A stretch of 64,000 bases of DNA, taken from assembly GCF_014203275.1 (NCBI RefSeq), contig NZ_JACHIP010000003.1:744001-808000 (forward strand), written 5' to 3'. This document shows, in pieces, positions 1 through 64,000 of the stretch (position 1 is its first letter; every line of letters starts with the position of its first letter). The position numbers were made by a program, and so were the translations under genes. The DNA comes from Granulicella aggregans (lineage in GTDB: Bacteria > Acidobacteriota > Terriglobia > Terriglobales > Acidobacteriaceae). Under the pieces are notes generated by a model. The model saw only the letters and a program-made list of their open reading frames with translations. It was not told the origin of the DNA and did not search any database.

Positions 1-1602
1 CTCGCAGCCACTGCCGCTCCGGGATTGATCACAGCCTTCTTCCTGGAAAACCACTATCCCCGAAGGCCGGCGTGGGGCGCGATCGAGGACCAATACTTCT
101 TCGTCTTGTATTCGTTTGCGGTGATGGGTGTCGTCGCGATCTTTCAGTGGGAGATGCTGTTCCCTGACCGGTTGGATTTTCTGGTGCTTTCGTCACTTCC
201 CATAAAATCCTGGCAGCTTCTCACATCGAAGGTCATTGCGTTAGTCGGCTTCTTTTGGCTCTTTCTCTTTGCCTGCAATATCCTTGGGGCGCTGGTGCTT
301 CCTGTAGTGACAAGTGGTGACTTCGCCTTTCCAGATCGCTTTGTTGCTGGGGAGCTGGCTCTCCCCGCAGCGACGATTGGCGACGTCTTCCGGCAAGCCT
401 ACGCTCAAGTTATTGCCGCAGCACTGGCTGGAACCTTTGCCGCCGCGTTCTTTCTCGCACTCAGCGGCATCCTACTTTGCATTCTGAATACAGCCCTGTT
501 CCGACTGATATCGCCCTTTGTTCAGATGTTCTCCGTGGCAATACTGATACTGTGTTTTCTGTTTTACGGAAAATTGGGCGATGCTCTGCCGTTGGTTCTG
601 TCGACGCCGATTGGATGGGCGCGTTGGATGCCGCCCCTATGGTTTCTCGGCGTCTATGAAGACATCCTCCATGGCTCTAGCGGGCCTCCCTTCGCGCATC
701 CGATGGCACAGTATGGCCTTCGTGCAACGGGAATGGCGCTGGTGGTAGCGACGCTGACCTATCCGATTGCGTGGGTGCGCATGCGCAGGCTCGCGGTCGA
801 AGGAATTTCCAGCGGTCTGAGCCGGCATGCGTGGTGGTTGCGCTGCTTGATTCGCTTGGGTAGTCGCCGGACTGGAGAGATCGCGATCCTTGCGTTCATC
901 TGGCAGACACTGACACGGAGTAACAGGTACCAGGTCTATCTGGCGATGTATGGCGGGGTGGGAGTTTCACTAGCGGCTGCCTGCGCCGTCGACTTCTCCA
1001 CCGATGGTTCCAGGTTCCTGCCGATAGTCTCAGAACGCGGTCTGCACGCAACTCTTCCTCTTCTTCTCTTTTGGATGATCTCTGGGCTACGGATCGCGTT
1101 CGCATTGCCACTCAACCTTTCGGCAGGATGGATCTTCCGGATTACCGGAGTGAGCATTCGAGAGTGTGCTGATGCGGCGAGGCGCTGGGTCTTCTTGTGT
1201 GCCTGTGCCATCCTGCTTCTCGTGATGCTTGTACTCACGGCAGAAGAATGGGGATTCAAACTGCTCCTTGTGCAGGCGATTGTTGGGTTGAGTCTTTGCA
1301 GCTTGCTGACAGATGCCTTCTTCCTGGGCGAGCCCAGCGTTCCCTTCAATAGGGCGCGAATGCCGGGTAAGACGAATCTTCCCCTCCTGCTGACGCTGTA
1401 CCTGGGCTTCTTTCCCTTGTTCGTCTATGGCGTGATAGCCCTCGAGATCCATATGGAGAAGCATGTGGGGAGACTCCTGCTCGTCTCAAGCGTTGCTCTC
1501 GGCTTCAACCGATTGGCACGTAAGATCGAGGACCGACCGGAGGAGATAGAAGAAGAGATGGAAGGGTATGAAGGAGAGTTCCAGTTGCTAGGGCTGAATT
1601 AG
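1..1602 (+). CDS. Polytopic membrane protein, ABC-2-like permease (5' truncated)
   Basis: Probable inner-membrane permease; substrate unknown. The reading frame is already open at the first base of the window, so the real start lies outside it; the TTG at 25 is only the first possible start inside. About 533 codons are visible, rich in long hydrophobic stretches separated by short basic loops, as in a protein with around ten or more membrane helices. The early loop LPIKSWQLLTSK (about residue 65) resembles the cytoplasmic loop of ABC-2-type permeases that acidobacteria often keep beside an ATPase gene. The C-terminus is strikingly acidic (EEIEEEMEGYEGE). No ATPase partner is visible, but one could lie upstream of the window. 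Family assignment is by general character rather than a diagnostic motif. Confidence 0.6.
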   Translation, partial: LAATAAPGLITAFFLENHYPRRPAWGAIEDQYFFVLYSFAVMGVVAIFQWEMLFPDRLDFLVLSSLPIKSWQLLTSKVIALVGFFWLFLFACNILGALVLPVVTSGDFAFPDRFVAGELALPAATIGDVFRQAYAQVIAAALAGTFAAAFFLALSGILLCILNTALFRLISPFVQMFSVAILILCFLFYGKLGDALPLVLSTPIGWARWMPPLWFLGVYEDILHGSSGPPFAHPMAQYGLRATGMALVVATLTYPIAWVRMRRLAVEGISSGLSRHAWWLRCLIRLGSRRTGEIAILAFIWQTLTRSNRYQVYLAMYGGVGVSLAAACAVDFSTDGSRFLPIVSERGLHATLPLLLFWMISGLRIAFALPLNLSAGWIFRITGVSIRECADAARRWVFLCACAILLLVMLVLTAEEWGFKLLLVQAIVGLSLCSLLTDAFFLGEPSVPFNRARMPGKTNLPLLLTLYLGFFPLFVYGVIALEIHMEKHVGRLLLVSSVALGFNRLARKIEDRPEEIEEEMEGYEGEFQLLGLN

Positions 1603-1618
1603 TGCGGTGCTCCACTGA

Positions 1619-1975
1619 GACTGTTATGAATCGAACCTCGACTTTGGCCGTCTAGCGTTCACTCCAGGAAATAGTTCGGACTTCACCATGGATCCGAATA
1701 CGACGACATGCATCTTCACCACGCCACTTGCTTCGGGACGCAGTTGCAAGATCGGCTTCATCTTCACGCCTTCCGCAGGGGGCAACAGGTCCGCAGTGTT
1801 CTCAATCATTGATGACACGATCGCCGGGCTCAACACGATTCAACTGTCGGGATTGGGTACCACTTCGGCGACGCTGACGCGTGCGAGTATCTCTTTTGCA
1901 AGCACGAACGTCGGAGCTTCATCGACGGCGCAGGTAGCGACACTGAATAACACCGGCAAAGCAGTCATGATGATT
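1619..1975 (+). pseudogene. Remnant of a choice-of-anchor D / ASH-type Ig-like secreted protein
   Basis: A frame without a plausible start reads as the middle of an ASH (ASPM-SPD-2-Hydin)-like or choice-of-anchor D repeat. It contains SSDFTMDPNTTTC, a CKIGFIFTPSAGG strand typical of these repeats, then IQLSGLGT, and the beginning of a second repeat (ISFASTNVGASSTAQVATL). Homology stops at about 1970, where the frame turns into low-complexity basic sequence and ends at 2128. Large secreted acidobacterial proteins carry such repeats in tandem, so this is read as the stump of one. An ATG at 1688 opens an ORF in this frame, but it starts mid-domain and no ribosome-binding site was identified. Confidence 0.6.
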
Positions 1976-2196
1976 CTAACAGACGTCCGGCGACGTAAAT
2001 TGTCGCGCCGAGAGACGTTGAGTGCCTGTCCGGTTTGTCTACACTCGGATCCGTCGAGGCAAATCGACCGGGACTTCAGGGTTCTCCAGCAGTCAGTGGC
2101 GGCCGTTCGGCAGGCTTACAATCCGTGAACCTTTTCCGGGGTGAGACATCCCCGGGTCGTCGCCAGACATCGCATCGAGGAAGGAGCCACAAAAGC

Positions 2197-2436
2197 ATGT
2201 CAGATCCAACTCGAGAGATGGGAATCAAACCGACCGACTTCGACACACTGCAGACACTGAACGATGAGGTTCCGAAGGCACCGCACGACGCAGAACACAT
2301 AAACCCAAAACTGGCTTCGGATATACGTTACTGGGCTGCGGAGTTGGGCGTATCCGGCCACGCATTGCACGAGCTGGTGCGGGTGCATGGCACATCGGTT
2401 GCGAAGGTACAAGCGGCCATTGAGCAGAACGCGTAA
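2197..2436 (+). CDS. Small DUF3606-like protein
   Basis: Predicted 79-residue soluble protein of unknown function. The C-terminal half (INPKLASDIRYWAAELGV, followed by a run ending VAKVQAAIEQ) matches the helical DUF3606 pattern, in which a short RYW segment is followed by two helices. The start at 2197 is preferred over an in-frame upstream start at 2035 because a strong AGGAAGGAG ribosome-binding site (2178-2186) lies just ahead of it, and because the upstream extension is basic, compositionally different and unlike the family. The gene is convergent with the pseudokinase gene and appears monocistronic. DUF3606 proteins are common in Proteobacteria and Acidobacteriota; no biochemical role is established. 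Confidence 0.7.
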   Translation: MSDPTREMGIKPTDFDTLQTLNDEVPKAPHDAEHINPKLASDIRYWAAELGVSGHALHELVRVHGTSVAKVQAAIEQNA

Positions 2437-2620
2437 AGATCAGCTGAAGCCATACGGCGTCATAGACATGAGATTTGACATTGTCAGCAAAGATGGCAGG
2501 CAGACTGCACGAAACATTCGAGCCTCGCATTCGAAGTTCCGGGGCAAGCATCCGCCAGCGTGCCTCCCGCAACACGACATTATGGGAACTGCGTCGCTCG
2601 TACAGTCCTGCTGGAAAGTT

Positions 2621-3964
2621 TCAGCGGTTGTAGTTCTGTGCGTACATGTCGTGGGGTAATCCCAGGGAACGGGATCGCCGGGCTAAAGCATAGGCCGCTT
2701 GCTGATCCATGACTCCGCCTATGGAGACGAGATACGGCGAATGACCGCTCGAAGTGAACACCACTGGCTTTAGCTCTGGATGGCTCTGAGCGATGCTTGA
2801 CACCTTCTTCTCAGCATCCGGCTTGCGGTTATAGGTGTACGCGATCACCCGCCATCCGGCACTATGACCAGCCATTGCGTTGAGGCCCACTCCTTGAGCG
2901 CTAGGCTTTGGTGTTAAGACGTTCGAGATCTGCCCATTCGGCTGGGCAGCCGAACGGGCAGGCTCCTGGACCGCAGGCTTTGAAACGGCCTCAGCCTTCG
3001 ACCCTTCGAGTCGCTTTGCCTCGCCCGCACGTCCATGTACCCATAGGAACCCGATCACAAGAAGACTTACCATGCCGACGATCCCTAACCACCTGGGACT
3101 AAGCGAGAAGCCCTTGCCTTCAGTTCGAGCAACCTCGCGCGGGTTCGCGCGAACAGATCTCATGTTCAGCTCCTCGTTAAGCAGAGGAAGCGGAAGCGAA
3201 GCCTCCGGCGGCATAGAAGTCTTTGCCGCAGCTGCAGGTGCCGGGGACAAGCCGTTCAAAGCCGGTTCTACGGGTTGCTTTGAAGCAGAATAGTCTTCGA
3301 GCGCAGCCCTGATGTTCTCAAGACCCCATGTGCCATCGAGTCCCTTGCGGATGATCTGGTTGAATGGCTTTGGCAGGAGAGAGTCGGGCAGGCCCTCAAC
3401 CGATCCACGTTGCGTTATACCCCGGAGCAGCACGTTCGCTAGGTCGCTCACATCGCGTTGTTTTGCGGCGCGGCCTGCCTCGCCCTCAGGAGCTTCACGG
3501 ATGCAATCGCTACGCAGTTTGACAGTGTCATTCAGGGCAAAGACGTTGCGTGGCTCTACATGCTCGTGAATGAAGCCGTGGGTGTGAAGCACATCAAGTG
3601 CTGCCACCAGGCTTAATCCGAGCTGAGCTACGTCGTCAGACGACAGCGTTCCGCGATCAAGCACCTCAGCAAGGTTCGCATCCACCTTTTCCAGCACTGC
3701 ATAGACGACTGGACGGCCATCGATGTCGGTTTGCCCAAAGTGCTCAAACTTTAGAAAGTTCGGGTGGTTCAATGCCTCCACGCTACGCCAACGAGCGAGG
3801 ATGTCTTCTTCATCGAAGTGGCACTCGATGAGGCGTACTACCTTCAACTCACCGTTAGGACCGGTGGTGGAGTAGAACGCGCTTCGACCTTCCGGCAATA
3901 GAAGCTTCTGCAAAGGATAAGCGCCGTCGATGGTGACGCCTTCGTACTCGGTCCATAGCTGCAT
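2621..3964 (-). CDS. Membrane-anchored pseudokinase with C-terminal SPOR-like domain
   Basis: 447 residues. Residues 1-225 have a Ser/Thr-kinase-like fold pattern, but the catalytic sites are changed: the HRDxKP loop reads HEHVEP (133-138), so the catalytic Asp is His and the Lys is Glu. The DFG region reads LRSDC (150-154). The beta-3 Lys position appears to be Arg (44). It is therefore probably catalytically dead and may act as a binding or scaffold module. A Pro/Ala-rich linker leads to one membrane helix (about 292-310). The outer part ends in a SPOR-like module (about 370-443), beginning WRVIAYTYNR and containing YLVSIGGVMDQQAAYALAR; SPOR domains bind peptidoglycan glycan strands lacking stem peptides. 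The gene is divergent from the ABC exporter genes. SPOR assignment is by pattern only. Confidence 0.7.
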   Translation of the reverse strand: MQLWTEYEGVTIDGAYPLQKLLLPEGRSAFYSTTGPNGELKVVRLIECHFDEEDILARWRSVEALNHPNFLKFEHFGQTDIDGRPVVYAVLEKVDANLAEVLDRGTLSSDDVAQLGLSLVAALDVLHTHGFIHEHVEPRNVFALNDTVKLRSDCIREAPEGEAGRAAKQRDVSDLANVLLRGITQRGSVEGLPDSLLPKPFNQIIRKGLDGTWGLENIRAALEDYSASKQPVEPALNGLSPAPAAAAKTSMPPEASLPLPLLNEELNMRSVRANPREVARTEGKGFSLSPRWLGIVGMVSLLVIGFLWVHGRAGEAKRLEGSKAEAVSKPAVQEPARSAAQPNGQISNVLTPKPSAQGVGLNAMAGHSAGWRVIAYTYNRKPDAEKKVSSIAQSHPELKPVVFTSSGHSPYLVSIGGVMDQQAAYALARRSRSLGLPHDMYAQNYNR

Positions 3965-4348
3965 CGGTCAAATCCTTCAATGGGAGTGAGTCAAGACAGG
4001 AGTGCCGAACGGCAAATGCTACAAGAAGACAAGCGCGCCGAGCATGCTAACGGAATTGCCTTTGCTCCAAGGCCATTATCGCAAACAATGGAGTGGATTA
4101 CGCGTGCAGCGAGATGGAGGCCCGGGCCTACCGGATCTCACCGAGCCGAGACCTAGCAGGGCAGATCATTCGAATGATCTTCGTCGGGCAAGGGATTGAT
4201 CGCCGGGATAGATTGGCTTGCACTCGCTGACATTGGAGTTTGCCTGATCGCGTACGAGCTTCATATCCGATGCTGGATAAGCGCCATGTCATGATAAAGT
4301 CCGTTTACACGAGGAAGTAGGGGATCACAAGAACTGGAGGACACCCGT
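3965..4348. other. Divergent intergenic region between pseudokinase and ABC genes
   Basis: This 384-base stretch separates two divergently transcribed genes and should hold both promoters. I see no convincing coding sequence. Its most distinctive element is the perfect 18-base palindrome listed separately at 4163-4180. A GGAGG-type ribosome-binding site at 4336-4340 serves the ABC ATPase gene. Confidence 0.6.
4163..4180. promoter_or_regulatory. Perfect 18-bp palindrome, candidate operator
   Basis: AGATCATTCGAATGATCT is identical to its own reverse complement with no spacer. It lies between the divergent pseudokinase and ABC ATPase genes, about 170 bases before the ATPase start. Size, symmetry and position fit a dimeric repressor site. 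No cognate regulator is identifiable and no second copy was noticed in the window. Confidence 0.4.
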
Positions 4349-5230
4349 TTGGCACTCACCATCACCGGTCTCTCAAAGACGTATCCGAACGGCGTGAAAG
4401 CGCTCAAAAACCTCTCTCTCACCATTGGCAACAACATGTTCGGCCTCCTTGGACCAAACGGAGCCGGCAAAAGCAGCCTCATGCGCACCGTCGCCACTCT
4501 TCAGGATCCCGACACTGGAACGATCTTCCTCGATGGTCTGGATGTGCTCAAAGAGAAAGACGCGGTCCGCAAAGTTCTCGGGTATCTGCCGCAGGAGTTC
4601 GGCGTATACCCCAAGATGTCGGCGCTCGACATGTTGCAACACCTTGCCATCATGAAGGGCATTACCAACAAGACTGAGCGGAACCAAATGGTGGACGCGC
4701 TGCTGAACCAGACCAATCTCTGGGCGGCACGTAAGAAGGCGCTCAGCACGTACTCCGGCGGCATGAAGCAGCGTTTCGGAATTGCGCAGGCGCTGCTCGC
4801 CAATCCAAAGCTCATCATCGTCGACGAACCCACCGCCGGTCTTGATCCTGCCGAGCGCAACCGCTTCCTTAATCTTCTCAGTTCGATCGGCTCGAACGTG
4901 ACCGTGATCCTGTCCACGCACATCGTCGAAGACGTTCGCGAACTGTGCCCGCGCATGGCTATCATCGCCAACGGAGAACTGTTGCTCGAAGGCTCGCCTG
5001 CTGATTCGCTGCAGGAGCTCAAGGGTAAGATCTGGAGCAAGGTCGTCTCCACGGACGATGAGCTTCGCGCCCTGGAAGCGAGTCTGAACGTCATCTCGAC
5101 GCATCTGGTGGGTGGTCTGCATGAGGTCCGCATCTACGCCGATGCAAGTCCCGGTGAAGGTTTCACGCCGGTCGATTCAGGGCTCGAAGACGTGTACTTC
5201 CTCAACCTCGCCAAACAGTCGAAGAACTAA
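4349..5230 (+). CDS. ABC transporter ATP-binding protein
   Basis: 293-residue cytoplasmic ATPase that would power the membrane protein encoded next. Walker A is GPNGAGKSS (35-43), the Q-loop is YLPQEF (about 79-84), the signature is YSGGMKQR (135-142), Walker B is LIIVDEP (155-161) and the H-loop is LSTHIVED (about 188-195). The C-terminal 80 residues form the accessory extension usual in drug/lipid-type ABC-2 exporters. The start is a TTG at 4349 preceded by CTGGAGG at 4334-4340, which fits well; no ATG fits. The stop at 5230 is 26 bases before the permease/peptidase gene, so the two are very likely co-transcribed and form one exporter. Confidence 0.93.
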   Translation: MALTITGLSKTYPNGVKALKNLSLTIGNNMFGLLGPNGAGKSSLMRTVATLQDPDTGTIFLDGLDVLKEKDAVRKVLGYLPQEFGVYPKMSALDMLQHLAIMKGITNKTERNQMVDALLNQTNLWAARKKALSTYSGGMKQRFGIAQALLANPKLIIVDEPTAGLDPAERNRFLNLLSSIGSNVTVILSTHIVEDVRELCPRMAIIANGELLLEGSPADSLQELKGKIWSKVVSTDDELRALEASLNVISTHLVGGLHEVRIYADASPGEGFTPVDSGLEDVYFLNLAKQSKN

Positions 5231-5256
5231 CCACGACGAGACAGGAGACCAGCATC

Positions 5257-8200
5257 ATGACCCAGTTCTGGGAGTTCTTCACCTTTGAGCTCAAGTTTCG
5301 CGCCAAGAGCGTCTCGACGTACGTCTACTTTCTACTTTGGTTTGCCTTCGAGTTTCTCTGCATCGCAAGCGAGAGCTTCGGACCGATCGGCAATGCTAAC
5401 GGCAAGATCCTGCTGAATGGTCCGTACGCGAATACCTACAACTACATCGGTGCCAGCTTCTTCGGCGTCATCGTCATCGCCGCCATCTTCGGCACGTCGA
5501 TCCTGCGCGACTTTCAGCGCGACACCATCCAGATTCTCTTCACTAAGCCCATCTCGAAGTTCGCTTACCTCGGCGGCCGCTGGGCAGGCTCTTTCGTCGC
5601 AACTGTCTTCGCATTCTCGGGGATGCTGTTCGGCGGCTTCATCGGGACATTCGCTCCTTGGGCGGACCACGCGCGGATAGCGCCCAATCATCTCCTCTGG
5701 TACCTTCAGCCGTTCTTCTCCGTAGCTGTAGTCCAGATCTTTTTCCTGGGATCTCTGTTCTTCCTTGTCGCGGCGCTCTCGCGCAAGATATTCATCGTGT
5801 ATCTGCAGGGTGCGGCGATCTTCATGCTCTACATCATTGGCGTCAACGCGTTCTCTGCTACGCGCTCGCTCGAACACTTCTGGTCGGCCATTCTCGACCC
5901 CATTGGCTTCCTCTATAACGACGCCATTACCCGCTATTGGACGGTGATCGAGAAGAACACGCTGCTTTACTCGTGGTCCGGGGTATTCCTCTATAACCGG
6001 TTGCTATGGAGCTCCATCGGCCTGCTCGCTCTGCTCGCTGTCTGGAAGTTCTTTCCCATGTCGGTCGAATCGCTCACCGCCAAATCCAGTAGCAAACGCG
6101 CGAATCTTCAGCGAGAGCAGGAAGAAACTGTTAAGCCTCGCCGCTCGCTGGTTGCGATCCCTTTGCCACGCGTCAACCAGATCTTCGGCCCCGGAACTTC
6201 CTTCGCCCAGTTCGTCTCGCTTACCCGCATCCGCATCTCGAACATCGTCCATGAAGTTCCCTTCTGGGGAATCCTCTTTCTCATGGCGGCTATCAGCCTC
6301 AACAATGGCCACTTCGCGGGTCGTCGGGGTGGAGAGAACGTCTGGCCCGTCACCTATCTCATGCTGCAGTCCGTCGAAGGTGGCGCAAGTCTCTTCTTCT
6401 ACATCGTCGCCACGCTCTATGGTGCGGAGCTCATCTGGCGCGAACGCGACACACATTTCGCCGGCATTCACGACGCACTCCCCATGCGCGAGACTACGGA
6501 CTGGCTCTCGAAGCTGACCGCCCTGTGCTTCGTAGAGCTCGTGCTGCTGACCGTCGCTGGTCTATGTGGTGTCATCATGCAGATCGTCGCCGGATACTAC
6601 CACTACGAGCTGCTCCAGTACGCGAAAGAGCTCTACCTCGTAACCTTCCCGCAGGTGCTGATCTATGTCCTGCTGGCGCTCTTCATTCAGACCGTCGTCT
6701 CGAACAAGTTCATTGGTCACGGACTCGTCATCCTCGTCTTCGTCGTCACACCCATCCTGCAGAGCTTCGGATGGGAGAACACGCTCTATCTCATCGGCAA
6801 CACGACTTCGGTCACCTACTCGGACATGAATGGCTACGGCCACTTTGTGCAGGCGTTGATCTGGTCTACCAGCTACTGGCTGGGCTTCATGTGTGTGCTG
6901 GGAGTCATCTCCATCGCGCTCGCCCGCCGTGGAGCGGAGGAGGGCTGGGCCTCGCGCTTCAAGCTGGCTCGCCAGCGTGCCCCTAGGCTTCTACCTGCCG
7001 GCATCTTCTTCCTGCTCGTCACCCTCGGCAGCGGAGGCTGGTTCTTCTACAACGCCCACATCCTGAACCAGTTCATCAGCGCCAAACAAGGCCGCGTCCT
7101 CCAGGCGGACTACGAGCGCGCTTATAAGAAGTATGAGCGCCAGCCGATGCCCAAGATCATCGCCGTCGACGCCAATATAGACATCTTCCCCGAGCGTCGA
7201 TCTTTCACCGGCACGGGCCATTACCTGCTGCAGAATAAGACCTCCGCACAGATCTCGCAGATCCATATCTCAGACGCACACGCCGCCGCGTTCGGTTCTA
7301 TCGATCTCCAGCCCTCGATCTCGAACGTCCATTTCGACCGCCCCTTCCACATCATCTCCACCAGTCCCGGTGGTCAATACACCATCTACCAGTTCGAAAC
7401 TCCGCTCGCGCCGGGTGAGAAGCTCGACATGACCTTCTCGCTCGCCCACATCAGCCGCGGCTTCAAGGATGGCCACGAACGCGCTGAGTTCGCCTACTCC
7501 GGCACGTTCTTCGACAGCGGCTACTTTCCCACCATCGGCTATGACAGTGGCGTCGAACTCGACGACCCGCGCCGCCGCCACGAAGAGAAGCTCGGCGAGC
7601 TGGAGCTTCTTCCGCATCGCGACGATGCACTCGGCTCAGTGACCAATCTCTTTACCAAGCAATCCGATTGGATCACCTTCCACACCACAGTCAGCACCTC
7701 CGACTCCGACAACGAAGGCAAGCCGCAGATCGCGATCTCCCCCGGATATCTTCAGGCCGATTGGCATAAGGATGGCCGCCACTACTTCACCTACGACATG
7801 GGTGAAGTCAAGACCGCTGACTTCTTCAGCTTTATCTCCGCTCGATACGACGTCAAACGCGTCGCTTACGCGGGTGCAGCGGGCCCCATCAACATCGAGG
7901 TCTACCACATACCCGCGCACAACTTCGATGTGGACGACATGATCGAAGCCACGAAGGCGGGCCTCAACTATTACGAGAAGAACTATAGCTCCTTCCAGTT
8001 CAAGCAATACCGCATCCTCGAGTTTCCTCGTTACCGCACTTTTGCGCAGTCTTTCCCAAACACCGTTCCCTTTTCCGAGGCCATCGGTTTTATCGACCGC
8101 ACCGAAAAGCCTGACGACATCGACTTCGCTTACTTCGTCACCTGCCATGAACTTGCCCATCAGTGGTGGGGCCATCAGATCATCGGCAGCCAGACCGAAG

Positions 8201-8940
8201 GCTCGAACATGATGTCCGAGTCGCTCGCGGAGTATTCTGCACTTCGCGTCATGGAGAAAAAGTACGGCACCGAGAACATGCGCAAGTTTCTCGCTCACGA
8301 GCTTGACGGCTATCTGCGCGGGCGCTCCGGCGAGATTCGCCATGAGAATCCGCTTGTGCTCGTCCAGAACGAGCAGTATGTCTGGTATCAGAAGGGCTCT
8401 GTTGCTCTTTATGCTTTGTCCGACTACATAGGCGAGGACAAGCTCAACGCGGCGTTGCGAAACTTCCTTATGCAGTACCGGTACGCCAATGCAACGGACG
8501 CGCAATCCGGCCCCTATCCGGACACGCGGCAATTCGTCGCCGCTCTCCGTGCTGCAACTCCACCGGAGCTGCAGTACTACATCACCGATGCCTTCGAGAA
8601 CATCGTTCTCTACGACAACAAGGCGATAACGGCGAGTTACATAGAGACGGCCGATAAGAAATACAAGGTCACATTGACCGTGCAGGCGAAGAAGGTGAAG
8701 GCGGACGGCAACGGAGCGGAGACACCTATGTCTCTGAACGACTACATCGACATAGGTGTTTTCTCCGGCAAGAAGAACCACGAGAAGCAGCTTTATTTGA
8801 AGAAGGAAAAGCTTTCGCAGGAGAAGCAGACCTTCGAGATCGTCGTCGATGAACTTCCCACACGTGCTGGAATCGACCCGTACAACAAGCTCATCGACAG
8901 GGTCTCCGACGACAATGAGATTGATGTCAGCAAACCTTGA
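5257..8940 (+). CDS. ABC permease fused to M1-family metallopeptidase
   Basis: 1,227-residue membrane protein. The first ~600 residues contain two sets of membrane helices resembling an ABC-2 permease pair. A further helix (about 580-600) leads to a large outer part that ends in a gluzincin peptidase. The zinc site HELAH is at 964-968 and the likely third ligand is the Glu of SESLAEY (988), one residue further on than the classical HExxH-x18-E spacing. Proteins of this architecture are known in Bacteroidota and Acidobacteriota and annotated as ABC permease/M1 aminopeptidase; their substrates are not established. With the ATPase just upstream this makes a self-contained exporter plus periplasmic peptidase, perhaps for peptides processed during export (inference). 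The start has a good ribosome-binding site (GACAGGAGACC). Confidence 0.9.
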   Translation: MTQFWEFFTFELKFRAKSVSTYVYFLLWFAFEFLCIASESFGPIGNANGKILLNGPYANTYNYIGASFFGVIVIAAIFGTSILRDFQRDTIQILFTKPISKFAYLGGRWAGSFVATVFAFSGMLFGGFIGTFAPWADHARIAPNHLLWYLQPFFSVAVVQIFFLGSLFFLVAALSRKIFIVYLQGAAIFMLYIIGVNAFSATRSLEHFWSAILDPIGFLYNDAITRYWTVIEKNTLLYSWSGVFLYNRLLWSSIGLLALLAVWKFFPMSVESLTAKSSSKRANLQREQEETVKPRRSLVAIPLPRVNQIFGPGTSFAQFVSLTRIRISNIVHEVPFWGILFLMAAISLNNGHFAGRRGGENVWPVTYLMLQSVEGGASLFFYIVATLYGAELIWRERDTHFAGIHDALPMRETTDWLSKLTALCFVELVLLTVAGLCGVIMQIVAGYYHYELLQYAKELYLVTFPQVLIYVLLALFIQTVVSNKFIGHGLVILVFVVTPILQSFGWENTLYLIGNTTSVTYSDMNGYGHFVQALIWSTSYWLGFMCVLGVISIALARRGAEEGWASRFKLARQRAPRLLPAGIFFLLVTLGSGGWFFYNAHILNQFISAKQGRVLQADYERAYKKYERQPMPKIIAVDANIDIFPERRSFTGTGHYLLQNKTSAQISQIHISDAHAAAFGSIDLQPSISNVHFDRPFHIISTSPGGQYTIYQFETPLAPGEKLDMTFSLAHISRGFKDGHERAEFAYSGTFFDSGYFPTIGYDSGVELDDPRRRHEEKLGELELLPHRDDALGSVTNLFTKQSDWITFHTTVSTSDSDNEGKPQIAISPGYLQADWHKDGRHYFTYDMGEVKTADFFSFISARYDVKRVAYAGAAGPINIEVYHIPAHNFDVDDMIEATKAGLNYYEKNYSSFQFKQYRILEFPRYRTFAQSFPNTVPFSEAIGFIDRTEKPDDIDFAYFVTCHELAHQWWGHQIIGSQTEGSNMMSESLAEYSALRVMEKKYGTENMRKFLAHELDGYLRGRSGEIRHENPLVLVQNEQYVWYQKGSVALYALSDYIGEDKLNAALRNFLMQYRYANATDAQSGPYPDTRQFVAALRAATPPELQYYITDAFENIVLYDNKAITASYIETADKKYKVTLTVQAKKVKADGNGAETPMSLNDYIDIGVFSGKKNHEKQLYLKKEKLSQEKQTFEIVVDELPTRAGIDPYNKLIDRVSDDNEIDVSKP

Positions 8941-10105
8941 GATCACTTGGGTTTCCGATCGTCGCGAAGGCTGAGGTTTCTCAAAAACGAGGTTGCGCAA
9001 ATATTTTTAGAGCGGGCTCGTCGGAAAGACGTTCGAGGGCATAGAGATCTCGGGAATTCAGCAGGTGCAGACGTGTCTGCCACTCAATCTGCGGGAACGG
9101 TGAACAATCTGCACACGGGCCGCGACAAACCGCCCGCAGTGGATCGGAGATACCTATCCTTAGGCCGGGGAATGATCGTGGCCAGGCAAGATCACTGGGC
9201 CATCAAAGGCGGTCTTCGCCAACGCTCCCTAAGGTGAAATTTATCCATTCATCGCAACACGTTCGATGGCCGGGATCCATAAACACGGATGTGAACACGA
9301 GCCTCTGAGGATCGACAACCGTTTGGTGTCCTATCTTCTTCCCGAAGGACAAGGCTTCGACGTATCGAACCTCAAAGCCCGCTGCCTAGGAAACGTTGTG
9401 CTTCTCGTCTAGTAAACGGACGATAGGTAGAACGTGTGAAATATCGGTCGTACGCTTTTTCCGCGACTCACCAATGGCGAATGGCTGCAGCGTCGCCGCT
9501 CGACGTGTGCTCGCGCAGGCCAGCATGTGTTGTATTGCGGTAGGCAGTGAGTGCCTGCTCATGCTTCTCGAAGTCTAGGCTAATCTCAGCCCGACCGTCC
9601 TGTAAGAAGACGTTGGGGCTTCTCGGGGTGGTGTAAACAACTGCTTGCGCTGCCATAGAAATAGCGTAGAACGCAGGTCGTGGATCTCAATACCTCGAAG
9701 GTGGAATACATGTATGGTCCGACTCCGCAGAATCCGTCGAAGTCCCGTCGTGCCATCAATCCTTGCCATACCTCATTGAACACGAGGTATGATCATGCCG
9801 CTAAGCCGAGCCGGGAACGCACGTATCTAGTGCGCGAAAAGGACGCTGATCAAGACCATGGATCCGGAGTCACAACGCGGGGATCTCTGTCGGTCTATGA
9901 GGCGCCAATAATCAAGACTGCGACAATAGCGGTGGGTATGTTCATGGCTTGTGCGAGTTCTCACTCCTTCGGCGCCCTGAAGGGTGATTGCCCCGAGCGC
10001 TTCTCTATTAGAAGACCGTCGTACGCGCAGTATCTCCATATTGACAAACTTTAGCTGTCCGTCTTACTGTGCTCCCGCTCCAATAAATCAATAGCGGATG
10101 TGACG
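8941..10105. other. Long intergenic region without a recognisable gene
   Basis: About 1.15 kb between the M1 fusion and the beta-helix gene. Several frames of 60-125 codons exist on both strands, the longest at 9680-10054 (+). None shows a domain, a signal peptide with a proper start, or a convincing ribosome-binding site. On the minus strand around 9240-9480 a stop-interrupted frame contains the protein-like stretch FEVRYVEALSFGKKIGHQTV, which may be a decayed gene I cannot name. The final ~100 bases should hold the promoter of the next gene. Confidence 0.5.
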
Positions 10106-11947
10106 ATGAGAGTTCCCCAGAACAGCCCTGCTCGCAAACTCAGCCTTCTCCAGCTTGTTGGAGCCGTGGCGTTTGTATTTTGCATAACAGATGCCACAAC
10201 CCTCGCTCAGTCGCGCGGAGGCTCAACCGCGCCGGACCTCGGGCCAAACGTTCTCATTTTTACCCCGAGTATGTCGACCAATCAGATCCAGACAGCAGTA
10301 CAAACGGTCACGACTCAGCAGCTCAGCAACCAGTTTGGAAGCCAACGGTATGCTCTTCTCTTTGCCCCGGGCACCTACGGCACAGCCACTGCGCCCCTCC
10401 AATTCCAGGTCGGCTTCTATACAGACGTTCAGGGCCTTGGTGCTTCGCCGAATGACGTAGTCGTTAACGGTTCGATCGATGTCTACAACCAGTGCGACAG
10501 TACGGGATGCAACGCCCTGGATAACTTCTGGCGTTCACTGTCGAACCTTTCCATCAATGTCACGACGCCTAACGCTGGTTGCTACACCGGCGAGTTCTGG
10601 GCGGTCTCTCAGGCCTCCCCGCTGCGCCGAGTAAATGTCAACGGCAACATGACGCTGATGGATTACTGCACGGGACCGTCGTATGCCAGCGGCGGTTTCA
10701 TCGCCGATTCGATAACCGGCCCGATCGTCAACGGTTCTCAGCAGCAGTTCTTTGTCCGTAACAGCAACATTGGCACATGGTCGAATGCTGTCTGGAACCA
10801 GGTCTTTTCGGGCGTGGTTGGAGCGCCTGCCCAGAGCTATCCCAATCCGACCTACACGACACTTCCAAGCACTCCTGTAAGTCGTGAAAAACCGTATCTG
10901 TACATCGATGGCAATGGTAAATACAACGTTTTCGTTCCTACGGCTGAGAGGGCCACGACCGGCAACGACTGGACCGGGGGCTCGGGACAGGGATACTCAA
11001 AGCCAATTGCTAGCTTCTTCATCGTCAGGCCTGGAGTCAGTGTCGACGAGATCAACCTTGCACTGTTATTCGGCAAAAGTCTCATCATCACCCCGGGCGT
11101 CTATAACCTTGACAAGTCCAGCAACGTGCTCTATCCGAACACGATCGTTCTGGGTCTTGGCTTGGCAACGATTGTTCCGCAGACAGGCCGCCCAGCGATG
11201 ACGATCGCCGATGTCGGTGGAGTTCAGGTGGCAGGATTAATCTTCGACGCAGGTCCGGTTCGATCTGATGTCCTGTTGCAGGTCGGTCCGCGGCGTGCCA
11301 GCTTCTTCGGCAAGCTATTCGGTGAGGATGATCGCGATCACTCCGCCAATCCAACTTCGCTCAACGACGTTTACTTCCGGATCGGCGGTGCAACTCTTGG
11401 GACAGCGACCACGAGCCTCGAGGTGAACAGCAACAATGTCATTCTCGATAACATATGGGCGTGGCGGGCAGATCACGGCGCTGGTGCCGCTTGGACCGTC
11501 AACAAGGCTGATCATGGCCTCGTTGTGAACGCAGATAATGTAACCGCAACTGGACTCGCAGTCGAGCACTATCAGAAGGAGCAAGTGCTCTGGAGTGGCA
11601 ACGGAGGCGAGACCATCTTCTACCAGAGCGAGCTGCCGTATGACCCACCAAGCCAGTCTTCATGGACGGATGGGGCTGCTAACGGCTATGCCTCTTACGT
11701 CGTCGCTAACAACGTCAAGACGCACCAGGCCTATGGGCTCGGCATCTACAGCTTCTTCAACCACGGAATCAACATCATCGAGGACAATGCCATGACAGTT
11801 CCGCAATCCAATGGGATCGCTATTCATGACGCAGGCACAGTCTTCCTCAATGGCAGTGGTCAAATCACACATGTCATCAACGGAACGGGTGGCACTGTAA
11901 GCGCCGCTAACTCCGGAACGGTAAGCCCCGTCGTCACATATCCATAA
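10106..11947 (+). CDS. Secreted right-handed beta-helix protein (pectate-lyase-like fold)
   Basis: About 613 residues with an N-terminal signal peptide (basic MRVPQNSPARKLS, then a hydrophobic core ending near LAQS). The mature protein resembles extracellular proteins predicted to form a right-handed beta-helix: FAPGTYG near the start, GLGASPNDVVVNG, then repeating short strands such as NTIVLGLGLATIVP and NNVILDNIWAWRADHG. Homologues in actinomycetes and acidobacteria are often mislabelled as adenylyl cyclase or coagulation-factor-like. I see no proof of catalytic activity; polysaccharide binding or cleavage is a guess from the fold. An in-frame GTG at 10100 is an alternative start. A hairpin follows the stop. 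Confidence 0.75.
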   Translation: MRVPQNSPARKLSLLQLVGAVAFVFCITDATTLAQSRGGSTAPDLGPNVLIFTPSMSTNQIQTAVQTVTTQQLSNQFGSQRYALLFAPGTYGTATAPLQFQVGFYTDVQGLGASPNDVVVNGSIDVYNQCDSTGCNALDNFWRSLSNLSINVTTPNAGCYTGEFWAVSQASPLRRVNVNGNMTLMDYCTGPSYASGGFIADSITGPIVNGSQQQFFVRNSNIGTWSNAVWNQVFSGVVGAPAQSYPNPTYTTLPSTPVSREKPYLYIDGNGKYNVFVPTAERATTGNDWTGGSGQGYSKPIASFFIVRPGVSVDEINLALLFGKSLIITPGVYNLDKSSNVLYPNTIVLGLGLATIVPQTGRPAMTIADVGGVQVAGLIFDAGPVRSDVLLQVGPRRASFFGKLFGEDDRDHSANPTSLNDVYFRIGGATLGTATTSLEVNSNNVILDNIWAWRADHGAGAAWTVNKADHGLVVNADNVTATGLAVEHYQKEQVLWSGNGGETIFYQSELPYDPPSQSSWTDGAANGYASYVVANNVKTHQAYGLGIYSFFNHGINIIEDNAMTVPQSNGIAIHDAGTVFLNGSGQITHVINGTGGTVSAANSGTVSPVVTYP

Positions 11948-11964
11948 GATGTGCTGTCGCGGAA

Positions 11965-11999
11965 CGATAAAGGCGGCGCCAAGGGTGCCGTCTTTATCG
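11965..11999. terminator. Strong hairpin between convergent genes
   Basis: A 16-base-pair stem (arms 11965-11980 and 11984-11999) with two G-U pairs and a three-base loop AAG begins 18 bases after the beta-helix stop codon, in the gap before a convergent gene. There is no clear run of T on either side, so it may end transcription by a factor-assisted route or protect mRNA ends from both directions. Confidence 0.6.
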
Positions 12000-12128
12000 G
12001 CTGGGCGGGGCGAGCTTTCCTAGAATGACGTTCTGCTCGAACGACTCCGAACTCAAGGAGTCTTTCGGTTTGCCGTCGACATTTATAGAGTACTCGTCGA
12101 TGATGTCGCCCGCTTTCCCAATCGGCAT
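11994..12128 (-). CDS. Possible 44-residue peptide or tail of a lost gene
   Basis: An ATG at 12128 opens a short frame reading MPIGKAGDIIDEYSINVDG, then GKPKDSLSSESFEQNVILGK, and stopping inside the hairpin at 11994-11996. Composition is normal for a soluble protein and unlike random frames here, but no family is recognised and no strong ribosome-binding site precedes it. It could be the surviving end of a decayed gene. Confidence 0.25.
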   Translation of the reverse strand: MPIGKAGDIIDEYSINVDGKPKDSLSSESFEQNVILGKLAPPSR

Positions 12129-12256
12129 GGCCAGAGATCCTATTAGTTGTCACTTTTGCATGGGCTATAGAAGAGCAGTTGACTCATATCAATGAAGATT
12201 CCCTATGCATCGCGTTTCGCCCCGAGTCCGCTCACTTGGCATCTTGCCCGCTAGCT

Positions 12257-14191
12257 CTACGGGACTAGTCTCATACGCAACAAGAGCTCGCGAAAGCGAG
12301 GATCGCGTCGGATTACATCGTGCCGCGGATCTGCATTGAAGATGGCCATGTAGTAGCAGCGCTCATCAAGGGCCCGGCCGTACCAGTGGAAGGCCTCATT
12401 GAGTTTGCCAAGCGCCCGATAGTCCTCGGCGACATGATAGGAGTTGCAAGGTTGACCGACCTGGGAGAGCAAGAGATGGAGGTGGGCCTCGTGAAATCCT
12501 GACCACCCTTCCTTCTCGTAAGCGGAACGTAAGGGCTCGGCTTGTTTCGCTGACATAAGAGCCTCGACCTGTCTAAGTCCGGCATAGGTCGACTGATCGT
12601 ACTTACCCTCCGCTTCATATAGGTTGGCCACCCAGCCTTGAACAAGGCCGAGTTGGTCCGGCGCGATTTCAGCGGCTCTGGCTAGCGCCGACAGTGCTTC
12701 GTCGTAGTGCCTGCCCAAATAGAGTGTCGCTCCCAGGTGTCGGTTTGCGAAAAATGATAGCGGATCCAGGTCCACCGCTCGTCGCATGTGGGCTATGGCG
12801 TCTTCCGTGCGAACTCTAGATGTTAAGTAGATCGCATAGCGGATCTCGGCAAGAGAGTTGCCGGGGCTGAGCTCGATCCCGCGGCGAAGGTTTGAATCTG
12901 CAGCCGTCCAGTCCCACAGGAAGATCGTATCGATTGTCCCTAATGCCGTATAACCCTCTCCGTAATTGGGGTTCAACTCGATTGCTCGTTTGGCCGCGAC
13001 GATCGCATCCGGCATGACCTCGCCCACAGGAACTCCGTCCACCTCATTCATCGTAATAAGCGCTTCGGCTAGTCCCGCATGTGCGGCAGCATATTTAGGA
13101 TCGTTGGCAATGGCATCCCGGAAATAAGCTGCTGCTCTTTTGCCCTCTCTCCTGTCTACGAAATAGCGGCCTCGTAGGTAGGCGTCATATGCTTTGGGAT
13201 CGACCAGCTTCGGGCCCGTAAGTTGGTCCTGGCCCGGCGGAGCGAGAGCAGTCTTCGTCTGCGATGCGACTTGTCGCGCAACATCGTCCTGAAGCGACAA
13301 CACATCGCTTAGTCGCCCCTCGAAGCTCTGTGCCCACAAGTGCGTATCATCCCGAGTGTCAATAAGTTGCGCTGTGATCCTCACTCGGTCGTTCGCTCTT
13401 ACCACCGAACCTTCGATGATGGCGTCCACATGAAGTTCCTGGGCAATCTGTCGCAGCGGTTTATGACTTGCCTTGTCTTGCATGACTGACGTGCGCGAGA
13501 CGACGCGAAGATCGTGGATCTTTGCCAGCTCTGTGATCAATTGGTCGGTCATCCCGTCCACGAAGTACTCCTGGTTGGGATCTCCCGAGAGGTTCTCTAA
13601 GGGGAGAACGGCGAGAGACCGGATCGGTTCGACTGCCCTGCCGTGCTCGTAGAGCAACCAGCCCGAGGCAGCAAGAACTAGAGTCAGCAAACACGCGAGA
13701 ATCGATCCTCTCAAGGCTAAATGCCGACTTGCAGATCCCGCGATCGGCACTTGATCGGCTGTTGCCGTAGCTTCCGACCCGATTGCGGCACCTATTTCGC
13801 GGGGATCCGTTGCGACTAGATTAAGCGGTACGCCGGAGTCCTTCGCCACATCGCGCACCGTGAAGGTAGCAGCATAGCTGCCCTTAGGAATCTCGATATA
13901 AAGCCGATCGTCTTGACCCTCCTCTGCGTAGTACTCCCGCAGGCGAGTTCGCAATCGGCCTGCCTCTACTCTGACTGTGGCATCAACCGCCGAGTCATAG
14001 TCAGTTCCCCTTTCAAAGACATCAACTGCTATTGCGAACTCTTTGGGGGCGGAGTTGGCCAGCGAATTCTCGATTACATAGCGGAGAAAGGCCTGGCTGC
14101 GGCTGGCCGCCGAAAATACTTTAGACCTGACGATTCGTTCGACTTGTTCGTTGGCAAGGAGTGGATCGATTTGCGCGAGTTCCGTATTCAT
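12257..14191 (-). CDS. Membrane-anchored regulator with FlgO-like and TPR domains
   Basis: 644 residues. The N-terminal cytoplasmic domain (1-110) is the type often mislabelled adenylate cyclase. Its conserved pieces are SQAFLRYVIENSL, the basic helix VEAGRLRTRLREYY (about 75-88) and the hairpin-like IPKGSYAATF (101-110), laid out like a winged helix. One membrane helix follows (about 162-181). The outer part starts with SLAVLPLENLSGD and contains a FlgO-like segment (about 190-310), then TPR repeats (about 340-640, for example AAAHAGLAEAL and PNYGEGYTALG). By analogy with CadC/ToxR proteins it may bind DNA directly and sense protein or envelope state outside. It is divergent from the secreted ScyD-like gene, its likely target (inference). 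Confidence 0.8.
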   Translation of the reverse strand: MNTELAQIDPLLANEQVERIVRSKVFSAASRSQAFLRYVIENSLANSAPKEFAIAVDVFERGTDYDSAVDATVRVEAGRLRTRLREYYAEEGQDDRLYIEIPKGSYAATFTVRDVAKDSGVPLNLVATDPREIGAAIGSEATATADQVPIAGSASRHLALRGSILACLLTLVLAASGWLLYEHGRAVEPIRSLAVLPLENLSGDPNQEYFVDGMTDQLITELAKIHDLRVVSRTSVMQDKASHKPLRQIAQELHVDAIIEGSVVRANDRVRITAQLIDTRDDTHLWAQSFEGRLSDVLSLQDDVARQVASQTKTALAPPGQDQLTGPKLVDPKAYDAYLRGRYFVDRREGKRAAAYFRDAIANDPKYAAAHAGLAEALITMNEVDGVPVGEVMPDAIVAAKRAIELNPNYGEGYTALGTIDTIFLWDWTAADSNLRRGIELSPGNSLAEIRYAIYLTSRVRTEDAIAHMRRAVDLDPLSFFANRHLGATLYLGRHYDEALSALARAAEIAPDQLGLVQGWVANLYEAEGKYDQSTYAGLRQVEALMSAKQAEPLRSAYEKEGWSGFHEAHLHLLLSQVGQPCNSYHVAEDYRALGKLNEAFHWYGRALDERCYYMAIFNADPRHDVIRRDPRFRELLLRMRLVP

Positions 14192-14326
14192 AGCGGTAGC
14201 TGCAAGTGACTGAAAGAGCGTGCAAGCACACGTAACTTACGTCAAGAAACTTCCGGACCGGGCTTAGAACTACGACATTGTTGCTTGGGTGCCGGGAAAC
14301 GGCTTCCGTCAAGAGAGGATTCTCAA

Positions 14327-15457
14327 ATGCAAAAACGTTCCGCACTCGTCCTAGCCATCACCTGTTTTACAGGCTTCGCAAGTATAGTACCGGCAACCTC
14401 CCGAGCGCAGCTCTCCTCGAACGTCCAGACTTATGCATCCGGCTTAAACGGACCGCGAGGTCTCAAGTTCGACCCCGATGGACAACTCTACGTCGCCGAA
14501 GCAGGAACCGGCGGCACAACCTCCACCAAGGGACAATGCGCCCAGGTCATTCCCCCTATTGGACCGTATACCGGGGGAATGACTTCGAGAATTTCAAAGA
14601 TCACGCGAGAGGGAAAACGAGAGACCGTCGCCTCCGGATTTCCTTCCAGTGTGGACAGTAATACCCCGTCTGATATCAGCGGGGTCGGAGACCTGGCATT
14701 CCTGGACGGCAGGCTGTATGCCGTACTCTCCGGCGCCGGATGCTCACATGGCAGCTCAGTCCCCAACGCCATCGTCCGAGTCGACAACGAAACCGGCAAG
14801 TGGAAGGTTATTGCCGACCTTAGTTCTTTCCTGAAGGCTCACCAAGCAAAGTATGAAAACGCTGCGGACTTTGAGCCAGACGGAATCTTTTATAGCCTCG
14901 TCGCTCATCGGGACCGCCTTTACACGGTCGAGCCAAACCATGGACAGGTCTTTTCCATTACTCCTGAGGGTAAGATTCGAGAGGAGATCGATATATCAGA
15001 AGCCGAAGGGCATATTGTTCCGACTGCAATCGCAGAGCGAAATGGTGACTTTTTCGTTGGCAACCTCGGCCTCTTTCCGATCACTCCCAACTCGTCGAAA
15101 ATTCTGACCCTTACGCGTAACTGGTTCCACGATCCGGCACCGGGTCTCGACCCGTCGCCCGAATTGCAGAAGCTGAAGGTCGCAGGGTCACGGGCGGGCT
15201 TCACGACGATTGTCGGCGTGGACTTCGGACCAGACGGCCTCCTCTACGTCCTTGAGTTCTCACCGGAGGCTGGCTATCCGACTCCCGGCACCGGGAAGGT
15301 GGTTCGCCTGAAGCGAGACGGTGAGATTGAAGAGGTCGCTACAGGTCTAACTGTGCCGACAGCCATGACGTTTGGCCCGGATGGTCACCTCTACGTGTCG
15401 AATCTCGGAGCTGCAGCTCCAGGAGCAGGTGAAATCGTCCGCATATCAATCTACTAA
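14327..15457 (+). CDS. Secreted ScyD/ScyE-like beta-propeller protein
   Basis: 376 residues with a signal peptide (MQKRSALVLAITCF, cleavage near SRAQ). The mature part is a beta-propeller of the ScyD/ScyE type, with repeated blades such as GLNGPRGLKFDPDGQLYVAE near the start, FGPDGLLYVLEFS (about 305) and FGPDGHLYVSNLG (about 355). ScyD-like proteins are periplasmic; in cyanobacteria they accompany scytonemin synthesis, but this fold is widespread elsewhere and no scytonemin genes are here. The ATG at 14327 is chosen because AGAGAGGA lies at 14312-14319 and the signal peptide starts there; an in-frame upstream start at 14285 lacks such support. It is divergent from the TPR regulator, with 135 bases between them. 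Confidence 0.8.
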   Translation: MQKRSALVLAITCFTGFASIVPATSRAQLSSNVQTYASGLNGPRGLKFDPDGQLYVAEAGTGGTTSTKGQCAQVIPPIGPYTGGMTSRISKITREGKRETVASGFPSSVDSNTPSDISGVGDLAFLDGRLYAVLSGAGCSHGSSVPNAIVRVDNETGKWKVIADLSSFLKAHQAKYENAADFEPDGIFYSLVAHRDRLYTVEPNHGQVFSITPEGKIREEIDISEAEGHIVPTAIAERNGDFFVGNLGLFPITPNSSKILTLTRNWFHDPAPGLDPSPELQKLKVAGSRAGFTTIVGVDFGPDGLLYVLEFSPEAGYPTPGTGKVVRLKRDGEIEEVATGLTVPTAMTFGPDGHLYVSNLGAAAPGAGEIVRISIY

Positions 15458-15812
15458 CAGACAGCGCTGAGTGAAGTCGCGAATGCGGGCTCTACTTAGA
15501 GTGCTTCGTCAACCATCGTCCCGCTGATATGTTGCTCAAATTCGAGCGCGTGCCGCTTCCGTAAATCAGGAAAGGAACTCTGGGCTATTAGCGTTCCGAT
15601 CTGTAGCGGTTGAGAGCCAATGCTAAAGGCGGCGGCATCATTGCTGTTGTCTGGTTGCTCCAGAATAATTTGTATCCCCGGAGCATATGTCCATGACCCA
15701 CACTCGCTTATCACGTTGTGATGAGCGAGTGTGGGTCGGACTCCAGGGGCGTATTATCGCACCGGCTATTCGGCAGTAAAACAGGACCAACTCAGTGATT
15801 CCCCCAGTTATC
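15458..15812. other. Gap between convergent genes
   Basis: 355 bases between the ScyD-like and GloVer-repeat genes. A 72-codon minus-strand frame (15496-15714) has no recognisable domain and I do not call it. The main structure is the hairpin listed at 15695-15737. Confidence 0.5.
15695..15737. terminator. Very strong 20-bp hairpin between convergent genes
   Basis: Arms 15695-15714 and 15718-15737 pair over 20 positions with one G-U pair and a three-base loop GTT. It sits between two convergent genes and lacks a T-run. The arm core AGTGTGGG also occurs in the hairpin at 38289-38322, so these may be copies of one genomic hairpin family acting as bidirectional terminators. Confidence 0.6.
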
Positions 15813-18329
15813 TCACCGAATGGTCACAACAAGAGGCAGAGACAAAGAGGATGTATCGTTTTGATCCCCTGAGTATTGAGCAGTGAGGTGATAAGTTCCA
15901 GCCTTCGCTGCTGAGGAGAATACCGTAATAGTTGCCGTGCCTCCGGAGAGAGTGCCTGAGCCGACCACGGCTGTACCCAAAGCCAGAGTTATTTTTCCTG
16001 TCGCCGTGCCTGGCAGGTTCGGCCGGATTACCACAACCTTATATTCCCCGGATGACCCCGCATTGATGGCGGCAGGTCCGGTAAGTGTTGCGATGGTCTC
16101 TGCCCTGTTGAGTTGGATCGTCTGCGTTGCACTGACAGGCTCGTTATAGTTATCACCGCTATAAGTCGCTGTGATCTGGTATGTTCCAGCCGGTGCTGTG
16201 GCGAAGTTCGCCAGTAGACTTGCCACGCCCTTGGTTACGGTGGTGCTTCCAAAGTTGATCGTGGGGCTCTTGAACGTCACCGTACCAGTTGGGGCCGGCG
16301 CTCCCGTGTTAGTCAGGTGAACGGTGAAGGTAGAGTCAAGGCCTTGAATCGTCGTTGCCGGGGATGCCACGAAGGAAGCCTTCGGGAGTACCCTCAGATC
16401 GACCAGATCATTTGTGGAGGTAGAGCCGTAGAAAGTGTTTGTCCCTGCGTAACTTACGTATCCCTTATAAAGTCCTGGCGCAACACCACTCGTCGGTATA
16501 AAGAATGTCGCGGTTCCGTTCGAAAGGGCAGCTTTCGAAAGCGTTTGGCCATTGACGACCAGGCTTACACTTCCATTTGGCGCATTGGTGCCGACATGCG
16601 CCGTAACCTTCGCGCTGATCTTCGCTGTCTGGCCCTGTTCGACCGACGATGCTGTGACTACCGCTGTGGTCGTGGGCACCCTGCTTACATGGACCTTCGC
16701 CGTCGCCGACTCTACGCCGCCGCAGGTGAAGGAGTAGGTGACGTCGCCGCTGCCCACTGGCGTCACGTTTTGTTCGCCCGCGATGCTGCGAAGCCCAGCC
16801 GATCCGTTACCGCCAAATGTGCCGTCGGTGCTGCGAGCCATACAAACGGCGGCGTTATTGCTGAATGCATTGTTGACCGACCAGTCAATGGATAGCGGCA
16901 CACCTACGTATGCTGACGTCGTGCTCGTTGTAAGCGAGATCGCAGGTGGAAGACCCGTATTCAGGGCGTAGAGAATGCCGGAAGCAAAGGGGCTGGTGTA
17001 TGTAGCTCCGTACAGGTTGCCGTCCTGGCCCTCCATAACGCCGCCTAGTGGGCTAACGGCGAAGTCATCGTAGGGATTTTCAAAGCTGTAGATTCTGTTT
17101 GCATCTCCGAAGGTGTCCATTTGAAGAGTCGTTCCGCCCGGATTGGAGCCACCATAGGAGGGCGTGATGTACATATATCCATCGCCCGCAATCATGGGCC
17201 GTCCGAGATCGACATCGCCGCCTTCGACAAAAGGCGTCGGATATAAAGATTGTCCCAAAGCAGCGAGCGGTGTCAGCGTGGAGTCTGCTCCATTTGGCGT
17301 GATGCGGAAGAACGCACCCTGAACGCCGAGGGCGCCACCACAGCATGACGTCCCGTAGAGGTTTCCATCCTGGGCTTCTACAAGGTCCGCAGAAGGTGCA
17401 GACCCGTCAAGGCCAAGATAGAAGTCTGTAAAGCTATAGAAAGACTTGAATCCCGTGCCATCTGTGTTGATCACGAAGGCTGTTCCCCATCCGAGTGTGC
17501 CTCCATACGCCGCCGTTCCATAAAGACGCCCGTCGCTGGCAAGGACAAGGCCGCCCGTTGCTCCCGCGCCGTCAACTTCACCGGTGAAGGAATAGAGCGT
17601 GTTGAACTTATTTGTCGCGTAGCTCCAGCTCCAGATGCTGCCATCCCCGTGGGCGCCGTCGGCGAAGGTCGTTCCATACAGCGTTCCGTTTCCATCATCA
17701 ATCAGATCACCATACGGTGTTCCACCATGCTGAAAGCGGTAGAGAGTGGTGAACGCCCCGGTCGCGATGTTGTACCGGAAGATGGAACCACCAAAGACCG
17801 GGCTGGCGACAGGGCCGGAAGCAATGGTTGTTCCATAGAGATAACCGTCTGTCGCCTGAATCAAGCCACTGAGCGGGAGCTCGCCATCCTTATTGCAGTC
17901 CAGGCTGTAGAGAGTGAGATAGGCCTGGGTCGCCGGATCATAGCTGAAGATAGTTCCGCAGCCGTTCTTGCCGCCTGCGGTCGTGGTGCTGTACAGCCTG
18001 CCGTCGCTCGCAAAAATTACGGGAGCATCAGGGCCCTGCCCGTCCGTCGCGGATGTCGGGACATCGAAGGTATGGAGCACCAACGGACCGACCCCGGACG
18101 AGATCTGTAGCGTTGGCTGACTCGATGCGGCAGCGGCTTGCGTCCTAACGGCGCTGGCAGCGCCCGAAGTCGATTGCTGGCGGTTCGCTCCAGGAACCAA
18201 CGCCCTCGCACCCTGGGCAAGCTTTGCCTTCACGGAGTCCTGCGATGGGGCGTGCGACTGGGCGCGCAACGGCAGCGCAGCAGCAAGAAGGGCAATCATC
18301 AAGACCGGAACCTGCTTCATATCGTTCAC
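15813..18329 (-). CDS. Secreted GloVer-repeat protein with Ig-like tail (1)
   Basis: 838 residues with a signal peptide (MNDMKQVPVLMIALLAAALP, cut near LRAQ). Residues ~75-460 hold about ten tandem repeats of ~40 residues with the core DGxLYGTT-GGxxG-GTIF, for example DGRLYGTAAYGGTLGWGTAF; this is the GloVer repeat (TIGR03803-like) and probably forms a propeller. From ~460 there is a spacer domain (LTTSTTSAYVG, with two Cys), then three Ig-like repeats of about 95 residues ending in YSGDNYNEPVSATQTIQ-type strands. Role unknown; extracellular or surface adhesion is a guess. AAGGAG lies 11 bases ahead of the start. It is the last gene of an apparent operon with its paralogue and an S53 protease. 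Confidence 0.85.
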   Translation of the reverse strand: MNDMKQVPVLMIALLAAALPLRAQSHAPSQDSVKAKLAQGARALVPGANRQQSTSGAASAVRTQAAAASSQPTLQISSGVGPLVLHTFDVPTSATDGQGPDAPVIFASDGRLYSTTTAGGKNGCGTIFSYDPATQAYLTLYSLDCNKDGELPLSGLIQATDGYLYGTTIASGPVASPVFGGSIFRYNIATGAFTTLYRFQHGGTPYGDLIDDGNGTLYGTTFADGAHGDGSIWSWSYATNKFNTLYSFTGEVDGAGATGGLVLASDGRLYGTAAYGGTLGWGTAFVINTDGTGFKSFYSFTDFYLGLDGSAPSADLVEAQDGNLYGTSCCGGALGVQGAFFRITPNGADSTLTPLAALGQSLYPTPFVEGGDVDLGRPMIAGDGYMYITPSYGGSNPGGTTLQMDTFGDANRIYSFENPYDDFAVSPLGGVMEGQDGNLYGATYTSPFASGILYALNTGLPPAISLTTSTTSAYVGVPLSIDWSVNNAFSNNAAVCMARSTDGTFGGNGSAGLRSIAGEQNVTPVGSGDVTYSFTCGGVESATAKVHVSRVPTTTAVVTASSVEQGQTAKISAKVTAHVGTNAPNGSVSLVVNGQTLSKAALSNGTATFFIPTSGVAPGLYKGYVSYAGTNTFYGSTSTNDLVDLRVLPKASFVASPATTIQGLDSTFTVHLTNTGAPAPTGTVTFKSPTINFGSTTVTKGVASLLANFATAPAGTYQITATYSGDNYNEPVSATQTIQLNRAETIATLTGPAAINAGSSGEYKVVVIRPNLPGTATGKITLALGTAVVGSGTLSGGTATITVFSSAAKAGTYHLTAQYSGDQNDTSSLSLPLVVTIR

Positions 18330-18397
18330 AACTCCTTGAACCTTTGGAGGGTCATCGCGCGGGCGGCTTAAGTTTCAGTCGCCCGCGTGTGGCCCGC

Positions 18398-20821
18398 TTA
18401 TTTTTTGGTTACGGTGATGGCCGATGCCAGGGAGGACGATGCGGCGTCTTGCGCGTCTCCGAGGTAGACAGCGTTCAGCGCGTAAGACCCGACAGGGATT
18501 CCGGCCGAGGAGGCGGTAATGATCGCCTTGCCGTTGGAGAGCACCGCACTGCCGAGCACCTCCCCGGCATAGAGCAGCTGAACAGTGCCGGTAGGCACGC
18601 CCGGCAGATTCGGCTTCGTCACCGCGACCGTCGCGGAGATCGGCGTTCCCGATACGATGGTGGTCGGGATGACGAGTGTCGTGGCTGTCGAGTCTTTCGC
18701 AATGGTCGCCGTCTGGGTCGCTGAAGCCGAGGCATCATTGGCGTCCCCACCGTACGTCGCTGTGACGGTGAAGTTGCCTGCCACATAAGGCGTCGTGTCC
18801 ACCGTGAGCGATGCCGAGCCAGAAGAGAGCGGAACGCTGCCAATCGTCTTTCCGGCAACTGAGAAGGCGACGGTGCCACTAAGTGGTGCGCCGCCATTGC
18901 TCACCGAAACCGTAAATGTAGCGGGCAGACCATCAACAATCGTTGTCGGACTAATAGCAAACTTCACTGCGGGCGTGGCCTTCGTAATCGTGATCTTATC
19001 GACGCCTGATTCCGAGTCCCCATAGGTCTGGTTGCCTTCGTACTTCACCTGAAAGCTGTAAGCCGCCGCACTCAGTCCGGAGGTTGCGAAGGGGATGCGT
19101 GCCACACCGCCGGCGACCGCCGCCGAGCCGACGACCTTGCCGCCCACGAGCACTTCGGCCGTTCCCGAGACGCTTCCGGACGGAGAGGTGACCGAGGCCA
19201 CGATGGTCCCCGTCCGGCCATAGAGAAGAGTGGACGGTGCGGAGGTAATCGTTGTCGTCGTCACGAAGACGGGCGCAACCTTGACAGAAGCGAGAGCCGT
19301 TTGCGAGCCGCCGCATGTGAGACTGTAGAGGATCGTGCCCGCTCTTGCCGGTGTCACCTTCGTCGATCCACTGATCGGCTTCAACCCTTTGAAGCTGCCA
19401 TCGGAGCTCGAAGCAAAGCAGAGTTTGGCTGAAGTGCTGAACGCGTTGGTTACGGACCACGTGAGTTGTACCGCCTGGTCCTCGTCGAGATCGACGGTGC
19501 TTGCCCTCAAGGTCATTGCAGGTGCGATACCAGCTTTGATCTCGTAGATGTCGCCGTTCTGGTTCGCACCGCCAGCGGTCGTGCCGCCCCACAGGTTGCC
19601 GCCCTGATCTTCGAGGACCGCAGCCGCGGGAGACGCGGATGTATCGACTGCTCCCGGAACGCCAAAGTCATGCACGTCCGAATACGCGCCGGCGGTCGAG
19701 AACGACATCAACTGCCCGTAACCGGCCGGTCCGCCCGACTGAGCGACTACGTAGAGCTTCCCGTCACCACCAAGCGTCGGAGCGCTATGCTGTGGCTGAA
19801 CGCCCTGACCGGCGTTCAGGTTGAAGGCGTAAACCTTTTCGTAGGTCGGCTCCGTAGCATTGGGCACGATCTTGTACAGGGTGCCGCAGCCACTCGTGCT
19901 GTTGATTGCTGAGCAGTCATTGCCGCCGTAGAGAGTCGTACTGTACAAGGAGCCGTCGGCTGCTTGTACGAAGCCCTGAACAGGAGAGTAGCCGTCGGTC
20001 TCACTTGATCCAAAATTGTGGATCGCCTTGAAGCCGGTGCCATCGATATTGATCGACCAGGCTATGCCGTCGCCAAAGCCGGTGCCGGTATGGTCTGTCG
20101 GTCCGCCAAAGCGCGAGGTGCCATAGATCCTCCCGTCGCTTGCGATAACTATTCCCGCCCATGGACGAGTCCCATCGGCACCGTTGTTAAAGTCGTAGAT
20201 GTCGGTATAAGTATTCGTCTTGTAGTTCCAGGAGAAGATGTTGCCAAAGCTATTGATACCGTCGTACGACGTCGTGCCATAGAGATTTCCCTTGCCGTCA
20301 TCAACCAGCTGACTATAAGAATCGCCACCGTTCGCAAAGCTATAGAGCGTCGTGAAGACACCGGACCTCAGGTTGTACTGAAAGATCGTCCCGTTGTAGT
20401 GCTCGCCTCCAGCGTCGGTTACCCCGTAGAGGTTGCCGTCCGAAGCCTCCATCAAGGACGTGACCACCGTCGCGCCATCTGGCGAGAAGCCGAAGCTATG
20501 AATATTTGTGTAGGTACCGGATGGCGCCTGCTTGAACAGGACGCCGTAGTAAGGGGGATAAAGCGACCCGCCGCTTACGGTAGCGCCGTAGTAGTTTCCA
20601 TCGCTGGCGAGCATCAGGCTGTTGGAAGAGCCAGCGCCGTCCGGGGCACAGCTTCCGCCGCAGTGATAGGCACCCTCGAAGGAGTAAACATCTACGATGG
20701 GGGGCTGGGTGGACGCGGCGGTTGCGAGCTCCGGGTTGATCTGAGTCGCTGCCATCGGCAACGAAGAGGCGGCCAAAGTGGTAGCGAGAGTGGCTTGTAG
20801 CAGTCGGCGAATCATAATCAT
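18398..20821 (-). CDS. Secreted GloVer-repeat protein with Ig-like tail (2)
   Basis: 807 residues, a paralogue of the following gene with the same order of parts: signal peptide (MIMIRRLLQATLATTLAASS), GloVer repeats at about 60-430 (for example DGNLYGVTDAGGEHYNGTIF), a spacer with LRASTVDLDEDQAVQL, then three Ig-like repeats ending in YGGDANDASASATQT-type strands. GGGAG stands five bases before the start. Gaps to the protease upstream (66 bases) and to the paralogue downstream (68 bases) are almost equal, which fits a tandem duplication within one operon. The two proteins differ considerably in sequence, so the duplication is not recent. Confidence 0.85.
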   Translation of the reverse strand: MIMIRRLLQATLATTLAASSLPMAATQINPELATAASTQPPIVDVYSFEGAYHCGGSCAPDGAGSSNSLMLASDGNYYGATVSGGSLYPPYYGVLFKQAPSGTYTNIHSFGFSPDGATVVTSLMEASDGNLYGVTDAGGEHYNGTIFQYNLRSGVFTTLYSFANGGDSYSQLVDDGKGNLYGTTSYDGINSFGNIFSWNYKTNTYTDIYDFNNGADGTRPWAGIVIASDGRIYGTSRFGGPTDHTGTGFGDGIAWSINIDGTGFKAIHNFGSSETDGYSPVQGFVQAADGSLYSTTLYGGNDCSAINSTSGCGTLYKIVPNATEPTYEKVYAFNLNAGQGVQPQHSAPTLGGDGKLYVVAQSGGPAGYGQLMSFSTAGAYSDVHDFGVPGAVDTSASPAAAVLEDQGGNLWGGTTAGGANQNGDIYEIKAGIAPAMTLRASTVDLDEDQAVQLTWSVTNAFSTSAKLCFASSSDGSFKGLKPISGSTKVTPARAGTILYSLTCGGSQTALASVKVAPVFVTTTTITSAPSTLLYGRTGTIVASVTSPSGSVSGTAEVLVGGKVVGSAAVAGGVARIPFATSGLSAAAYSFQVKYEGNQTYGDSESGVDKITITKATPAVKFAISPTTIVDGLPATFTVSVSNGGAPLSGTVAFSVAGKTIGSVPLSSGSASLTVDTTPYVAGNFTVTATYGGDANDASASATQTATIAKDSTATTLVIPTTIVSGTPISATVAVTKPNLPGVPTGTVQLLYAGEVLGSAVLSNGKAIITASSAGIPVGSYALNAVYLGDAQDAASSSLASAITVTKK

Positions 20822-20887
20822 TCAAACTCCCAAATACTGCGGTACTTCGGATGTAGTGTGTGCCGGTTCCTGGGCGCGCCCCACCGC

Positions 20888-23800
20888 CTAGGAGGCGGCG
20901 GGGGCGGCAACGGTCAGGGAGAGGGTCCTGGTGGATGGCTGGTTCGTAGCATCGCCGCTATAGTTCACGACCACGCTGTACTTGCCGGGAGCTAAACCTG
21001 TTGTGCTGACAGAGAGCGCTGCGCTGCCCGAACCCAGGCTTACCGCACCCAGCGTCTTTGCGCCCAAGAGGAAGGTGACCGTGCCCGTGGGCGTGATCGT
21101 CGAACAGCAGGCATGGCTAACCGTTGCCGTGATCAGCGTGGACGTGCCCTCAGCGACTGGGTTGGCGCTCGCCTTCAAGGTAACCTCTGTCTCAGCCCTG
21201 GTCACAACAACGGTCAGCACCTGAGAAGTCGACTCGGAATCCGTGCTGTCCCCCGAATACTTCGCGATCACTTGATAAGTCCCGGCGATAACCCCGGTCA
21301 ACTCTTGCTCGTAAACAGCCTTGCCCGTGGGGTCCAGGGTCACGGCACCTTGAGAGCTCAGCAGCAAGCCCGCCGAAGTGAACTGTACCTTTCCTGTAGG
21401 GATTCCGTTATATCCCGCTGGACGCTTCACCGTTGCCACCAGGGTCACCATGCCACCCGTGACGACGGAACTGGAGCCGCTGGCTACAGTTGTCGTCGCT
21501 GCTGGTGTAATCACCAAGTTTGTTGCCGCCGAAGTCGAGGAGGCATAGGTGGGCGAGCCGCTGTATACCGCAATCACCGGATGAGTGCCTGCGAGAAGCC
21601 TGGTCGGATAGATGGTGATTGAGCATGCACTCGACCCATTGAGTGTGCAGACTCCCTGCGAGACTCCGCTGATGGTAAAGGTCACCGTGCCGGAGGGCGT
21701 TCCCGAAGCGCTTGAGACCTTCGTCGCCAGCACAACATTCGACGAACCCGCCGCAAACGTCGAGGGCGACACCGTCAAAGCTGTCGTGTTTGCAACCGTT
21801 CCCGCCTTGACGACCCGGAGCGTGACCTGATTGTTCGAGGTGCCGTAATTCTCATTGTTCGCATTGTAGGTTGCGGTCACCGTATAGGCACCAACCCCAA
21901 GCGATGCTGTAGAAGCGGCATACGTCGCCACCTCTGTGCAAGATCCACCGGTTGAGCATCCGGCGGTAGGTTCAAGCGTCACCGTCGACAGCACAGTGCC
22001 TCCGATTGCGAAGGTCACTGTGCCCGTAGGATAGGTGCCCGTACCAGTGACGGTTGCCGTCAAGGTAATGCTCGTGGGGCCGTGAGAGTAAACATAGGAG
22101 GAAACGCTTTCGGTGAGACCGACCGTCGCCTTGAAAGGAGATGCAGCGCCGTATGCCTTTGCGAAGCCCTGGGCAAGATTCCACGCGTTGACCGAACCGA
22201 TGCCCGTCGCGAAGTCCCAGCCGACGTTGGTGCCATAGGTCTTCTGATAGCTGGTTGCGGAGAGCGAACCTACACCAATCGGGAAACCACTAGGCGCATT
22301 GATATTGGTATCGTTCATGATTCCGAAGCAGTTGAACGATACGGTCGCGTTCGGATAATAGGTGCAGGGCGTATTGATATCGCCAAGCGTGATGTCATGG
22401 AAGATGCAGCCGCTGGTGCCGTTCGTTCCAGCGGACGAGTTGCAGGCTGCGCTTCCTGTCGAACCGTATTCCGTATTCGCCAGCGAATAGTAAAGGTAGT
22501 TCGGATTGCCGGCGACTTCCTTCGTGTAGTCGTTGATGAGCGTTTGAATGCCCGCCATCATCGGAGCAGACGCCGAGGTTCCGCCTTCACCAACCCAGGT
22601 ATCAGGAGTTCCAGTGCAGGGTTGAGTGCCGTCCTGACCCTCTGCCGGATTCGAGGCACACAGCACGATGTAGTGCCCCCAGATGCCGTTCGAAGCGAAG
22701 AGCGAGACGTCCGGAATATCGCGCACAGAGTCGTTCGGATTGCCAAAGACTCTTTGCCAAGACGGCTTCGGCTGTCCCTTGCAGGTTCCGTTCGCTATGC
22801 CACTGTCGTCGGGCGTGCCGCTGTAGCAACTGCTCGGGCCACCGCTGGCCGCCACGACATCGATGAATTCGAGCGAACCGCTCGGCGTAAATGTCGCCGC
22901 CAGCGCGCTTTCGCAGAATCCGTTTGCCCCGTAGGTGCTCGGGTAACCCAGGTAGCCGGAGATCAGCTCACTTGCGCAGGTATCGTTCCAGGGAATCTCC
23001 GGGATGTAGCTCTTCGCCGATGAGAAGTCCGAAGCGTTGAACGAGTTCCAGTAGGTCGAGCGGGTGTGGCTGTAGGTGTCGGAGAAGTCCGTTCCACCGA
23101 CAGCGACGTTGTAGGGCGTGGTAGCAAATCCACTTGTGCCAGTGCCGAAGTACGAGACATCATTCCCGTCATCGCAGGATCGCGCACCGTCATCTCCGCT
23201 TGAGACGAAGATCGATACTCCGCGGGCGGCGCCGTGCTGGTAGGCATAAGAGTAGGCAGCGTTGTTCGCTGCGCCATTACCGACTTCGCAGAAGCCGTAG
23301 CTGATGCTCAGCACGGGAGCCGCGATCTTTTCCGCGGAAACGAGGTTCTCGACCGCGATCAAACCTCCGAATGTGCTGTACCCGTCCTGACATGCTTCCA
23401 CGACCACGTTTGCACCCGGAGCCATGGCAGAGGCGTACTCGATGTCCAGTGCCACCTCGATGTCCGTTCCGTCGCTGTAGTCGCCCGGCTGACCGCAGAA
23501 GATCGGCCCTGCTGGAAACGAAGTCGTCTGCTTGCCACCATACTTCGCCAGGTCGAATGTATTCATGAAGGTCGTCCAGTCCGCCGACGTACCTGTCCCG
23601 CTGGGATCGTAGGCGGTCTCGTCCTCGATCAGGCCGATGGTCTGGCCCTTCCCCGTGTGCCCAGCAGCCAGCAAAGGCGTCGTGTTGTAGATTGTCTGCG
23701 CGTCCCCAGGGGTGAACAGATAGGCTGTGCTGTCGCCTTCCGGGGCGGTGTAGTCCGCACTCATGCCGAGGCGCGACGCCGTTTTCTGGGCTTCTGTTGC

Positions 23801-24430
23801 GACAACTTTGCTGCGCTTCGTATGGGTCGGGCGTGGCTTGAAGTCGCTCAGCGACGTGGGTCCGACCACCACGCTCGCAAGCGAGGCGGGGATCTGCGGA
23901 TCGGACATATTGGCGACATGCTTTTCGCCGTTGCGCAGCTCCAGCCGGTGGATGTCGGTGTGGAAGGCCTCCCGAACCATGGCGGCGGTACCGGAAAAAT
24001 CCACAACCATGCCGTCGGGCGTTATCCCCCCCACAGTGAAGCCGTGCCCTGCCAGCCACGACGTGACCCTGACCAGATCGTCGTGATTCACGCCATACTG
24101 TTCATCGAACTCCTGCTCAGAGAGCCACGAATGATAAGTCGGGCTCCCGGGCTTGTTCATCGCTTCCATCGCCTTCTGAAGAGCCGTCTCCTGCTCTGGC
24201 GAGCGCTTCAGCTGCAACAGCATGTGGGGCATCGAAAAGTTCGCAGCCACCGCTCCGCGGTCGTTCGTCAGATCCCGGGTAGCGCGATGCGTATTGCCTG
24301 CCAGTGTCACCAAAACGCGGTCATCGACCGGGTTGGTCACGCGTGCGCGTGCGGAGAGAGAACCTGGCACAACGGCTGCCGGAAGGTAGCTGGATATTGC
24401 GAAAAGAGTGGCGATGACGACTTTCTTCAT
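20888..24430 (-). CDS. Secreted S53 (sedolisin/kumamolisin-type) peptidase with Ig-like repeats
   Basis: About 1,180 residues. The signal peptide is MKKVVIATLFAISSYLPAAV. A pro-domain follows (LKRSPEQETALQKAM, then PTYHSWLSEQEFDEQYG and the FHTDIHRLE end). The S53 catalytic set is complete: Glu and Asp in EVALDIEY, Asp in SSGDDG and nucleophile Ser in GGTSASAP. A calcium-site pattern is present (DITLGD, then ATGIGS). The last ~400 residues are four to five Ig-like repeats such as YSGDSTDSESTSQVL. The enzyme should be an acid-active extracellular endopeptidase. The start is set at ATG 24430; in-frame starts at 24439 and 24523 are possible, but the last adds a non-signal leader. It heads the operon with the two GloVer proteins and is divergent from the sensor kinase. 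Confidence 0.9.
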   Translation of the reverse strand: MKKVVIATLFAISSYLPAAVVPGSLSARARVTNPVDDRVLVTLAGNTHRATRDLTNDRGAVAANFSMPHMLLQLKRSPEQETALQKAMEAMNKPGSPTYHSWLSEQEFDEQYGVNHDDLVRVTSWLAGHGFTVGGITPDGMVVDFSGTAAMVREAFHTDIHRLELRNGEKHVANMSDPQIPASLASVVVGPTSLSDFKPRPTHTKRSKVVATEAQKTASRLGMSADYTAPEGDSTAYLFTPGDAQTIYNTTPLLAAGHTGKGQTIGLIEDETAYDPSGTGTSADWTTFMNTFDLAKYGGKQTTSFPAGPIFCGQPGDYSDGTDIEVALDIEYASAMAPGANVVVEACQDGYSTFGGLIAVENLVSAEKIAAPVLSISYGFCEVGNGAANNAAYSYAYQHGAARGVSIFVSSGDDGARSCDDGNDVSYFGTGTSGFATTPYNVAVGGTDFSDTYSHTRSTYWNSFNASDFSSAKSYIPEIPWNDTCASELISGYLGYPSTYGANGFCESALAATFTPSGSLEFIDVVAASGGPSSCYSGTPDDSGIANGTCKGQPKPSWQRVFGNPNDSVRDIPDVSLFASNGIWGHYIVLCASNPAEGQDGTQPCTGTPDTWVGEGGTSASAPMMAGIQTLINDYTKEVAGNPNYLYYSLANTEYGSTGSAACNSSAGTNGTSGCIFHDITLGDINTPCTYYPNATVSFNCFGIMNDTNINAPSGFPIGVGSLSATSYQKTYGTNVGWDFATGIGSVNAWNLAQGFAKAYGAASPFKATVGLTESVSSYVYSHGPTSITLTATVTGTGTYPTGTVTFAIGGTVLSTVTLEPTAGCSTGGSCTEVATYAASTASLGVGAYTVTATYNANNENYGTSNNQVTLRVVKAGTVANTTALTVSPSTFAAGSSNVVLATKVSSASGTPSGTVTFTISGVSQGVCTLNGSSACSITIYPTRLLAGTHPVIAVYSGSPTYASSTSAATNLVITPAATTTVASGSSSVVTGGMVTLVATVKRPAGYNGIPTGKVQFTSAGLLLSSQGAVTLDPTGKAVYEQELTGVIAGTYQVIAKYSGDSTDSESTSQVLTVVVTRAETEVTLKASANPVAEGTSTLITATVSHACCSTITPTGTVTFLLGAKTLGAVSLGSGSAALSVSTTGLAPGKYSVVVNYSGDATNQPSTRTLSLTVAAPAAS

Positions 24431-24581
24431 GACTCCCATTTCCTGAAAACCTTGTCCTACGGTATTAGTGCCGATTTTTAGCGCATGGAACGGCGCGACC
24501 ATGGCGTGTCGAACGCCAGACATGGGGCGGATGAAGATGCCTTCGAATAAGCGGGATCAGAGGATTTAAGAACTCTGTAAA

Positions 24582-27500
24582 ATGAATAAATCTTCCATGA
24601 AATTTAGGACAGCCCTCATTCGTAGTCGCCTGATCCCCTCTTTCGAGGGGATCTACGGGAGAGGTTGGCTCGGAATTCTTACCCTAGCAGCTCTTGTATC
24701 CGGCAATTCTGCGGGAATGGCACAAGTTGCGAGTCCAGCGGCGAGCTCCAGCGCAGGCGATATTCGCAACCTTTATCACTCCACCTGGACCGCGCGTGAG
24801 GGAACTCCCGTAGGCATCTGGAGAATTGCCCAGTCAGCGGACGGGTTCCTGTGGATCGCAACGAACTCTGGGCTCTATCGCTTCGACGGGGTGCAGTTCA
24901 CCAAGTTCCGTTCGGCCGACGGAGTCAATCTCTTGTCGGAAAATCTCGTCACCCTTTACGGTCCACATTCGGGCGGTCTCTGGGTCGGCTATCAATTTGG
25001 AGGCGTCAGCTTCATCAAGGATGGGAAGGTTACGAACTACCCGGCTGAAGGGATCTTTGGTTCCACCCCGGCAGGGTTTCTCGAGCTCAAAGATGGATCA
25101 CTCTGGACGGGCACCGGGCAAGGCATGGCTCGTTTCGTCGATGGCCATTGGCAGAAGATGGGGCCAGAGTGGGGGTTTCATGGGCGATCTGTCTTCCGCC
25201 CTTTTCTCGATGCTTCCGGGACAATTTGGGCCTACAACGGCAAGACCATGCAGTATCTGCCTGCAGGCGAACATAGGTTCCACGACACGCTGATCGAGGG
25301 CAAGCTGTGGGGTCTGTGGGCGGATCGCCCCGACCGGACATGGCTCGCCAGTGAAAATGACCTCGTCGAGCTTGTTCGAGGGCAGAGCGGAAACTGGTCG
25401 CTCTTTCCCACGCACGCAAACTTTTCTCCTGGATTGGCTGCCGAGGCACCCGATGGGAGCTTCTGGATGGGCTCCGACCAATCCGGGGTCTTCCGCCTTC
25501 CCACGTCACTTCCCTCCCCCGGCGTTCCGATCGATCGAAGACTATTCCAGAACTTCGCCGCGAAAGATGGACTTACCGCTGACCTGAGCATCCAGGTCAT
25601 TCGCGACCGTGAAGGAAGCATGTGGGTCGCCACCGAAAAGGGGTTGGATCAGTTCCGGCCAGCAGCGTTGTCGTCAATTGCAATGCCCACCGCCACCAAC
25701 GGGATCGCCCTGGCTCAGGATAAAGACGGTCTGCTGATCGGGGTAAAGAACATCCATGGCCCCTCTCTTTTTCGTCTGAAGGACGACGCGCTAGTGCCGA
25801 TTCCGAACAGCCCCGAAGGCATCACCAGCCTCTATGCCGACGCCGCAAGTGGCGTCTGGATTGGAGTTACCGGCCAGTTATGGCATCTCGTGGACGGCCG
25901 GTTTGTGAAGATCCCCATGCCGGAGGATGGCAGTGGTCTGCCGCTCGAGATCCAGAGCATGACCACGGACGCGAAGCACATCCTATGGGCCAGCATTCTG
26001 GGTCATGGAACCTTCGAGCTAATCGATGGACAATGGATCAAATTCAAAGCCCCGGACCAAGACCATTTTGCCGTATTGAGCATGTTCTGCGACCATGAGG
26101 GCCGGATCTGGCAGGGCTTCATACGTAACAAGATCGCCGTCGTCGCGGGCAACACCACCAACACGCTCGGTCCAAACGACGGCGTGACCGCAGGAAATAT
26201 TCTTGCGATCGTCGAACACGGAGACCATGTCTGGCTTGGCGGAACCGAGGGCCTTTCCTACTATCGGAACGGCAAGGTTCATTCCATCCTCAGCAGCGGT
26301 GAAAATTCGATCCAAGGGGTCAATGGAATCGTCGAGAACGCCGACGGTAGCCTATGGTTGAACCAGTCGACCGGCGTTATTTCTATTCCAGCAGACGAAC
26401 TCGCACGTTCATTTTCCGACCCGCACCACCGGGTGTCCCTCAGGTTCTACAACTATCTCGACGGCCTGACGAGCGCTCCTGTGCAGCTTCGGCCACTACC
26501 TTCTGCGCTTGGAACAAACGATGGCCGTATCTTCTTCGCAGGCCGGCACCAGTTGACCTGGATCAACCCAGCGAAGATCGCAAGGAATGGAATCGCACCG
26601 GCGGTCTTCGTGGACGAGGTCGTTGCCGACGGCCGCGAATACCTTTCGCCTTCGAGCGTCAGGTTGGATAGAGGCGCCGAGAATCTCCGTTTCGACTATA
26701 CCGCTCCAAGCCTCCTAATTCCGCAACGCGTTCGCTTCCGCTACAAGCTGGAAGGTTTTGACAAGGCCTGGCAGGATGCGGGGACGCGGCGGCAGGCGTT
26801 TTACGCAAAAATCCCCCCCGGCCACTACACGTTTCGTGTGATGGCAAGCAACAACGACGAAGTCTGGAGCCCGGCAGGTGCAGCGATCGCCTTCTACCTT
26901 CCTCCTACCTTCCTGCAAAGTTGGTACTTCACGGCCCTTGTGGTCCTGCTTACCGCCGGTGCGCTTAGCCTGCTCTACAAACTCCGGCTGCGCCACGCAA
27001 CCAACCAGGTTCGCGCCCGCCTCGTAGAACGCCTCCGGGAGCGGGAGCGCATCGCTCAAGATCTTCACGACACCTTCTTCCAATCCATTCAGGTTTTGCT
27101 TCTGCGCTTTTCGACAATCACGAAGCAGCTGCCACAAGGCGAGCCTGCACGTCGTTCCTACGAGAATGCGCTCAAGCACTCCGAGCAAGTGATAACCGAA
27201 GGCAGAGAGTTGCTGGTCGAACTCCGTTCCGAACCTGTGGAAAGTACACCACTCCCTTTATTGCTCAAGGAGATGATCGAGGATCTCCGTCCAGCGACGG
27301 AGGCTCGCCTCACGATCGCCGTCGCGGGATCCTCACGTAATCTGAACTCTGCCGCCAGCGCCGAGGCTAGGAAGATTGCGCAGGAGGCACTAGCCAACGC
27401 GATCCGCCACGCGGGAGCTTCTCGCATCGACGTACTCCTTGAATTCAATGAATCTGACCTCCGTCTTGTGGTGCGTGATAACGGCTGCGGCATTCCATCA

Positions 27501-27716
27501 AAGGTGCTTTCCAGCGGCTATCGCGACGGCCATTTGGGAATGCCCGGCATGCGGGAACGCGCTAGACAGATCGGTGCTCGCCTGGAAGCGGGGCCCGGCG
27601 CAGTGAACGGAACCATTGTGGAGTTGCATGTTCCAGCGACCACGATCTACGCGACAGATAGTTTCCCTGATAAACAAACTTCAACTCTCTCTTTTTGGAC
27701 CTTACTGAAGTTCTGA
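24582..27716 (+). CDS. Propeller-type sensor histidine kinase (Reg_prop, Y_Y_Y, HisKA_3)
   Basis: 1,044 residues. After an N-terminal hydrophobic segment (about 26-46) comes a periplasmic sensor of about 670 residues made of two-component-regulator propeller blades (for example DGFLWIATNSGLYRFDG and DREGSMWVATEKGLDQF). It is followed by a Y_Y_Y domain (RFRYKLEGFDKAWQDAG, about 715-735) and one membrane helix (about 782-803). The cytoplasmic kinase has the HisKA_3 H-box RIAQDLHDTFFQSIQ (His near 828), the N-box EALANAIRHAG and glycine loops VRDNGCGIP and GHLGMPGMRERA. It should autophosphorylate and pass phosphate to the regulator encoded 21 bases downstream. Such sensors often detect glycans. 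A perfect 9-bp hairpin (24633-24654) lies within the first codons. Confidence 0.93.
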   Translation: MNKSSMKFRTALIRSRLIPSFEGIYGRGWLGILTLAALVSGNSAGMAQVASPAASSSAGDIRNLYHSTWTAREGTPVGIWRIAQSADGFLWIATNSGLYRFDGVQFTKFRSADGVNLLSENLVTLYGPHSGGLWVGYQFGGVSFIKDGKVTNYPAEGIFGSTPAGFLELKDGSLWTGTGQGMARFVDGHWQKMGPEWGFHGRSVFRPFLDASGTIWAYNGKTMQYLPAGEHRFHDTLIEGKLWGLWADRPDRTWLASENDLVELVRGQSGNWSLFPTHANFSPGLAAEAPDGSFWMGSDQSGVFRLPTSLPSPGVPIDRRLFQNFAAKDGLTADLSIQVIRDREGSMWVATEKGLDQFRPAALSSIAMPTATNGIALAQDKDGLLIGVKNIHGPSLFRLKDDALVPIPNSPEGITSLYADAASGVWIGVTGQLWHLVDGRFVKIPMPEDGSGLPLEIQSMTTDAKHILWASILGHGTFELIDGQWIKFKAPDQDHFAVLSMFCDHEGRIWQGFIRNKIAVVAGNTTNTLGPNDGVTAGNILAIVEHGDHVWLGGTEGLSYYRNGKVHSILSSGENSIQGVNGIVENADGSLWLNQSTGVISIPADELARSFSDPHHRVSLRFYNYLDGLTSAPVQLRPLPSALGTNDGRIFFAGRHQLTWINPAKIARNGIAPAVFVDEVVADGREYLSPSSVRLDRGAENLRFDYTAPSLLIPQRVRFRYKLEGFDKAWQDAGTRRQAFYAKIPPGHYTFRVMASNNDEVWSPAGAAIAFYLPPTFLQSWYFTALVVLLTAGALSLLYKLRLRHATNQVRARLVERLRERERIAQDLHDTFFQSIQVLLLRFSTITKQLPQGEPARRSYENALKHSEQVITEGRELLVELRSEPVESTPLPLLLKEMIEDLRPATEARLTIAVAGSSRNLNSAASAEARKIAQEALANAIRHAGASRIDVLLEFNESDLRLVVRDNGCGIPSKVLSSGYRDGHLGMPGMRERARQIGARLEAGPGAVNGTIVELHVPATTIYATDSFPDKQTSTLSFWTLLKF

Positions 27717-27737
27717 GTGCTGGCTTGGGGAGAACCG

Positions 27738-28355
27738 ATGATTCGAGTACTAGTCGTTGATGATCATCCAATGATGCGCGCCGGAATTGCACTGGAGATC
27801 AACTCCGAGACAGACATGACCGTCGTGGGCGAGGCTATCGACGGACACCAGGCGCTTGTGCAATATCGCTTACACACGCCGGATGTGATGCTGGTTGACA
27901 TGCGTATGCCTAACATGGGCGGCCTCGGTACGATACAAAACATCCGCGCGGAATTTCCGGGTGCGCGCATCGTGGTGCTCACCAGCGCGATGGAAGATTT
28001 TCACGCCATGCGCGCCTTTCGCGCAGGTGCCTCCGGCTACCTCTCGAAGGATATGCTGGGCTCCGAGCTTGTGAAGACCATTCGACTCGTCAGCAAGGGA
28101 CAGCGCTGCATCCCCGAAGGCATCGCCGCGAAGCTTCTCTCCCCAGACGGCGGACCACAACTGTCTCCGAAGGAACTGGAGGTTCTTCGGCGGGCCGCCC
28201 GGGGCTTATCGAACAAACTGATAGCAGAAGAGATGAATATCTCTGAGCACACCGTAAAGGGCTACCTTAAGAGCATCATGGCGAAGCTCGACGCCAATGA
28301 TCGGACCCACGCAGTAACGATCGCCCTTCAGCGGGGCTTCTTCGAGATTGGATAG
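27738..28355 (+). CDS. NarL/FixJ-family response regulator
   Basis: 205 residues. The receiver domain has acidic residues D8-D9, phosphoacceptor D54 (MLVDM) and Lys104 (YLSKD). A LuxR-type helix-turn-helix lies at about 140-200, with LSPKELEVLRRAARGLSNK and ISEHTVKGYLKSIM. It is the evident partner of the kinase just upstream. The ATG at 27738 is used, with GGGGAGAA at 27727-27734 ahead of it, rather than the GTG at 27717 that overlaps the promoter-proximal gap. The output probably includes the divergent S53-GloVer operon (inference from position). Confidence 0.95.
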   Translation: MIRVLVVDDHPMMRAGIALEINSETDMTVVGEAIDGHQALVQYRLHTPDVMLVDMRMPNMGGLGTIQNIRAEFPGARIVVLTSAMEDFHAMRAFRAGASGYLSKDMLGSELVKTIRLVSKGQRCIPEGIAAKLLSPDGGPQLSPKELEVLRRAARGLSNKLIAEEMNISEHTVKGYLKSIMAKLDANDRTHAVTIALQRGFFEIG

Positions 28356-28952
28356 CTGAATTTCTCCTTGGGAAGTGATTGAAACTCCACGGGATCTAGA
28401 TTTTCTAGCCTAGTTCCCGCAAAGATGACCGTGTGAAGAGAACGTATTCATTCTGGATCTCCGGCAGCTCTGATTCGCGTCAATAAGTAATTCGGCCTGT
28501 TTCGCCATTTGAGCAATTTGGCACTCCGGTTGCTTCCGGGACAGCGGCTTGTGGTTACCAATCCAAGGTGCGGCCGAGACCTCTTCCGCGCCGTATTTTA
28601 CGAAGCGACGCCCTTATGGCGTTGCTGGCAGCCAGCTAGATTCGAAAGCCTCTAGGAGCTGTTCAAAGACTTGGATGTACATCAGGTAGAAATTATCCAC
28701 GCTACGCTCGCGTTTTGGAGGCATGATGTACTCCGCCCTCGTCAAGCAGTCATTCTAATCGTCTTCGCTCCGGTACTGCCGAGGCCGTTTAAGGACTAGT
28801 CCAGGCTCAATGAGCGCATCATTCTTTCTCACGAGTCGACATTCAGACCAACCGTTTCCGAGGTCATGAGCCGGGAATTCGCTTTCGCGCCGTGTTGCAG
28901 AGCGATCGAAAATACGAGTTGGCAACAGAGTGATGTAGCTTGCGTAGCCGGT
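28356..28952. other. Gap of about 600 bases with nothing recognised
   Basis: Between convergent regulator genes. No frame of useful length, no tRNA-like structure and no repeat was seen. A weak imperfect inverted repeat at about 28409-28440 (CGGGA ... TCCCG) could end transcription of the response regulator. It may be fully decayed coding DNA. Confidence 0.5.
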
Positions 28953-30965
28953 TTAGTGGGCACCCGGGAGCGAATAGTTCGGTATGGTCAAGCCCACTTG
29001 ATGAACTAATGCCACAAATCTCGCATCGTCGTGGAGATTGTCCAGCATAGGATTTGTGGCCAGAAGAATCGCCGCACCATCGTGCTCGGAAATGACGCGC
29101 TGAATAGCCGAGATAGCTTTGTCACGTTGACCTGTGAAGGCATACCACTCAGCGGGGTCAAAATCGTTCCCTCGACGAGTGGTTTCAGGAGAGTGCCGTT
29201 CCATGGCCTCGAGACGCGCAAGCGCGTAGGCTTGGATACCTCCGCGGTGGTACGCCGCCCGACCACGCTCTTCCAGAGCTATGCGAGCCGAGTCCTTGTC
29301 CATCTCGGCCATTCGACCCCATTCGGCCAACGCCTCGTCATAGCGGTTCGCTACGAAATAAGCCCAGCCGAGCTGGTTGTGGCTTTCGGGGGAGTCGGGC
29401 ACAAGGGACTGATACCTTTGGGCAAAGGCAATCGCCTGGTTGTTGTCGTGAGACACGCCGGCAACATACGTCGCCATACTGTAGACCAGAGGCCAGAGCG
29501 GGTCGTCAGCAACAGCGCGGTCGATCTCCGCCATTGCTTCATCGAAACGCCCCTCGTACACCAGCAACGAGGCCAGCCATGCGTGATAGGTAGACTTGCG
29601 CGGATCAAGCTCGATCGCGCGCCGCAGTTCACGTTCGCTAAGAGCGAAGTTCCATTCAGAGCGTAAGGCAACATCGCCAAGAGCAGCATGAGCCTCTGCA
29701 AGTGCGGGGTCTAGTTGTAAGGCTTGCTGGGCGAGTTGCTTGGCTGCGTTCTGGTGTTCGATAGGATTTGAGAAGTAGCGCAGCGCGAGATGAGTGACCG
29801 CCATGCCGGCATAAGCCTCGGCAAACTTTGGATCACGCTGAATTGCTGTCTGGTAGTGCCCCAAAGCTTGGTTCAGGGCCATAACGTCACGGATTCGTGT
29901 CAACTCGCGCCCTTGCAAATACTCGCCATAGGCCTGAGGGTCATCCGTGCTGCCACGAAGCGCTTGCATGGACTTTCCCGTACCTTGAAGGGTCAGGAAG
30001 ATGTCCCGTTGCAGCTTGTCGCGGACGCCGGCCAGTTCATCTTTGCTGCCTTCATACTGAAACGATGCCAAATGGAGCGAGTCGCGACTACGAACAAGTT
30101 CGAATTCGACCTTGCAACGATCGCCCGCTATTCGAAACTTGCCGAGTAAAACCATATCCAGATGAAGTTTTTCGGAGATGCTGCGAATGCCGCTGTTGTC
30201 GCGGTTAATGTTGTTCAAGGAATTCGTCGCTGTGATTCGAACGATTGGAATTTGCGCCAGCGCATCCGCTAAATCGAGACGGAAACTCTCTCCGATCTCT
30301 TCCGCCCCTGAACCCTCTGTCTGAAAAGGCGCGATTCCGAGTGACACGGTAATCGTTTCAACAACCGGGGGTTGCGGCCGATGTCGGTAAACTGCGATGG
30401 CGATTATGAGCAGCATGGGAACCACAGCCAGAAGAAGCCAGCGATACCGTTCTAAAGATCGCCTTGGTAGAGGATGAACCTCCCGGAGCGCGTCGTTCTG
30501 CTGCGGATAACCAGAGTCGGGGGCCACCAGAGACAGAGGTGATTCGGTTTGCGAACTCTCCACGCGCGATTCGACAACCGAAAGTTCCTGTTCCTCCTGG
30601 GTGTCGGCACCAGGACTCATAGCTTTACTTGTAGGCGGAATCACGGAGATCTTAGGAATAAAACGGTATCCGCGTTTGTGGACGGTTCTGATGTATTTCG
30701 GGTTCTTGGGATTGTCTCTAAAAACGGCTCGCAAGTCCGCTATCACGCGGTTGATGGCGTGCTCATGGTCCAGAAACTCGCCCTCAGGCCAGAGCAGCTC
30801 TTGGAGCTCGGCACGTGTAACGACTGTACCCGGCCGTTCCAGAAAGATTTCCAAGAGGCGCGAGGTCTGTTTCGGCATCCCGACCCGTTTGTCCCCACGC
30901 ACGAGATCGCCCGAAGAGAGATCAAATTGGAAGTCCAAAAAGGACACCAGCTCTGTTTTGGCCAT
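28953..30965 (-). CDS. CadC/ToxR-like membrane transcription regulator with TPRs
   Basis: 670 residues. Residues 1-105 are an OmpR/PhoB-type winged helix: recognition region DHEHAINRVIADLRAVF (66-82) and wing KYIRTVHKRGYRFIP (90-104). A linker of about 65 residues leads to one membrane helix (about 174-193). The outer part contains a FlgO-like segment (about 205-320; it includes LGIAPFQTEGSG) and TPR repeats (about 340-600, such as AEAYAGMAVTHLAL and AEAHAALGDVALR). Proteins of this type bind DNA without a phosphorelay and sense conditions across the membrane. It is divergent from the second S53 protease gene with 285 bases between them, so regulation of that protease is a plausible role (inference). 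Confidence 0.88.
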   Translation of the reverse strand: MAKTELVSFLDFQFDLSSGDLVRGDKRVGMPKQTSRLLEIFLERPGTVVTRAELQELLWPEGEFLDHEHAINRVIADLRAVFRDNPKNPKYIRTVHKRGYRFIPKISVIPPTSKAMSPGADTQEEQELSVVESRVESSQTESPLSLVAPDSGYPQQNDALREVHPLPRRSLERYRWLLLAVVPMLLIIAIAVYRHRPQPPVVETITVSLGIAPFQTEGSGAEEIGESFRLDLADALAQIPIVRITATNSLNNINRDNSGIRSISEKLHLDMVLLGKFRIAGDRCKVEFELVRSRDSLHLASFQYEGSKDELAGVRDKLQRDIFLTLQGTGKSMQALRGSTDDPQAYGEYLQGRELTRIRDVMALNQALGHYQTAIQRDPKFAEAYAGMAVTHLALRYFSNPIEHQNAAKQLAQQALQLDPALAEAHAALGDVALRSEWNFALSERELRRAIELDPRKSTYHAWLASLLVYEGRFDEAMAEIDRAVADDPLWPLVYSMATYVAGVSHDNNQAIAFAQRYQSLVPDSPESHNQLGWAYFVANRYDEALAEWGRMAEMDKDSARIALEERGRAAYHRGGIQAYALARLEAMERHSPETTRRGNDFDPAEWYAFTGQRDKAISAIQRVISEHDGAAILLATNPMLDNLHDDARFVALVHQVGLTIPNYSLPGAH

Positions 30966-31250
30966 GAGAAAACTCTACATTAATCTGGAGGCGGAGCTGA
31001 TGAGATCAGCCCCCGGCAACCAAATCTACCGTAAACCTCTCATTACAAAAGTTTTGCTGCCATATAAATTGCGAAGCTAATGATCGCCTTCTAAGCATTG
31101 CGTCATGCCTCGCCCGCACCTAGACTTCATCTGTCTCCATTCCAATTGCTGAGTTCTACCGCCTGTACTTCATTTCCGCAGCGCGACACATGTCGACTGC
31201 AGCTGATATCAGTTTGCCCACAAGCCGAACTCTAATCGAGGATCGATCCC

Positions 31251-34200
31251 ATGAATCCCGCGCGCCCCTTTTCGCCCTTTTTCCGTAGCTGCATCGCAAT
31301 GGCGCTCGTAGCGACTTGTGCCTTCGCTCTACCGTCGAACGCTTCCTCTCAGGTTCGAAATACGATCGACGGAACATCCCGCGCAAAGATCGGCCCAGTT
31401 GATCGTGTGCGCGGGGCCGTTACCGGGGAGCGTACGGCTTTGAAGGGGCAGACGCGTCCGTTGGCTCGCGAGGCAGTGGACCTTGGAGAGGCTCCGGCTT
31501 CCCTTGCCAGCGGGAGAATGGTGATATGGCTTCGCAGGAGCGTCGAGCAACAGGCTCAGCTCAGCCAGTTCCTCAGTCAGACACAGAAGGCCGGCTCCGC
31601 AAATTACAGGCACTGGATGACGCCGGCCACCTTTGGCGCGGCCTATGGAGTCTCGGACCACGACCTGGCAGCGGTGCAGAGCTGGCTGCAATCGAGCGGC
31701 CTGAAAGTAGAAGGGGTCGCGGCGGCTCGTAATGCCGTTATGTTCTCGGGCACGGTGGGATCGGTTGCTGGCGCCTTCCATACAAGCATCCATCGCTACA
31801 CCGTGGGGCAGCAGACGCACTTCGCAAACGCCGCCGACCCGGAAGTCCCGACGGCGCTCGCTCCGGTCATTGCCGGGGTCTCGCCCATGAATGATTTTCA
31901 CGCCGAGCCCCTGCTTGTTCATGGAAAACCGGCGCGCTACGATGCGGCCTCTCATCGTCTGAAGCCTGCAATCACCGGCGATAATCCCGATGGCAGCTTC
32001 GACCTCTTCGTCACCCCGGCCGACGCCTCGATCATCTACGACACGCCCAATCAGAACTTCAATCCCGCCGCAACGCAGACGTTGGACGGAACCGGGATCA
32101 CGATTGGCATCCTTGGCTACTCCGCTCTGGCTATGGCCGACGTGCAGAACTACCGCACAGCCTTCCTGCCCGCCGCAGCAGCCAGCAACCTCCCAACCCA
32201 AATCCTCGACGGAGCGATCGATCCCGGCATTATCCCCGGTGGCGCTGCAGACGAAGCTCTGCTGGACGTTGAAATCGCAGGTGGCCTCGCCCCCGGTGCG
32301 GCAATCAACTACTACTACGCTGCTTCGACGGATCTATCCGACGGCTTGATTCTCGCCGGTCTCCATGCGCTCGAGGAGAACAAGGTCAACATTCTCAGTG
32401 TCAGCTATGGGAATTGCGAGGCAGGTCTCGGACTCGGCGGCAACCTTGAGTGGTCTGAGCTGTGGCAACAAGCCGCAGCACAGGGAATTACCGTCACCGT
32501 CTCGACTGGCGACACCGGCTCAGCCGGATGCAATCTTCAGTCAGACACCCAGGCCACAAACGGGCTTGCCGTAAGCGGGCTTGCGTCGACACCCTTCAAC
32601 ATTGCGGTCGGCGGTACAGACTTCTACTCTCTGGCAAACAACCTGAGCACGTACGTCAACACCACGACCACGGGTGCATATCCGTACTACGCAACCGCGC
32701 TCAGCTACATCCCCGAGAATCCCTGGAACGATTCCTCGCAGGTAATCGGGAATAGCTTCACCGACAACACTCCTGCCTATAACGGAATTGGAGAGACGGA
32801 TATCATAGCGGGCGCCGGCGGTCTCAGCAGCGCGGCGACTTGCCAGGGGTACATCCAGCAAGATGGAACCTGCTCTCAGAGCCTCTCGGGCTACCCCCAG
32901 CCTGCATTCCAGACAGGTTTCCAGTCGATCAATCCCGTTCGCTCCCTTCCCGATGTGTCGCTCCTCTCCGCGAACGGATTCTTCGGCGCAGCATGGGTCT
33001 TCTGTTCCGATTCAGTCACGGATGCGGGTGGCGGCGTCTACACCGATTGCCAGCTGGACGCGAACGGCCACCTTATCAACGACCAGTATGTTGGGACGGT
33101 CGGCGGCACTTCAGCCGCAGCACCCGCCTTTGCCGGAATGCTGGCGATGATCTCGCAGTCACAGGGCGGTGCTCGCCTCGGACAGGCCGATGCGGTCCTC
33201 TATAACCTCGCGCAGGACTACAACCCGAATCCTAGTAGTCCAGGCAAATATCAACGGGCTTTTCACGACGTCACGATCGGCAATAATTCGGTCTACTGCG
33301 CAAGCGGCACTCTGAACTGCGGTTCAAACAACTTCCTTGAAGGCTATAACGCAACGCCGAGCTACGACATGGCTACCGGACTGGGCAGTGTCGATCTCTC
33401 TCAACTCGTCAGCCTGTGGGGCACGACGAACTTTGCGAGTACGAGCAACGTTCTCACCGCTGGAACCTCGAGCGATTCGCTCTCGACCGCTGCCATCACC
33501 ATTCCCCACGGAACCCCGCTCTACTTCGAGACCAACGTGACACCGAGCGATGCGACGGGGCAGTTCAGCATCATCGCCAGCAACACCACCAAGCCGGCTA
33601 GCTATTCGGATTTTGCGCCTGTGACAGGCACAGGCGATCTAACGAAAAATGATCTTCCCGGCGGCACGTACACCGTCTCCGCCTACTATGCAGGCGACAC
33701 GAGCCATATCGCCAGTCAGTCGTCGAACAGCATCAGCCTCACGGTCAGCCCCGAGGCCAGCACAACATCGCTCTTCTTCGGCGACTATGACCCGACCACC
33801 TTCGTGATCAAAGACGGGCTAAGCACTGTGCCGTACGGCGTCAACTCCTACGTCACCGCACAGCCTTTCGGCAACAGTTCGGTGGTTGATTACACCGGCA
33901 ACCTGCTTGCGGACGGACTTCCTACAGGGAGTGTCACGTTCACTTCCAGTGGACAGACACAGACCACGCCGATCAACAGCCTAGGCTACGCGCAGATTTC
34001 TATCAGCTCACTCGCTCCGGGAACCTACACCTATCAGGCCAGCTACCCAGGCGATGCGAGCTTCCAGTCAAGCACCAGCTCAACGCAGTCGCTGACGGTC
34101 ACCAAGGGCCTCACCTTGTTCTCTTTGCCACAAGGCGGAGGTGCAGTGACCCCGGTGAATGTATTCCAGTTCAACGCCCTCCTTCAGACGGACAGCGTCG

Positions 34201-35630
34201 CGCTCTACCCCACCGGAGGAATCACGGCGACCGCGAATGGTCACACCTACGCTCCGCTTGGCTCGGTGCAAGGGCAGTTGAATGGTGTGGATGCCACCGA
34301 ACTCACCTTCTCGATCCCAGCTTCTGATCTGGCAACCGGCTCCAATGTCATCAGCATCAGCTACAGTGGCGATGGAAACTACCAGTCTGCGACTGCCACG
34401 ACCAACGTGACCCTCGTAGGATCATCGGGCAGCTATAGTCTTAGCGGACCGACCCAGCCGCTGGTGGCGGAGGCGGGCCAACAGACTTCGACCACTATCT
34501 CGATCACTCCTTCGAATGGGTTCACAGGATTGGTCAGCATGGCCTGCACGGTCAGCGCAGCTGCGACAGGACACACACCGACCTGCGTCGCTGCATCCTC
34601 CACGGTCTACGGAAGCTTTGGAGCCACGTCAGCCGTCGCAATCAATACCTTTGCCGACACACCAGCCGCAAACTACACGATCACTGTCACCGGGACGAAC
34701 GGTACGCAGAGCCAATCGGCACAAGTGCCCATGCAGGTGACGGCTGGTCCTGGCTTCACACTCGCCGCCGCGAGCAATTCGCTCTCGATCTCGGCAGCAG
34801 GACAAATGGCAAGCGATGTCCTTACGCTCTCGCCGACTCAAGGGTTCACAGGAAACTTGGCCCTCAGCTGCGTGATTGCGCCTATGCCGTCGACGGGTAA
34901 ACCAGCCACATGTTCCTTGCCGGGTAACGTGGCCCTTAGCTCGAGCACGCCAGCGACAGCAACCCTCCAGGTGGCGACAGACAGCACAACACCGGCGGGT
35001 GCTTACACCGTTACAGTGACGGCCTTGTCCGGCCTGCTCCAGCAATCAGTGTCCGCGTCATTTACTCTCCCGCAGTTAGCGGCAACACCTGCATTCGATC
35101 TCTCAGCTGCCAGCAGCGCCCTATCGATTGCTGCCGCCGGTGAGTCAGTGGCCGACACACTAACCATCCGTCCTGCGGGCGGATTTACAGGCACGGTTCA
35201 GTTGAGCTGCACGGTCGTTGCATCCGCGACCGCAACGACGGCTGCTCCCACATGCACCGTACCCTCAACCGCCTCCGTCACCGGTGGTTCCGTCGTAACC
35301 GCGATCCTGACCGTAAACACGACATCGTCATCGGCGAAGCTTGCCCCTGCTGAAGGTGGGATGCTCGCAAAGCGGACCGGCGGCATAGCCCTCGGATGCG
35401 TGCTGATGTTCATGATCCCGCGCCGAAGGAAATGGATGGTTCTGGGTCTGTTCATTCTGACTCTTGGCAGCCTGGGCATCACCGGCTGCGCTGGCGGGGG
35501 CTCACAATCCGGAACAACTACAACGACTGGCGGATCTCCCGGCACACCGGCAGGCGGATACACCGTGACGGTCACCGCTACCAGCGGCTCGATCACTAAC
35601 ACCGCGCAGGTCCAAGTGACGGTGCAGTAA
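31251..35630 (+). CDS. Secreted S53 peptidase with Ig-like repeats and unusual C-terminal anchor
   Basis: 1,459 residues. Signal peptide about 1-34 (FFRSCIAMALVATCAFALPS). The pro-domain includes NYRHWMTPATFGAAYGV. S53 catalytic residues are present: Glu/Asp in DEALLDVE (about 334), Asp in STGDTGS (about 419) and Ser in GGTSAAAP (about 618). A calcium-site pattern follows (FHDVTIG, then MATGLGSVD). Residues ~720-1350 are Ig-like repeats. The end is unusual: a hydrophobic helix (GGIALGCVLMFMI), a basic PRRRKW, a second hydrophobic stretch (LGLFILTLGSLGITGC) with a lipobox-like ITGC, then a Gly/Thr-rich stretch and a last strand GYTVTVTATSGS. This may anchor the mature enzyme to the membrane. 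It is divergent from the CadC-like regulator. Confidence 0.9.
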   Translation: MNPARPFSPFFRSCIAMALVATCAFALPSNASSQVRNTIDGTSRAKIGPVDRVRGAVTGERTALKGQTRPLAREAVDLGEAPASLASGRMVIWLRRSVEQQAQLSQFLSQTQKAGSANYRHWMTPATFGAAYGVSDHDLAAVQSWLQSSGLKVEGVAAARNAVMFSGTVGSVAGAFHTSIHRYTVGQQTHFANAADPEVPTALAPVIAGVSPMNDFHAEPLLVHGKPARYDAASHRLKPAITGDNPDGSFDLFVTPADASIIYDTPNQNFNPAATQTLDGTGITIGILGYSALAMADVQNYRTAFLPAAAASNLPTQILDGAIDPGIIPGGAADEALLDVEIAGGLAPGAAINYYYAASTDLSDGLILAGLHALEENKVNILSVSYGNCEAGLGLGGNLEWSELWQQAAAQGITVTVSTGDTGSAGCNLQSDTQATNGLAVSGLASTPFNIAVGGTDFYSLANNLSTYVNTTTTGAYPYYATALSYIPENPWNDSSQVIGNSFTDNTPAYNGIGETDIIAGAGGLSSAATCQGYIQQDGTCSQSLSGYPQPAFQTGFQSINPVRSLPDVSLLSANGFFGAAWVFCSDSVTDAGGGVYTDCQLDANGHLINDQYVGTVGGTSAAAPAFAGMLAMISQSQGGARLGQADAVLYNLAQDYNPNPSSPGKYQRAFHDVTIGNNSVYCASGTLNCGSNNFLEGYNATPSYDMATGLGSVDLSQLVSLWGTTNFASTSNVLTAGTSSDSLSTAAITIPHGTPLYFETNVTPSDATGQFSIIASNTTKPASYSDFAPVTGTGDLTKNDLPGGTYTVSAYYAGDTSHIASQSSNSISLTVSPEASTTSLFFGDYDPTTFVIKDGLSTVPYGVNSYVTAQPFGNSSVVDYTGNLLADGLPTGSVTFTSSGQTQTTPINSLGYAQISISSLAPGTYTYQASYPGDASFQSSTSSTQSLTVTKGLTLFSLPQGGGAVTPVNVFQFNALLQTDSVALYPTGGITATANGHTYAPLGSVQGQLNGVDATELTFSIPASDLATGSNVISISYSGDGNYQSATATTNVTLVGSSGSYSLSGPTQPLVAEAGQQTSTTISITPSNGFTGLVSMACTVSAAATGHTPTCVAASSTVYGSFGATSAVAINTFADTPAANYTITVTGTNGTQSQSAQVPMQVTAGPGFTLAAASNSLSISAAGQMASDVLTLSPTQGFTGNLALSCVIAPMPSTGKPATCSLPGNVALSSSTPATATLQVATDSTTPAGAYTVTVTALSGLLQQSVSASFTLPQLAATPAFDLSAASSALSIAAAGESVADTLTIRPAGGFTGTVQLSCTVVASATATTAAPTCTVPSTASVTGGSVVTAILTVNTTSSSAKLAPAEGGMLAKRTGGIALGCVLMFMIPRRRKWMVLGLFILTLGSLGITGCAGGGSQSGTTTTTGGSPGTPAGGYTVTVTATSGSITNTAQVQVTVQ

Positions 35631-35635
35631 GAGAC

Positions 35636-35667
35636 GGCGCTGTCTGAGTAGTAGCTCAGTCAGCGTC
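35636..35667 (+). terminator. Imperfect hairpin after the S53 gene
   Basis: Arms 35636-35648 and 35655-35667 pair over 12 of 13 positions (one T-T mismatch, one G-U) around the loop TAGTAG. It starts six bases after the stop codon and has no T-run. It probably separates the protease gene from the kelch-like lipoprotein gene. Confidence 0.4.
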
Positions 35668-35726
35668 CATCTCTGGTACGTCGTCATGCTATCGAGAACG
35701 GAACAGCCATCGCGTCGGGAGCAACC

Positions 35727-38108
35727 ATGCGAAACCTATTTGATTTGCGAAAGGTCGAAGAGATGAAAAGCGGAATGAAGTTTGGTGCCTCCACTCTGTT
35801 CGCCATGGCATGCGCATTTGCGGTCGGTTGCAGCGGCGGCGGGAGCAAGTCGACGGCTCCCGCGACGCCTGTCACGTACACCATAGGCGGCACCGTCTCG
35901 GGACTTACAGGCACCGGTCTTATCCTTGAAAACGCCGGCGGCAACAGCCTTACCGTGAGCGCGAACGCCACCACCTTCAGCTTCAGCACGCCGGTCCCCA
36001 CCAGCGATGTGTACAGCGTGACGGTGTCCGCCCAGCCCGCCGGGGATAGCTGCGTGGTGGCCAACGGAAACGGCACAGCAACCGCCAACGTCACCAGCGT
36101 TACAGTCACCTGCACAGCTCTGGACACCATCGGCGGCACAATCTCCGGCCTTGTCAACCCGGGACTGATCCTTCAGGACAATGGCAGCGATCGCCTGACC
36201 GTAGCCGCCGACGCGACTAGCTTTAGCTTCCCTACCCCGCTAGCCAACGGTGGTAGTTACATGATCACGGTTCTCACTCAACCTCTCGGCGAAACCTGCC
36301 TGGTGAGCAACGGCAGCGGCACAGCTGCTGGTGCCGTCACCAATGTCGCCATAGCCTGTACGCCGCAATACGATATCAGCGGCACAATTACGGGTCTGGA
36401 TGACGCAGGCCTGGTCCTGCAAGACAACGGCGGCGACAATCTGACGGTGAATGCCCACTCCGCCGATTTCACCTTCCCAACTCCAGTGGCCGCAGGCGGT
36501 ACCTTCAGCATCACCGTCCTTACTCAGCCCGCGACTGAGAACTGCACCGTAATCAGCGGCAGTGGCACGGCAACCTCCAATGTCGCCAATGCAAGTGTTG
36601 TCTGCGTCGGCGATTGGACCTGGACAGCTGGCAGCGGCACTCTCGGCCTCAACGGCGGACAGCCCGGAATCTACGGCACTCTCGGAACCCCGGCTCCCGC
36701 GAACCTTCCTGGAGGACGTTCACAGGCATCCACCTGGACCGACGCCTCAGGCAATCTCTGGCTCTTCGGCGGCAACGGAAAAGACGTGAACGGAACCGGC
36801 GGGCAGCTCAACGACTTGTGGAAGTTCGATCCTGCCGCAGGCACGAACGGCCAGTGGACCTGGATCAATGGCAGCGCCATCAACATTCCATCCATATCTT
36901 CTTCCTTCCCGCCCGGAGCGCCAGGAGTCTATGGCACATTGGGAACTGCCTCTCCCACAAACGCTCCAGGAGGCCGTGAGCAATGCGCCAGTTGGAAGGA
37001 TGCAGCGGGCAATCTCTGGCTCTTCGGCGGCATCGGAATCGACGTGAACGGAGTCTACGGATACCTTAACGATCTGTGGAAGTTCGACACGCAGGCCAGT
37101 CAATGGACATGGATGGGCGGCAGCAACACCGTCTTCTATTACGGTGGTCACCCCGGAATCTACGGCACACTCGGGACCGGAGCCTCCGCAAACATCCCGG
37201 GAGGCCGCTACGGCGCGGTCACCTGGATCGACGCCTCAGGAAACTTCTTCCTATTCGGCGGCAATGGTGTCGTTACTGATCCAACTAGCGGGAACACGGT
37301 AACTGCTGGGCTCAATGACCTATGGGAATACACCCCCGCAGGCAACAGCAACGCAGGCGAGTGGACCTGGATCGGTGGCAGCAGCACTGTGCCGCCCAGC
37401 AACAACCCATTCGGCGGCTCAAGCGGTCAACCCGGAGTTTATGGGACGCTGGGAACCGCAGCCTCGGCGAATATACCCGGAGGACGACAGTCCGGCACCA
37501 GTTGGACGGACGCGTCAGGAAATTTCTGGCTCTTCGGAGGTCTGGGTGTCGACTCGGCTGGCAACAACGGTTATCTCAACGACCTGTGGGAGTACACGCC
37601 CGGTACCGCTGGAAACGCCGGACAGTGGACATGGCAGAGCGGAGCGAACACCATTGGCAGCAACGGCGGCCAACCCGGAAACTACGGCATCCAGGGAACG
37701 ACAGCCTCCTCCAATGTCCCCGGAGCGCGATTCAGTCCGTCAGCTTGGGTGGATCCGTCGGGTAACTTCTGGATCTTCGGTGGCCAGGGCTACGACTGGA
37801 CCGACACAACTGGATTGCTGAATGATCTGTGGAAGTTCACACCCAGCACGGCGGGCGATCCGGGCAACTGGACATGGATGGGCGGCAGCGATGCAGTCCC
37901 CCCACCCGTAGGCTTTGTCTCGAACCTTGGTCAATCGGGAGTCTATGGCACGCTGGGTACCCCGGCCCCTGCAAACACTCCAGGGGGGCGACTGGGCGCA
38001 GCCACCTGGGTCGATGCATCCGGTAACCTTCGACTCATGGGCGGCCAAGGTGACGACTCGACCGGTACCCAGGGTTACCTCAATGACCTATGGCAGTATC
38101 AGCCATGA
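35727..38108 (+). CDS. Kelch-like repeat lipoprotein
   Basis: 793 residues with a lipoprotein signal peptide and lipobox AVGC (Cys35), followed by GGGS. Three tandem beta modules of about 85 residues come next (about 48-305). Each begins GGTxSGL or GTITGL, has a GLxLQDNGGDxLTV strand and ends at a conserved Cys. Six or seven kelch-like repeats of 65-75 residues fill the rest (about 305-793), each with WTW, PGxYGTLGTxAxxNxPGGR, WxDASGNxWLFGG and LNDLW. These should form a propeller outside the membrane. Function is unknown; ligand binding is likely. GGGAG lies seven bases before the ATG at 35727; an ATG at 35763 would give a shorter leader. Co-transcription with the protease upstream is possible. 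Confidence 0.85.
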   Translation: MRNLFDLRKVEEMKSGMKFGASTLFAMACAFAVGCSGGGSKSTAPATPVTYTIGGTVSGLTGTGLILENAGGNSLTVSANATTFSFSTPVPTSDVYSVTVSAQPAGDSCVVANGNGTATANVTSVTVTCTALDTIGGTISGLVNPGLILQDNGSDRLTVAADATSFSFPTPLANGGSYMITVLTQPLGETCLVSNGSGTAAGAVTNVAIACTPQYDISGTITGLDDAGLVLQDNGGDNLTVNAHSADFTFPTPVAAGGTFSITVLTQPATENCTVISGSGTATSNVANASVVCVGDWTWTAGSGTLGLNGGQPGIYGTLGTPAPANLPGGRSQASTWTDASGNLWLFGGNGKDVNGTGGQLNDLWKFDPAAGTNGQWTWINGSAINIPSISSSFPPGAPGVYGTLGTASPTNAPGGREQCASWKDAAGNLWLFGGIGIDVNGVYGYLNDLWKFDTQASQWTWMGGSNTVFYYGGHPGIYGTLGTGASANIPGGRYGAVTWIDASGNFFLFGGNGVVTDPTSGNTVTAGLNDLWEYTPAGNSNAGEWTWIGGSSTVPPSNNPFGGSSGQPGVYGTLGTAASANIPGGRQSGTSWTDASGNFWLFGGLGVDSAGNNGYLNDLWEYTPGTAGNAGQWTWQSGANTIGSNGGQPGNYGIQGTTASSNVPGARFSPSAWVDPSGNFWIFGGQGYDWTDTTGLLNDLWKFTPSTAGDPGNWTWMGGSDAVPPPVGFVSNLGQSGVYGTLGTPAPANTPGGRLGAATWVDASGNLRLMGGQGDDSTGTQGYLNDLWQYQP

Positions 38109-38288
38109 AAAGGAGAGTCAACGGAGCAGATAGTCTATTGGTTCCAATAGGGCGCTTCTTCTTCATCCAAAGCCTCCACCGTTTCAGGTCAGGTTTTGTT
38201 GGTCGAAGACTAACATTTCAATTAATCCACAAATACCGAGGCCGATCAGCTCAAGTTGGGCACTCCAGTCATATCGGGATGTGAAATA

Positions 38289-38322
38289 AGTGTGGGCGCT
38301 CACTGAAGTGAGCGCCCACACT
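38289..38322. terminator. Perfect 16-bp hairpin between convergent genes
   Basis: Arms 38289-38304 and 38307-38322 are perfect reverse complements (AGTGTGGGCGCTCACT). The hairpin stands 20 bases before the end of the TonB-receptor gene and 180 bases after the kelch-like gene, so it can serve both strands. CTTGTT follows on the plus strand and TTATTT on the minus strand, the nearest to a T-run among the hairpins here. Confidence 0.7.
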
Positions 38323-38342
38323 CTTGTTGAGCAAACGTTCGG

Positions 38343-41300
38343 CTAGAAGTCGAAGCGAAGAGCGAGCTCCATAATGCGGCGCCCCTCGCGGAGCGGAGCA
38401 CTTCCGAAACCGGTGTTCACGTTTCGGTCGTTGTTAAGACCTCCGTCGGCAGAGGTCTGCGGCGTGGTCTGGTTGAAGTTGAGGGTGTAGTCGTTGGTAC
38501 GCACGGATGTGAAACTGTTGTTGCCATGGTTGATGAAGTTGAAAGCAGCGGCCTTCAACTGGACGCTGGTCTTCTCCGTGACCGCGAACCGCTTCGCGAC
38601 GGTAAGGTCGGTGTTGAAGAAGCCAGGGCCCGGAAGGAAGCCATAGCGGTAGGCTCCGTTGGTCCCAATGCTGGGAACAGCGAATGCGTTGCCATTGACA
38701 TACTGGTGTTGGCCACGTCCCGCAGCAGGATTGCCGACGAGCAGAGGCTGAAGGTTTACGTCCGGAGTTCCAAGGATGTTGGTGTTATTGATTGCCAGCG
38801 AGCAAGAAGGGTTGGGGTTTGCTTCTGAGGGTGCTGGCGTCTGGCAGCTACCGCGTCCATTGCCAAGATCCACGCCGTTCGCGATTGCAATGTTGCCGCC
38901 GAGTGAGAAATTGGGATTGTTGATGGACGGCAGGTTTGAACCGCTCTGATAGTTGGATATACCGGAGACCTCCCAGCCATTCGCTCCGAGACCAAGCAGC
39001 TTGCTCTTCACGAGATTGCCGAACTGATAGGAGTACGCAGCATTGAAGATGTGGCGATGGTCGTAGGTCTCTTCCAGGTAGTCATTGTGGAGATTGAAGG
39101 GATCAGCAGGGTAGCCATTGTTGTATCCCCCGAGAACCCCGAGCGCCTTTGAGAAGGTGTAGTTTATGCCGAAGGTAGACTTGCCCTGCTGCTTGGCAAC
39201 AGCGACCTGGAGACCGTTGTAGTTTGCGTACAGGTTATGCTGCGCGATGTAGAGGTGGTTGTAGAGCGGGTACTTCTTGTAGCTGTCGATGTGCGCCTGG
39301 TCGAGGCCGCCGACGGTAGAGTTGCTGGAGGTGTCCCCGGGTGCAGCAAAGTTCGGATAGACCTGGCCGACGTTTGCAAATCCGCGAGTGTTCGGCTGCG
39401 GCTGGAAGAGCGAGCCAATGGGAAGCGAGTTCAGGTCGTCGAGGGTGGTGTTCTGCGACGAGCCATTGTTGAGGATATGGTTACTGTTGTTGCCGACATA
39501 GGCGACTTCAAGCAGCATGTTCCCGGGAAGGCGCTGGTCGACCGAAAGGTTGTAAGTCTTTACCTGGGGCTGCTCGTCGTCGTTGGCCATGAAGCCGTAG
39601 GCATTCACGTCTGGACTAAAGCCGCTCGGGTTGGTGAAGAGCGAAGCCTGCGAACTGATCGATGAAAGGTTAATCGGGCCGTTCAGATACGCGGTGCGCT
39701 GTCCCTGTACGGTTCCTACGCCGTTGGTTGCGTCGTTAGAGGAGTCGTGAGCTCTGTAAATGCCGAAGCCGCCACGAACGATTGTCTTGCCTCCGCCGTA
39801 GGCGTCCCATGCGAATCCGACCCGAGGTTCGACGTAAGCCCAGCGGGTCCCGAGCCCTGCAACGGGAACACTCTTATCGATCGAATGATAGGAGAAGCCA
39901 GGCAGAGCCGGGTTCGAATTGGCGGCGTACGCAGCGGGCGAGAAGACAGGGATGCCCTGACCGTGCGCGTCGCCCCAGGGAGTGAAGTGCTCAAACCGGA
40001 TGCCGAGATCCAGCGTAAGACGCTGGGCGATACGCCAGTGGTCCTGCACATAGCCGTCGAGGTTGTAGAAGAAGACGTTCGGTGCTGGAGCGAAGTTTGT
40101 CTGGTTGTATTGAAAGACATGTCCTTCGGCGAAGTTGGCAAGGTAGTTACCGCCATTTCCGCTGCCGACCTGTCCGGTATTGTGAACGGTCCCTGCGACG
40201 GGATCGGTATAGGATTCGGGGAAGTAGTACAGGTTGATAGTCCCGTTGGTGTTTACGAATGGCAGAACCTGGTGGTTGCTGTCGAGCTGATAGAAGACGC
40301 CGGCACGAACGGTGTGCTTCCCGAGAACCTTGGTGAGATTGTCCCCGAAGGTCCGGATCACCTTTGTGGCGTAGATACCTCCAAAGGAGCCGTCGGGCAG
40401 GCGGGAGAGCGGAAGGCCATCGTTGCCATAGTCTTCGAGAGTGGGCTGGACCGTGCTCCCGTTGTTGAAGAGACCCTGGTAGGGATTGCCTTGGGTCGCC
40501 GCCAGGTTCTTGGGAGCAAAGTTCTGCTTGAAGTAGATCCCCGCGCCGTAGAACTCGTTGGTGAGGGTGGGCCCGAAGATTGTCGTGAGGTTGAGGCTGG
40601 CGATCTGCGAGTCGATCGTGCTGACAAGGCCACCCCCTGGGATGTTGACGCCGCCAAGGTTACCGCGAGGGGAGTAATACTCTGCTTGCGGAACGCCGTT
40701 CGTGCCACGCTCTACGCTATAGACGCCGAAGATCTTGTTTCTGTCGGAGATGGAGTCGTCGACCCGGATCTTCGCCTGGTAGAGGTTGTTGTCGACCAGA
40801 TTCGTCGTGATCCAGTTATAGGTGCCGTTGCTTGTTGAGTTCGGCAGAGGCATCTCTTTCAAGATGACCGAGGAGAGAGGGTCGAGGAAGGCAGAGACGT
40901 TGCCGTTCACAAGAGCCTGACCTTGAGGTCCAGTGGTCGGGATGGTGCATAGGTTCGCATCGGTACCGCTGCAGCCGTTGACTGTTGGCGTATATCCGGA
41001 ACCAAGATACTGCTGCAGTTGAGCGCCACTAAAGTCGCCGGCGCGCATGCCTGCAGTTGGGACAAGAGCGGTCAGGACGGCACCCGCAGCTCCACCATAG
41101 GCATAGGAGTTCCGTTGCGCGTACTGCTCTGCTCCGACGAAGAACGTCAGCTTCTTCGACTTGTTGAAGGGGATGCCGGGGATAGCGAGCGGGCCGCCGA
41201 AGGTAAAGCCTGGGTAGACTTGGCGATCTGGCGGCTTTTGCTGGCCGGTGTAGTTAGCGATCCAGTCGGTGGAGTTGAGTTGGGAGGTACGAGCGTACGT

Positions 41301-42149
41301 GTAGAGCGAGCCGTGGTATTTGTTGCCTCCCGACTTACCGACCGCGTTGACAACGATAGGGCCGCGGGCTCCGTCGGCAGTGAAGCTCGAGGTCTGAACT
41401 TTTACCTCCGCAACCTGCTCATAATTTATGTTTTGGACCGCTCCACCGAAGTTGCCTGGATCGGTGACATCGGCGCCGTCCGACAGCAGGGCAACTCCGT
41501 TTAGGGGGGTACCATTCGCTGCGTACGAGCCGAGAGCTCCGTTTACCGAGACCTGCGACGGATCGTACGCCTGGTTGTCAATGTTTCCGCCGCCGCCGCG
41601 GGAGATTGCGAAGCCGGGGAGGATCTTGAATAGTTCCGTGACATCGCGGCCTTCAACGGAAAGGTGCTCGATGTCCTGCGAGGAGATGAGCGAACTTTGC
41701 TCTCCAGAATCCAAGTTGATAGAGTCACTTCCGCTCGTGACTTCAACGACGTCATTGGCACCACCAGCGATCAAATGAATGTCGCGTACGGATCTTTGGT
41801 CACCCGGATCGAGGTGGATGGCGTTTTGCTGGAAGCCCTTGAAACCTGACGCGCTGATCAGAACGTCGTAGTTGCCGGTCGGGACGCCAGAAAAAGAGAA
41901 GATTCCCGAGCCATTGCTGGTGGTGGTGCGCTTGTCGTCGCTGGTCTCACTCTTAAGCGTTACCTGAGCGTTGGGGATGACGGCTCCGGTCGAGTCTGTG
42001 ATCGTTCCGCCGAGTGTCGCGGTCGTTCCCTGGGCGAAGGTCAGCGTAGAAGTGAAGAGCGCAAAGAACGCCAATGCCAAAAAGTGGAACGGCTTCATTA
42101 GGTTTGTGACGTGCGAGGTATTGCCGCTTGCTCTGGGACCTGTGTGCAT
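38343..42149 (-). CDS. TonB-dependent receptor with carboxypeptidase-regulatory-like N-terminal domain
   Basis: 1,268-residue outer-membrane protein of the Oar-like type abundant in acidobacteria. The signal peptide is MKPFHFLALAFFALFTSTLT (from residue 18). A CNA-B/carboxypeptidase-regulatory-like domain follows (about 42-125, beginning ATLGGTITDSTGAVIPNAQV), then a plug domain (about 140-260, with SVEGRDVTELFKILPGF). The barrel ends in ELALRFDF with the C-terminal Phe usual for outer-membrane barrels. The start at 42149 has AGGAG 11 bases ahead; ATG 42098 would start directly at the signal peptide. The substrate is probably a large glycan or oligosaccharide, given the adjacent glucuronoxylan genes, but no SusD-like partner is present. 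A short palindrome lies upstream. Confidence 0.93.
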   Translation of the reverse strand: MHTGPRASGNTSHVTNLMKPFHFLALAFFALFTSTLTFAQGTTATLGGTITDSTGAVIPNAQVTLKSETSDDKRTTTSNGSGIFSFSGVPTGNYDVLISASGFKGFQQNAIHLDPGDQRSVRDIHLIAGGANDVVEVTSGSDSINLDSGEQSSLISSQDIEHLSVEGRDVTELFKILPGFAISRGGGGNIDNQAYDPSQVSVNGALGSYAANGTPLNGVALLSDGADVTDPGNFGGAVQNINYEQVAEVKVQTSSFTADGARGPIVVNAVGKSGGNKYHGSLYTYARTSQLNSTDWIANYTGQQKPPDRQVYPGFTFGGPLAIPGIPFNKSKKLTFFVGAEQYAQRNSYAYGGAAGAVLTALVPTAGMRAGDFSGAQLQQYLGSGYTPTVNGCSGTDANLCTIPTTGPQGQALVNGNVSAFLDPLSSVILKEMPLPNSTSNGTYNWITTNLVDNNLYQAKIRVDDSISDRNKIFGVYSVERGTNGVPQAEYYSPRGNLGGVNIPGGGLVSTIDSQIASLNLTTIFGPTLTNEFYGAGIYFKQNFAPKNLAATQGNPYQGLFNNGSTVQPTLEDYGNDGLPLSRLPDGSFGGIYATKVIRTFGDNLTKVLGKHTVRAGVFYQLDSNHQVLPFVNTNGTINLYYFPESYTDPVAGTVHNTGQVGSGNGGNYLANFAEGHVFQYNQTNFAPAPNVFFYNLDGYVQDHWRIAQRLTLDLGIRFEHFTPWGDAHGQGIPVFSPAAYAANSNPALPGFSYHSIDKSVPVAGLGTRWAYVEPRVGFAWDAYGGGKTIVRGGFGIYRAHDSSNDATNGVGTVQGQRTAYLNGPINLSSISSQASLFTNPSGFSPDVNAYGFMANDDEQPQVKTYNLSVDQRLPGNMLLEVAYVGNNSNHILNNGSSQNTTLDDLNSLPIGSLFQPQPNTRGFANVGQVYPNFAAPGDTSSNSTVGGLDQAHIDSYKKYPLYNHLYIAQHNLYANYNGLQVAVAKQQGKSTFGINYTFSKALGVLGGYNNGYPADPFNLHNDYLEETYDHRHIFNAAYSYQFGNLVKSKLLGLGANGWEVSGISNYQSGSNLPSINNPNFSLGGNIAIANGVDLGNGRGSCQTPAPSEANPNPSCSLAINNTNILGTPDVNLQPLLVGNPAAGRGQHQYVNGNAFAVPSIGTNGAYRYGFLPGPGFFNTDLTVAKRFAVTEKTSVQLKAAAFNFINHGNNSFTSVRTNDYTLNFNQTTPQTSADGGLNNDRNVNTGFGSAPLREGRRIMELALRFDF

Positions 42150-42484
42150 GATTGGGGAAACTCCTGGTGTTGGGTGATTGCTAGATCGTCTTACTAAATC
42201 GATTTCGCAAGCGCCGACGAGCGTACAGGAGTAGACCTACGTCTGCCTAGTGAGGGGTGCAATTTTGGCATCCCATCAAATTTTCCGAGGCTCTAAGTTC
42301 AACGGAGTCCAAACGCACTGCCGGGGGGTGGGGAGGTCCTACCAATTTAGCTGGTCGCGCAACGTCTTAAACGCGGCACGAAGTTCATTCGGAGTATTTT
42401 CCGCTCAAGATGGAGAGGCTTAGCAAACTGTGACGTTTTCGTGTCCAGGAGTACCGACGTTCCTGAAACAGGACTCTTGAGGAG
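42150..42484. other. Upstream region of the TonB receptor
   Basis: 335 bases before the receptor start. No gene is seen. It should contain the receptor promoter on the minus strand and the end of the SGNH transcript. The only notable element is the palindrome at 42196-42205. Confidence 0.5.
42196..42205. promoter_or_regulatory. Short palindrome AAATCGATTT, possible LacI-type operator
   Basis: A perfect 10-base palindrome with a central CG, 47 bases before the TonB-receptor start codon. LacI-family operators often have this form. The length is short enough to arise by chance. Confidence 0.25.
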
Positions 42485-43714
42485 TTATTTAAACAACGCC
42501 AAATCGATTGCGTCGCCCATTGCTCGGTATCCTGCCGGGCCGGGGTGAAGGTGGTCTCCGGAGTCGTAGGCAGGCAAAAGCTGTCGCGGGTTGTCGGGGT
42601 CGGCCATTACCCTGTCAAAGTCGATAACCGCATCGAAGCTGCCAGGCTGGCGAATCCAGGCATTGACGCGCTGTCGATCCTCCTCGCTGGCTAATCCCGG
42701 ATGATAGTAGTCCGAGCCGCCGTCGGGCATGACAGTCGCGCCGTATACCCGAACACCGCGGGCGTGGGCGCGGGTGACGATCTGCTGGTAGGCCCCGATC
42801 ATCCGATGGACGAGATCATCATGGGATGTCTTCGGCGGGCTGGCCTCGCGTTCCAGTCCACCAAGGTCGTTGATTCCTTCCAAAACAATGACGTATTGCA
42901 CGCCAGGCTGGGCCAGGACGTCGCGATCAAGGCGCGCAAGTGCATTGGGGCCAAGACCATCGGTGAGGAGATGGTTGCCTCCGATGCCCTGGTTGAGCAC
43001 GCCGGTGTTGCGACGGCGTGGGTCGGCCTGTAGGCGCCGAGCGAGTACGTCGGTCCAGCGATTATTACGATTTGTGGTTGCCCCATGACCATCCGTTATC
43101 GAGTCGCCAAGAACAACGATGGAATACGCGGACGGTGGGCCTTGCACATCAACGCCGGAGAGCAGATACCAGTGATCGACCTTGATCGCCGAGAGCATGT
43201 CCGCTGCGGTGGTAAGGTCTCCGGGAGCGTAGAAAGACGTCTGGCGCGAACCTGGGTGGCCGGTCTGCTGGCCAGGTTCGGCTTCGACATGGATCGAGAC
43301 CGTGAAGTCCGATAGAGCAACGAGCGGGAAGGAGATTGGATCTGAGATGTATTCGGCGGCAGGCGGTATTAGAACGTCGGAAACTCCGTTGAAGAGCAAG
43401 GCACGGTCCGTCGAAGGGTCGATCGCGCTCGAGCCAGATGCGACAGGACGAGCGATATGTACGGACGTGAGGTGCAGCGCTCGGGTGCCGAATGCGTTCG
43501 ATAGGTGAACGCGAATCATGCTGCCACCGCAGGAAACATGGACTGTCTGACGAAGTGTGGCGTCTTTCAAAGCTTCCTGCGAAAGAGAGTTCTGCGACTC
43601 GGGAATCTGTTGCGACGCCGCCCAAGTCCCGACCCACGTCGGCGGCGGACTGGCTAGAGCATTCAGTGATGACGCCAAAATCAACGGAAGGATGGAATAT
43701 CGTAAACGCTTCAT
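42485..43714 (-). CDS. Secreted SGNH/GDSL-family esterase
   Basis: 409 residues from the ATG at 43714, which has GAGG five bases ahead and opens directly into a signal peptide (MKRLRYSILPLILASSLNAL). An N-terminal beta-domain (about 30-190) precedes the SGNH hydrolase core. Catalytic blocks are GDSITDG (Ser), GIGGN, EGINDLG (Asn) and SGDHLHPGP (Asp and His). In this setting a carbohydrate esterase acting on acetylated xylan is likely but unproven. The frame is also open for 137 codons upstream (to 44125); that stretch is the broken CE15 remnant, not part of this protein. It is the last gene of the minus-strand glucuronoxylan operon. Confidence 0.88.
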   Translation of the reverse strand: MKRLRYSILPLILASSLNALASPPPTWVGTWAASQQIPESQNSLSQEALKDATLRQTVHVSCGGSMIRVHLSNAFGTRALHLTSVHIARPVASGSSAIDPSTDRALLFNGVSDVLIPPAAEYISDPISFPLVALSDFTVSIHVEAEPGQQTGHPGSRQTSFYAPGDLTTAADMLSAIKVDHWYLLSGVDVQGPPSAYSIVVLGDSITDGHGATTNRNNRWTDVLARRLQADPRRRNTGVLNQGIGGNHLLTDGLGPNALARLDRDVLAQPGVQYVIVLEGINDLGGLEREASPPKTSHDDLVHRMIGAYQQIVTRAHARGVRVYGATVMPDGGSDYYHPGLASEEDRQRVNAWIRQPGSFDAVIDFDRVMADPDNPRQLLPAYDSGDHLHPGPAGYRAMGDAIDLALFK

Positions 43715-43742
43715 TCGTCCTCTATCGCCCTGATGGAGTGCG

Positions 43743-44140
43743 CTACATGAACTTGTCTGCCCACTGAATGAAGTATCTAACGTTCGGTACGTCGGTGTGC
43801 CCCCGTCATGCTGCCGCCATGCGAGTTGCCCATCAAGTAGGCCGGAGTTCACTGGAGGCATCTTTGCGGCCTGATAGTCGCTGGGCACGCCGAGAGTCTC
43901 ATCTCCGAGGAGTTCGAAGACCGGCTGGGCAGCCACTGTCGCCATGAAGCTGCCCTGCTGGTCGAGCCACTTCGCGTCTCCGTTCTCCGGGATGCCGTAG
44001 CTGACGAAGACAAGGCGCGGAGCGTAAAGGGCGATCAATTCAGGTGAGTCGACGGGAAGATCTTCAGCGTTCTTTGATCCGAAGCTCGCGTCGTCAGCAG
44101 CATCCCTCATGAAGTTACCGGCCATCCAGTATTGAGCTCC
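43743..44140 (-). pseudogene. 3' part of a CE15-like glucuronoyl methylesterase gene
   Basis: The reading YWMAGNFM, then DLPVDSPELIALYAPRLVFV, GSFMATVAAQPVFELLG and LAWRQHDGG corresponds to the C-terminal third of CE15 glucuronoyl esterases, which cleave ester links between lignin and xylan glucuronic acid. The GxSxG nucleophile part is missing. After RQHDGG the frame is lost at a run of five G (43800-43804). In the next frame the expected end follows (HTDVPNVRYFIQWADKFM) and stops at 43743, which points to loss of one G from six. The upstream border is an abrupt join to a GH35-type gene at about 44132-44142. No functional product is expected. Confidence 0.75.
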
Positions 44141-44497
44141 CTTCAGTCGGCTCGATTGTCTCCCACGCCACGGGTAGAAGAGCGGTGTTGAGATGCGTGG
44201 AGGTCAGCCGAGGCCAGATGAGGTCATGCAGGGGATGCTTGATGAACTGGAGTTATGCGGTTTGCCGCCGAGAAGAAGAAAGGACTTACCGTCGACGATC
44301 AACTGGGTTGCCGCACCACGTTGCTCAAGGTGCGGAATAAATGCCTCGCTTGCAGCGGGAGCATGATCCGTCTTTACAGTCGGCTGGTCACTTATGAGCG
44401 GACAGACTGCAAGGAAAAAAATAAAGAGCGAACTCCAAAATGCCACGATCAATAGCGATTCCTTGTAACGGGATAGATCAAGTGGTGGCCGATTCAC
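44139..44497 (-). pseudogene. 5' part of a GH35 (DUF5597-type) beta-galactosidase-like gene
   Basis: It starts with ATG at 44497 overlapping the GH115 stop in an ATGA arrangement, so it was translated with GH115. It encodes a membrane leader (ESLLIVAFWSSLFIFFLAV) and the GH35 N-terminus (IPHLEQRGAATQLIVDG, then FLLLGGKPHNSSSSS). A frameshift between about 44226 and 44250 follows. In the new frame the GH35 barrel start continues as LIWPRLTSTHLNTALLPVAW and ETIEPTEG. At 44139 the homology ends and CE15 sequence begins. Most of the enzyme, including the catalytic residues, is deleted. Confidence 0.75.
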
Positions 44498-47187
44498 TTT
44501 GAAGCGAACCGTGTCTTCGTTTCAGGCGGCCCAAGGTAGCTTGCCGGTATAGGTCCGTTACTGACCACGACCTTCTCCAGCACTTCGTTGTCATCGATGC
44601 GCCAGACCTTGATCACATGTGGGCCTGCCTGAATGTCTGTGAATTGTGCTTCTAATACACGGCAGTTGTCCTCTACGGCTTTATTCCAGTCGAACTGCGC
44701 GCGCGTGGTCGCATCGCTCGGCGCAGGGACCAAGTGGTCGCTGAGGACCTGGACGGGGCCGTCATCGACCGATAGGCCGATTTGAAGAGTGCCCTTCCCT
44801 GTTGTGTCGAGCGTGGGTGCCATCATCAACTGAACAGCCAGCGTGCCTGAGTTCCTCAGAGCAACATCGTACTCGAGATGGACGCCGTCGCCTGGTGTCG
44901 TCGACGCACGGCCCTGGGGTAACGCAATGACGGCTCCCAGCGTGCGACCCAGGTTAGGAATCGTCTGCCAAGTAAGTCCCTTGCCCCCAATTGCTCTCGC
45001 GTAATGCTGCGGCTCGATGGCGATGACATCAGCCTGCGAGGCATTGGCAGCCTCTTCTTCCGGTTCCGGCGAAGTAAAAACAATAGCCTTGTCAGCAACG
45101 GCCCCTGCAACTCTCTTCATCGGCGGCATCTCCTGCGTATCGGGCTGCTGCCAGCCGGTGTAGCCGATGTGCGTCTGAAGCATCATTCCGTCCCACTTGC
45201 CGCCCTGCACAGCGTGATACTCGTTCGTAATCTCTTTGTCGCGCCGGAACGCAGCTTCTGCCCGGTCGGCAAAGAAGTTTGCGCGCGCATCGCCCAATGG
45301 AGCCAGCCGATGATTCCAGGCCACAGCGTAGTAAAGATGGTAGAGGTTGGATAGCGCGAGGATGGGATGCTCTATGAGCTCAAAGAAGGCGTCGCGCTGG
45401 TCTTCGCGCAGCGCAGGTTTAACGTCGCGCACTTCACGTTCGAGGTGTTCCCACTCACCGATCATCATGCCGAACTCTCCTCCATCCAGAGCGCTGCCGT
45501 TCTTGCCCCCCAACACGAAGCTGTCGGCGTCGATCAGCTCCGGCTTCCTTCGAGCCGCAAGTTGGCTGTAGCGCGTCACGAGATGGGCGATGGCAGCAGC
45601 TTGGGCGGAACCGAAGGCTTCCCTTGCCCACTCTTCGGGATAGCGGTTGAGCGCCTCCAAATTCATAGCTTCTGGGTTCCATGCCTGCTTCATGAAGAAT
45701 GAGAGGGGGAACTCCATCGGCTTGATATCTCCCACGTTGACGATCCACAATTGCTTCGCCCCGCTTGCGTAGGCCAGGTCCATCTGCTGCCACGTCTTCT
45801 CAATCTGGTTGGTATTGATCCACTTGTAGTTGCGCGGAAGCCCAACGTAGTCGAAGTGATAGTAGATGCCATAGCCACCTGCTCGCTCTGCGCCAGCCTC
45901 CGGTAGACGTCTGAGCTGGCCCCAGTTGTCGTCCGAGAAGAGCAACGTCACGTCGTCCGGAACCTTCATGCCGTGGTCGTAGTAGTCCTGCACCTCCTTG
46001 TACAGCGCCCAAACTTGCGGCGTCTGGCTCGCAGGCTTTCGGGTCACGTCCGCTATGATCTTCCTCTGGTCGGCAACGATCGTCTCCAGTTGTCGTGTCG
46101 CCGTACCTTCGGCCATGGGCTCGTCGCCATCGCCGCGCATGCCGATCGTGACCAGGCTCTCATGGGGTGTTCCGTCGCCCTTGGACATCATCCTTTCAAT
46201 GCCACCCCGCCAGAACTCTTGCAGATTCGCGGCATTCGTCGAGTAGTCCCACTTGCCGCCGGTGACACCACCATCCGTGTGCCTGTGCCACTCATCCTGA
46301 GCCCGCATCATCGCCTCGTGGTGCGATGTGCCCATCACAAGACCCATCGCGTCCGCCAGTACCATGTTCTGTGGATCGTCGTCAGCAAAAGCCTTCGGAG
46401 CCCACATCGCAGGCCAAAGGAAGTTTCCCTTCAGTCGCAGGTCCAGCTCGAAGACATGCTCGTACATGCGGGCATTGATGCCTCCAAAGTGTTTTAGCGC
46501 CCAGGTATTGAACCCCGGATTCTCGTCGTTGATGAAGAATCCGCGGTACTTCACCTTCGGCTGATCGCGTCGCGATCCGGAACTGAGAAAGAGATTCGAA
46601 CGGCGCTCGACCGGAACATCGGCAAACCAATACCAAGGCGACACCCCTATCCGTTCCGAGATGTCGTACGCTCCGTACACGACGCCCCTTCGGTCTGAGC
46701 CGACGATCACAAGCGCTTGTGGAACATTGGGAAACGGATGCTCCACAATGATCTGGCGAAAGGCCTCCCACCGCCCGTCGAGGTCGGCTACCTGGATCAT
46801 TCCCTTTTGGGCGAGCTCATCGATGATGACGCTGTGATGGAGAACTCCCATGACGACCAGCGGGCCGCGCACCCGATCAACACTATGCACTACCAGCGGT
46901 GCATGTCCGCTGACACGCCGTAAATCGTCAGCAAAGCTGCTGGCCACATGTTGCACCGCCGAGTCGGAGTTCACGTCAATCAGAATTGCAGCCGGGCGGT
47001 TGTTGTGTATCAAGCCGAAAGTGCCCTGCTGGTTCTTATGGCAAACAGCTACCGGGACATCGGTCGCATGGGCAACGGAGCTCAAGGCTGTAACTCCAGT
47101 CAGCGTCGCGGCGCGAAGGGCAATCGCTAAAAGACGATGTTCGCTGCGGGCCCTCAGCGAGACTGGACGGTAAGCCGAAATCTCCAT
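44494..47187 (-). CDS. GH115 xylan alpha-1,2-glucuronidase
   Basis: 897-residue secreted enzyme predicted to remove (4-O-methyl)glucuronic acid from glucuronoxylan. The ATG at 47187 is chosen because it gives a signal peptide (LLAIALRAATLTGVTALSSV); an in-frame TTG at 47355 adds an unrelated leader. GH115 landmarks run in order: the early alpha/beta domain (LVIVGSDRRGVVYGAYDISE), RGFFINDENPG, the barrel with ELDLRLKGNFLWPAMW, LLFSDDNWGQLRRLP, GIYYHFDYVGLPRNYKW, LWIVNVGDIKPMEFP, then the helical region and a C-terminal beta-domain (GPHVIKVWRIDD). The length is typical. A 12-base inverted repeat lies about 80 bases upstream. It heads the minus-strand operon GH115-GH35-CE15-SGNH, of which GH35 and CE15 are broken. 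Confidence 0.93.
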   Translation of the reverse strand: MEISAYRPVSLRARSEHRLLAIALRAATLTGVTALSSVAHATDVPVAVCHKNQQGTFGLIHNNRPAAILIDVNSDSAVQHVASSFADDLRRVSGHAPLVVHSVDRVRGPLVVMGVLHHSVIIDELAQKGMIQVADLDGRWEAFRQIIVEHPFPNVPQALVIVGSDRRGVVYGAYDISERIGVSPWYWFADVPVERRSNLFLSSGSRRDQPKVKYRGFFINDENPGFNTWALKHFGGINARMYEHVFELDLRLKGNFLWPAMWAPKAFADDDPQNMVLADAMGLVMGTSHHEAMMRAQDEWHRHTDGGVTGGKWDYSTNAANLQEFWRGGIERMMSKGDGTPHESLVTIGMRGDGDEPMAEGTATRQLETIVADQRKIIADVTRKPASQTPQVWALYKEVQDYYDHGMKVPDDVTLLFSDDNWGQLRRLPEAGAERAGGYGIYYHFDYVGLPRNYKWINTNQIEKTWQQMDLAYASGAKQLWIVNVGDIKPMEFPLSFFMKQAWNPEAMNLEALNRYPEEWAREAFGSAQAAAIAHLVTRYSQLAARRKPELIDADSFVLGGKNGSALDGGEFGMMIGEWEHLEREVRDVKPALREDQRDAFFELIEHPILALSNLYHLYYAVAWNHRLAPLGDARANFFADRAEAAFRRDKEITNEYHAVQGGKWDGMMLQTHIGYTGWQQPDTQEMPPMKRVAGAVADKAIVFTSPEPEEEAANASQADVIAIEPQHYARAIGGKGLTWQTIPNLGRTLGAVIALPQGRASTTPGDGVHLEYDVALRNSGTLAVQLMMAPTLDTTGKGTLQIGLSVDDGPVQVLSDHLVPAPSDATTRAQFDWNKAVEDNCRVLEAQFTDIQAGPHVIKVWRIDDNEVLEKVVVSNGPIPASYLGPPETKTRFASK

Positions 47188-47267
47188 GACCGAGAGAATA
47201 CATGCAATACTCAGCCCGAGATGATCACCGCGTGGATATGTCCTGCCTTCTAGATTGACGAGAAATC

Positions 47268-47305
47268 GCCGATGCACTCTACCCGAGGTCAACGAGTGCA
47301 TCGGC
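47268..47305. promoter_or_regulatory. 12-bp perfect inverted repeat upstream of GH115
   Basis: GCCGATGCACTC (47268-47279) and its exact reverse complement (47294-47305) are separated by 14 bases. It lies 81 bases ahead of the preferred GH115 start. Spacing between half-site centres is about 26 bases, suitable for a regulator dimer or an mRNA leader hairpin. Confidence 0.4.
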
Positions 47306-47429
47306 CCGAATGCGACATTCGAGATTTCCCCAGGCCAGAGGACAATCAAATGCAACTTGAATCAAGCCTTGGGCAAAGACCAGCACCGCCCGTGGACGGG
47401 ATTAGGTCGCCAACATCTGAGGCGATAGC

Positions 47430-47870
47430 TCGGCTTCGTGTACTTGCGAATTCCGCCGCTTTCAGCCCAGACAGACATTGATGGATTTCAGCAACAACGA
47501 CAGAACCCTCGCCCACGGCCGAAGCCACTCGCTTAATGGAACCGGACCGCACGTCACCAACGTCCGGAGTGCTATGTTCGGCGCAGCGGCGATCTGTTGA
47601 ATGAGATAGTCAGACATCGTGACACAGAGGTCGTCGGCGCGAACGATCAGATGCACTTGGAGAACGCGAGAGGACAGGAACAAAGGAGCTTGCCCGGCTG
47701 AGCTTCCACCACCCACGACTGCCACAGCTTCATGACCGCAGAGCGAAGCCTCAAACTCAGTAGCTGCATAGTGAATGCCTTCGCCCTCAAAGCGGTGGGA
47801 GTTTTCGGCAGAGATGCTCCGATAACGCGCTCCCGTCGTAGTCACCACGCAGCGTGAAGACAGGCGTCTT
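47430..47870 (-). pseudogene. Thioredoxin-reductase-like flavoprotein, internal fragment with deletion
   Basis: The frame reads CVVTTTGARYRSIS, HYAATEFEASLCG, then the NADPH-binding motif AVVGGGSSAGQAPLFLS and SDYLIQQIAAAPNI, all typical of the central part of thioredoxin-reductase-like proteins (often fused to a cyclic-nucleotide-binding domain). After IALR the sequence jumps, and in another frame the C-terminal motif DVRSGSIKRVASAVGEGSVV follows near 47540-47490. The region between them and the N-terminal part are missing, including a possible CxxC. It is clearly non-functional. Confidence 0.75.
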
Positions 47871-48148
47871 GATAGTTCTCAGGCGCTCTGGCTCGCAACA
47901 GGTCGAGCCCTCTATCGTATCCCTCCATGCTTAATCAAATCTCTGCCCAAGCAGACAGATTGAGCGGCCGAAGCGTTACGCAAATCAAGATAGGCATACT
48001 CCCACAATCCTTATCGCCGGACCTCACTCCGAGGTGTGGGCCAGTCCCTTCGGAGCCTCGCCCTTCTTGATCCCCTTGCACGATTGCAAGCCGTATCGCG
48101 TAAGCCGCGGGTGGACCACTAGTTTCTACATGGACCGATCAACACACT

Positions 48149-48562
48149 ATGGACAGGGATGCAGTCCCATTCGGGGTGGAGAAGAACCGCGCATTCTGGA
48201 AGGACCAAAACGGACGATTGGCTAAGGTGCCGTCTCCCCGCGATATGAGTCAGCCTGAGATCAAGCAAATCGTTGGCGATCTCGACGGCCGCTTATGGAT
48301 GATCATAACCGGCTATGGTGAGTTCACCCTGCAGGATGGCAAGTGGGAGAGGATTCCCGTGTTCGAAGGAGAAGATCGTGATATCACTCCGAATGCCCAG
48401 TTTACCGACGCGCTTGGACACGTGTGGCTTGTGTACTGTGCGTGCAACGCCATTGTCATGATCGATGGTGCCAAAACGCACATTCTTTACGCCGGACCAT
48501 GGGCTCGTAGTGATCGCGCACCAGGTCGATATGCGGCAGGCAGAATTGGGGTTGACGACTAA
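48149..48562 (+). pseudogene. Fragment of a propeller-type sensor kinase
   Basis: 137 codons holding two to three propeller blades like those of the sensor kinase at 24582-27716. EIKQIVGDLDGRLWMIITG, GEFTLQDGKWERIPVFEG and TPNAQFTDALGHVWLVY align in order with EIQSMTTDAKHILWASILG, GTFELIDGQWIKF and LSMFCDHEGRIWQGF there. Homology stops at about 48495. The rest of the sensor, the Y_Y_Y domain and the kinase are absent. It probably once encoded a dedicated sensor for the neighbouring polysaccharide genes (inference). Confidence 0.65.
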
Positions 48563-48594
48563 TAAATCGCTTTAGTAGGGGCATTTCGCTTGCG

Positions 48595-49152
48595 TTGCGT
48601 TGCATGTTCTCACTATATTGGTGCTCGAAATTTATGAGCCTGATATTGACAGCCGTTCCCCGGACGCGAGCTCTCCTCTTTCGCAGGATGCTTCTTCTCA
48701 ACTTCTGCTTTCCATTCACCGGAGCCCTGTCCCAAGCGCCGGCCATTACGGCCACTGTCGACATTGCGAAGACGGGTGCCGTGGAGGTAAGCGGCAACTC
48801 GCCGCAGCCCAAGCCCGCCTTTCCCGCTGGCGGCGACCAGCCTGCGGTCAACCCTGGTAGCCCGACTTATCCGCTGGACGTAAGCGCCGCTTTGAGCGAC
48901 GACCGCAAGACCCTGACCATCGCAGTGCTCAATCCGTCTGACGCCGAGCAGAGCATTCATCTGGATATCCACGGTGCAGCGGTGGCCTCCACCGGCAAGC
49001 TGTGGCGCATGGCGCCCAACTCCATTGATGCGGTGGTCAAGGCCGGTTCGCCTGCCGAGGTGCAAGTGGAAGAACAGTCACTCGATGCTATGCCCGCCAC
49101 AGTCACGCTTCTCCCTTATAGCGTCAACATCTACTCCTACTCCCTTCAGTAA
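48595..49152 (+). pseudogene. C-terminal fragment of a GH51-like alpha-L-arabinofuranosidase
   Basis: From about 48750 the frame reads like the all-beta C-terminal domain of GH51 arabinofuranosidases: GNSPQPKPAFPAGGDQPAV, PTYPLDVSAALSDDRKTLTI, AVLNPSDAEQSIHLD, then LWRMAPNSIDAVVK and PYSVNIYSYSLQ. The catalytic barrel is absent. The first ~50 codons look like random sequence in frame, and no ribosome-binding site was identified for the ATG at 48595. Its stop lies 15 bases before the esterase gene, so it was the upstream member of that operon. Confidence 0.7.
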
Positions 49153-49167
49153 AGGTTTGTTGCAGCC

Positions 49168-50280
49168 ATGATCGAAATTCGCAAGCTCTGCCTCGACGTC
49201 ACCATGCTCGCCGCAGTTTTGGCGTGTGGCGCATCTCTCTCAGCGCAGGTGCAAAGCATCGTGCCGCTTCCGGTTCCGGGTGCGAAACAGGCCACAGTGG
49301 AACGCATCAAGGTCCACAGCGCGGCCATCGAGGGCAACCTTGAGGGCGAACCGGCCGACCGCGACGTGATCGTCTTTCTACCGCCCAGCTACGGGCACGA
49401 TAAGGGACGCCACTACCCGGTGGTGTACGCGCTCCATGGCTACTTTATCGGTGCCGAGCAGTGGTCGGGCGAGATCCACGTGCCGCAGACCATCGAGGGC
49501 GCCTTTGCGCAGGGCGCAACTGAGATGATCGTCGTTCTTCCCGACTCCAAGACCGTCTATCTCGGATCGTTCTATTCCAGTTCGACCACCACGGGCGACT
49601 TCGAGCGCTTTATATCCCACGACCTGGTGTCCTACATCGATGCACACTACCGCACCCTGCCGGCGCGCGAAAGCCGTGGCCTGGTGGGCCACTCCATGGG
49701 TGGGTACGGCGCCTCGCGTATCGGCATGAAGCATCCCGACGTGTTTGGCGCCCTGTACATCATGAGCCCTTGCTGCCTGTCACCCATGGCGGGCGGCGGG
49801 CCGGGACCGGCCGACGACATGAAGCAGCGCGCGATCGATAGCGAAAAGAGAGCAGCCGCGGCGAAGTCACCCGCCGAACTCGCTGCCGTGTCGCCCGGCT
49901 TCGCGGCAGCGCCATATGCTACTGCGGCCGCGTGGGCACCTGACCCGAAGAACCCGCCTCTCTACTTCGACCTGCCCACCAAAGACGGGATTCCGCAACC
50001 GGAGATCGTCGCCAAGCTCGCAGCCAACGCGCCGCTTGCCATTGTGGACCAGTACATCGGCAATCTAAAGCAGTACCGCGCCATCTCGATGGACGTGGGC
50101 GACCAGGATGGTCTGCGCGTCGATGCGACCAAAATGCACAAGCTGCTTGACCGCTACGGCATCGTCAACGGCTTCACGATCTACCCCGGCACGCACACCA
50201 GCGCGGTGGCGGACCGCTTCCAGAACTTCGTCATGCCGTTCTTCAGCAAGAACCTTTGCTTCACAGCTAACTGTCACTAG
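49168..50280 (+). CDS. Secreted CE1-like esterase (alpha/beta hydrolase)
   Basis: 370 residues with a signal peptide (LDVTMLAAVLACGASLSAQ). It is an alpha/beta hydrolase of the esterase-D/feruloyl-esterase type: RDVIVFLPPSYG, YPVVYALHGYF, nucleophile elbow GHSMGG (Ser near 176), a likely acid in DVGDQDG (about 312-316) and the His of GTHTSA (about 342). A small insertion with two adjacent Cys (MSPCCLSP) follows the nucleophile. Families of this kind remove feruloyl or acetyl groups from xylan; trehalose mycolyl-type relatives are unlikely here. The gene lies 26 bases before GH3 and is probably co-transcribed with it. Confidence 0.85.
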   Translation: MIEIRKLCLDVTMLAAVLACGASLSAQVQSIVPLPVPGAKQATVERIKVHSAAIEGNLEGEPADRDVIVFLPPSYGHDKGRHYPVVYALHGYFIGAEQWSGEIHVPQTIEGAFAQGATEMIVVLPDSKTVYLGSFYSSSTTTGDFERFISHDLVSYIDAHYRTLPARESRGLVGHSMGGYGASRIGMKHPDVFGALYIMSPCCLSPMAGGGPGPADDMKQRAIDSEKRAAAAKSPAELAAVSPGFAAAPYATAAAWAPDPKNPPLYFDLPTKDGIPQPEIVAKLAANAPLAIVDQYIGNLKQYRAISMDVGDQDGLRVDATKMHKLLDRYGIVNGFTIYPGTHTSAVADRFQNFVMPFFSKNLCFTANCH

Positions 50281-50306
50281 AATCCAGCAACACCTTGGAG
50301 TGTGTC

Positions 50307-52958
50307 ATGAAGCCTCGTCTGAAACTGTCTCTCTCGTTCGCCATCTTGTGTGGGGCAATAATCGTGCCGGTTGGCGCGCAAGATACAGCGCATATGCCGT
50401 TTATGAATCCGCAGCTTACCCCGGAGGAGCGCGCCACGGACCTGGTGCATCGCATGACGCTCGCCGAAAAGGCGTCGGAGATGCAGAACAACTCCGCCGC
50501 CGTGCCACGCCTCAACATCCCGGCCTACCAGTGGTGGAGCGAGGCTCTCCACGGCGTGATCAACGAAGGCGTCACCGAGTACCCGGAGCCGGTAGGTCTG
50601 GCCGCGACCTTTGACCCTGCTGGCATCCACACCATGGCCGCACAGATCGGCGTGGAAGGCCGCATCAAGCATGTGCAGAACCTGCGCGAGGGACACACCG
50701 GCATCATGGGTGGGCTCGATTTTTGGTCGCCCAACCTGAACATCTTTCGCGATCCACGCTGGGGCCGCGGGCAGGAGACCTATGGCGAAGACCCCTTCCT
50801 GACGGGTCGCATGGGCGTGGCCTATGTAACGGGTCTGCAAGGCGACAACCCCAAGTACTACCTTGCCATTGCCACTCCGAAGCACTTCGCCGTGCATAGC
50901 GGCCCTGAGCCGACCCGCCACTTTGCCGACGTCGACGTGAGCAAGCATGACGAGGTGGATACCTACGAGCCAGCCTTTCGCGCAGCCATCGTCGAGGGCA
51001 AGGCTGGCTCCGTGATGTGCGCCTACAACGCCATCAACGGCGAGCCGGCCTGCGCGAACCAGTACCTGCTGCAGGACCAGCTGCGGGGCAAGTGGGGCTT
51101 CCAGGGCTATGTCGTCTCTGACTGCGATGCGGTGCGCGACGTCGCGGCCAATCATCGTTACCGACCCACGCAAGCACAGGGCGCGGCCATCTCGGTCATC
51201 CGAGGCATGGACAACGAGTGCGTGACCTTCACCACGCGCTTTGGCGAGCCTGTCGAGAAGGCTTACATTGATGCCGTGCAGCAGGGATACCTCCCCGAAA
51301 GCACCCTCGATACGGCGCTGATCCGCCTGTTCAGCGCGCGCATGAAGCTCGGCATGTTTGATCCGCCCGCCATGGTGCCGTACGCCAGCATCGACGAGAA
51401 GGAGTTGGACAGCGTTGAGCATCGCGCCCACGCGCGCAAAATGGCCGAAGAGTCGATGGTGCTGCTCAAGAACGATGGCCTGCTGCCGCTCAAACCGGAG
51501 ATCCGCAAGATCACCGTCGTGGGCCCACTAGCAGAGCAGACCCAGCCACTGATCGGCAACTATGCGGGCCACCCCACGCATATCGTCTCCATCCTTGACG
51601 GACTCCACGCACAGTTTCCAGGTGTCACCATCACCTACGTCGCGGGCACACAGTTTCTGCATTTCGATGGAACCCCCGTTCCCAACGATCTCCTGACCAC
51701 CCCGGAGGGAAAGCCTGGCCTGCATGCCGAATACAACGAAGGCCGGCAGGGTTTCGATGACAAGCCCAAGAAGCTGGTGGAACGCATTGAACCGAACGTC
51801 AATCTTTCCAAATCAACCATGCCGAAAGAAGTCACGGGCCGCAAGCGCTTCGGTGTCGAGTGGACGGGCTTTCTCACGCCCTCGGAGACAGGCGAGTATC
51901 TGCTTGGTGTGCGCAGCCAGGGCTTCGTTCGCGTGAGCGTCGACGGCAAACAGGTGGCTTCGTCCTACGGCGGTGGTCACGAACCTATGCCCGTCATGGG
52001 CCGTTTGAAGCTAGAAAAAGGGCACAAAGTCGCGCTTGAAGTATCCGGCGGGACGCAGGACGGCAATGCACATGCAGAATTGATCTGGAACAAGTACGAT
52101 CCCGCTGTCACTCCCGAAGCGGTTGCCGCCGCACGCGACGCCGACGCGATCATCGCGGTGGTCGGTATCACAAGCCAGCTCGAAGGCGAAGAGATGCCCG
52201 TCACCGAACCTGGCTTCCTGGGCGGTGATCGCACCAGCATTGACCTGCCAAAGCCTGAAGAAGACCTGGTGGAAGCCGTCGCAGCAACAGGCAAACCACT
52301 TGCCGTGGTGCTGATGAACGGCAGCGCGCTGGCCGTGAACTGGATCAACGACCACGCCAACGCTGTACTTGAGGCCTGGTACCCCGGTGAAGAAGGCGGC
52401 GCGGCTGTGGCGGAGACGTTGAGCGGGAAGAACAACCCCGCCGGTCGGCTGCCAGTCACCTTCTACAAAGGCTTAGAAGGCCTGCCCCACTTTGAAGATT
52501 ACGCGATGGCGAACCGCACTTACCGCTACTTCACCGGCAAGCCGCTCTACCCCTTCGGCTACGGACTCAGTTACACGACGTTCGGCTACAGCAACTTGGC
52601 GATTTCCGCACCGACTGTCGCCGCCGGGCAGCCCGTAGAGGCCGACGTGACCGTGACCAACTCAGGCAAGCTTTCAGGCGATGAGGTGGTGCAGCTTTAC
52701 CTCAAGTTCCCAGACGTCAAGGGAGCGCCGACCCTAGCTCTTCGCAGCTTCGAGCGCATCCACCTCGATCCGGGTGCGGGCCAGAAGGTGCACTTCCACC
52801 TCAACCCGCGCGACCTCGGCATGGTCACCGAGCTTGGCTCGCCCATCATCGCCGAGGGCGACTACAGCCTCACCGTGGGCGGCGGGCAACCGGGAACCGG
52901 GAGCCCGGGGATAAGCGGCAAGTTCCACGTCGACGGCACCTATGCGCTGCCCGAGTAG
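50307..52958 (+). CDS. GH3 beta-xylosidase/beta-glucosidase with PA14 domain
   Basis: 883-residue secreted glycoside hydrolase. ATG 50307 follows GGAG by six bases and opens a signal peptide (LKLSLSFAILCGAIIVPVGA). The N-terminal barrel has YQWWSEALHGV, SPNLNIFRDPRWGRGQETYG, KHFAVHSGPE and the nucleophile Asp in VVSDCD (residue 272). The C-terminal sandwich has VVGPLAEQ and a PA14-like insert (about 470-585, with FGVEWTGFLTPSETGEYLLG). A fibronectin-III-like tail (about 790-880) completes the usual GH3 layout. The WWSEALHG and SDCD signatures are typical of the xylosidase-like GH3 branch, so xylo-oligosaccharide hydrolysis is the best guess. Confidence 0.93.
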   Translation: MKPRLKLSLSFAILCGAIIVPVGAQDTAHMPFMNPQLTPEERATDLVHRMTLAEKASEMQNNSAAVPRLNIPAYQWWSEALHGVINEGVTEYPEPVGLAATFDPAGIHTMAAQIGVEGRIKHVQNLREGHTGIMGGLDFWSPNLNIFRDPRWGRGQETYGEDPFLTGRMGVAYVTGLQGDNPKYYLAIATPKHFAVHSGPEPTRHFADVDVSKHDEVDTYEPAFRAAIVEGKAGSVMCAYNAINGEPACANQYLLQDQLRGKWGFQGYVVSDCDAVRDVAANHRYRPTQAQGAAISVIRGMDNECVTFTTRFGEPVEKAYIDAVQQGYLPESTLDTALIRLFSARMKLGMFDPPAMVPYASIDEKELDSVEHRAHARKMAEESMVLLKNDGLLPLKPEIRKITVVGPLAEQTQPLIGNYAGHPTHIVSILDGLHAQFPGVTITYVAGTQFLHFDGTPVPNDLLTTPEGKPGLHAEYNEGRQGFDDKPKKLVERIEPNVNLSKSTMPKEVTGRKRFGVEWTGFLTPSETGEYLLGVRSQGFVRVSVDGKQVASSYGGGHEPMPVMGRLKLEKGHKVALEVSGGTQDGNAHAELIWNKYDPAVTPEAVAAARDADAIIAVVGITSQLEGEEMPVTEPGFLGGDRTSIDLPKPEEDLVEAVAATGKPLAVVLMNGSALAVNWINDHANAVLEAWYPGEEGGAAVAETLSGKNNPAGRLPVTFYKGLEGLPHFEDYAMANRTYRYFTGKPLYPFGYGLSYTTFGYSNLAISAPTVAAGQPVEADVTVTNSGKLSGDEVVQLYLKFPDVKGAPTLALRSFERIHLDPGAGQKVHFHLNPRDLGMVTELGSPIIAEGDYSLTVGGGQPGTGSPGISGKFHVDGTYALPE

Positions 52959-52992
52959 CTCAGCTAACTCCAGAAAGGAACACAACCTGTGA

Positions 52993-53232
52993 CCCGTAAA
53001 CCTGTTTTTACGCGGAGAGAAGCAGGGCACCGGCAACACACCCGAGGCGCAGGCGCTGGCCCGGAAGATGGCTGCGTCCTGGGCCATGTTTGCCTCCACC
53101 GGCAAGCCCAGCGTCGCCGGAGTCGCATGGCAGCCGACCGACCCCAACACTAACCGCACCATGATCTTCGATAACGAATGCCGCATGGTGAACGATCCGG
53201 ACGGCAATGCGCGCAAGATCGGCTTGGTTTGA
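52993..53232 (+). pseudogene. C-terminal fragment of a type-B carboxylesterase
   Basis: An open frame without a start codon reads PEAQALARKMAASWAMFAST, GVAWQPTDPNTNRTMIFDN and VNDPDGNARKIGLV and stops at 53232. This matches the last ~75 residues of para-nitrobenzyl-esterase-like enzymes. An AGAAAGGAA ribosome-binding site after GH3 (about 52972-52980) remains, so a complete esterase gene probably followed GH3 before an internal deletion. Confidence 0.7.
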
Positions 53233-53401
53233 GAGCCTTTGCGTTGCGGTGTCTGGCATAGACTTGCCGTTCTCATCAGCAGACCGTACCAACAGCAAAA
53301 ATAAAACGCTAGATAGTCACTCTGACGGAGTTGCGGGTTTGAGGCCGGCGATGACTTCCTGTCGGCCACTGCTCCGTCGATCGATCGAAAAGGAAACGTT
53401 T

Positions 53402-55660
53402 ATGACGAAAGCCATCAAGCTCATCGCCGCAGCCACGTTGTTCCTTGGTGCTTCATAACTCTTCGACTTTGCCGCATCTGCCGCCGCCGCAACGAAACAG
53501 GATCCAGCCGAAACCTCCGTTGCTGCTAGGGCGCTGAAGATCGTTGCTGGTATCCATGGTATGTGGCGGCAGAAAATTGCACATCGAGCATGGCCGGAGG
53601 CGCCCTGCCCGGCATTGGCAGCGTAGGCGTGGCCATCGGTGGCTCTCCGCCGAGTCCGGCCTTCGCCTTTTCGTCTCGCAAGGCAAGCTTTCTGCCAACC
53701 TCAATGGAACAATCCTCACTGCGACTGCGCCACTCCCGATAGGCCGGTAGGCCGGTAGACCAACGTCGAGGTTGCCTACGATGGCAGCAAGATGGTTCTC
53801 ACCGTCAACGGTGCGCAGTTGAGCGAGACCAGAGCTTTCCCCACTGCGGCAGAGGTTATGGGGCCTCAGTTTCGCTGGATGTCCTCACATCCAGGGGACA
53901 CCCATATCCCCTTCAACGGCGTGGCTCCCGAAGGTGTTCTCGCGATGCGCATCTTTGGTTCTGCCGTCAGTCAAACTGACGGAGAATCCCATTTCTCGAT
54001 CCCCGCTGGTGGACACGTCATCGTTGCGATCACCGCATCCGACAATCGCGACAACAAGGATTATTACAACGCGGCGATCTCCGGCTTGCAGCACATGAGC
54101 GAACTAACCGTCGCTGTGATCCAAGCAGATCATGTTGCATCGCGGCGCCAATTCTGGTCGAAGTCGTTCGTAGAGATTCGCATAAGACGGTCGAGTCCCG
54201 GTACTACGGTTCGCTCTACGTTCTGACCTCCTGCAGCAGGCATGGCAACGTTGCACCAGGCCTCTGGGGCAAACTGGATCACGTCCACGTATGTAGGCTG
54301 GCAGGGCGATTACACCCTCGACTATAACTACTAGGCACCATTCTGGGCTGCCTTTCCTACCAATCACGTCGACCTCGCTGACCCCTACGACGACCCACTT
54401 CTCGCCCGGATGCCGCGAGGCCGTGGCCTCGCACAACAACTGCGATCGCAGGGTCTCGTCTACTACACTCATCTCGCTCCATCTCCAGGCTGGAGCGGCG
54501 ATAACTTCCGCGCGCTCGACCAGAAGAGCGATGCCCTCTTTGCTGCTGTCAACTGCATCCAACGCTGGCGCTACACGCGCGATGCCGATTACGCACGCAA
54601 GGTCTGGCCCTTTCTCGTCGGCGTCGCCGACTTCTGGGATCATGATCTGAAACTGGTGGACTGCCGCTACGTCGACGTCAACGATGCCCAGGATGAGCAT
54701 CTGCGGGGACCATCCGACGACGTCAACCCGGCCACGGTCATCGGTTTCCTCAGCATGCTTTACCCCGCTTTGCTCGACATCAGCAATCAACTCCAAATCA
54801 GCCAGGAATTGCGCGCAACTTCGATCGACAGGCTCTCGCAGCTTAGTCCCCTCCCGCTCGCCCGGGCAGCCAGCATCAAGGCGATAGCCGATGCGGTCGG
54901 CAAGCCCATTCCGGGGGGCGATGAGGCGATCCTCGAGAGCGAACATGGCATGCAATGGGTCGATATCTCTAAAAGCGACCGTTTCCCCGACAACCCGCCC
55001 GCCAAAATCGAAGGCTCATTAGCCGGCATGAACTCCCTGCAGGTAGTATTTCCCGGATGGAATATCGGTCTAGAGAGCAGTTCGCAGATGCAAAAGGCCG
55101 CCGCCAACACCGTCAACTACACCCGCCTCTGGTACGACTCGAACAATACATCCAATTTCTATCCCGCGGCGGCAGATGCAGGATACGATCCTGACTCGAT
55201 CCTCGACCACCTGCACCGGCTCGTGACAAGCATCGGCTTGCCAAGCTTTGCCTATAAGTTTGAAGCCGGAGGGGTAGAGAACCAAGCGACTGTACCCACT
55301 ACCCTCGCCGCCATATTCCTGCAGAGCTACCAAGCGAACATTCATGTCTTTCCGAATTGGCCGAAAAACCGGGATGCATCCTTCGGCAACCTGCTGGCAG
55401 TGGGAAACTTCCTGATTTCAAGCAGCATGAAGGATGGAAATGTCGTAAAGGTCGCCATTACCAGCCAGAATGGCGGTGTTTACAATCTGGCGAATCCCAG
55501 GGGACCTTACCAGGCTGTTCAGCAAACCGGCGCAGGCAAACCCGCCAAGTTACTGCACCGATCAGTTCTATCTATCCCCACAACCCCAGGACTGCAACTC
55601 GTGTTCAAAAGCGCTCTAGAAAAGGGGGTTAGACCGGCACACGTCGCGCCCGCTCCCTAA
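53402..55660 (+). pseudogene. Multiply broken GH95-like glycoside hydrolase gene
   Basis: An AAGGAA site and ATG at 53402 begin a signal peptide (MTKAIKLIAAATLFLGAS) that stops at 53458. Later pieces lie in changing frames: a LamG-like strand set (LRLFVSQGKLSANLNGTI), then about 53792-54180 (FPTAAEVMGPQFRW). A frameshift follows near 54177, after which KTVESRYYGSLYVLTSC continues. GDYTLDYNY is then cut by TAG at 54332-54334 where Gln is expected, followed in frame by APFWAAFPTNHVDLADPY. From 54410 to 55660 a long frame covers the (alpha/alpha)6 barrel (SPGWSGDNFRALDQKSDALF, RDADYARKVWPFLVG). The layout resembles GH95-type enzymes (fucosidase/galactosidase). Several independent lesions make an active product unlikely. 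Confidence 0.7.
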
Positions 55661-55900
55661 TCTCTTTTTAAGGTCTGTGATCCTACCTGGAGCTGTCAGT
55701 GCTCCGAACAAATAGGGCTCCAATCGTGAAAGCGGCTTCCAGCTGCCTTGAGGGAGCTGCATGACGGGTCTTGATGGAAGAGTCGGTAAAGAGAAACGCT
55801 CCTCTAGGCAGTTGTGATTCTCGACAAGTGCCAAATCGCCTGTGCGCTCATCCAGCCCACTGACGTGAACTCTTTTCGGTTGGCGCATAGAGTGTTGGGC

Positions 55901-56908
55901 ATGTCTGCGGCAGAGGAGGCCGCCAGTATGCCCAAGAGGACCAGAAAGCATGTCGCCCGGAAGACCGTCCTTCGCCTGCCAGACCTCGATCATTCGAAGA
56001 CCTCAGTATTGAACAGCTTGAGTCCGCCGCGGTCGCGGCGCAACTACAAGTTCGCGATGGAGCAGTTCATCGATTGGTACTGTTCGGAGCCGAGACTCGC
56101 GCTGAATCGGACCGTCGTTCTCCGCTTTCGCCTACACCTAGAATCGCTCGGATTGGCTGCGGGTACGATCAATCAGCGGCTCGCGGCGGTCAGGAGGCTA
56201 GCCTACGAAGCGGCGGACTCGGGTCTGCTGAGTCCGGAACTTGCTGCTGGCATACGGCGAGTCAAGGGCGTGAAGCAACTCGGCTGCCGTGCGGGTAACT
56301 GGCTCAACAAGGATCAGGCTCGGTTGCTACTTGAGAAAGCGAATGGGAGTGGCCTACGCCCTGTCCGAGACGTCGCTATGATCTCGATTCTGCTCGGTTG
56401 CGGTCTGCGCAGAGCGGAGCTGTCGGCCTTGCGAAGGGAAAATATTCAGATCCGCCAAGGCCACTGGGCCATCGTTGACCTTGTCGGCAAGGGCAATCAC
56501 GTCCGGACCGTTCCCATGCCGATCTGGGTGAAGGGAGCCGTGGATAGGTGGCTGACAGCTGCATCAGTGACGACGGGTCGAGTGTTCAGGGCAGTGAGTC
56601 GTCATGGAACCGCCTGGGGAAACGGCATCTCCGAAAACGTCGTTTGGTATGTGGTCAGAAGCTGTGCCCAGCGTCTGGAGTTCGACCACCTCGCACCTCA
56701 TGATCTTCGGCGCACCTGCGCAAAGCTCTGCCATGTGAACGGCGGCGAACTGGAGCAGATACAGTTCCTTCTAGGGCACGCGTCAGTCCTGACGACTGAG
56801 CGTTGCCTTCGGTTGCAAGCAGAACTTGGAAGAGCCCGTGAACGACCGCTTTGGGTGCCTGTTCCTTGGAGGGGTCGATTTGCGATAAGGCCTGTTCTCA
56901 TCAACTGA
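55901..56908 (+). CDS. Tyrosine-recombinase-family integrase lacking the catalytic Tyr
   Basis: About 335 residues. The N-terminal SAM-like core-binding domain (RRNYKFAMEQFIDWYCSEP) is followed by the catalytic domain: first Arg in GCGLRRAELSAL, a Lys in DLVGKGNHVRTVPMP, HDLRRT and the His of LLGHAS. The nucleophile position reads TTERCLRLQ, where relatives have TTERYL; the codon is TGC, one change from TAC. Strand transfer should therefore be impossible unless a neighbouring residue substitutes. The start is uncertain: ATG 55901 or ATG 55928 fit better than the GTG at 55814. It directly follows the broken GH95-like gene, so it may mark the edge of a mobile or rearranged segment. No att-like repeats were found. 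Confidence 0.8.
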   Translation: MSAAEEAASMPKRTRKHVARKTVLRLPDLDHSKTSVLNSLSPPRSRRNYKFAMEQFIDWYCSEPRLALNRTVVLRFRLHLESLGLAAGTINQRLAAVRRLAYEAADSGLLSPELAAGIRRVKGVKQLGCRAGNWLNKDQARLLLEKANGSGLRPVRDVAMISILLGCGLRRAELSALRRENIQIRQGHWAIVDLVGKGNHVRTVPMPIWVKGAVDRWLTAASVTTGRVFRAVSRHGTAWGNGISENVVWYVVRSCAQRLEFDHLAPHDLRRTCAKLCHVNGGELEQIQFLLGHASVLTTERCLRLQAELGRARERPLWVPVPWRGRFAIRPVLIN

Positions 56909-57185
56909 GAATTCGCAGAGGTCATGGGGTCAGGGGCTCCCATGCCGAGTAGGAGGTTATTAGAAGCGTGCCCTGATTCCCCCCTGTGTCGGGGACAGTC
57001 TGATAGACTCACGAAGTTCTCGCCTACATCCAATTCCACTTAGCAAACTTCGTCATTGCTAAAAATAGCCTTCCAACTCGGTCTACCTATTTTTTGCCGC
57101 CCTTGAGTGATTTTTAGTAACTTACTGCCGACTGTTTAACCAAGCCTTTCGGATCCTGCCGGGACGAAGGTGGAGCAATGACCGC

Positions 57186-60100
57186 ATGCTATCGAGCTTT
57201 TTCCGTATTGCCGGGCCGCCTTCACGCAATTCTTTTACTTACATCTTTCTTCGGAAAGCGGCAGTGGCTGCCTCCGTACTGACCGGCGTTTTTTCTTTGA
57301 TGACCGGCCATGGTCAAGCGATCGCTCAGACAGCCACGACCTTAGCCGTGACTTCCGGCGGATCAAGTGTCACGACTGTTGCCTCAGGTACGGCCGTGAG
57401 CCTGACAGCATCCGTGCATCTGGGGAGTGCCGCAGTCAAAGCTGGCCAGGTAAATTTCTGCGACGCCACGGCGAAGTTCTGCACGGACGTTCACATTGTC
57501 GGAACGGGTCATCTAACCAGCGGCGGAACCGCGACGGTTACCCTTCGACCGTCCATTGGAAACCATAGTTACAAGGCAGTGTTTACGGGAACCAATGGCT
57601 ACGCTGGAAGCTCCTCCAGCACATCGGCCTTGAAAGTCACCGGAGCTACCAGCCAGGGGGCAAGTGCGACGACGATCGCCGAGAGCGGCAGCTTCGGAAA
57701 CTACTCGTTGACAGCCACGGTAACCGGGACGGGCAGCACCACGCCACTTGCTGGGAATGTCTCGTTGCTGGATACATCCAAGGCGAATGCGGTACTTGCG
57801 GCACCATCGCTAGGTGCAAGCGTAGCAGGCATAGCGTGGCCAGCGTCGGTTGCAATTACCGCCGACAGGACAAGTCGTGCTGTGTCTTTGGCTGACTTCA
57901 ACGGCGACGGAATTCCCGACATCGCCTCTGTCATAGGCGGACCCGAAGCGCCTCTTCTCATCTACCTGGGCAAAGCCGATGGTACCTATACGCAGGTCGC
58001 GTCTTATCCGGCAATTACGGGGTACAGCATTGGGCCGATCGTGCTGGGAGACTTCAACGGCGACGGCAAGCTGGACATGGCTGTCCCGGATGGCGATTAC
58101 AACGCCACCCAGATATTCGTCCTGCTCGGGAACGGCGATGGGACGTTCGTGAAGGCAGCAACGAGCCCGCAGTTAAGCTCTGCGCCGACTCAGCTCGCGG
58201 TGGGAGACTTTAATGGAGACGGCGTCGATGATCTTGCGGTGGTGGCCTATGGTTCGAACACGATAAACGTGTTCCTGGGGAATGGCGATGGAACGTTTAC
58301 GGCGGCAGCAAGCAGCCCCAGCACGACCAGCCAGCCGAACGTCGTTGTGGCGGCCGATTTCAACGGCGACGGCAAAGTCGATCTCGCTTATACAGACTCG
58401 TATGACGATTTCATCACGGTGCTGTCAGGCAACGGGGACGGAAGCTTCACCGGAACATCTCCGTTTCATTGCGGAAGCAGCGGTTCACCGCTCGTGACTG
58501 CGGATTTCAACGGCGATGGGAAGCTGGATCTTGCAGTCGCCATCGCGGCGACCAACACCACCGGCCAATCGCTGACCGTTCTTACCGGCAACGGCGACGC
58601 AACATTCACCGCGCCACAGCTAGGGCAAGCCGCAGGTGCGAACTCAGTACTCCAGCTCCTAGTCGGCGACTTCAACGCGGATGGGCTTGCGGATGTAACG
58701 TCGATCGGCACAACTCCGAGTTCTGTGACTGTGTACTTAGGGGATGGTAAGGGCGGATTTTCGTCAACATCACTGCAAGTTCCCTCGAACAATACCTACG
58801 TCGCATTGCCGATCGCTGTGGCAGACGTGAACGGAGATGGAAGGACCGACATCCTGGCAGGAAACGCGGGCCCGGATTCCATGGCGGTGTACGCCACCCA
58901 GCCTACTGAGACAGCAACTGCGAGCAGCACCGTCATCCTGCCAACAGCGGGGATGCATCTGGTAGACGCATCTTATGCGGGCGACACGGACTATGGAGCG
59001 AGCGTATCGGCGACGACCGTGCTGCTTGGAGTTCCTCCCGTAACCAAGACGGCGCTAACAATCATTGCCGGCGGATCGGCGGTTTCGTCTGTGGCGAACG
59101 GCACGGCGGTGACCCTGACCGCGACCGTGACGGCGGGAGGCAGTCCCGTGACCTCGGGCCAGGTGAAGTTTTGCGATGCCTCCGCGAGCGAGTGCACGGA
59201 CATTCACCTACTAGCTACTTCTCTTCTCTCAAGTGGAGGAAGCGCTTCGTATAAATTCGTGCCCGGATCCGGGACACATAGCTACAAGGCGATCCTGGTT
59301 GAGGCAGCGTTTGGCATAAGCAGCACCTCCGGAACGGCGACGTTAACGGTCGGCGCTGGGAAGAGCCCGGTCTATTCGGACCTGGTGACAGTCTCCGTCG
59401 GAGGGACTTCGGTCGGAACGTACACCCTGACCGGGACGGTGGTAGGATTCGGCGGCCCTGCGGCGCCTACGGGCGATGTTTCGTTTATCGACACAAGCTT
59501 TTCAAACGCAGTTCTCGGAACGGCAGCGCTGGGGTCAGCAACTGCCGGCACAGGATGGCAGGTCTCTGCGGCCGGGCCAGCTACGCAGAGCTTTCTGCGA
59601 CACGAGGTCACGGGCGACTTCAACAGCGACGGTATTCCGGACCTGGCTGTGTTGTCCGTAGACCAGTACGGAGAGAATGCCACGATCTCTATCTATCGGG
59701 GACTCGGAGACGGAACGTTCGCAATCGGTACACCGGTCAGTCTGCCGTATGCCTCAGGCGGATACTCGACGATGCTTGCGGGAGACTTCAATGCCGATGG
59801 CAACGTGGATCTGGCGGTTCTAAGTTTCGACTTCAACACCACCAGCAGTGAAGTCACCACATTTCTGGGGAATGGCCACGGTATCTTCACTACTCCTCAG
59901 ACGAGTGTCGTCTTCAACGAAGGAAATGTTGGAGGCGATTTCATTCAGCCAGCCATGGTCGCGGAAGACTTCAACGGAGACGGCAAACTGGATCTCGCCG
60001 TGGTGGGGAACGATGTCGTAGGCGGCCTCTCCGTAATACTGGGCAATGGCGACGGCACATTCACTACAACCGGGGTTTTGAACCTAGCCGATCGGACCCT

Positions 60101-63100
60101 GGGTTCGATCGCTACCGGAGACTTTAATGGCGACGGTATTCCCGATCTTGTAGCGGGCGACTACTTTGGCTCTGGGCAGGGCACAGTCCTGCTCGGCAAG
60201 GGGGACGGAAAATTTGTCGCGGCGCCAGGTTCATTGCCCTTTCCAAGCTTTTCGCAATCGATTGTCGTTGGCGATTTCAACGGGGACGGAGTACTCGACC
60301 TTGCCTCTGGATTCACCGGCGCGGTTGAGATCTATCTCGGAAAAGGGGATGGGACGTTCACCGCAGCCCCGGGCAGTCCAGCATCCGTCAGCGGGTCTGG
60401 CCTAGTCGTTGGCGACTTCAATCAAGACGGCAAGCTGGATCTCGCTTCGGCTGACCAGTATGAAAACCGGGTACAGCTACTGGTAGGCGTAGGTGACGGG
60501 ACATTCTCGGTCACGACTCCGGCTTTGAGTGATCAAACTATAGCCCCCACCGCCCTGGTCGTCACCGACTTCAACGGAGACGGAGTGCCGGACCTGGCGG
60601 CGCTGAATGGCGGCCCGGCAATCACATCGATCCTGCTCACAGAAAAGACCGAGACCGCCTCTGCCCAATTCACGGGACAGGGACCGGTCGGTGCGGGAGT
60701 CCACGCGGTTGAAGCAAAGTATGCCGGCGACAGTAACTATCCGACCGGAACCTCTGCCCCTACCCAGGTGTATCCGGGATTGGTTCCGCTCGTGATCACA
60801 CCGGCGGGAGGAACGTACACTTCGGCCCAGACGTTGACGATCAGTGAAGCGATCCCGGGAGCGACGATCATGTACTACCTCTCGGGAGCGATATCGACCA
60901 ATGGCTATGTCCCCTACACCGGTCCCATCGCGCTGAACCAGGGAGGGACCGAGTACCTTACGGCATACGCGGAGGAGAGTGGCTACAACGGAACTAACGG
61001 CGTATCGGCGATCTATGCGCTGAGTCTTCCGGTTGCGCCGGCTCCCACCTTGTCGCCTGCGCCGGGCAGCTACTCCGGAACACAGATGGTGACGATCTCG
61101 GACACGGTGGCAGGCGCGACTCTGTACTACACGACCAACGGAACTGTGCCGACGATAGCCTCCCCGGTCTACTCCGGCCCGATTGCAGTCTCATCTTCTG
61201 AGACCCTCACGGTCTACGCCGCCGCGGCAGGTTATACACCTAGCGCAACAACCAGCGGTGAATACCTGATCAGTTCAACGGCATCCTCGTATGTCTACAG
61301 GGCGGCAGGCACTCTATTTACCGGCTACTCCGGTGATGAAGGGCCAGCGCCCCTGGCGCAGTTGAACTTCAGTCTGTCTACGACTCTCGATGCTGCAGGC
61401 AATCTTTATATCGCGGACAGCCAAAATAACGTGATCCGCAAGGTTACAACTGACACGAAGGTCATTACGACCATTGCAGGTACCGGGATTGCAGGTTTCT
61501 CAGGAGACGGAGGTGCGGCAACATCAGCGCAACTGAGCTTCCCTTATGGCCTCGCCACGGACATCTCCGGGAACTTGTACTTTGCCGATAACGGCAACAA
61601 TGTAGTTCGCCGGATCGACGCCAGGAGCGGAGTCATCACAACGATCGCCGGCAACGGCGCTCAGCAGGCCAGCGGTGACGGTGGACCGGCAACCAGCGCG
61701 GGAGTCCCTTTCCCGACAGCAGTCGCGCTCGACGGCTTAGGCAATATCTTTATCGCCACGCCATCATCAGACACGATCCGCAAGATCGACGCGAAAACGG
61801 GAACGATCTCCACCTACGCTGGAGGAGGTGCGGGTATCTCGGGCGACGGTGGTCCCGCAACGGCAACAACCTTGTCCGACCCAGAGGGTATTGCTTTGGA
61901 CGGCGCCGGTAATCTTTACATCGCAGAGATGTACAACAACGACATCCGAAAGGTCACAGTCGCAACAGGCGTTATTTCAACTGTCGCGGGCCAGCCAGTA
62001 GTAAACGGACAAAACCACGCCGGGTTTAGCGGCGACAACGGGCCTGCGAGCAGCGCATTGCTCAATGAGCCGGAAGGAATGACGGTTGATAGCTCCGGCA
62101 ACCTTTATTTCGCAGACAGCTACAACCTGAGAGTGCGCAAGATCGCGTCCGCTACGGGCATCATCACGACCGTGGCCGGAAACGGCGATCAGAACTGCAA
62201 CCCGCAGAGTGGTGACGGCGGACCCGCGCTGAGTTCTTCCTTCTGCTATCCGCGTTCCGTGACGGTCGACACTGCAGGCAACCTGTATGTGACGGACTAC
62301 TCCCGGGTATCCTTCGTGACTGCACCAGGCGCTCCGCCAACGGCTGCGACCTCCGCACCGGCCTTTACCCTGGCCGCGGGAAGTTACGCCGGGCCGCAGA
62401 CGCTGACCATCTCGGATACGGCAGTTGGCGCCGAGATCTACGTCACACTTGACGGCACCGAGCCTACCGCCTTGTCTGCCGCCTACCAGGGACCGGTCAC
62501 CATTACTGGCAGTGTCACGGTAAAGGCGATTGCGCTGGCACCAGGCATGTTGCCAAGCAGCTCGACCTCGGCAGGCTACACGATCCTGTCGCCCCCCACC
62601 GCCGTGCTCAAGACCATTGCCGGCAACGGCAAGTATGGATTCTCCGGGCAAGACGGTCCGGCGGCATCCGCCACGCTGGGCGATCTTGAGGCGTTGGCCC
62701 TGGATTCAGCCGGGAATATCTATTTCTCAGACATTGGCAACGAGGTTGTCTGGCGCATTTCAGCGAGTACCGGAACCATCTCAGTGGTTGCCGGAAGCGG
62801 AACTCCTGGAAGGAACGGGGACGGCGGTGCGGCGACGAGCGCGCAACTGTATTACCCTCAGGGGCTTGCGATCAATGCTGCCGGAGACCTTTTCATCGCG
62901 GACTCCTTCAACAATGTCGTTCGCAAAGTCTCGGCGACGACAGGCATCATCACGACGGTGGCCGGGAGCGGCACCTTCAGCTACCCGCCCTTAATTGGGG
63001 ACGGCGGTCCGGCGACCATGGCACAGTTGAGCGAGCCGCTCTCCCTGGCGCTCGATGGCGCGGGAAACCTCTACATCACGGATTTTAGCGCCAACCGGGT

Positions 63101-64000
63101 GCGCATGGTGGCGGCAGCGACGGGCATTATCACCACCGTCGCGGGTACCGGCGACAACATCGATAAAGGCGACGGCGGGCTGGCCACAAACGCATCGATC
63201 CAATATCCGACTGCATTGACGATCGACAAGACGGGCAATCTTTTCTTTGCATCGGCACAAGGCGGATCGATCCGCCGCGTGGATGCGGTGACAAAGAAGA
63301 TCTCCACCCTCGGAGGCAACAAAAATCTTGGAAACAGCGGAGACGGTGGAGTTGCCCTGGCTGCCGAGGTCCGCGCCGAAGCTCTTGCCGTGGACGCTGC
63401 GGGCAATATTTACTTTTCAAATGTGCCGGGTTCGATCCGCAAGATCGATCCAACGACTGGAATCATCAGCAGAGTCGCCGGCAGCGGATATCCCGGAGTC
63501 GTAGCCGATGGCACTTCGGCAACTCTGGCCAGCCTGTCACAGCCGTACGGCATTGCCTTCGATAGCTCCGGCAACCTCTACATTGCCGAATACAACGGCT
63601 TCCGTGTTCGCGAATTGACCTTCCCGGGAGCGGCAGCGGCACCGGTGTTCAGTCCGGGAGCAGGTACGTATACAGGCACTCAGAACGTGACGCTGACGGA
63701 TTCGACTCCTGGTGCCGCCATCTACTACACCTTGGATGGCTCGACGCCTTCGCCGGCCTCGACCGCATATACCGGAGCGATTTCGTTGACTTCGAGCGCT
63801 ACGATCCGTGCGATCGCGGTGGCAGCGGGCTTTTCGGAGAGCCCGGTAGCGTCGGCAACTTTCACCATCAACCAGCCCGTCATCGACCCCCCTGTGCTCG
63901 GGACGCTTTCGCCGGCCTTCGTAAGTGCTGGAAGCTCAGCCTTCGTGTTGACGGTCAGCGGCTCGGCCTTCACCTCAAGCAGCGTTGTCTTGTGGGGCTC
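57186..64000 (+). CDS. Giant secreted Ig/VCBS/NHL/chitobiase-C-like repeat protein (3' truncated)
   Basis: One frame is open from ATG 57186 to the window end (2,271 codons). GGTGGAG lies 11 bases ahead. The signal peptide is AAVAASVLTGVFSLMTG, with cleavage near AIAQ (about 50). Order: Ig-like repeat (50-160); FG-GAP/VCBS block (about 235-590) with many DFNGDGK-type calcium-binding loops; second Ig-like repeat (about 600-720); second VCBS block (about 805-1150); two chitobiase-C-like modules (about 1200-1360); NHL-like block (about 1370-1715) with GNLYIADSxNNxIRK and SGDGGPAT cores; another chitobiase-C-like module; second NHL-like block (about 1800-2150); a further chitobiase-C-like module; and the start of an IPT/TIG-like domain (LSPAFVSAGSSAFV). 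It is probably a surface or released adhesive protein; its function is unknown. The true end lies beyond the window. Confidence 0.85.
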   Translation, partial: MLSSFFRIAGPPSRNSFTYIFLRKAAVAASVLTGVFSLMTGHGQAIAQTATTLAVTSGGSSVTTVASGTAVSLTASVHLGSAAVKAGQVNFCDATAKFCTDVHIVGTGHLTSGGTATVTLRPSIGNHSYKAVFTGTNGYAGSSSSTSALKVTGATSQGASATTIAESGSFGNYSLTATVTGTGSTTPLAGNVSLLDTSKANAVLAAPSLGASVAGIAWPASVAITADRTSRAVSLADFNGDGIPDIASVIGGPEAPLLIYLGKADGTYTQVASYPAITGYSIGPIVLGDFNGDGKLDMAVPDGDYNATQIFVLLGNGDGTFVKAATSPQLSSAPTQLAVGDFNGDGVDDLAVVAYGSNTINVFLGNGDGTFTAAASSPSTTSQPNVVVAADFNGDGKVDLAYTDSYDDFITVLSGNGDGSFTGTSPFHCGSSGSPLVTADFNGDGKLDLAVAIAATNTTGQSLTVLTGNGDATFTAPQLGQAAGANSVLQLLVGDFNADGLADVTSIGTTPSSVTVYLGDGKGGFSSTSLQVPSNNTYVALPIAVADVNGDGRTDILAGNAGPDSMAVYATQPTETATASSTVILPTAGMHLVDASYAGDTDYGASVSATTVLLGVPPVTKTALTIIAGGSAVSSVANGTAVTLTATVTAGGSPVTSGQVKFCDASASECTDIHLLATSLLSSGGSASYKFVPGSGTHSYKAILVEAAFGISSTSGTATLTVGAGKSPVYSDLVTVSVGGTSVGTYTLTGTVVGFGGPAAPTGDVSFIDTSFSNAVLGTAALGSATAGTGWQVSAAGPATQSFLRHEVTGDFNSDGIPDLAVLSVDQYGENATISIYRGLGDGTFAIGTPVSLPYASGGYSTMLAGDFNADGNVDLAVLSFDFNTTSSEVTTFLGNGHGIFTTPQTSVVFNEGNVGGDFIQPAMVAEDFNGDGKLDLAVVGNDVVGGLSVILGNGDGTFTTTGVLNLADRTLGSIATGDFNGDGIPDLVAGDYFGSGQGTVLLGKGDGKFVAAPGSLPFPSFSQSIVVGDFNGDGVLDLASGFTGAVEIYLGKGDGTFTAAPGSPASVSGSGLVVGDFNQDGKLDLASADQYENRVQLLVGVGDGTFSVTTPALSDQTIAPTALVVTDFNGDGVPDLAALNGGPAITSILLTEKTETASAQFTGQGPVGAGVHAVEAKYAGDSNYPTGTSAPTQVYPGLVPLVITPAGGTYTSAQTLTISEAIPGATIMYYLSGAISTNGYVPYTGPIALNQGGTEYLTAYAEESGYNGTNGVSAIYALSLPVAPAPTLSPAPGSYSGTQMVTISDTVAGATLYYTTNGTVPTIASPVYSGPIAVSSSETLTVYAAAAGYTPSATTSGEYLISSTASSYVYRAAGTLFTGYSGDEGPAPLAQLNFSLSTTLDAAGNLYIADSQNNVIRKVTTDTKVITTIAGTGIAGFSGDGGAATSAQLSFPYGLATDISGNLYFADNGNNVVRRIDARSGVITTIAGNGAQQASGDGGPATSAGVPFPTAVALDGLGNIFIATPSSDTIRKIDAKTGTISTYAGGGAGISGDGGPATATTLSDPEGIALDGAGNLYIAEMYNNDIRKVTVATGVISTVAGQPVVNGQNHAGFSGDNGPASSALLNEPEGMTVDSSGNLYFADSYNLRVRKIASATGIITTVAGNGDQNCNPQSGDGGPALSSSFCYPRSVTVDTAGNLYVTDYSRVSFVTAPGAPPTAATSAPAFTLAAGSYAGPQTLTISDTAVGAEIYVTLDGTEPTALSAAYQGPVTITGSVTVKAIALAPGMLPSSSTSAGYTILSPPTAVLKTIAGNGKYGFSGQDGPAASATLGDLEALALDSAGNIYFSDIGNEVVWRISASTGTISVVAGSGTPGRNGDGGAATSAQLYYPQGLAINAAGDLFIADSFNNVVRKVSATTGIITTVAGSGTFSYPPLIGDGGPATMAQLSEPLSLALDGAGNLYITDFSANRVRMVAAATGIITTVAGTGDNIDKGDGGLATNASIQYPTALTIDKTGNLFFASAQGGSIRRVDAVTKKISTLGGNKNLGNSGDGGVALAAEVRAEALAVDAAGNIYFSNVPGSIRKIDPTTGIISRVAGSGYPGVVADGTSATLASLSQPYGIAFDSSGNLYIAEYNGFRVRELTFPGAAAAPVFSPGAGTYTGTQNVTLTDSTPGAAIYYTLDGSTPSPASTAYTGAISLTSSATIRAIAVAAGFSESPVASATFTINQPVIDPPVLGTLSPAFVSAGSSAFVLTVSGSAFTSSSVVLWG

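Follow-up and report, generated by a model that had tools for sequence, protein, structure and literature searches.

An exported S53 peptidase of Granulicella aggregans ends in a hairpin of two hydrophobic helices, the second of which resembles a lipoprotein signal complete with its lipobox Cys, and in our profiles and structure model this hairpin is inserted into a single Ig-like domain, ahead of the final two strands. The hairpin and the conserved lipobox are read from the sequences themselves, and the interruption of the domain, seen in sequence and model, is new in this analysis. On balance, we favor the view that the tail is an exported two-helix anchor in which helix 2 serves as internal lipoprotein signal, is lipidated by Lgt and probably cut by LspA, with the lipidated two-strand tail kept in the Ig fold.

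The host gene (31251..35630, plus strand of the window, the whole stretch of 64,000 nucleotides analyzed) codes for a kumamolisin-like peptidase of 1459 aa with Ig-like repeats, and all features of this protein given below are on the same strand. The protein matches Pro-kuma_activ (1.2e-27) and Big_3_5 (1.4e-18), and its solved relative by sequence is kumamolisin 1t1e (3.3e-20, residues 60–465). The pro-kumamolisin domain, together with similarity in the catalytic domain, would place it by sequence in S53. It starts with a putative Sec-type signal peptide of ~34 residues (MNPARPFSPFFRSCIAMALVATCAFALPSNASSQ, 31251..31352, boundary set by eye), whose best 12-mer has a mean hydropathy of 2.39. 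An earlier note on this DNA had spoken of an exported S53 protease of ~1,400 residues, and this description holds. Upstream lies a Trans_reg_C/TPR regulator (28953–30965, minus strand). The gene immediately downstream (35727–38108, plus strand) codes for Kelch repeats and has an ordinary N-terminal lipoprotein-like start (AVGC, then S), which makes it a handy control next to the tail protein; it is followed by a large outer-membrane barrel with a carboxypeptidase-regulatory-like domain (38343–42149, minus strand).

The C-terminal sequence of the protein reads TAILTVNTTSSSAKLAPAEGGMLAKRTGGIALGCVLMFMI-PRRRKW-MVLGLFILTLGSLGITGC-AGGGSQSGTTTTTGGSPGTPAGGYTVTVTATSGSITNTAQVQVTVQ. Helix 1 of the membrane hairpin is predicted at residues 1371–1387 (35361..35411; residues 92–108 of the structure model, block pLDDT 53–70). 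It is followed by the basic loop PRRRKW (35418..35435), expected to be cytoplasmic, and by helix 2 (residues 1395–1412, 35433..35486, from sequence and model), the hydrophobic core of the putative internal lipoprotein signal. The lipobox ITGC occupies 35478..35489, with Cys 1413 at 35487–35489. Beyond it come a flexible Gly/Ser/Thr linker (residues 1414–1434, 35490..35552; pLDDT <50 at model residues 132–148) and two strands (residues 1435–1458, 35553..35624) that complete the split Ig-like domain, as predicted from the model and its fold match. The succession of helix, PRRRKW, helix, ITGC, and Gly residues had been recognized in the earlier note, within 34980–35630; instead of the single last beta-strand that it placed after the Cys, there is a two-strand hairpin (model residues 156–166 and 169–179).

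The tail belongs to a curated family, NF058595 “invert_tail” (77 bits, cut-off 37), entitled 'lipo-invert putative C-terminal anchoring domain' in NCBIfam release 20.0 of June 2026, and 17 out of 17 aligned relatives match this model at E ≤ 0.01. The literature searched (few subscription journals, bioRxiv preprints excluded) yielded no description of invert_tail. The signal is hence not undescribed, as had been supposed: it is already named in a database, although its mechanism is without description in the literature searched. The one-line description of NF058595 goes no further than a putative anchor; this analysis adds the split Ig-like domain and a Cys-blind test.

Inspection of 125 matches gave 121 tails, four loci (L135, L136, L153, and L154, among 100 fetched) being dropped as they lack the hairpin. 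The loop of these tails has on average 4.5 K/R and 0.04 D/E, and helix 2 has 12–26 residues, mostly 17–20. Helix 2 ends in a Cys in every one of the 121, a count from a script that looked for Cys and from which a Cys-less tail would drop out. The residue at −1 is G in 95 tails, A in 15, S in 10, and P in one, i.e., G/A/S in 120 of 121; position −3 is L, A, M, I, or V in 97, and +1 is G or S in 111. The strict pattern [LVI][ASTVI][GAS]C is found in only 55/121 tails and the looser [LIVMFT]x[GAS]C in 95/121. The published lipobox consensus is [LV][ASTVI][GAS]C, with known variations (PMC8048626). With RRRK, 18 residues, and then ITGC, the tail of the window has the elements of a lipobox signal, the I at −3 being slightly off the [LV] of the consensus; the N-terminal placement typical of bacterial lipoproteins is absent, as the Cys is residue 1413 of 1459. 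The earlier impression that this second part resembles a lipoprotein signal therefore stands, given the basic start, the core of 12–26 residues, and the small residue before the Cys.

To counter the bias of a model that weights the Cys, this residue was masked to X in a profile built on hairpin and tail, and 60 genomes of the family were searched with it. The sample comprised 70 places (30 loci and 40 from lower down among the matches listed), of which four repeats were excluded. The Cys is present in all 66 new tails, 65 of them found by script and one (L235, TLISCGGG) by eye. Because the script for this set favored a Cys preceded by G/A/S, the statistics for −1 rest on the 121 tails. Over the joint 187 tails the information content is 6.4 bits at the Cys, 2.2 at +1, and 2.0 at −1, the last value being partly predetermined in the 66 tails of the masked search; position −3 forms a local peak (1.2 bits versus 0.5 at −4 and −2). 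Further informative positions are the Gly/Ser at +2 (1.4) and +3 (1.2), position −15 in the Leu-rich core (1.3), and position −20 in the basic loop (1.9). Judged by sequence, this profile fits the published lipobox (PMC8048626). In N-terminal lipoproteins taken for comparison, 13 have G/A/S at −1, among just 20 cases. An invariant Cys with such restricted neighbors goes beyond what a plain anchor needs and argues for a lipobox.

The first part of the split Ig-like domain is predicted at residues 1280–1359 (35088..35327; model residues 1–80, pLDDT of 78–96 in ten-residue blocks). Directly before it lies an unbroken Ig-like repeat (residues 1166–1279, 34746..35087), matched at 58 bits across the junction by a stitched profile (L003). 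In this profile the Ig part preceding helix 1 was joined to the part following the Cys, with the hairpin omitted, and the upstream parts of the 121 proteins were searched. There are 40 significant upstream copies in 20 of the 121 proteins, and 33 of them (in 14 proteins) cross the junction. A second run gave 1683 bits in total (41 matches), versus 1248 when the last part was absent, 1335 when it was shuffled, and 1355 when it was reversed. Moving the last part to the front gave 1710 bits, as expected for tandem arrays, so that the profile test reveals one interrupted period and not the edges of the domain. In terms of long matches (≥100 columns) the shuffled profile has 27 and the stitched one 30, nearly equal numbers, and it is therefore the gain in bits alone that supports the last part. 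Unbroken copies of the joined domain also occur in other families.

The edges of the domain are addressed by a structure model, made with AlphaFold on 180 residues from 17 sequences of the window and the named loci. Block pLDDT is 78–96 before the hairpin and 85–95 on the strands after it, the linkers being of low confidence. The model aligns with Vpr 594–700 (Z 12.9, 1.9 Å, 103 residues aligned, model residues 2–180) and with a sialidase domain, 404–502 (Z 12.3, 2.1 Å, 98 aligned, model residues 1–180), both of which are contiguous Ig domains of ~100 residues. Since only ~80 residues precede the hairpin and the alignments run to the last residue, the strands after the Cys appear to be included in the fold. 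Foldseek itself scores these matches modestly, the best having E 2.3e-4 and a low TM-score (0.39, by model length) of the kind that an insertion would produce. An earlier model of the last two domains, built on 9 sequences, was unusable (pLDDT 42.9). In three tails of the same genome (L022, L024, and L025) another entire Ig-like domain separates the Cys from the last two strands, which are retained.

In its own genome the tail is frequent, with 25 matches to NF058595 at E ≤ 0.001, 17 of them above the cut-off. Among eight other tail proteins of this genome, PNGaseA-like, FG-GAP, and TIG domains were found (last ~600 residues scanned), and this variety indicates that the tail is a module. A Sec-type signal peptide was recognized by eye in 20 of the 23 tail proteins inspected (of 25), with L004 and L019 weak; of the remaining three, one frame begins at a contig edge and two lack a convincing start. 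For L011, an N-terminal lipoprotein is an alternative reading of the start. Named relatives of the S53 protein belong to Silvibacterium, Acidipila, Acidobacterium, Terriglobus, and Granulicella or are from Acidobacteriaceae MAGs, which is why we take the own family to be the Acidobacteriaceae; 14 of the 16 relative loci have a tail with the Cys, the exceptions being a locus cut by the contig end (L172) and a distant actinomycete match (L178). In Terriglobus albidus, three different tail-bearing ORFs lie inside ~8 kb (L174). In one tail (L166:7752–8336) the part after the Cys is like the end of a Big_3_5-type repeat, not the usual hairpin.

In a sample of 149 genomes of the phylum, all 15 genomes of the own family match NF058595, at 5–23 places each. 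Among the 134 genomes of other families, 53 match at E ≤ 0.001, two of them above the cut-off, and the hairpin tail was confirmed in none, the best places having been inspected in 16 of them (15 loci from the NF058595 search and five from the masked profile, partly overlapping). What these places contain is either an Ig-like domain without interruption or the usual start of an N-terminal lipoprotein; the script detected nothing tail-like in four of these loci (L044, L046, L049, and L051). Hence, elsewhere in the phylum, in the places inspected, the Ig-like domain and the lipoprotein start occur separately. The Cys-masked profile matches 58 of the 60 family genomes at E ≤ 0.01 and, in the phylum sample at E ≤ 1e-4, all 15 own-family genomes and five of the other 134. 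Two family genomes (G154 and G170) have no match to it, and another (G174) has 55. None of the 14 control genomes from other phyla has an NF058595 match above the cut-off. The recurrence for which the earlier note suggested searching is thus there: the pattern is common to many different exported proteins of the family.

Lgt and LspA have been described for N-terminal signals (PMC8048626). Each of the 15 own-family genomes sampled has exactly one LspA, which rules out a dedicated LspA for the tail. Lgt has at least one copy in all 15 and at least two in 13. An extra Lgt is not required as a special enzyme, as two tail-bearing genomes (G023 and G121) have a single one. A second, divergent Lgt homolog (51 bits) is found at L158 (G000:C1:636849–637517). 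The co-occurring processing enzyme envisaged earlier was therefore not found, in the sense that no special LspA exists in these 15 genomes. Neither in the 20 columns before the loop nor in the linker of a 20-row alignment was a conserved cut site seen; release of the body is consequently not predicted.

Donor-strand complementation in pili and split CnaB/SpyTag-type domains provide examples of an Ig-like fold completed by a separate strand. The tail differs from these in that a single gene encodes both parts, and what is missing is a pair of strands connected through a membrane hairpin. As in N-terminal lipoproteins matured by Lgt, LspA, and Lnt (PMC8048626), there is a basic start, a hydrophobic core, and a lipobox Cys that should lie at the outer face of the inner membrane. 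Unlike in these, a first membrane helix precedes the signal, which is 47 residues away from the C-terminus, and the protein has a separate N-terminal signal peptide. The tail also recalls MYXO-CTERM (linked to myxosortase), a C-terminal module with an invariant Cys, a membrane helix, and a basic cluster, present on many exported proteins (PMC11980579). There, lipidation has been proposed and the helix is cut off, and the authors remark on the inverted topology and the missing lipobox (same source). The order of the tail is reversed relative to that module as there described, with two helices, the Cys after the second one, and beta-strands at the end, so that it has neither a Cys before a single C-terminal helix nor a basic very end. 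GlyGly-CTERM, associated with rhombosortase, similarly combines a C-terminal hydrophobic region with positive residues on exported proteases, and, unlike the tail, it is without second helix, lipobox, or beta hairpin in the description available (PMC6219818).

The tail would then be a modular membrane and lipid anchor on many exported proteins of one family, which we take to be the Acidobacteriaceae. The N-terminal signal peptide would export the body until helix 1 halts transfer; the PRRR loop would remain cytoplasmic, and helix 2, as an internal lipoprotein signal, would start the export of the last ~45 residues. The positive loop implies that both Ig parts are outside and that the Cys lies at the outer face of the inner membrane. 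Outside the cell membrane, the last two strands may fold back into the Ig-like domain interrupted by the hairpin. A Cys so placed is where Lgt and LspA act, which makes lipidation likely: the housekeeping Lgt would add diacylglycerol to the lipobox Cys. Cleavage before the Cys by the single LspA is plausible because position −1 is restricted. The product would be a peptide of ~47 residues, lipidated and two-stranded, that the Ig domain of the body holds non-covalently; the body would keep the helical hairpin, unless a second protease takes it off. Topology, lipidation, cleavage, and final membrane of the tail are what we infer in this scheme; counting against it are that this signal, unlike those for which Lgt and LspA are described, is tethered behind a first helix, and that only 55 of the 121 tails have the strict lipobox pattern. 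More tentatively, and with rather less than even confidence, one may propose a two-chain Ig tether, in which beta-strand complementation, not a covalent bond, links the body to the lipidated tail cut by LspA; after a second cut that removes the hairpin, the tail might even carry the body to the outer membrane.

The tail might instead be lipidated and left uncut, the lipid on the Cys making a third membrane contact, with LspA inactive on the tail and one chain in the inner membrane. The evidence from the Cys and the lipobox applies equally to such a protein, its split domain would remain covalently closed, and a dedicated LspA is absent; we regard it as unlikely, given that the G/A/S before the Cys in 120 of 121 tails is like a cut site and that the housekeeping LspA is present. 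An ordinary two-helix membrane anchor, the Cys having another role or none, is quite unlikely. Two hydrophobic helices and a strongly positive loop would suffice for it, but the Cys occurs in every tail inspected from the Cys-blind search, preceded by a small residue, and the 20 columns before the loop, i.e., the helix 1 region, reach at most 49/121 Leu in an alignment anchored on a loop of variable length.

We give still less credence to a sorting signal for a dedicated CPBP, rhombosortase, or exosortase-type enzyme, as in MYXO-CTERM or GlyGly-CTERM. Helix 1 and the basic cluster resemble such tripartite tails, and an invariant Cys is found in MYXO-CTERM too (PMC11980579). However, the Cys comes after the helix here and before it in MYXO-CTERM (same source), and no conserved motif was seen before helix 1. 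Finally, the gene end could give a separate small lipoprotein from an internal translation start, as MIPRRRKW...ITGC in the window resembles a lipoprotein signal that includes a Met of its own. This is very improbable: only 34/121 tails have a Met (ATG starts only) in the 10 residues ahead of the loop, compared with 17/121 for a control stretch 15–25 residues before it, and helix 1 and the split domain are retained.

If the lipidated, LspA-cut anchor that we favor is correct, the rule that bacterial lipoproteins are N-terminal would have to be widened to a signal that lies within a folded domain close to the C-terminus, and the tail would be a self-assembling, non-covalent surface tether, possibly a new way of tethering proteins to cells. 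The split Ig domain sharpens the question of function. As the tail is found on a protease, a PNGaseA-like protein, and others, the localization of many exported proteins of these bacteria would depend on it.
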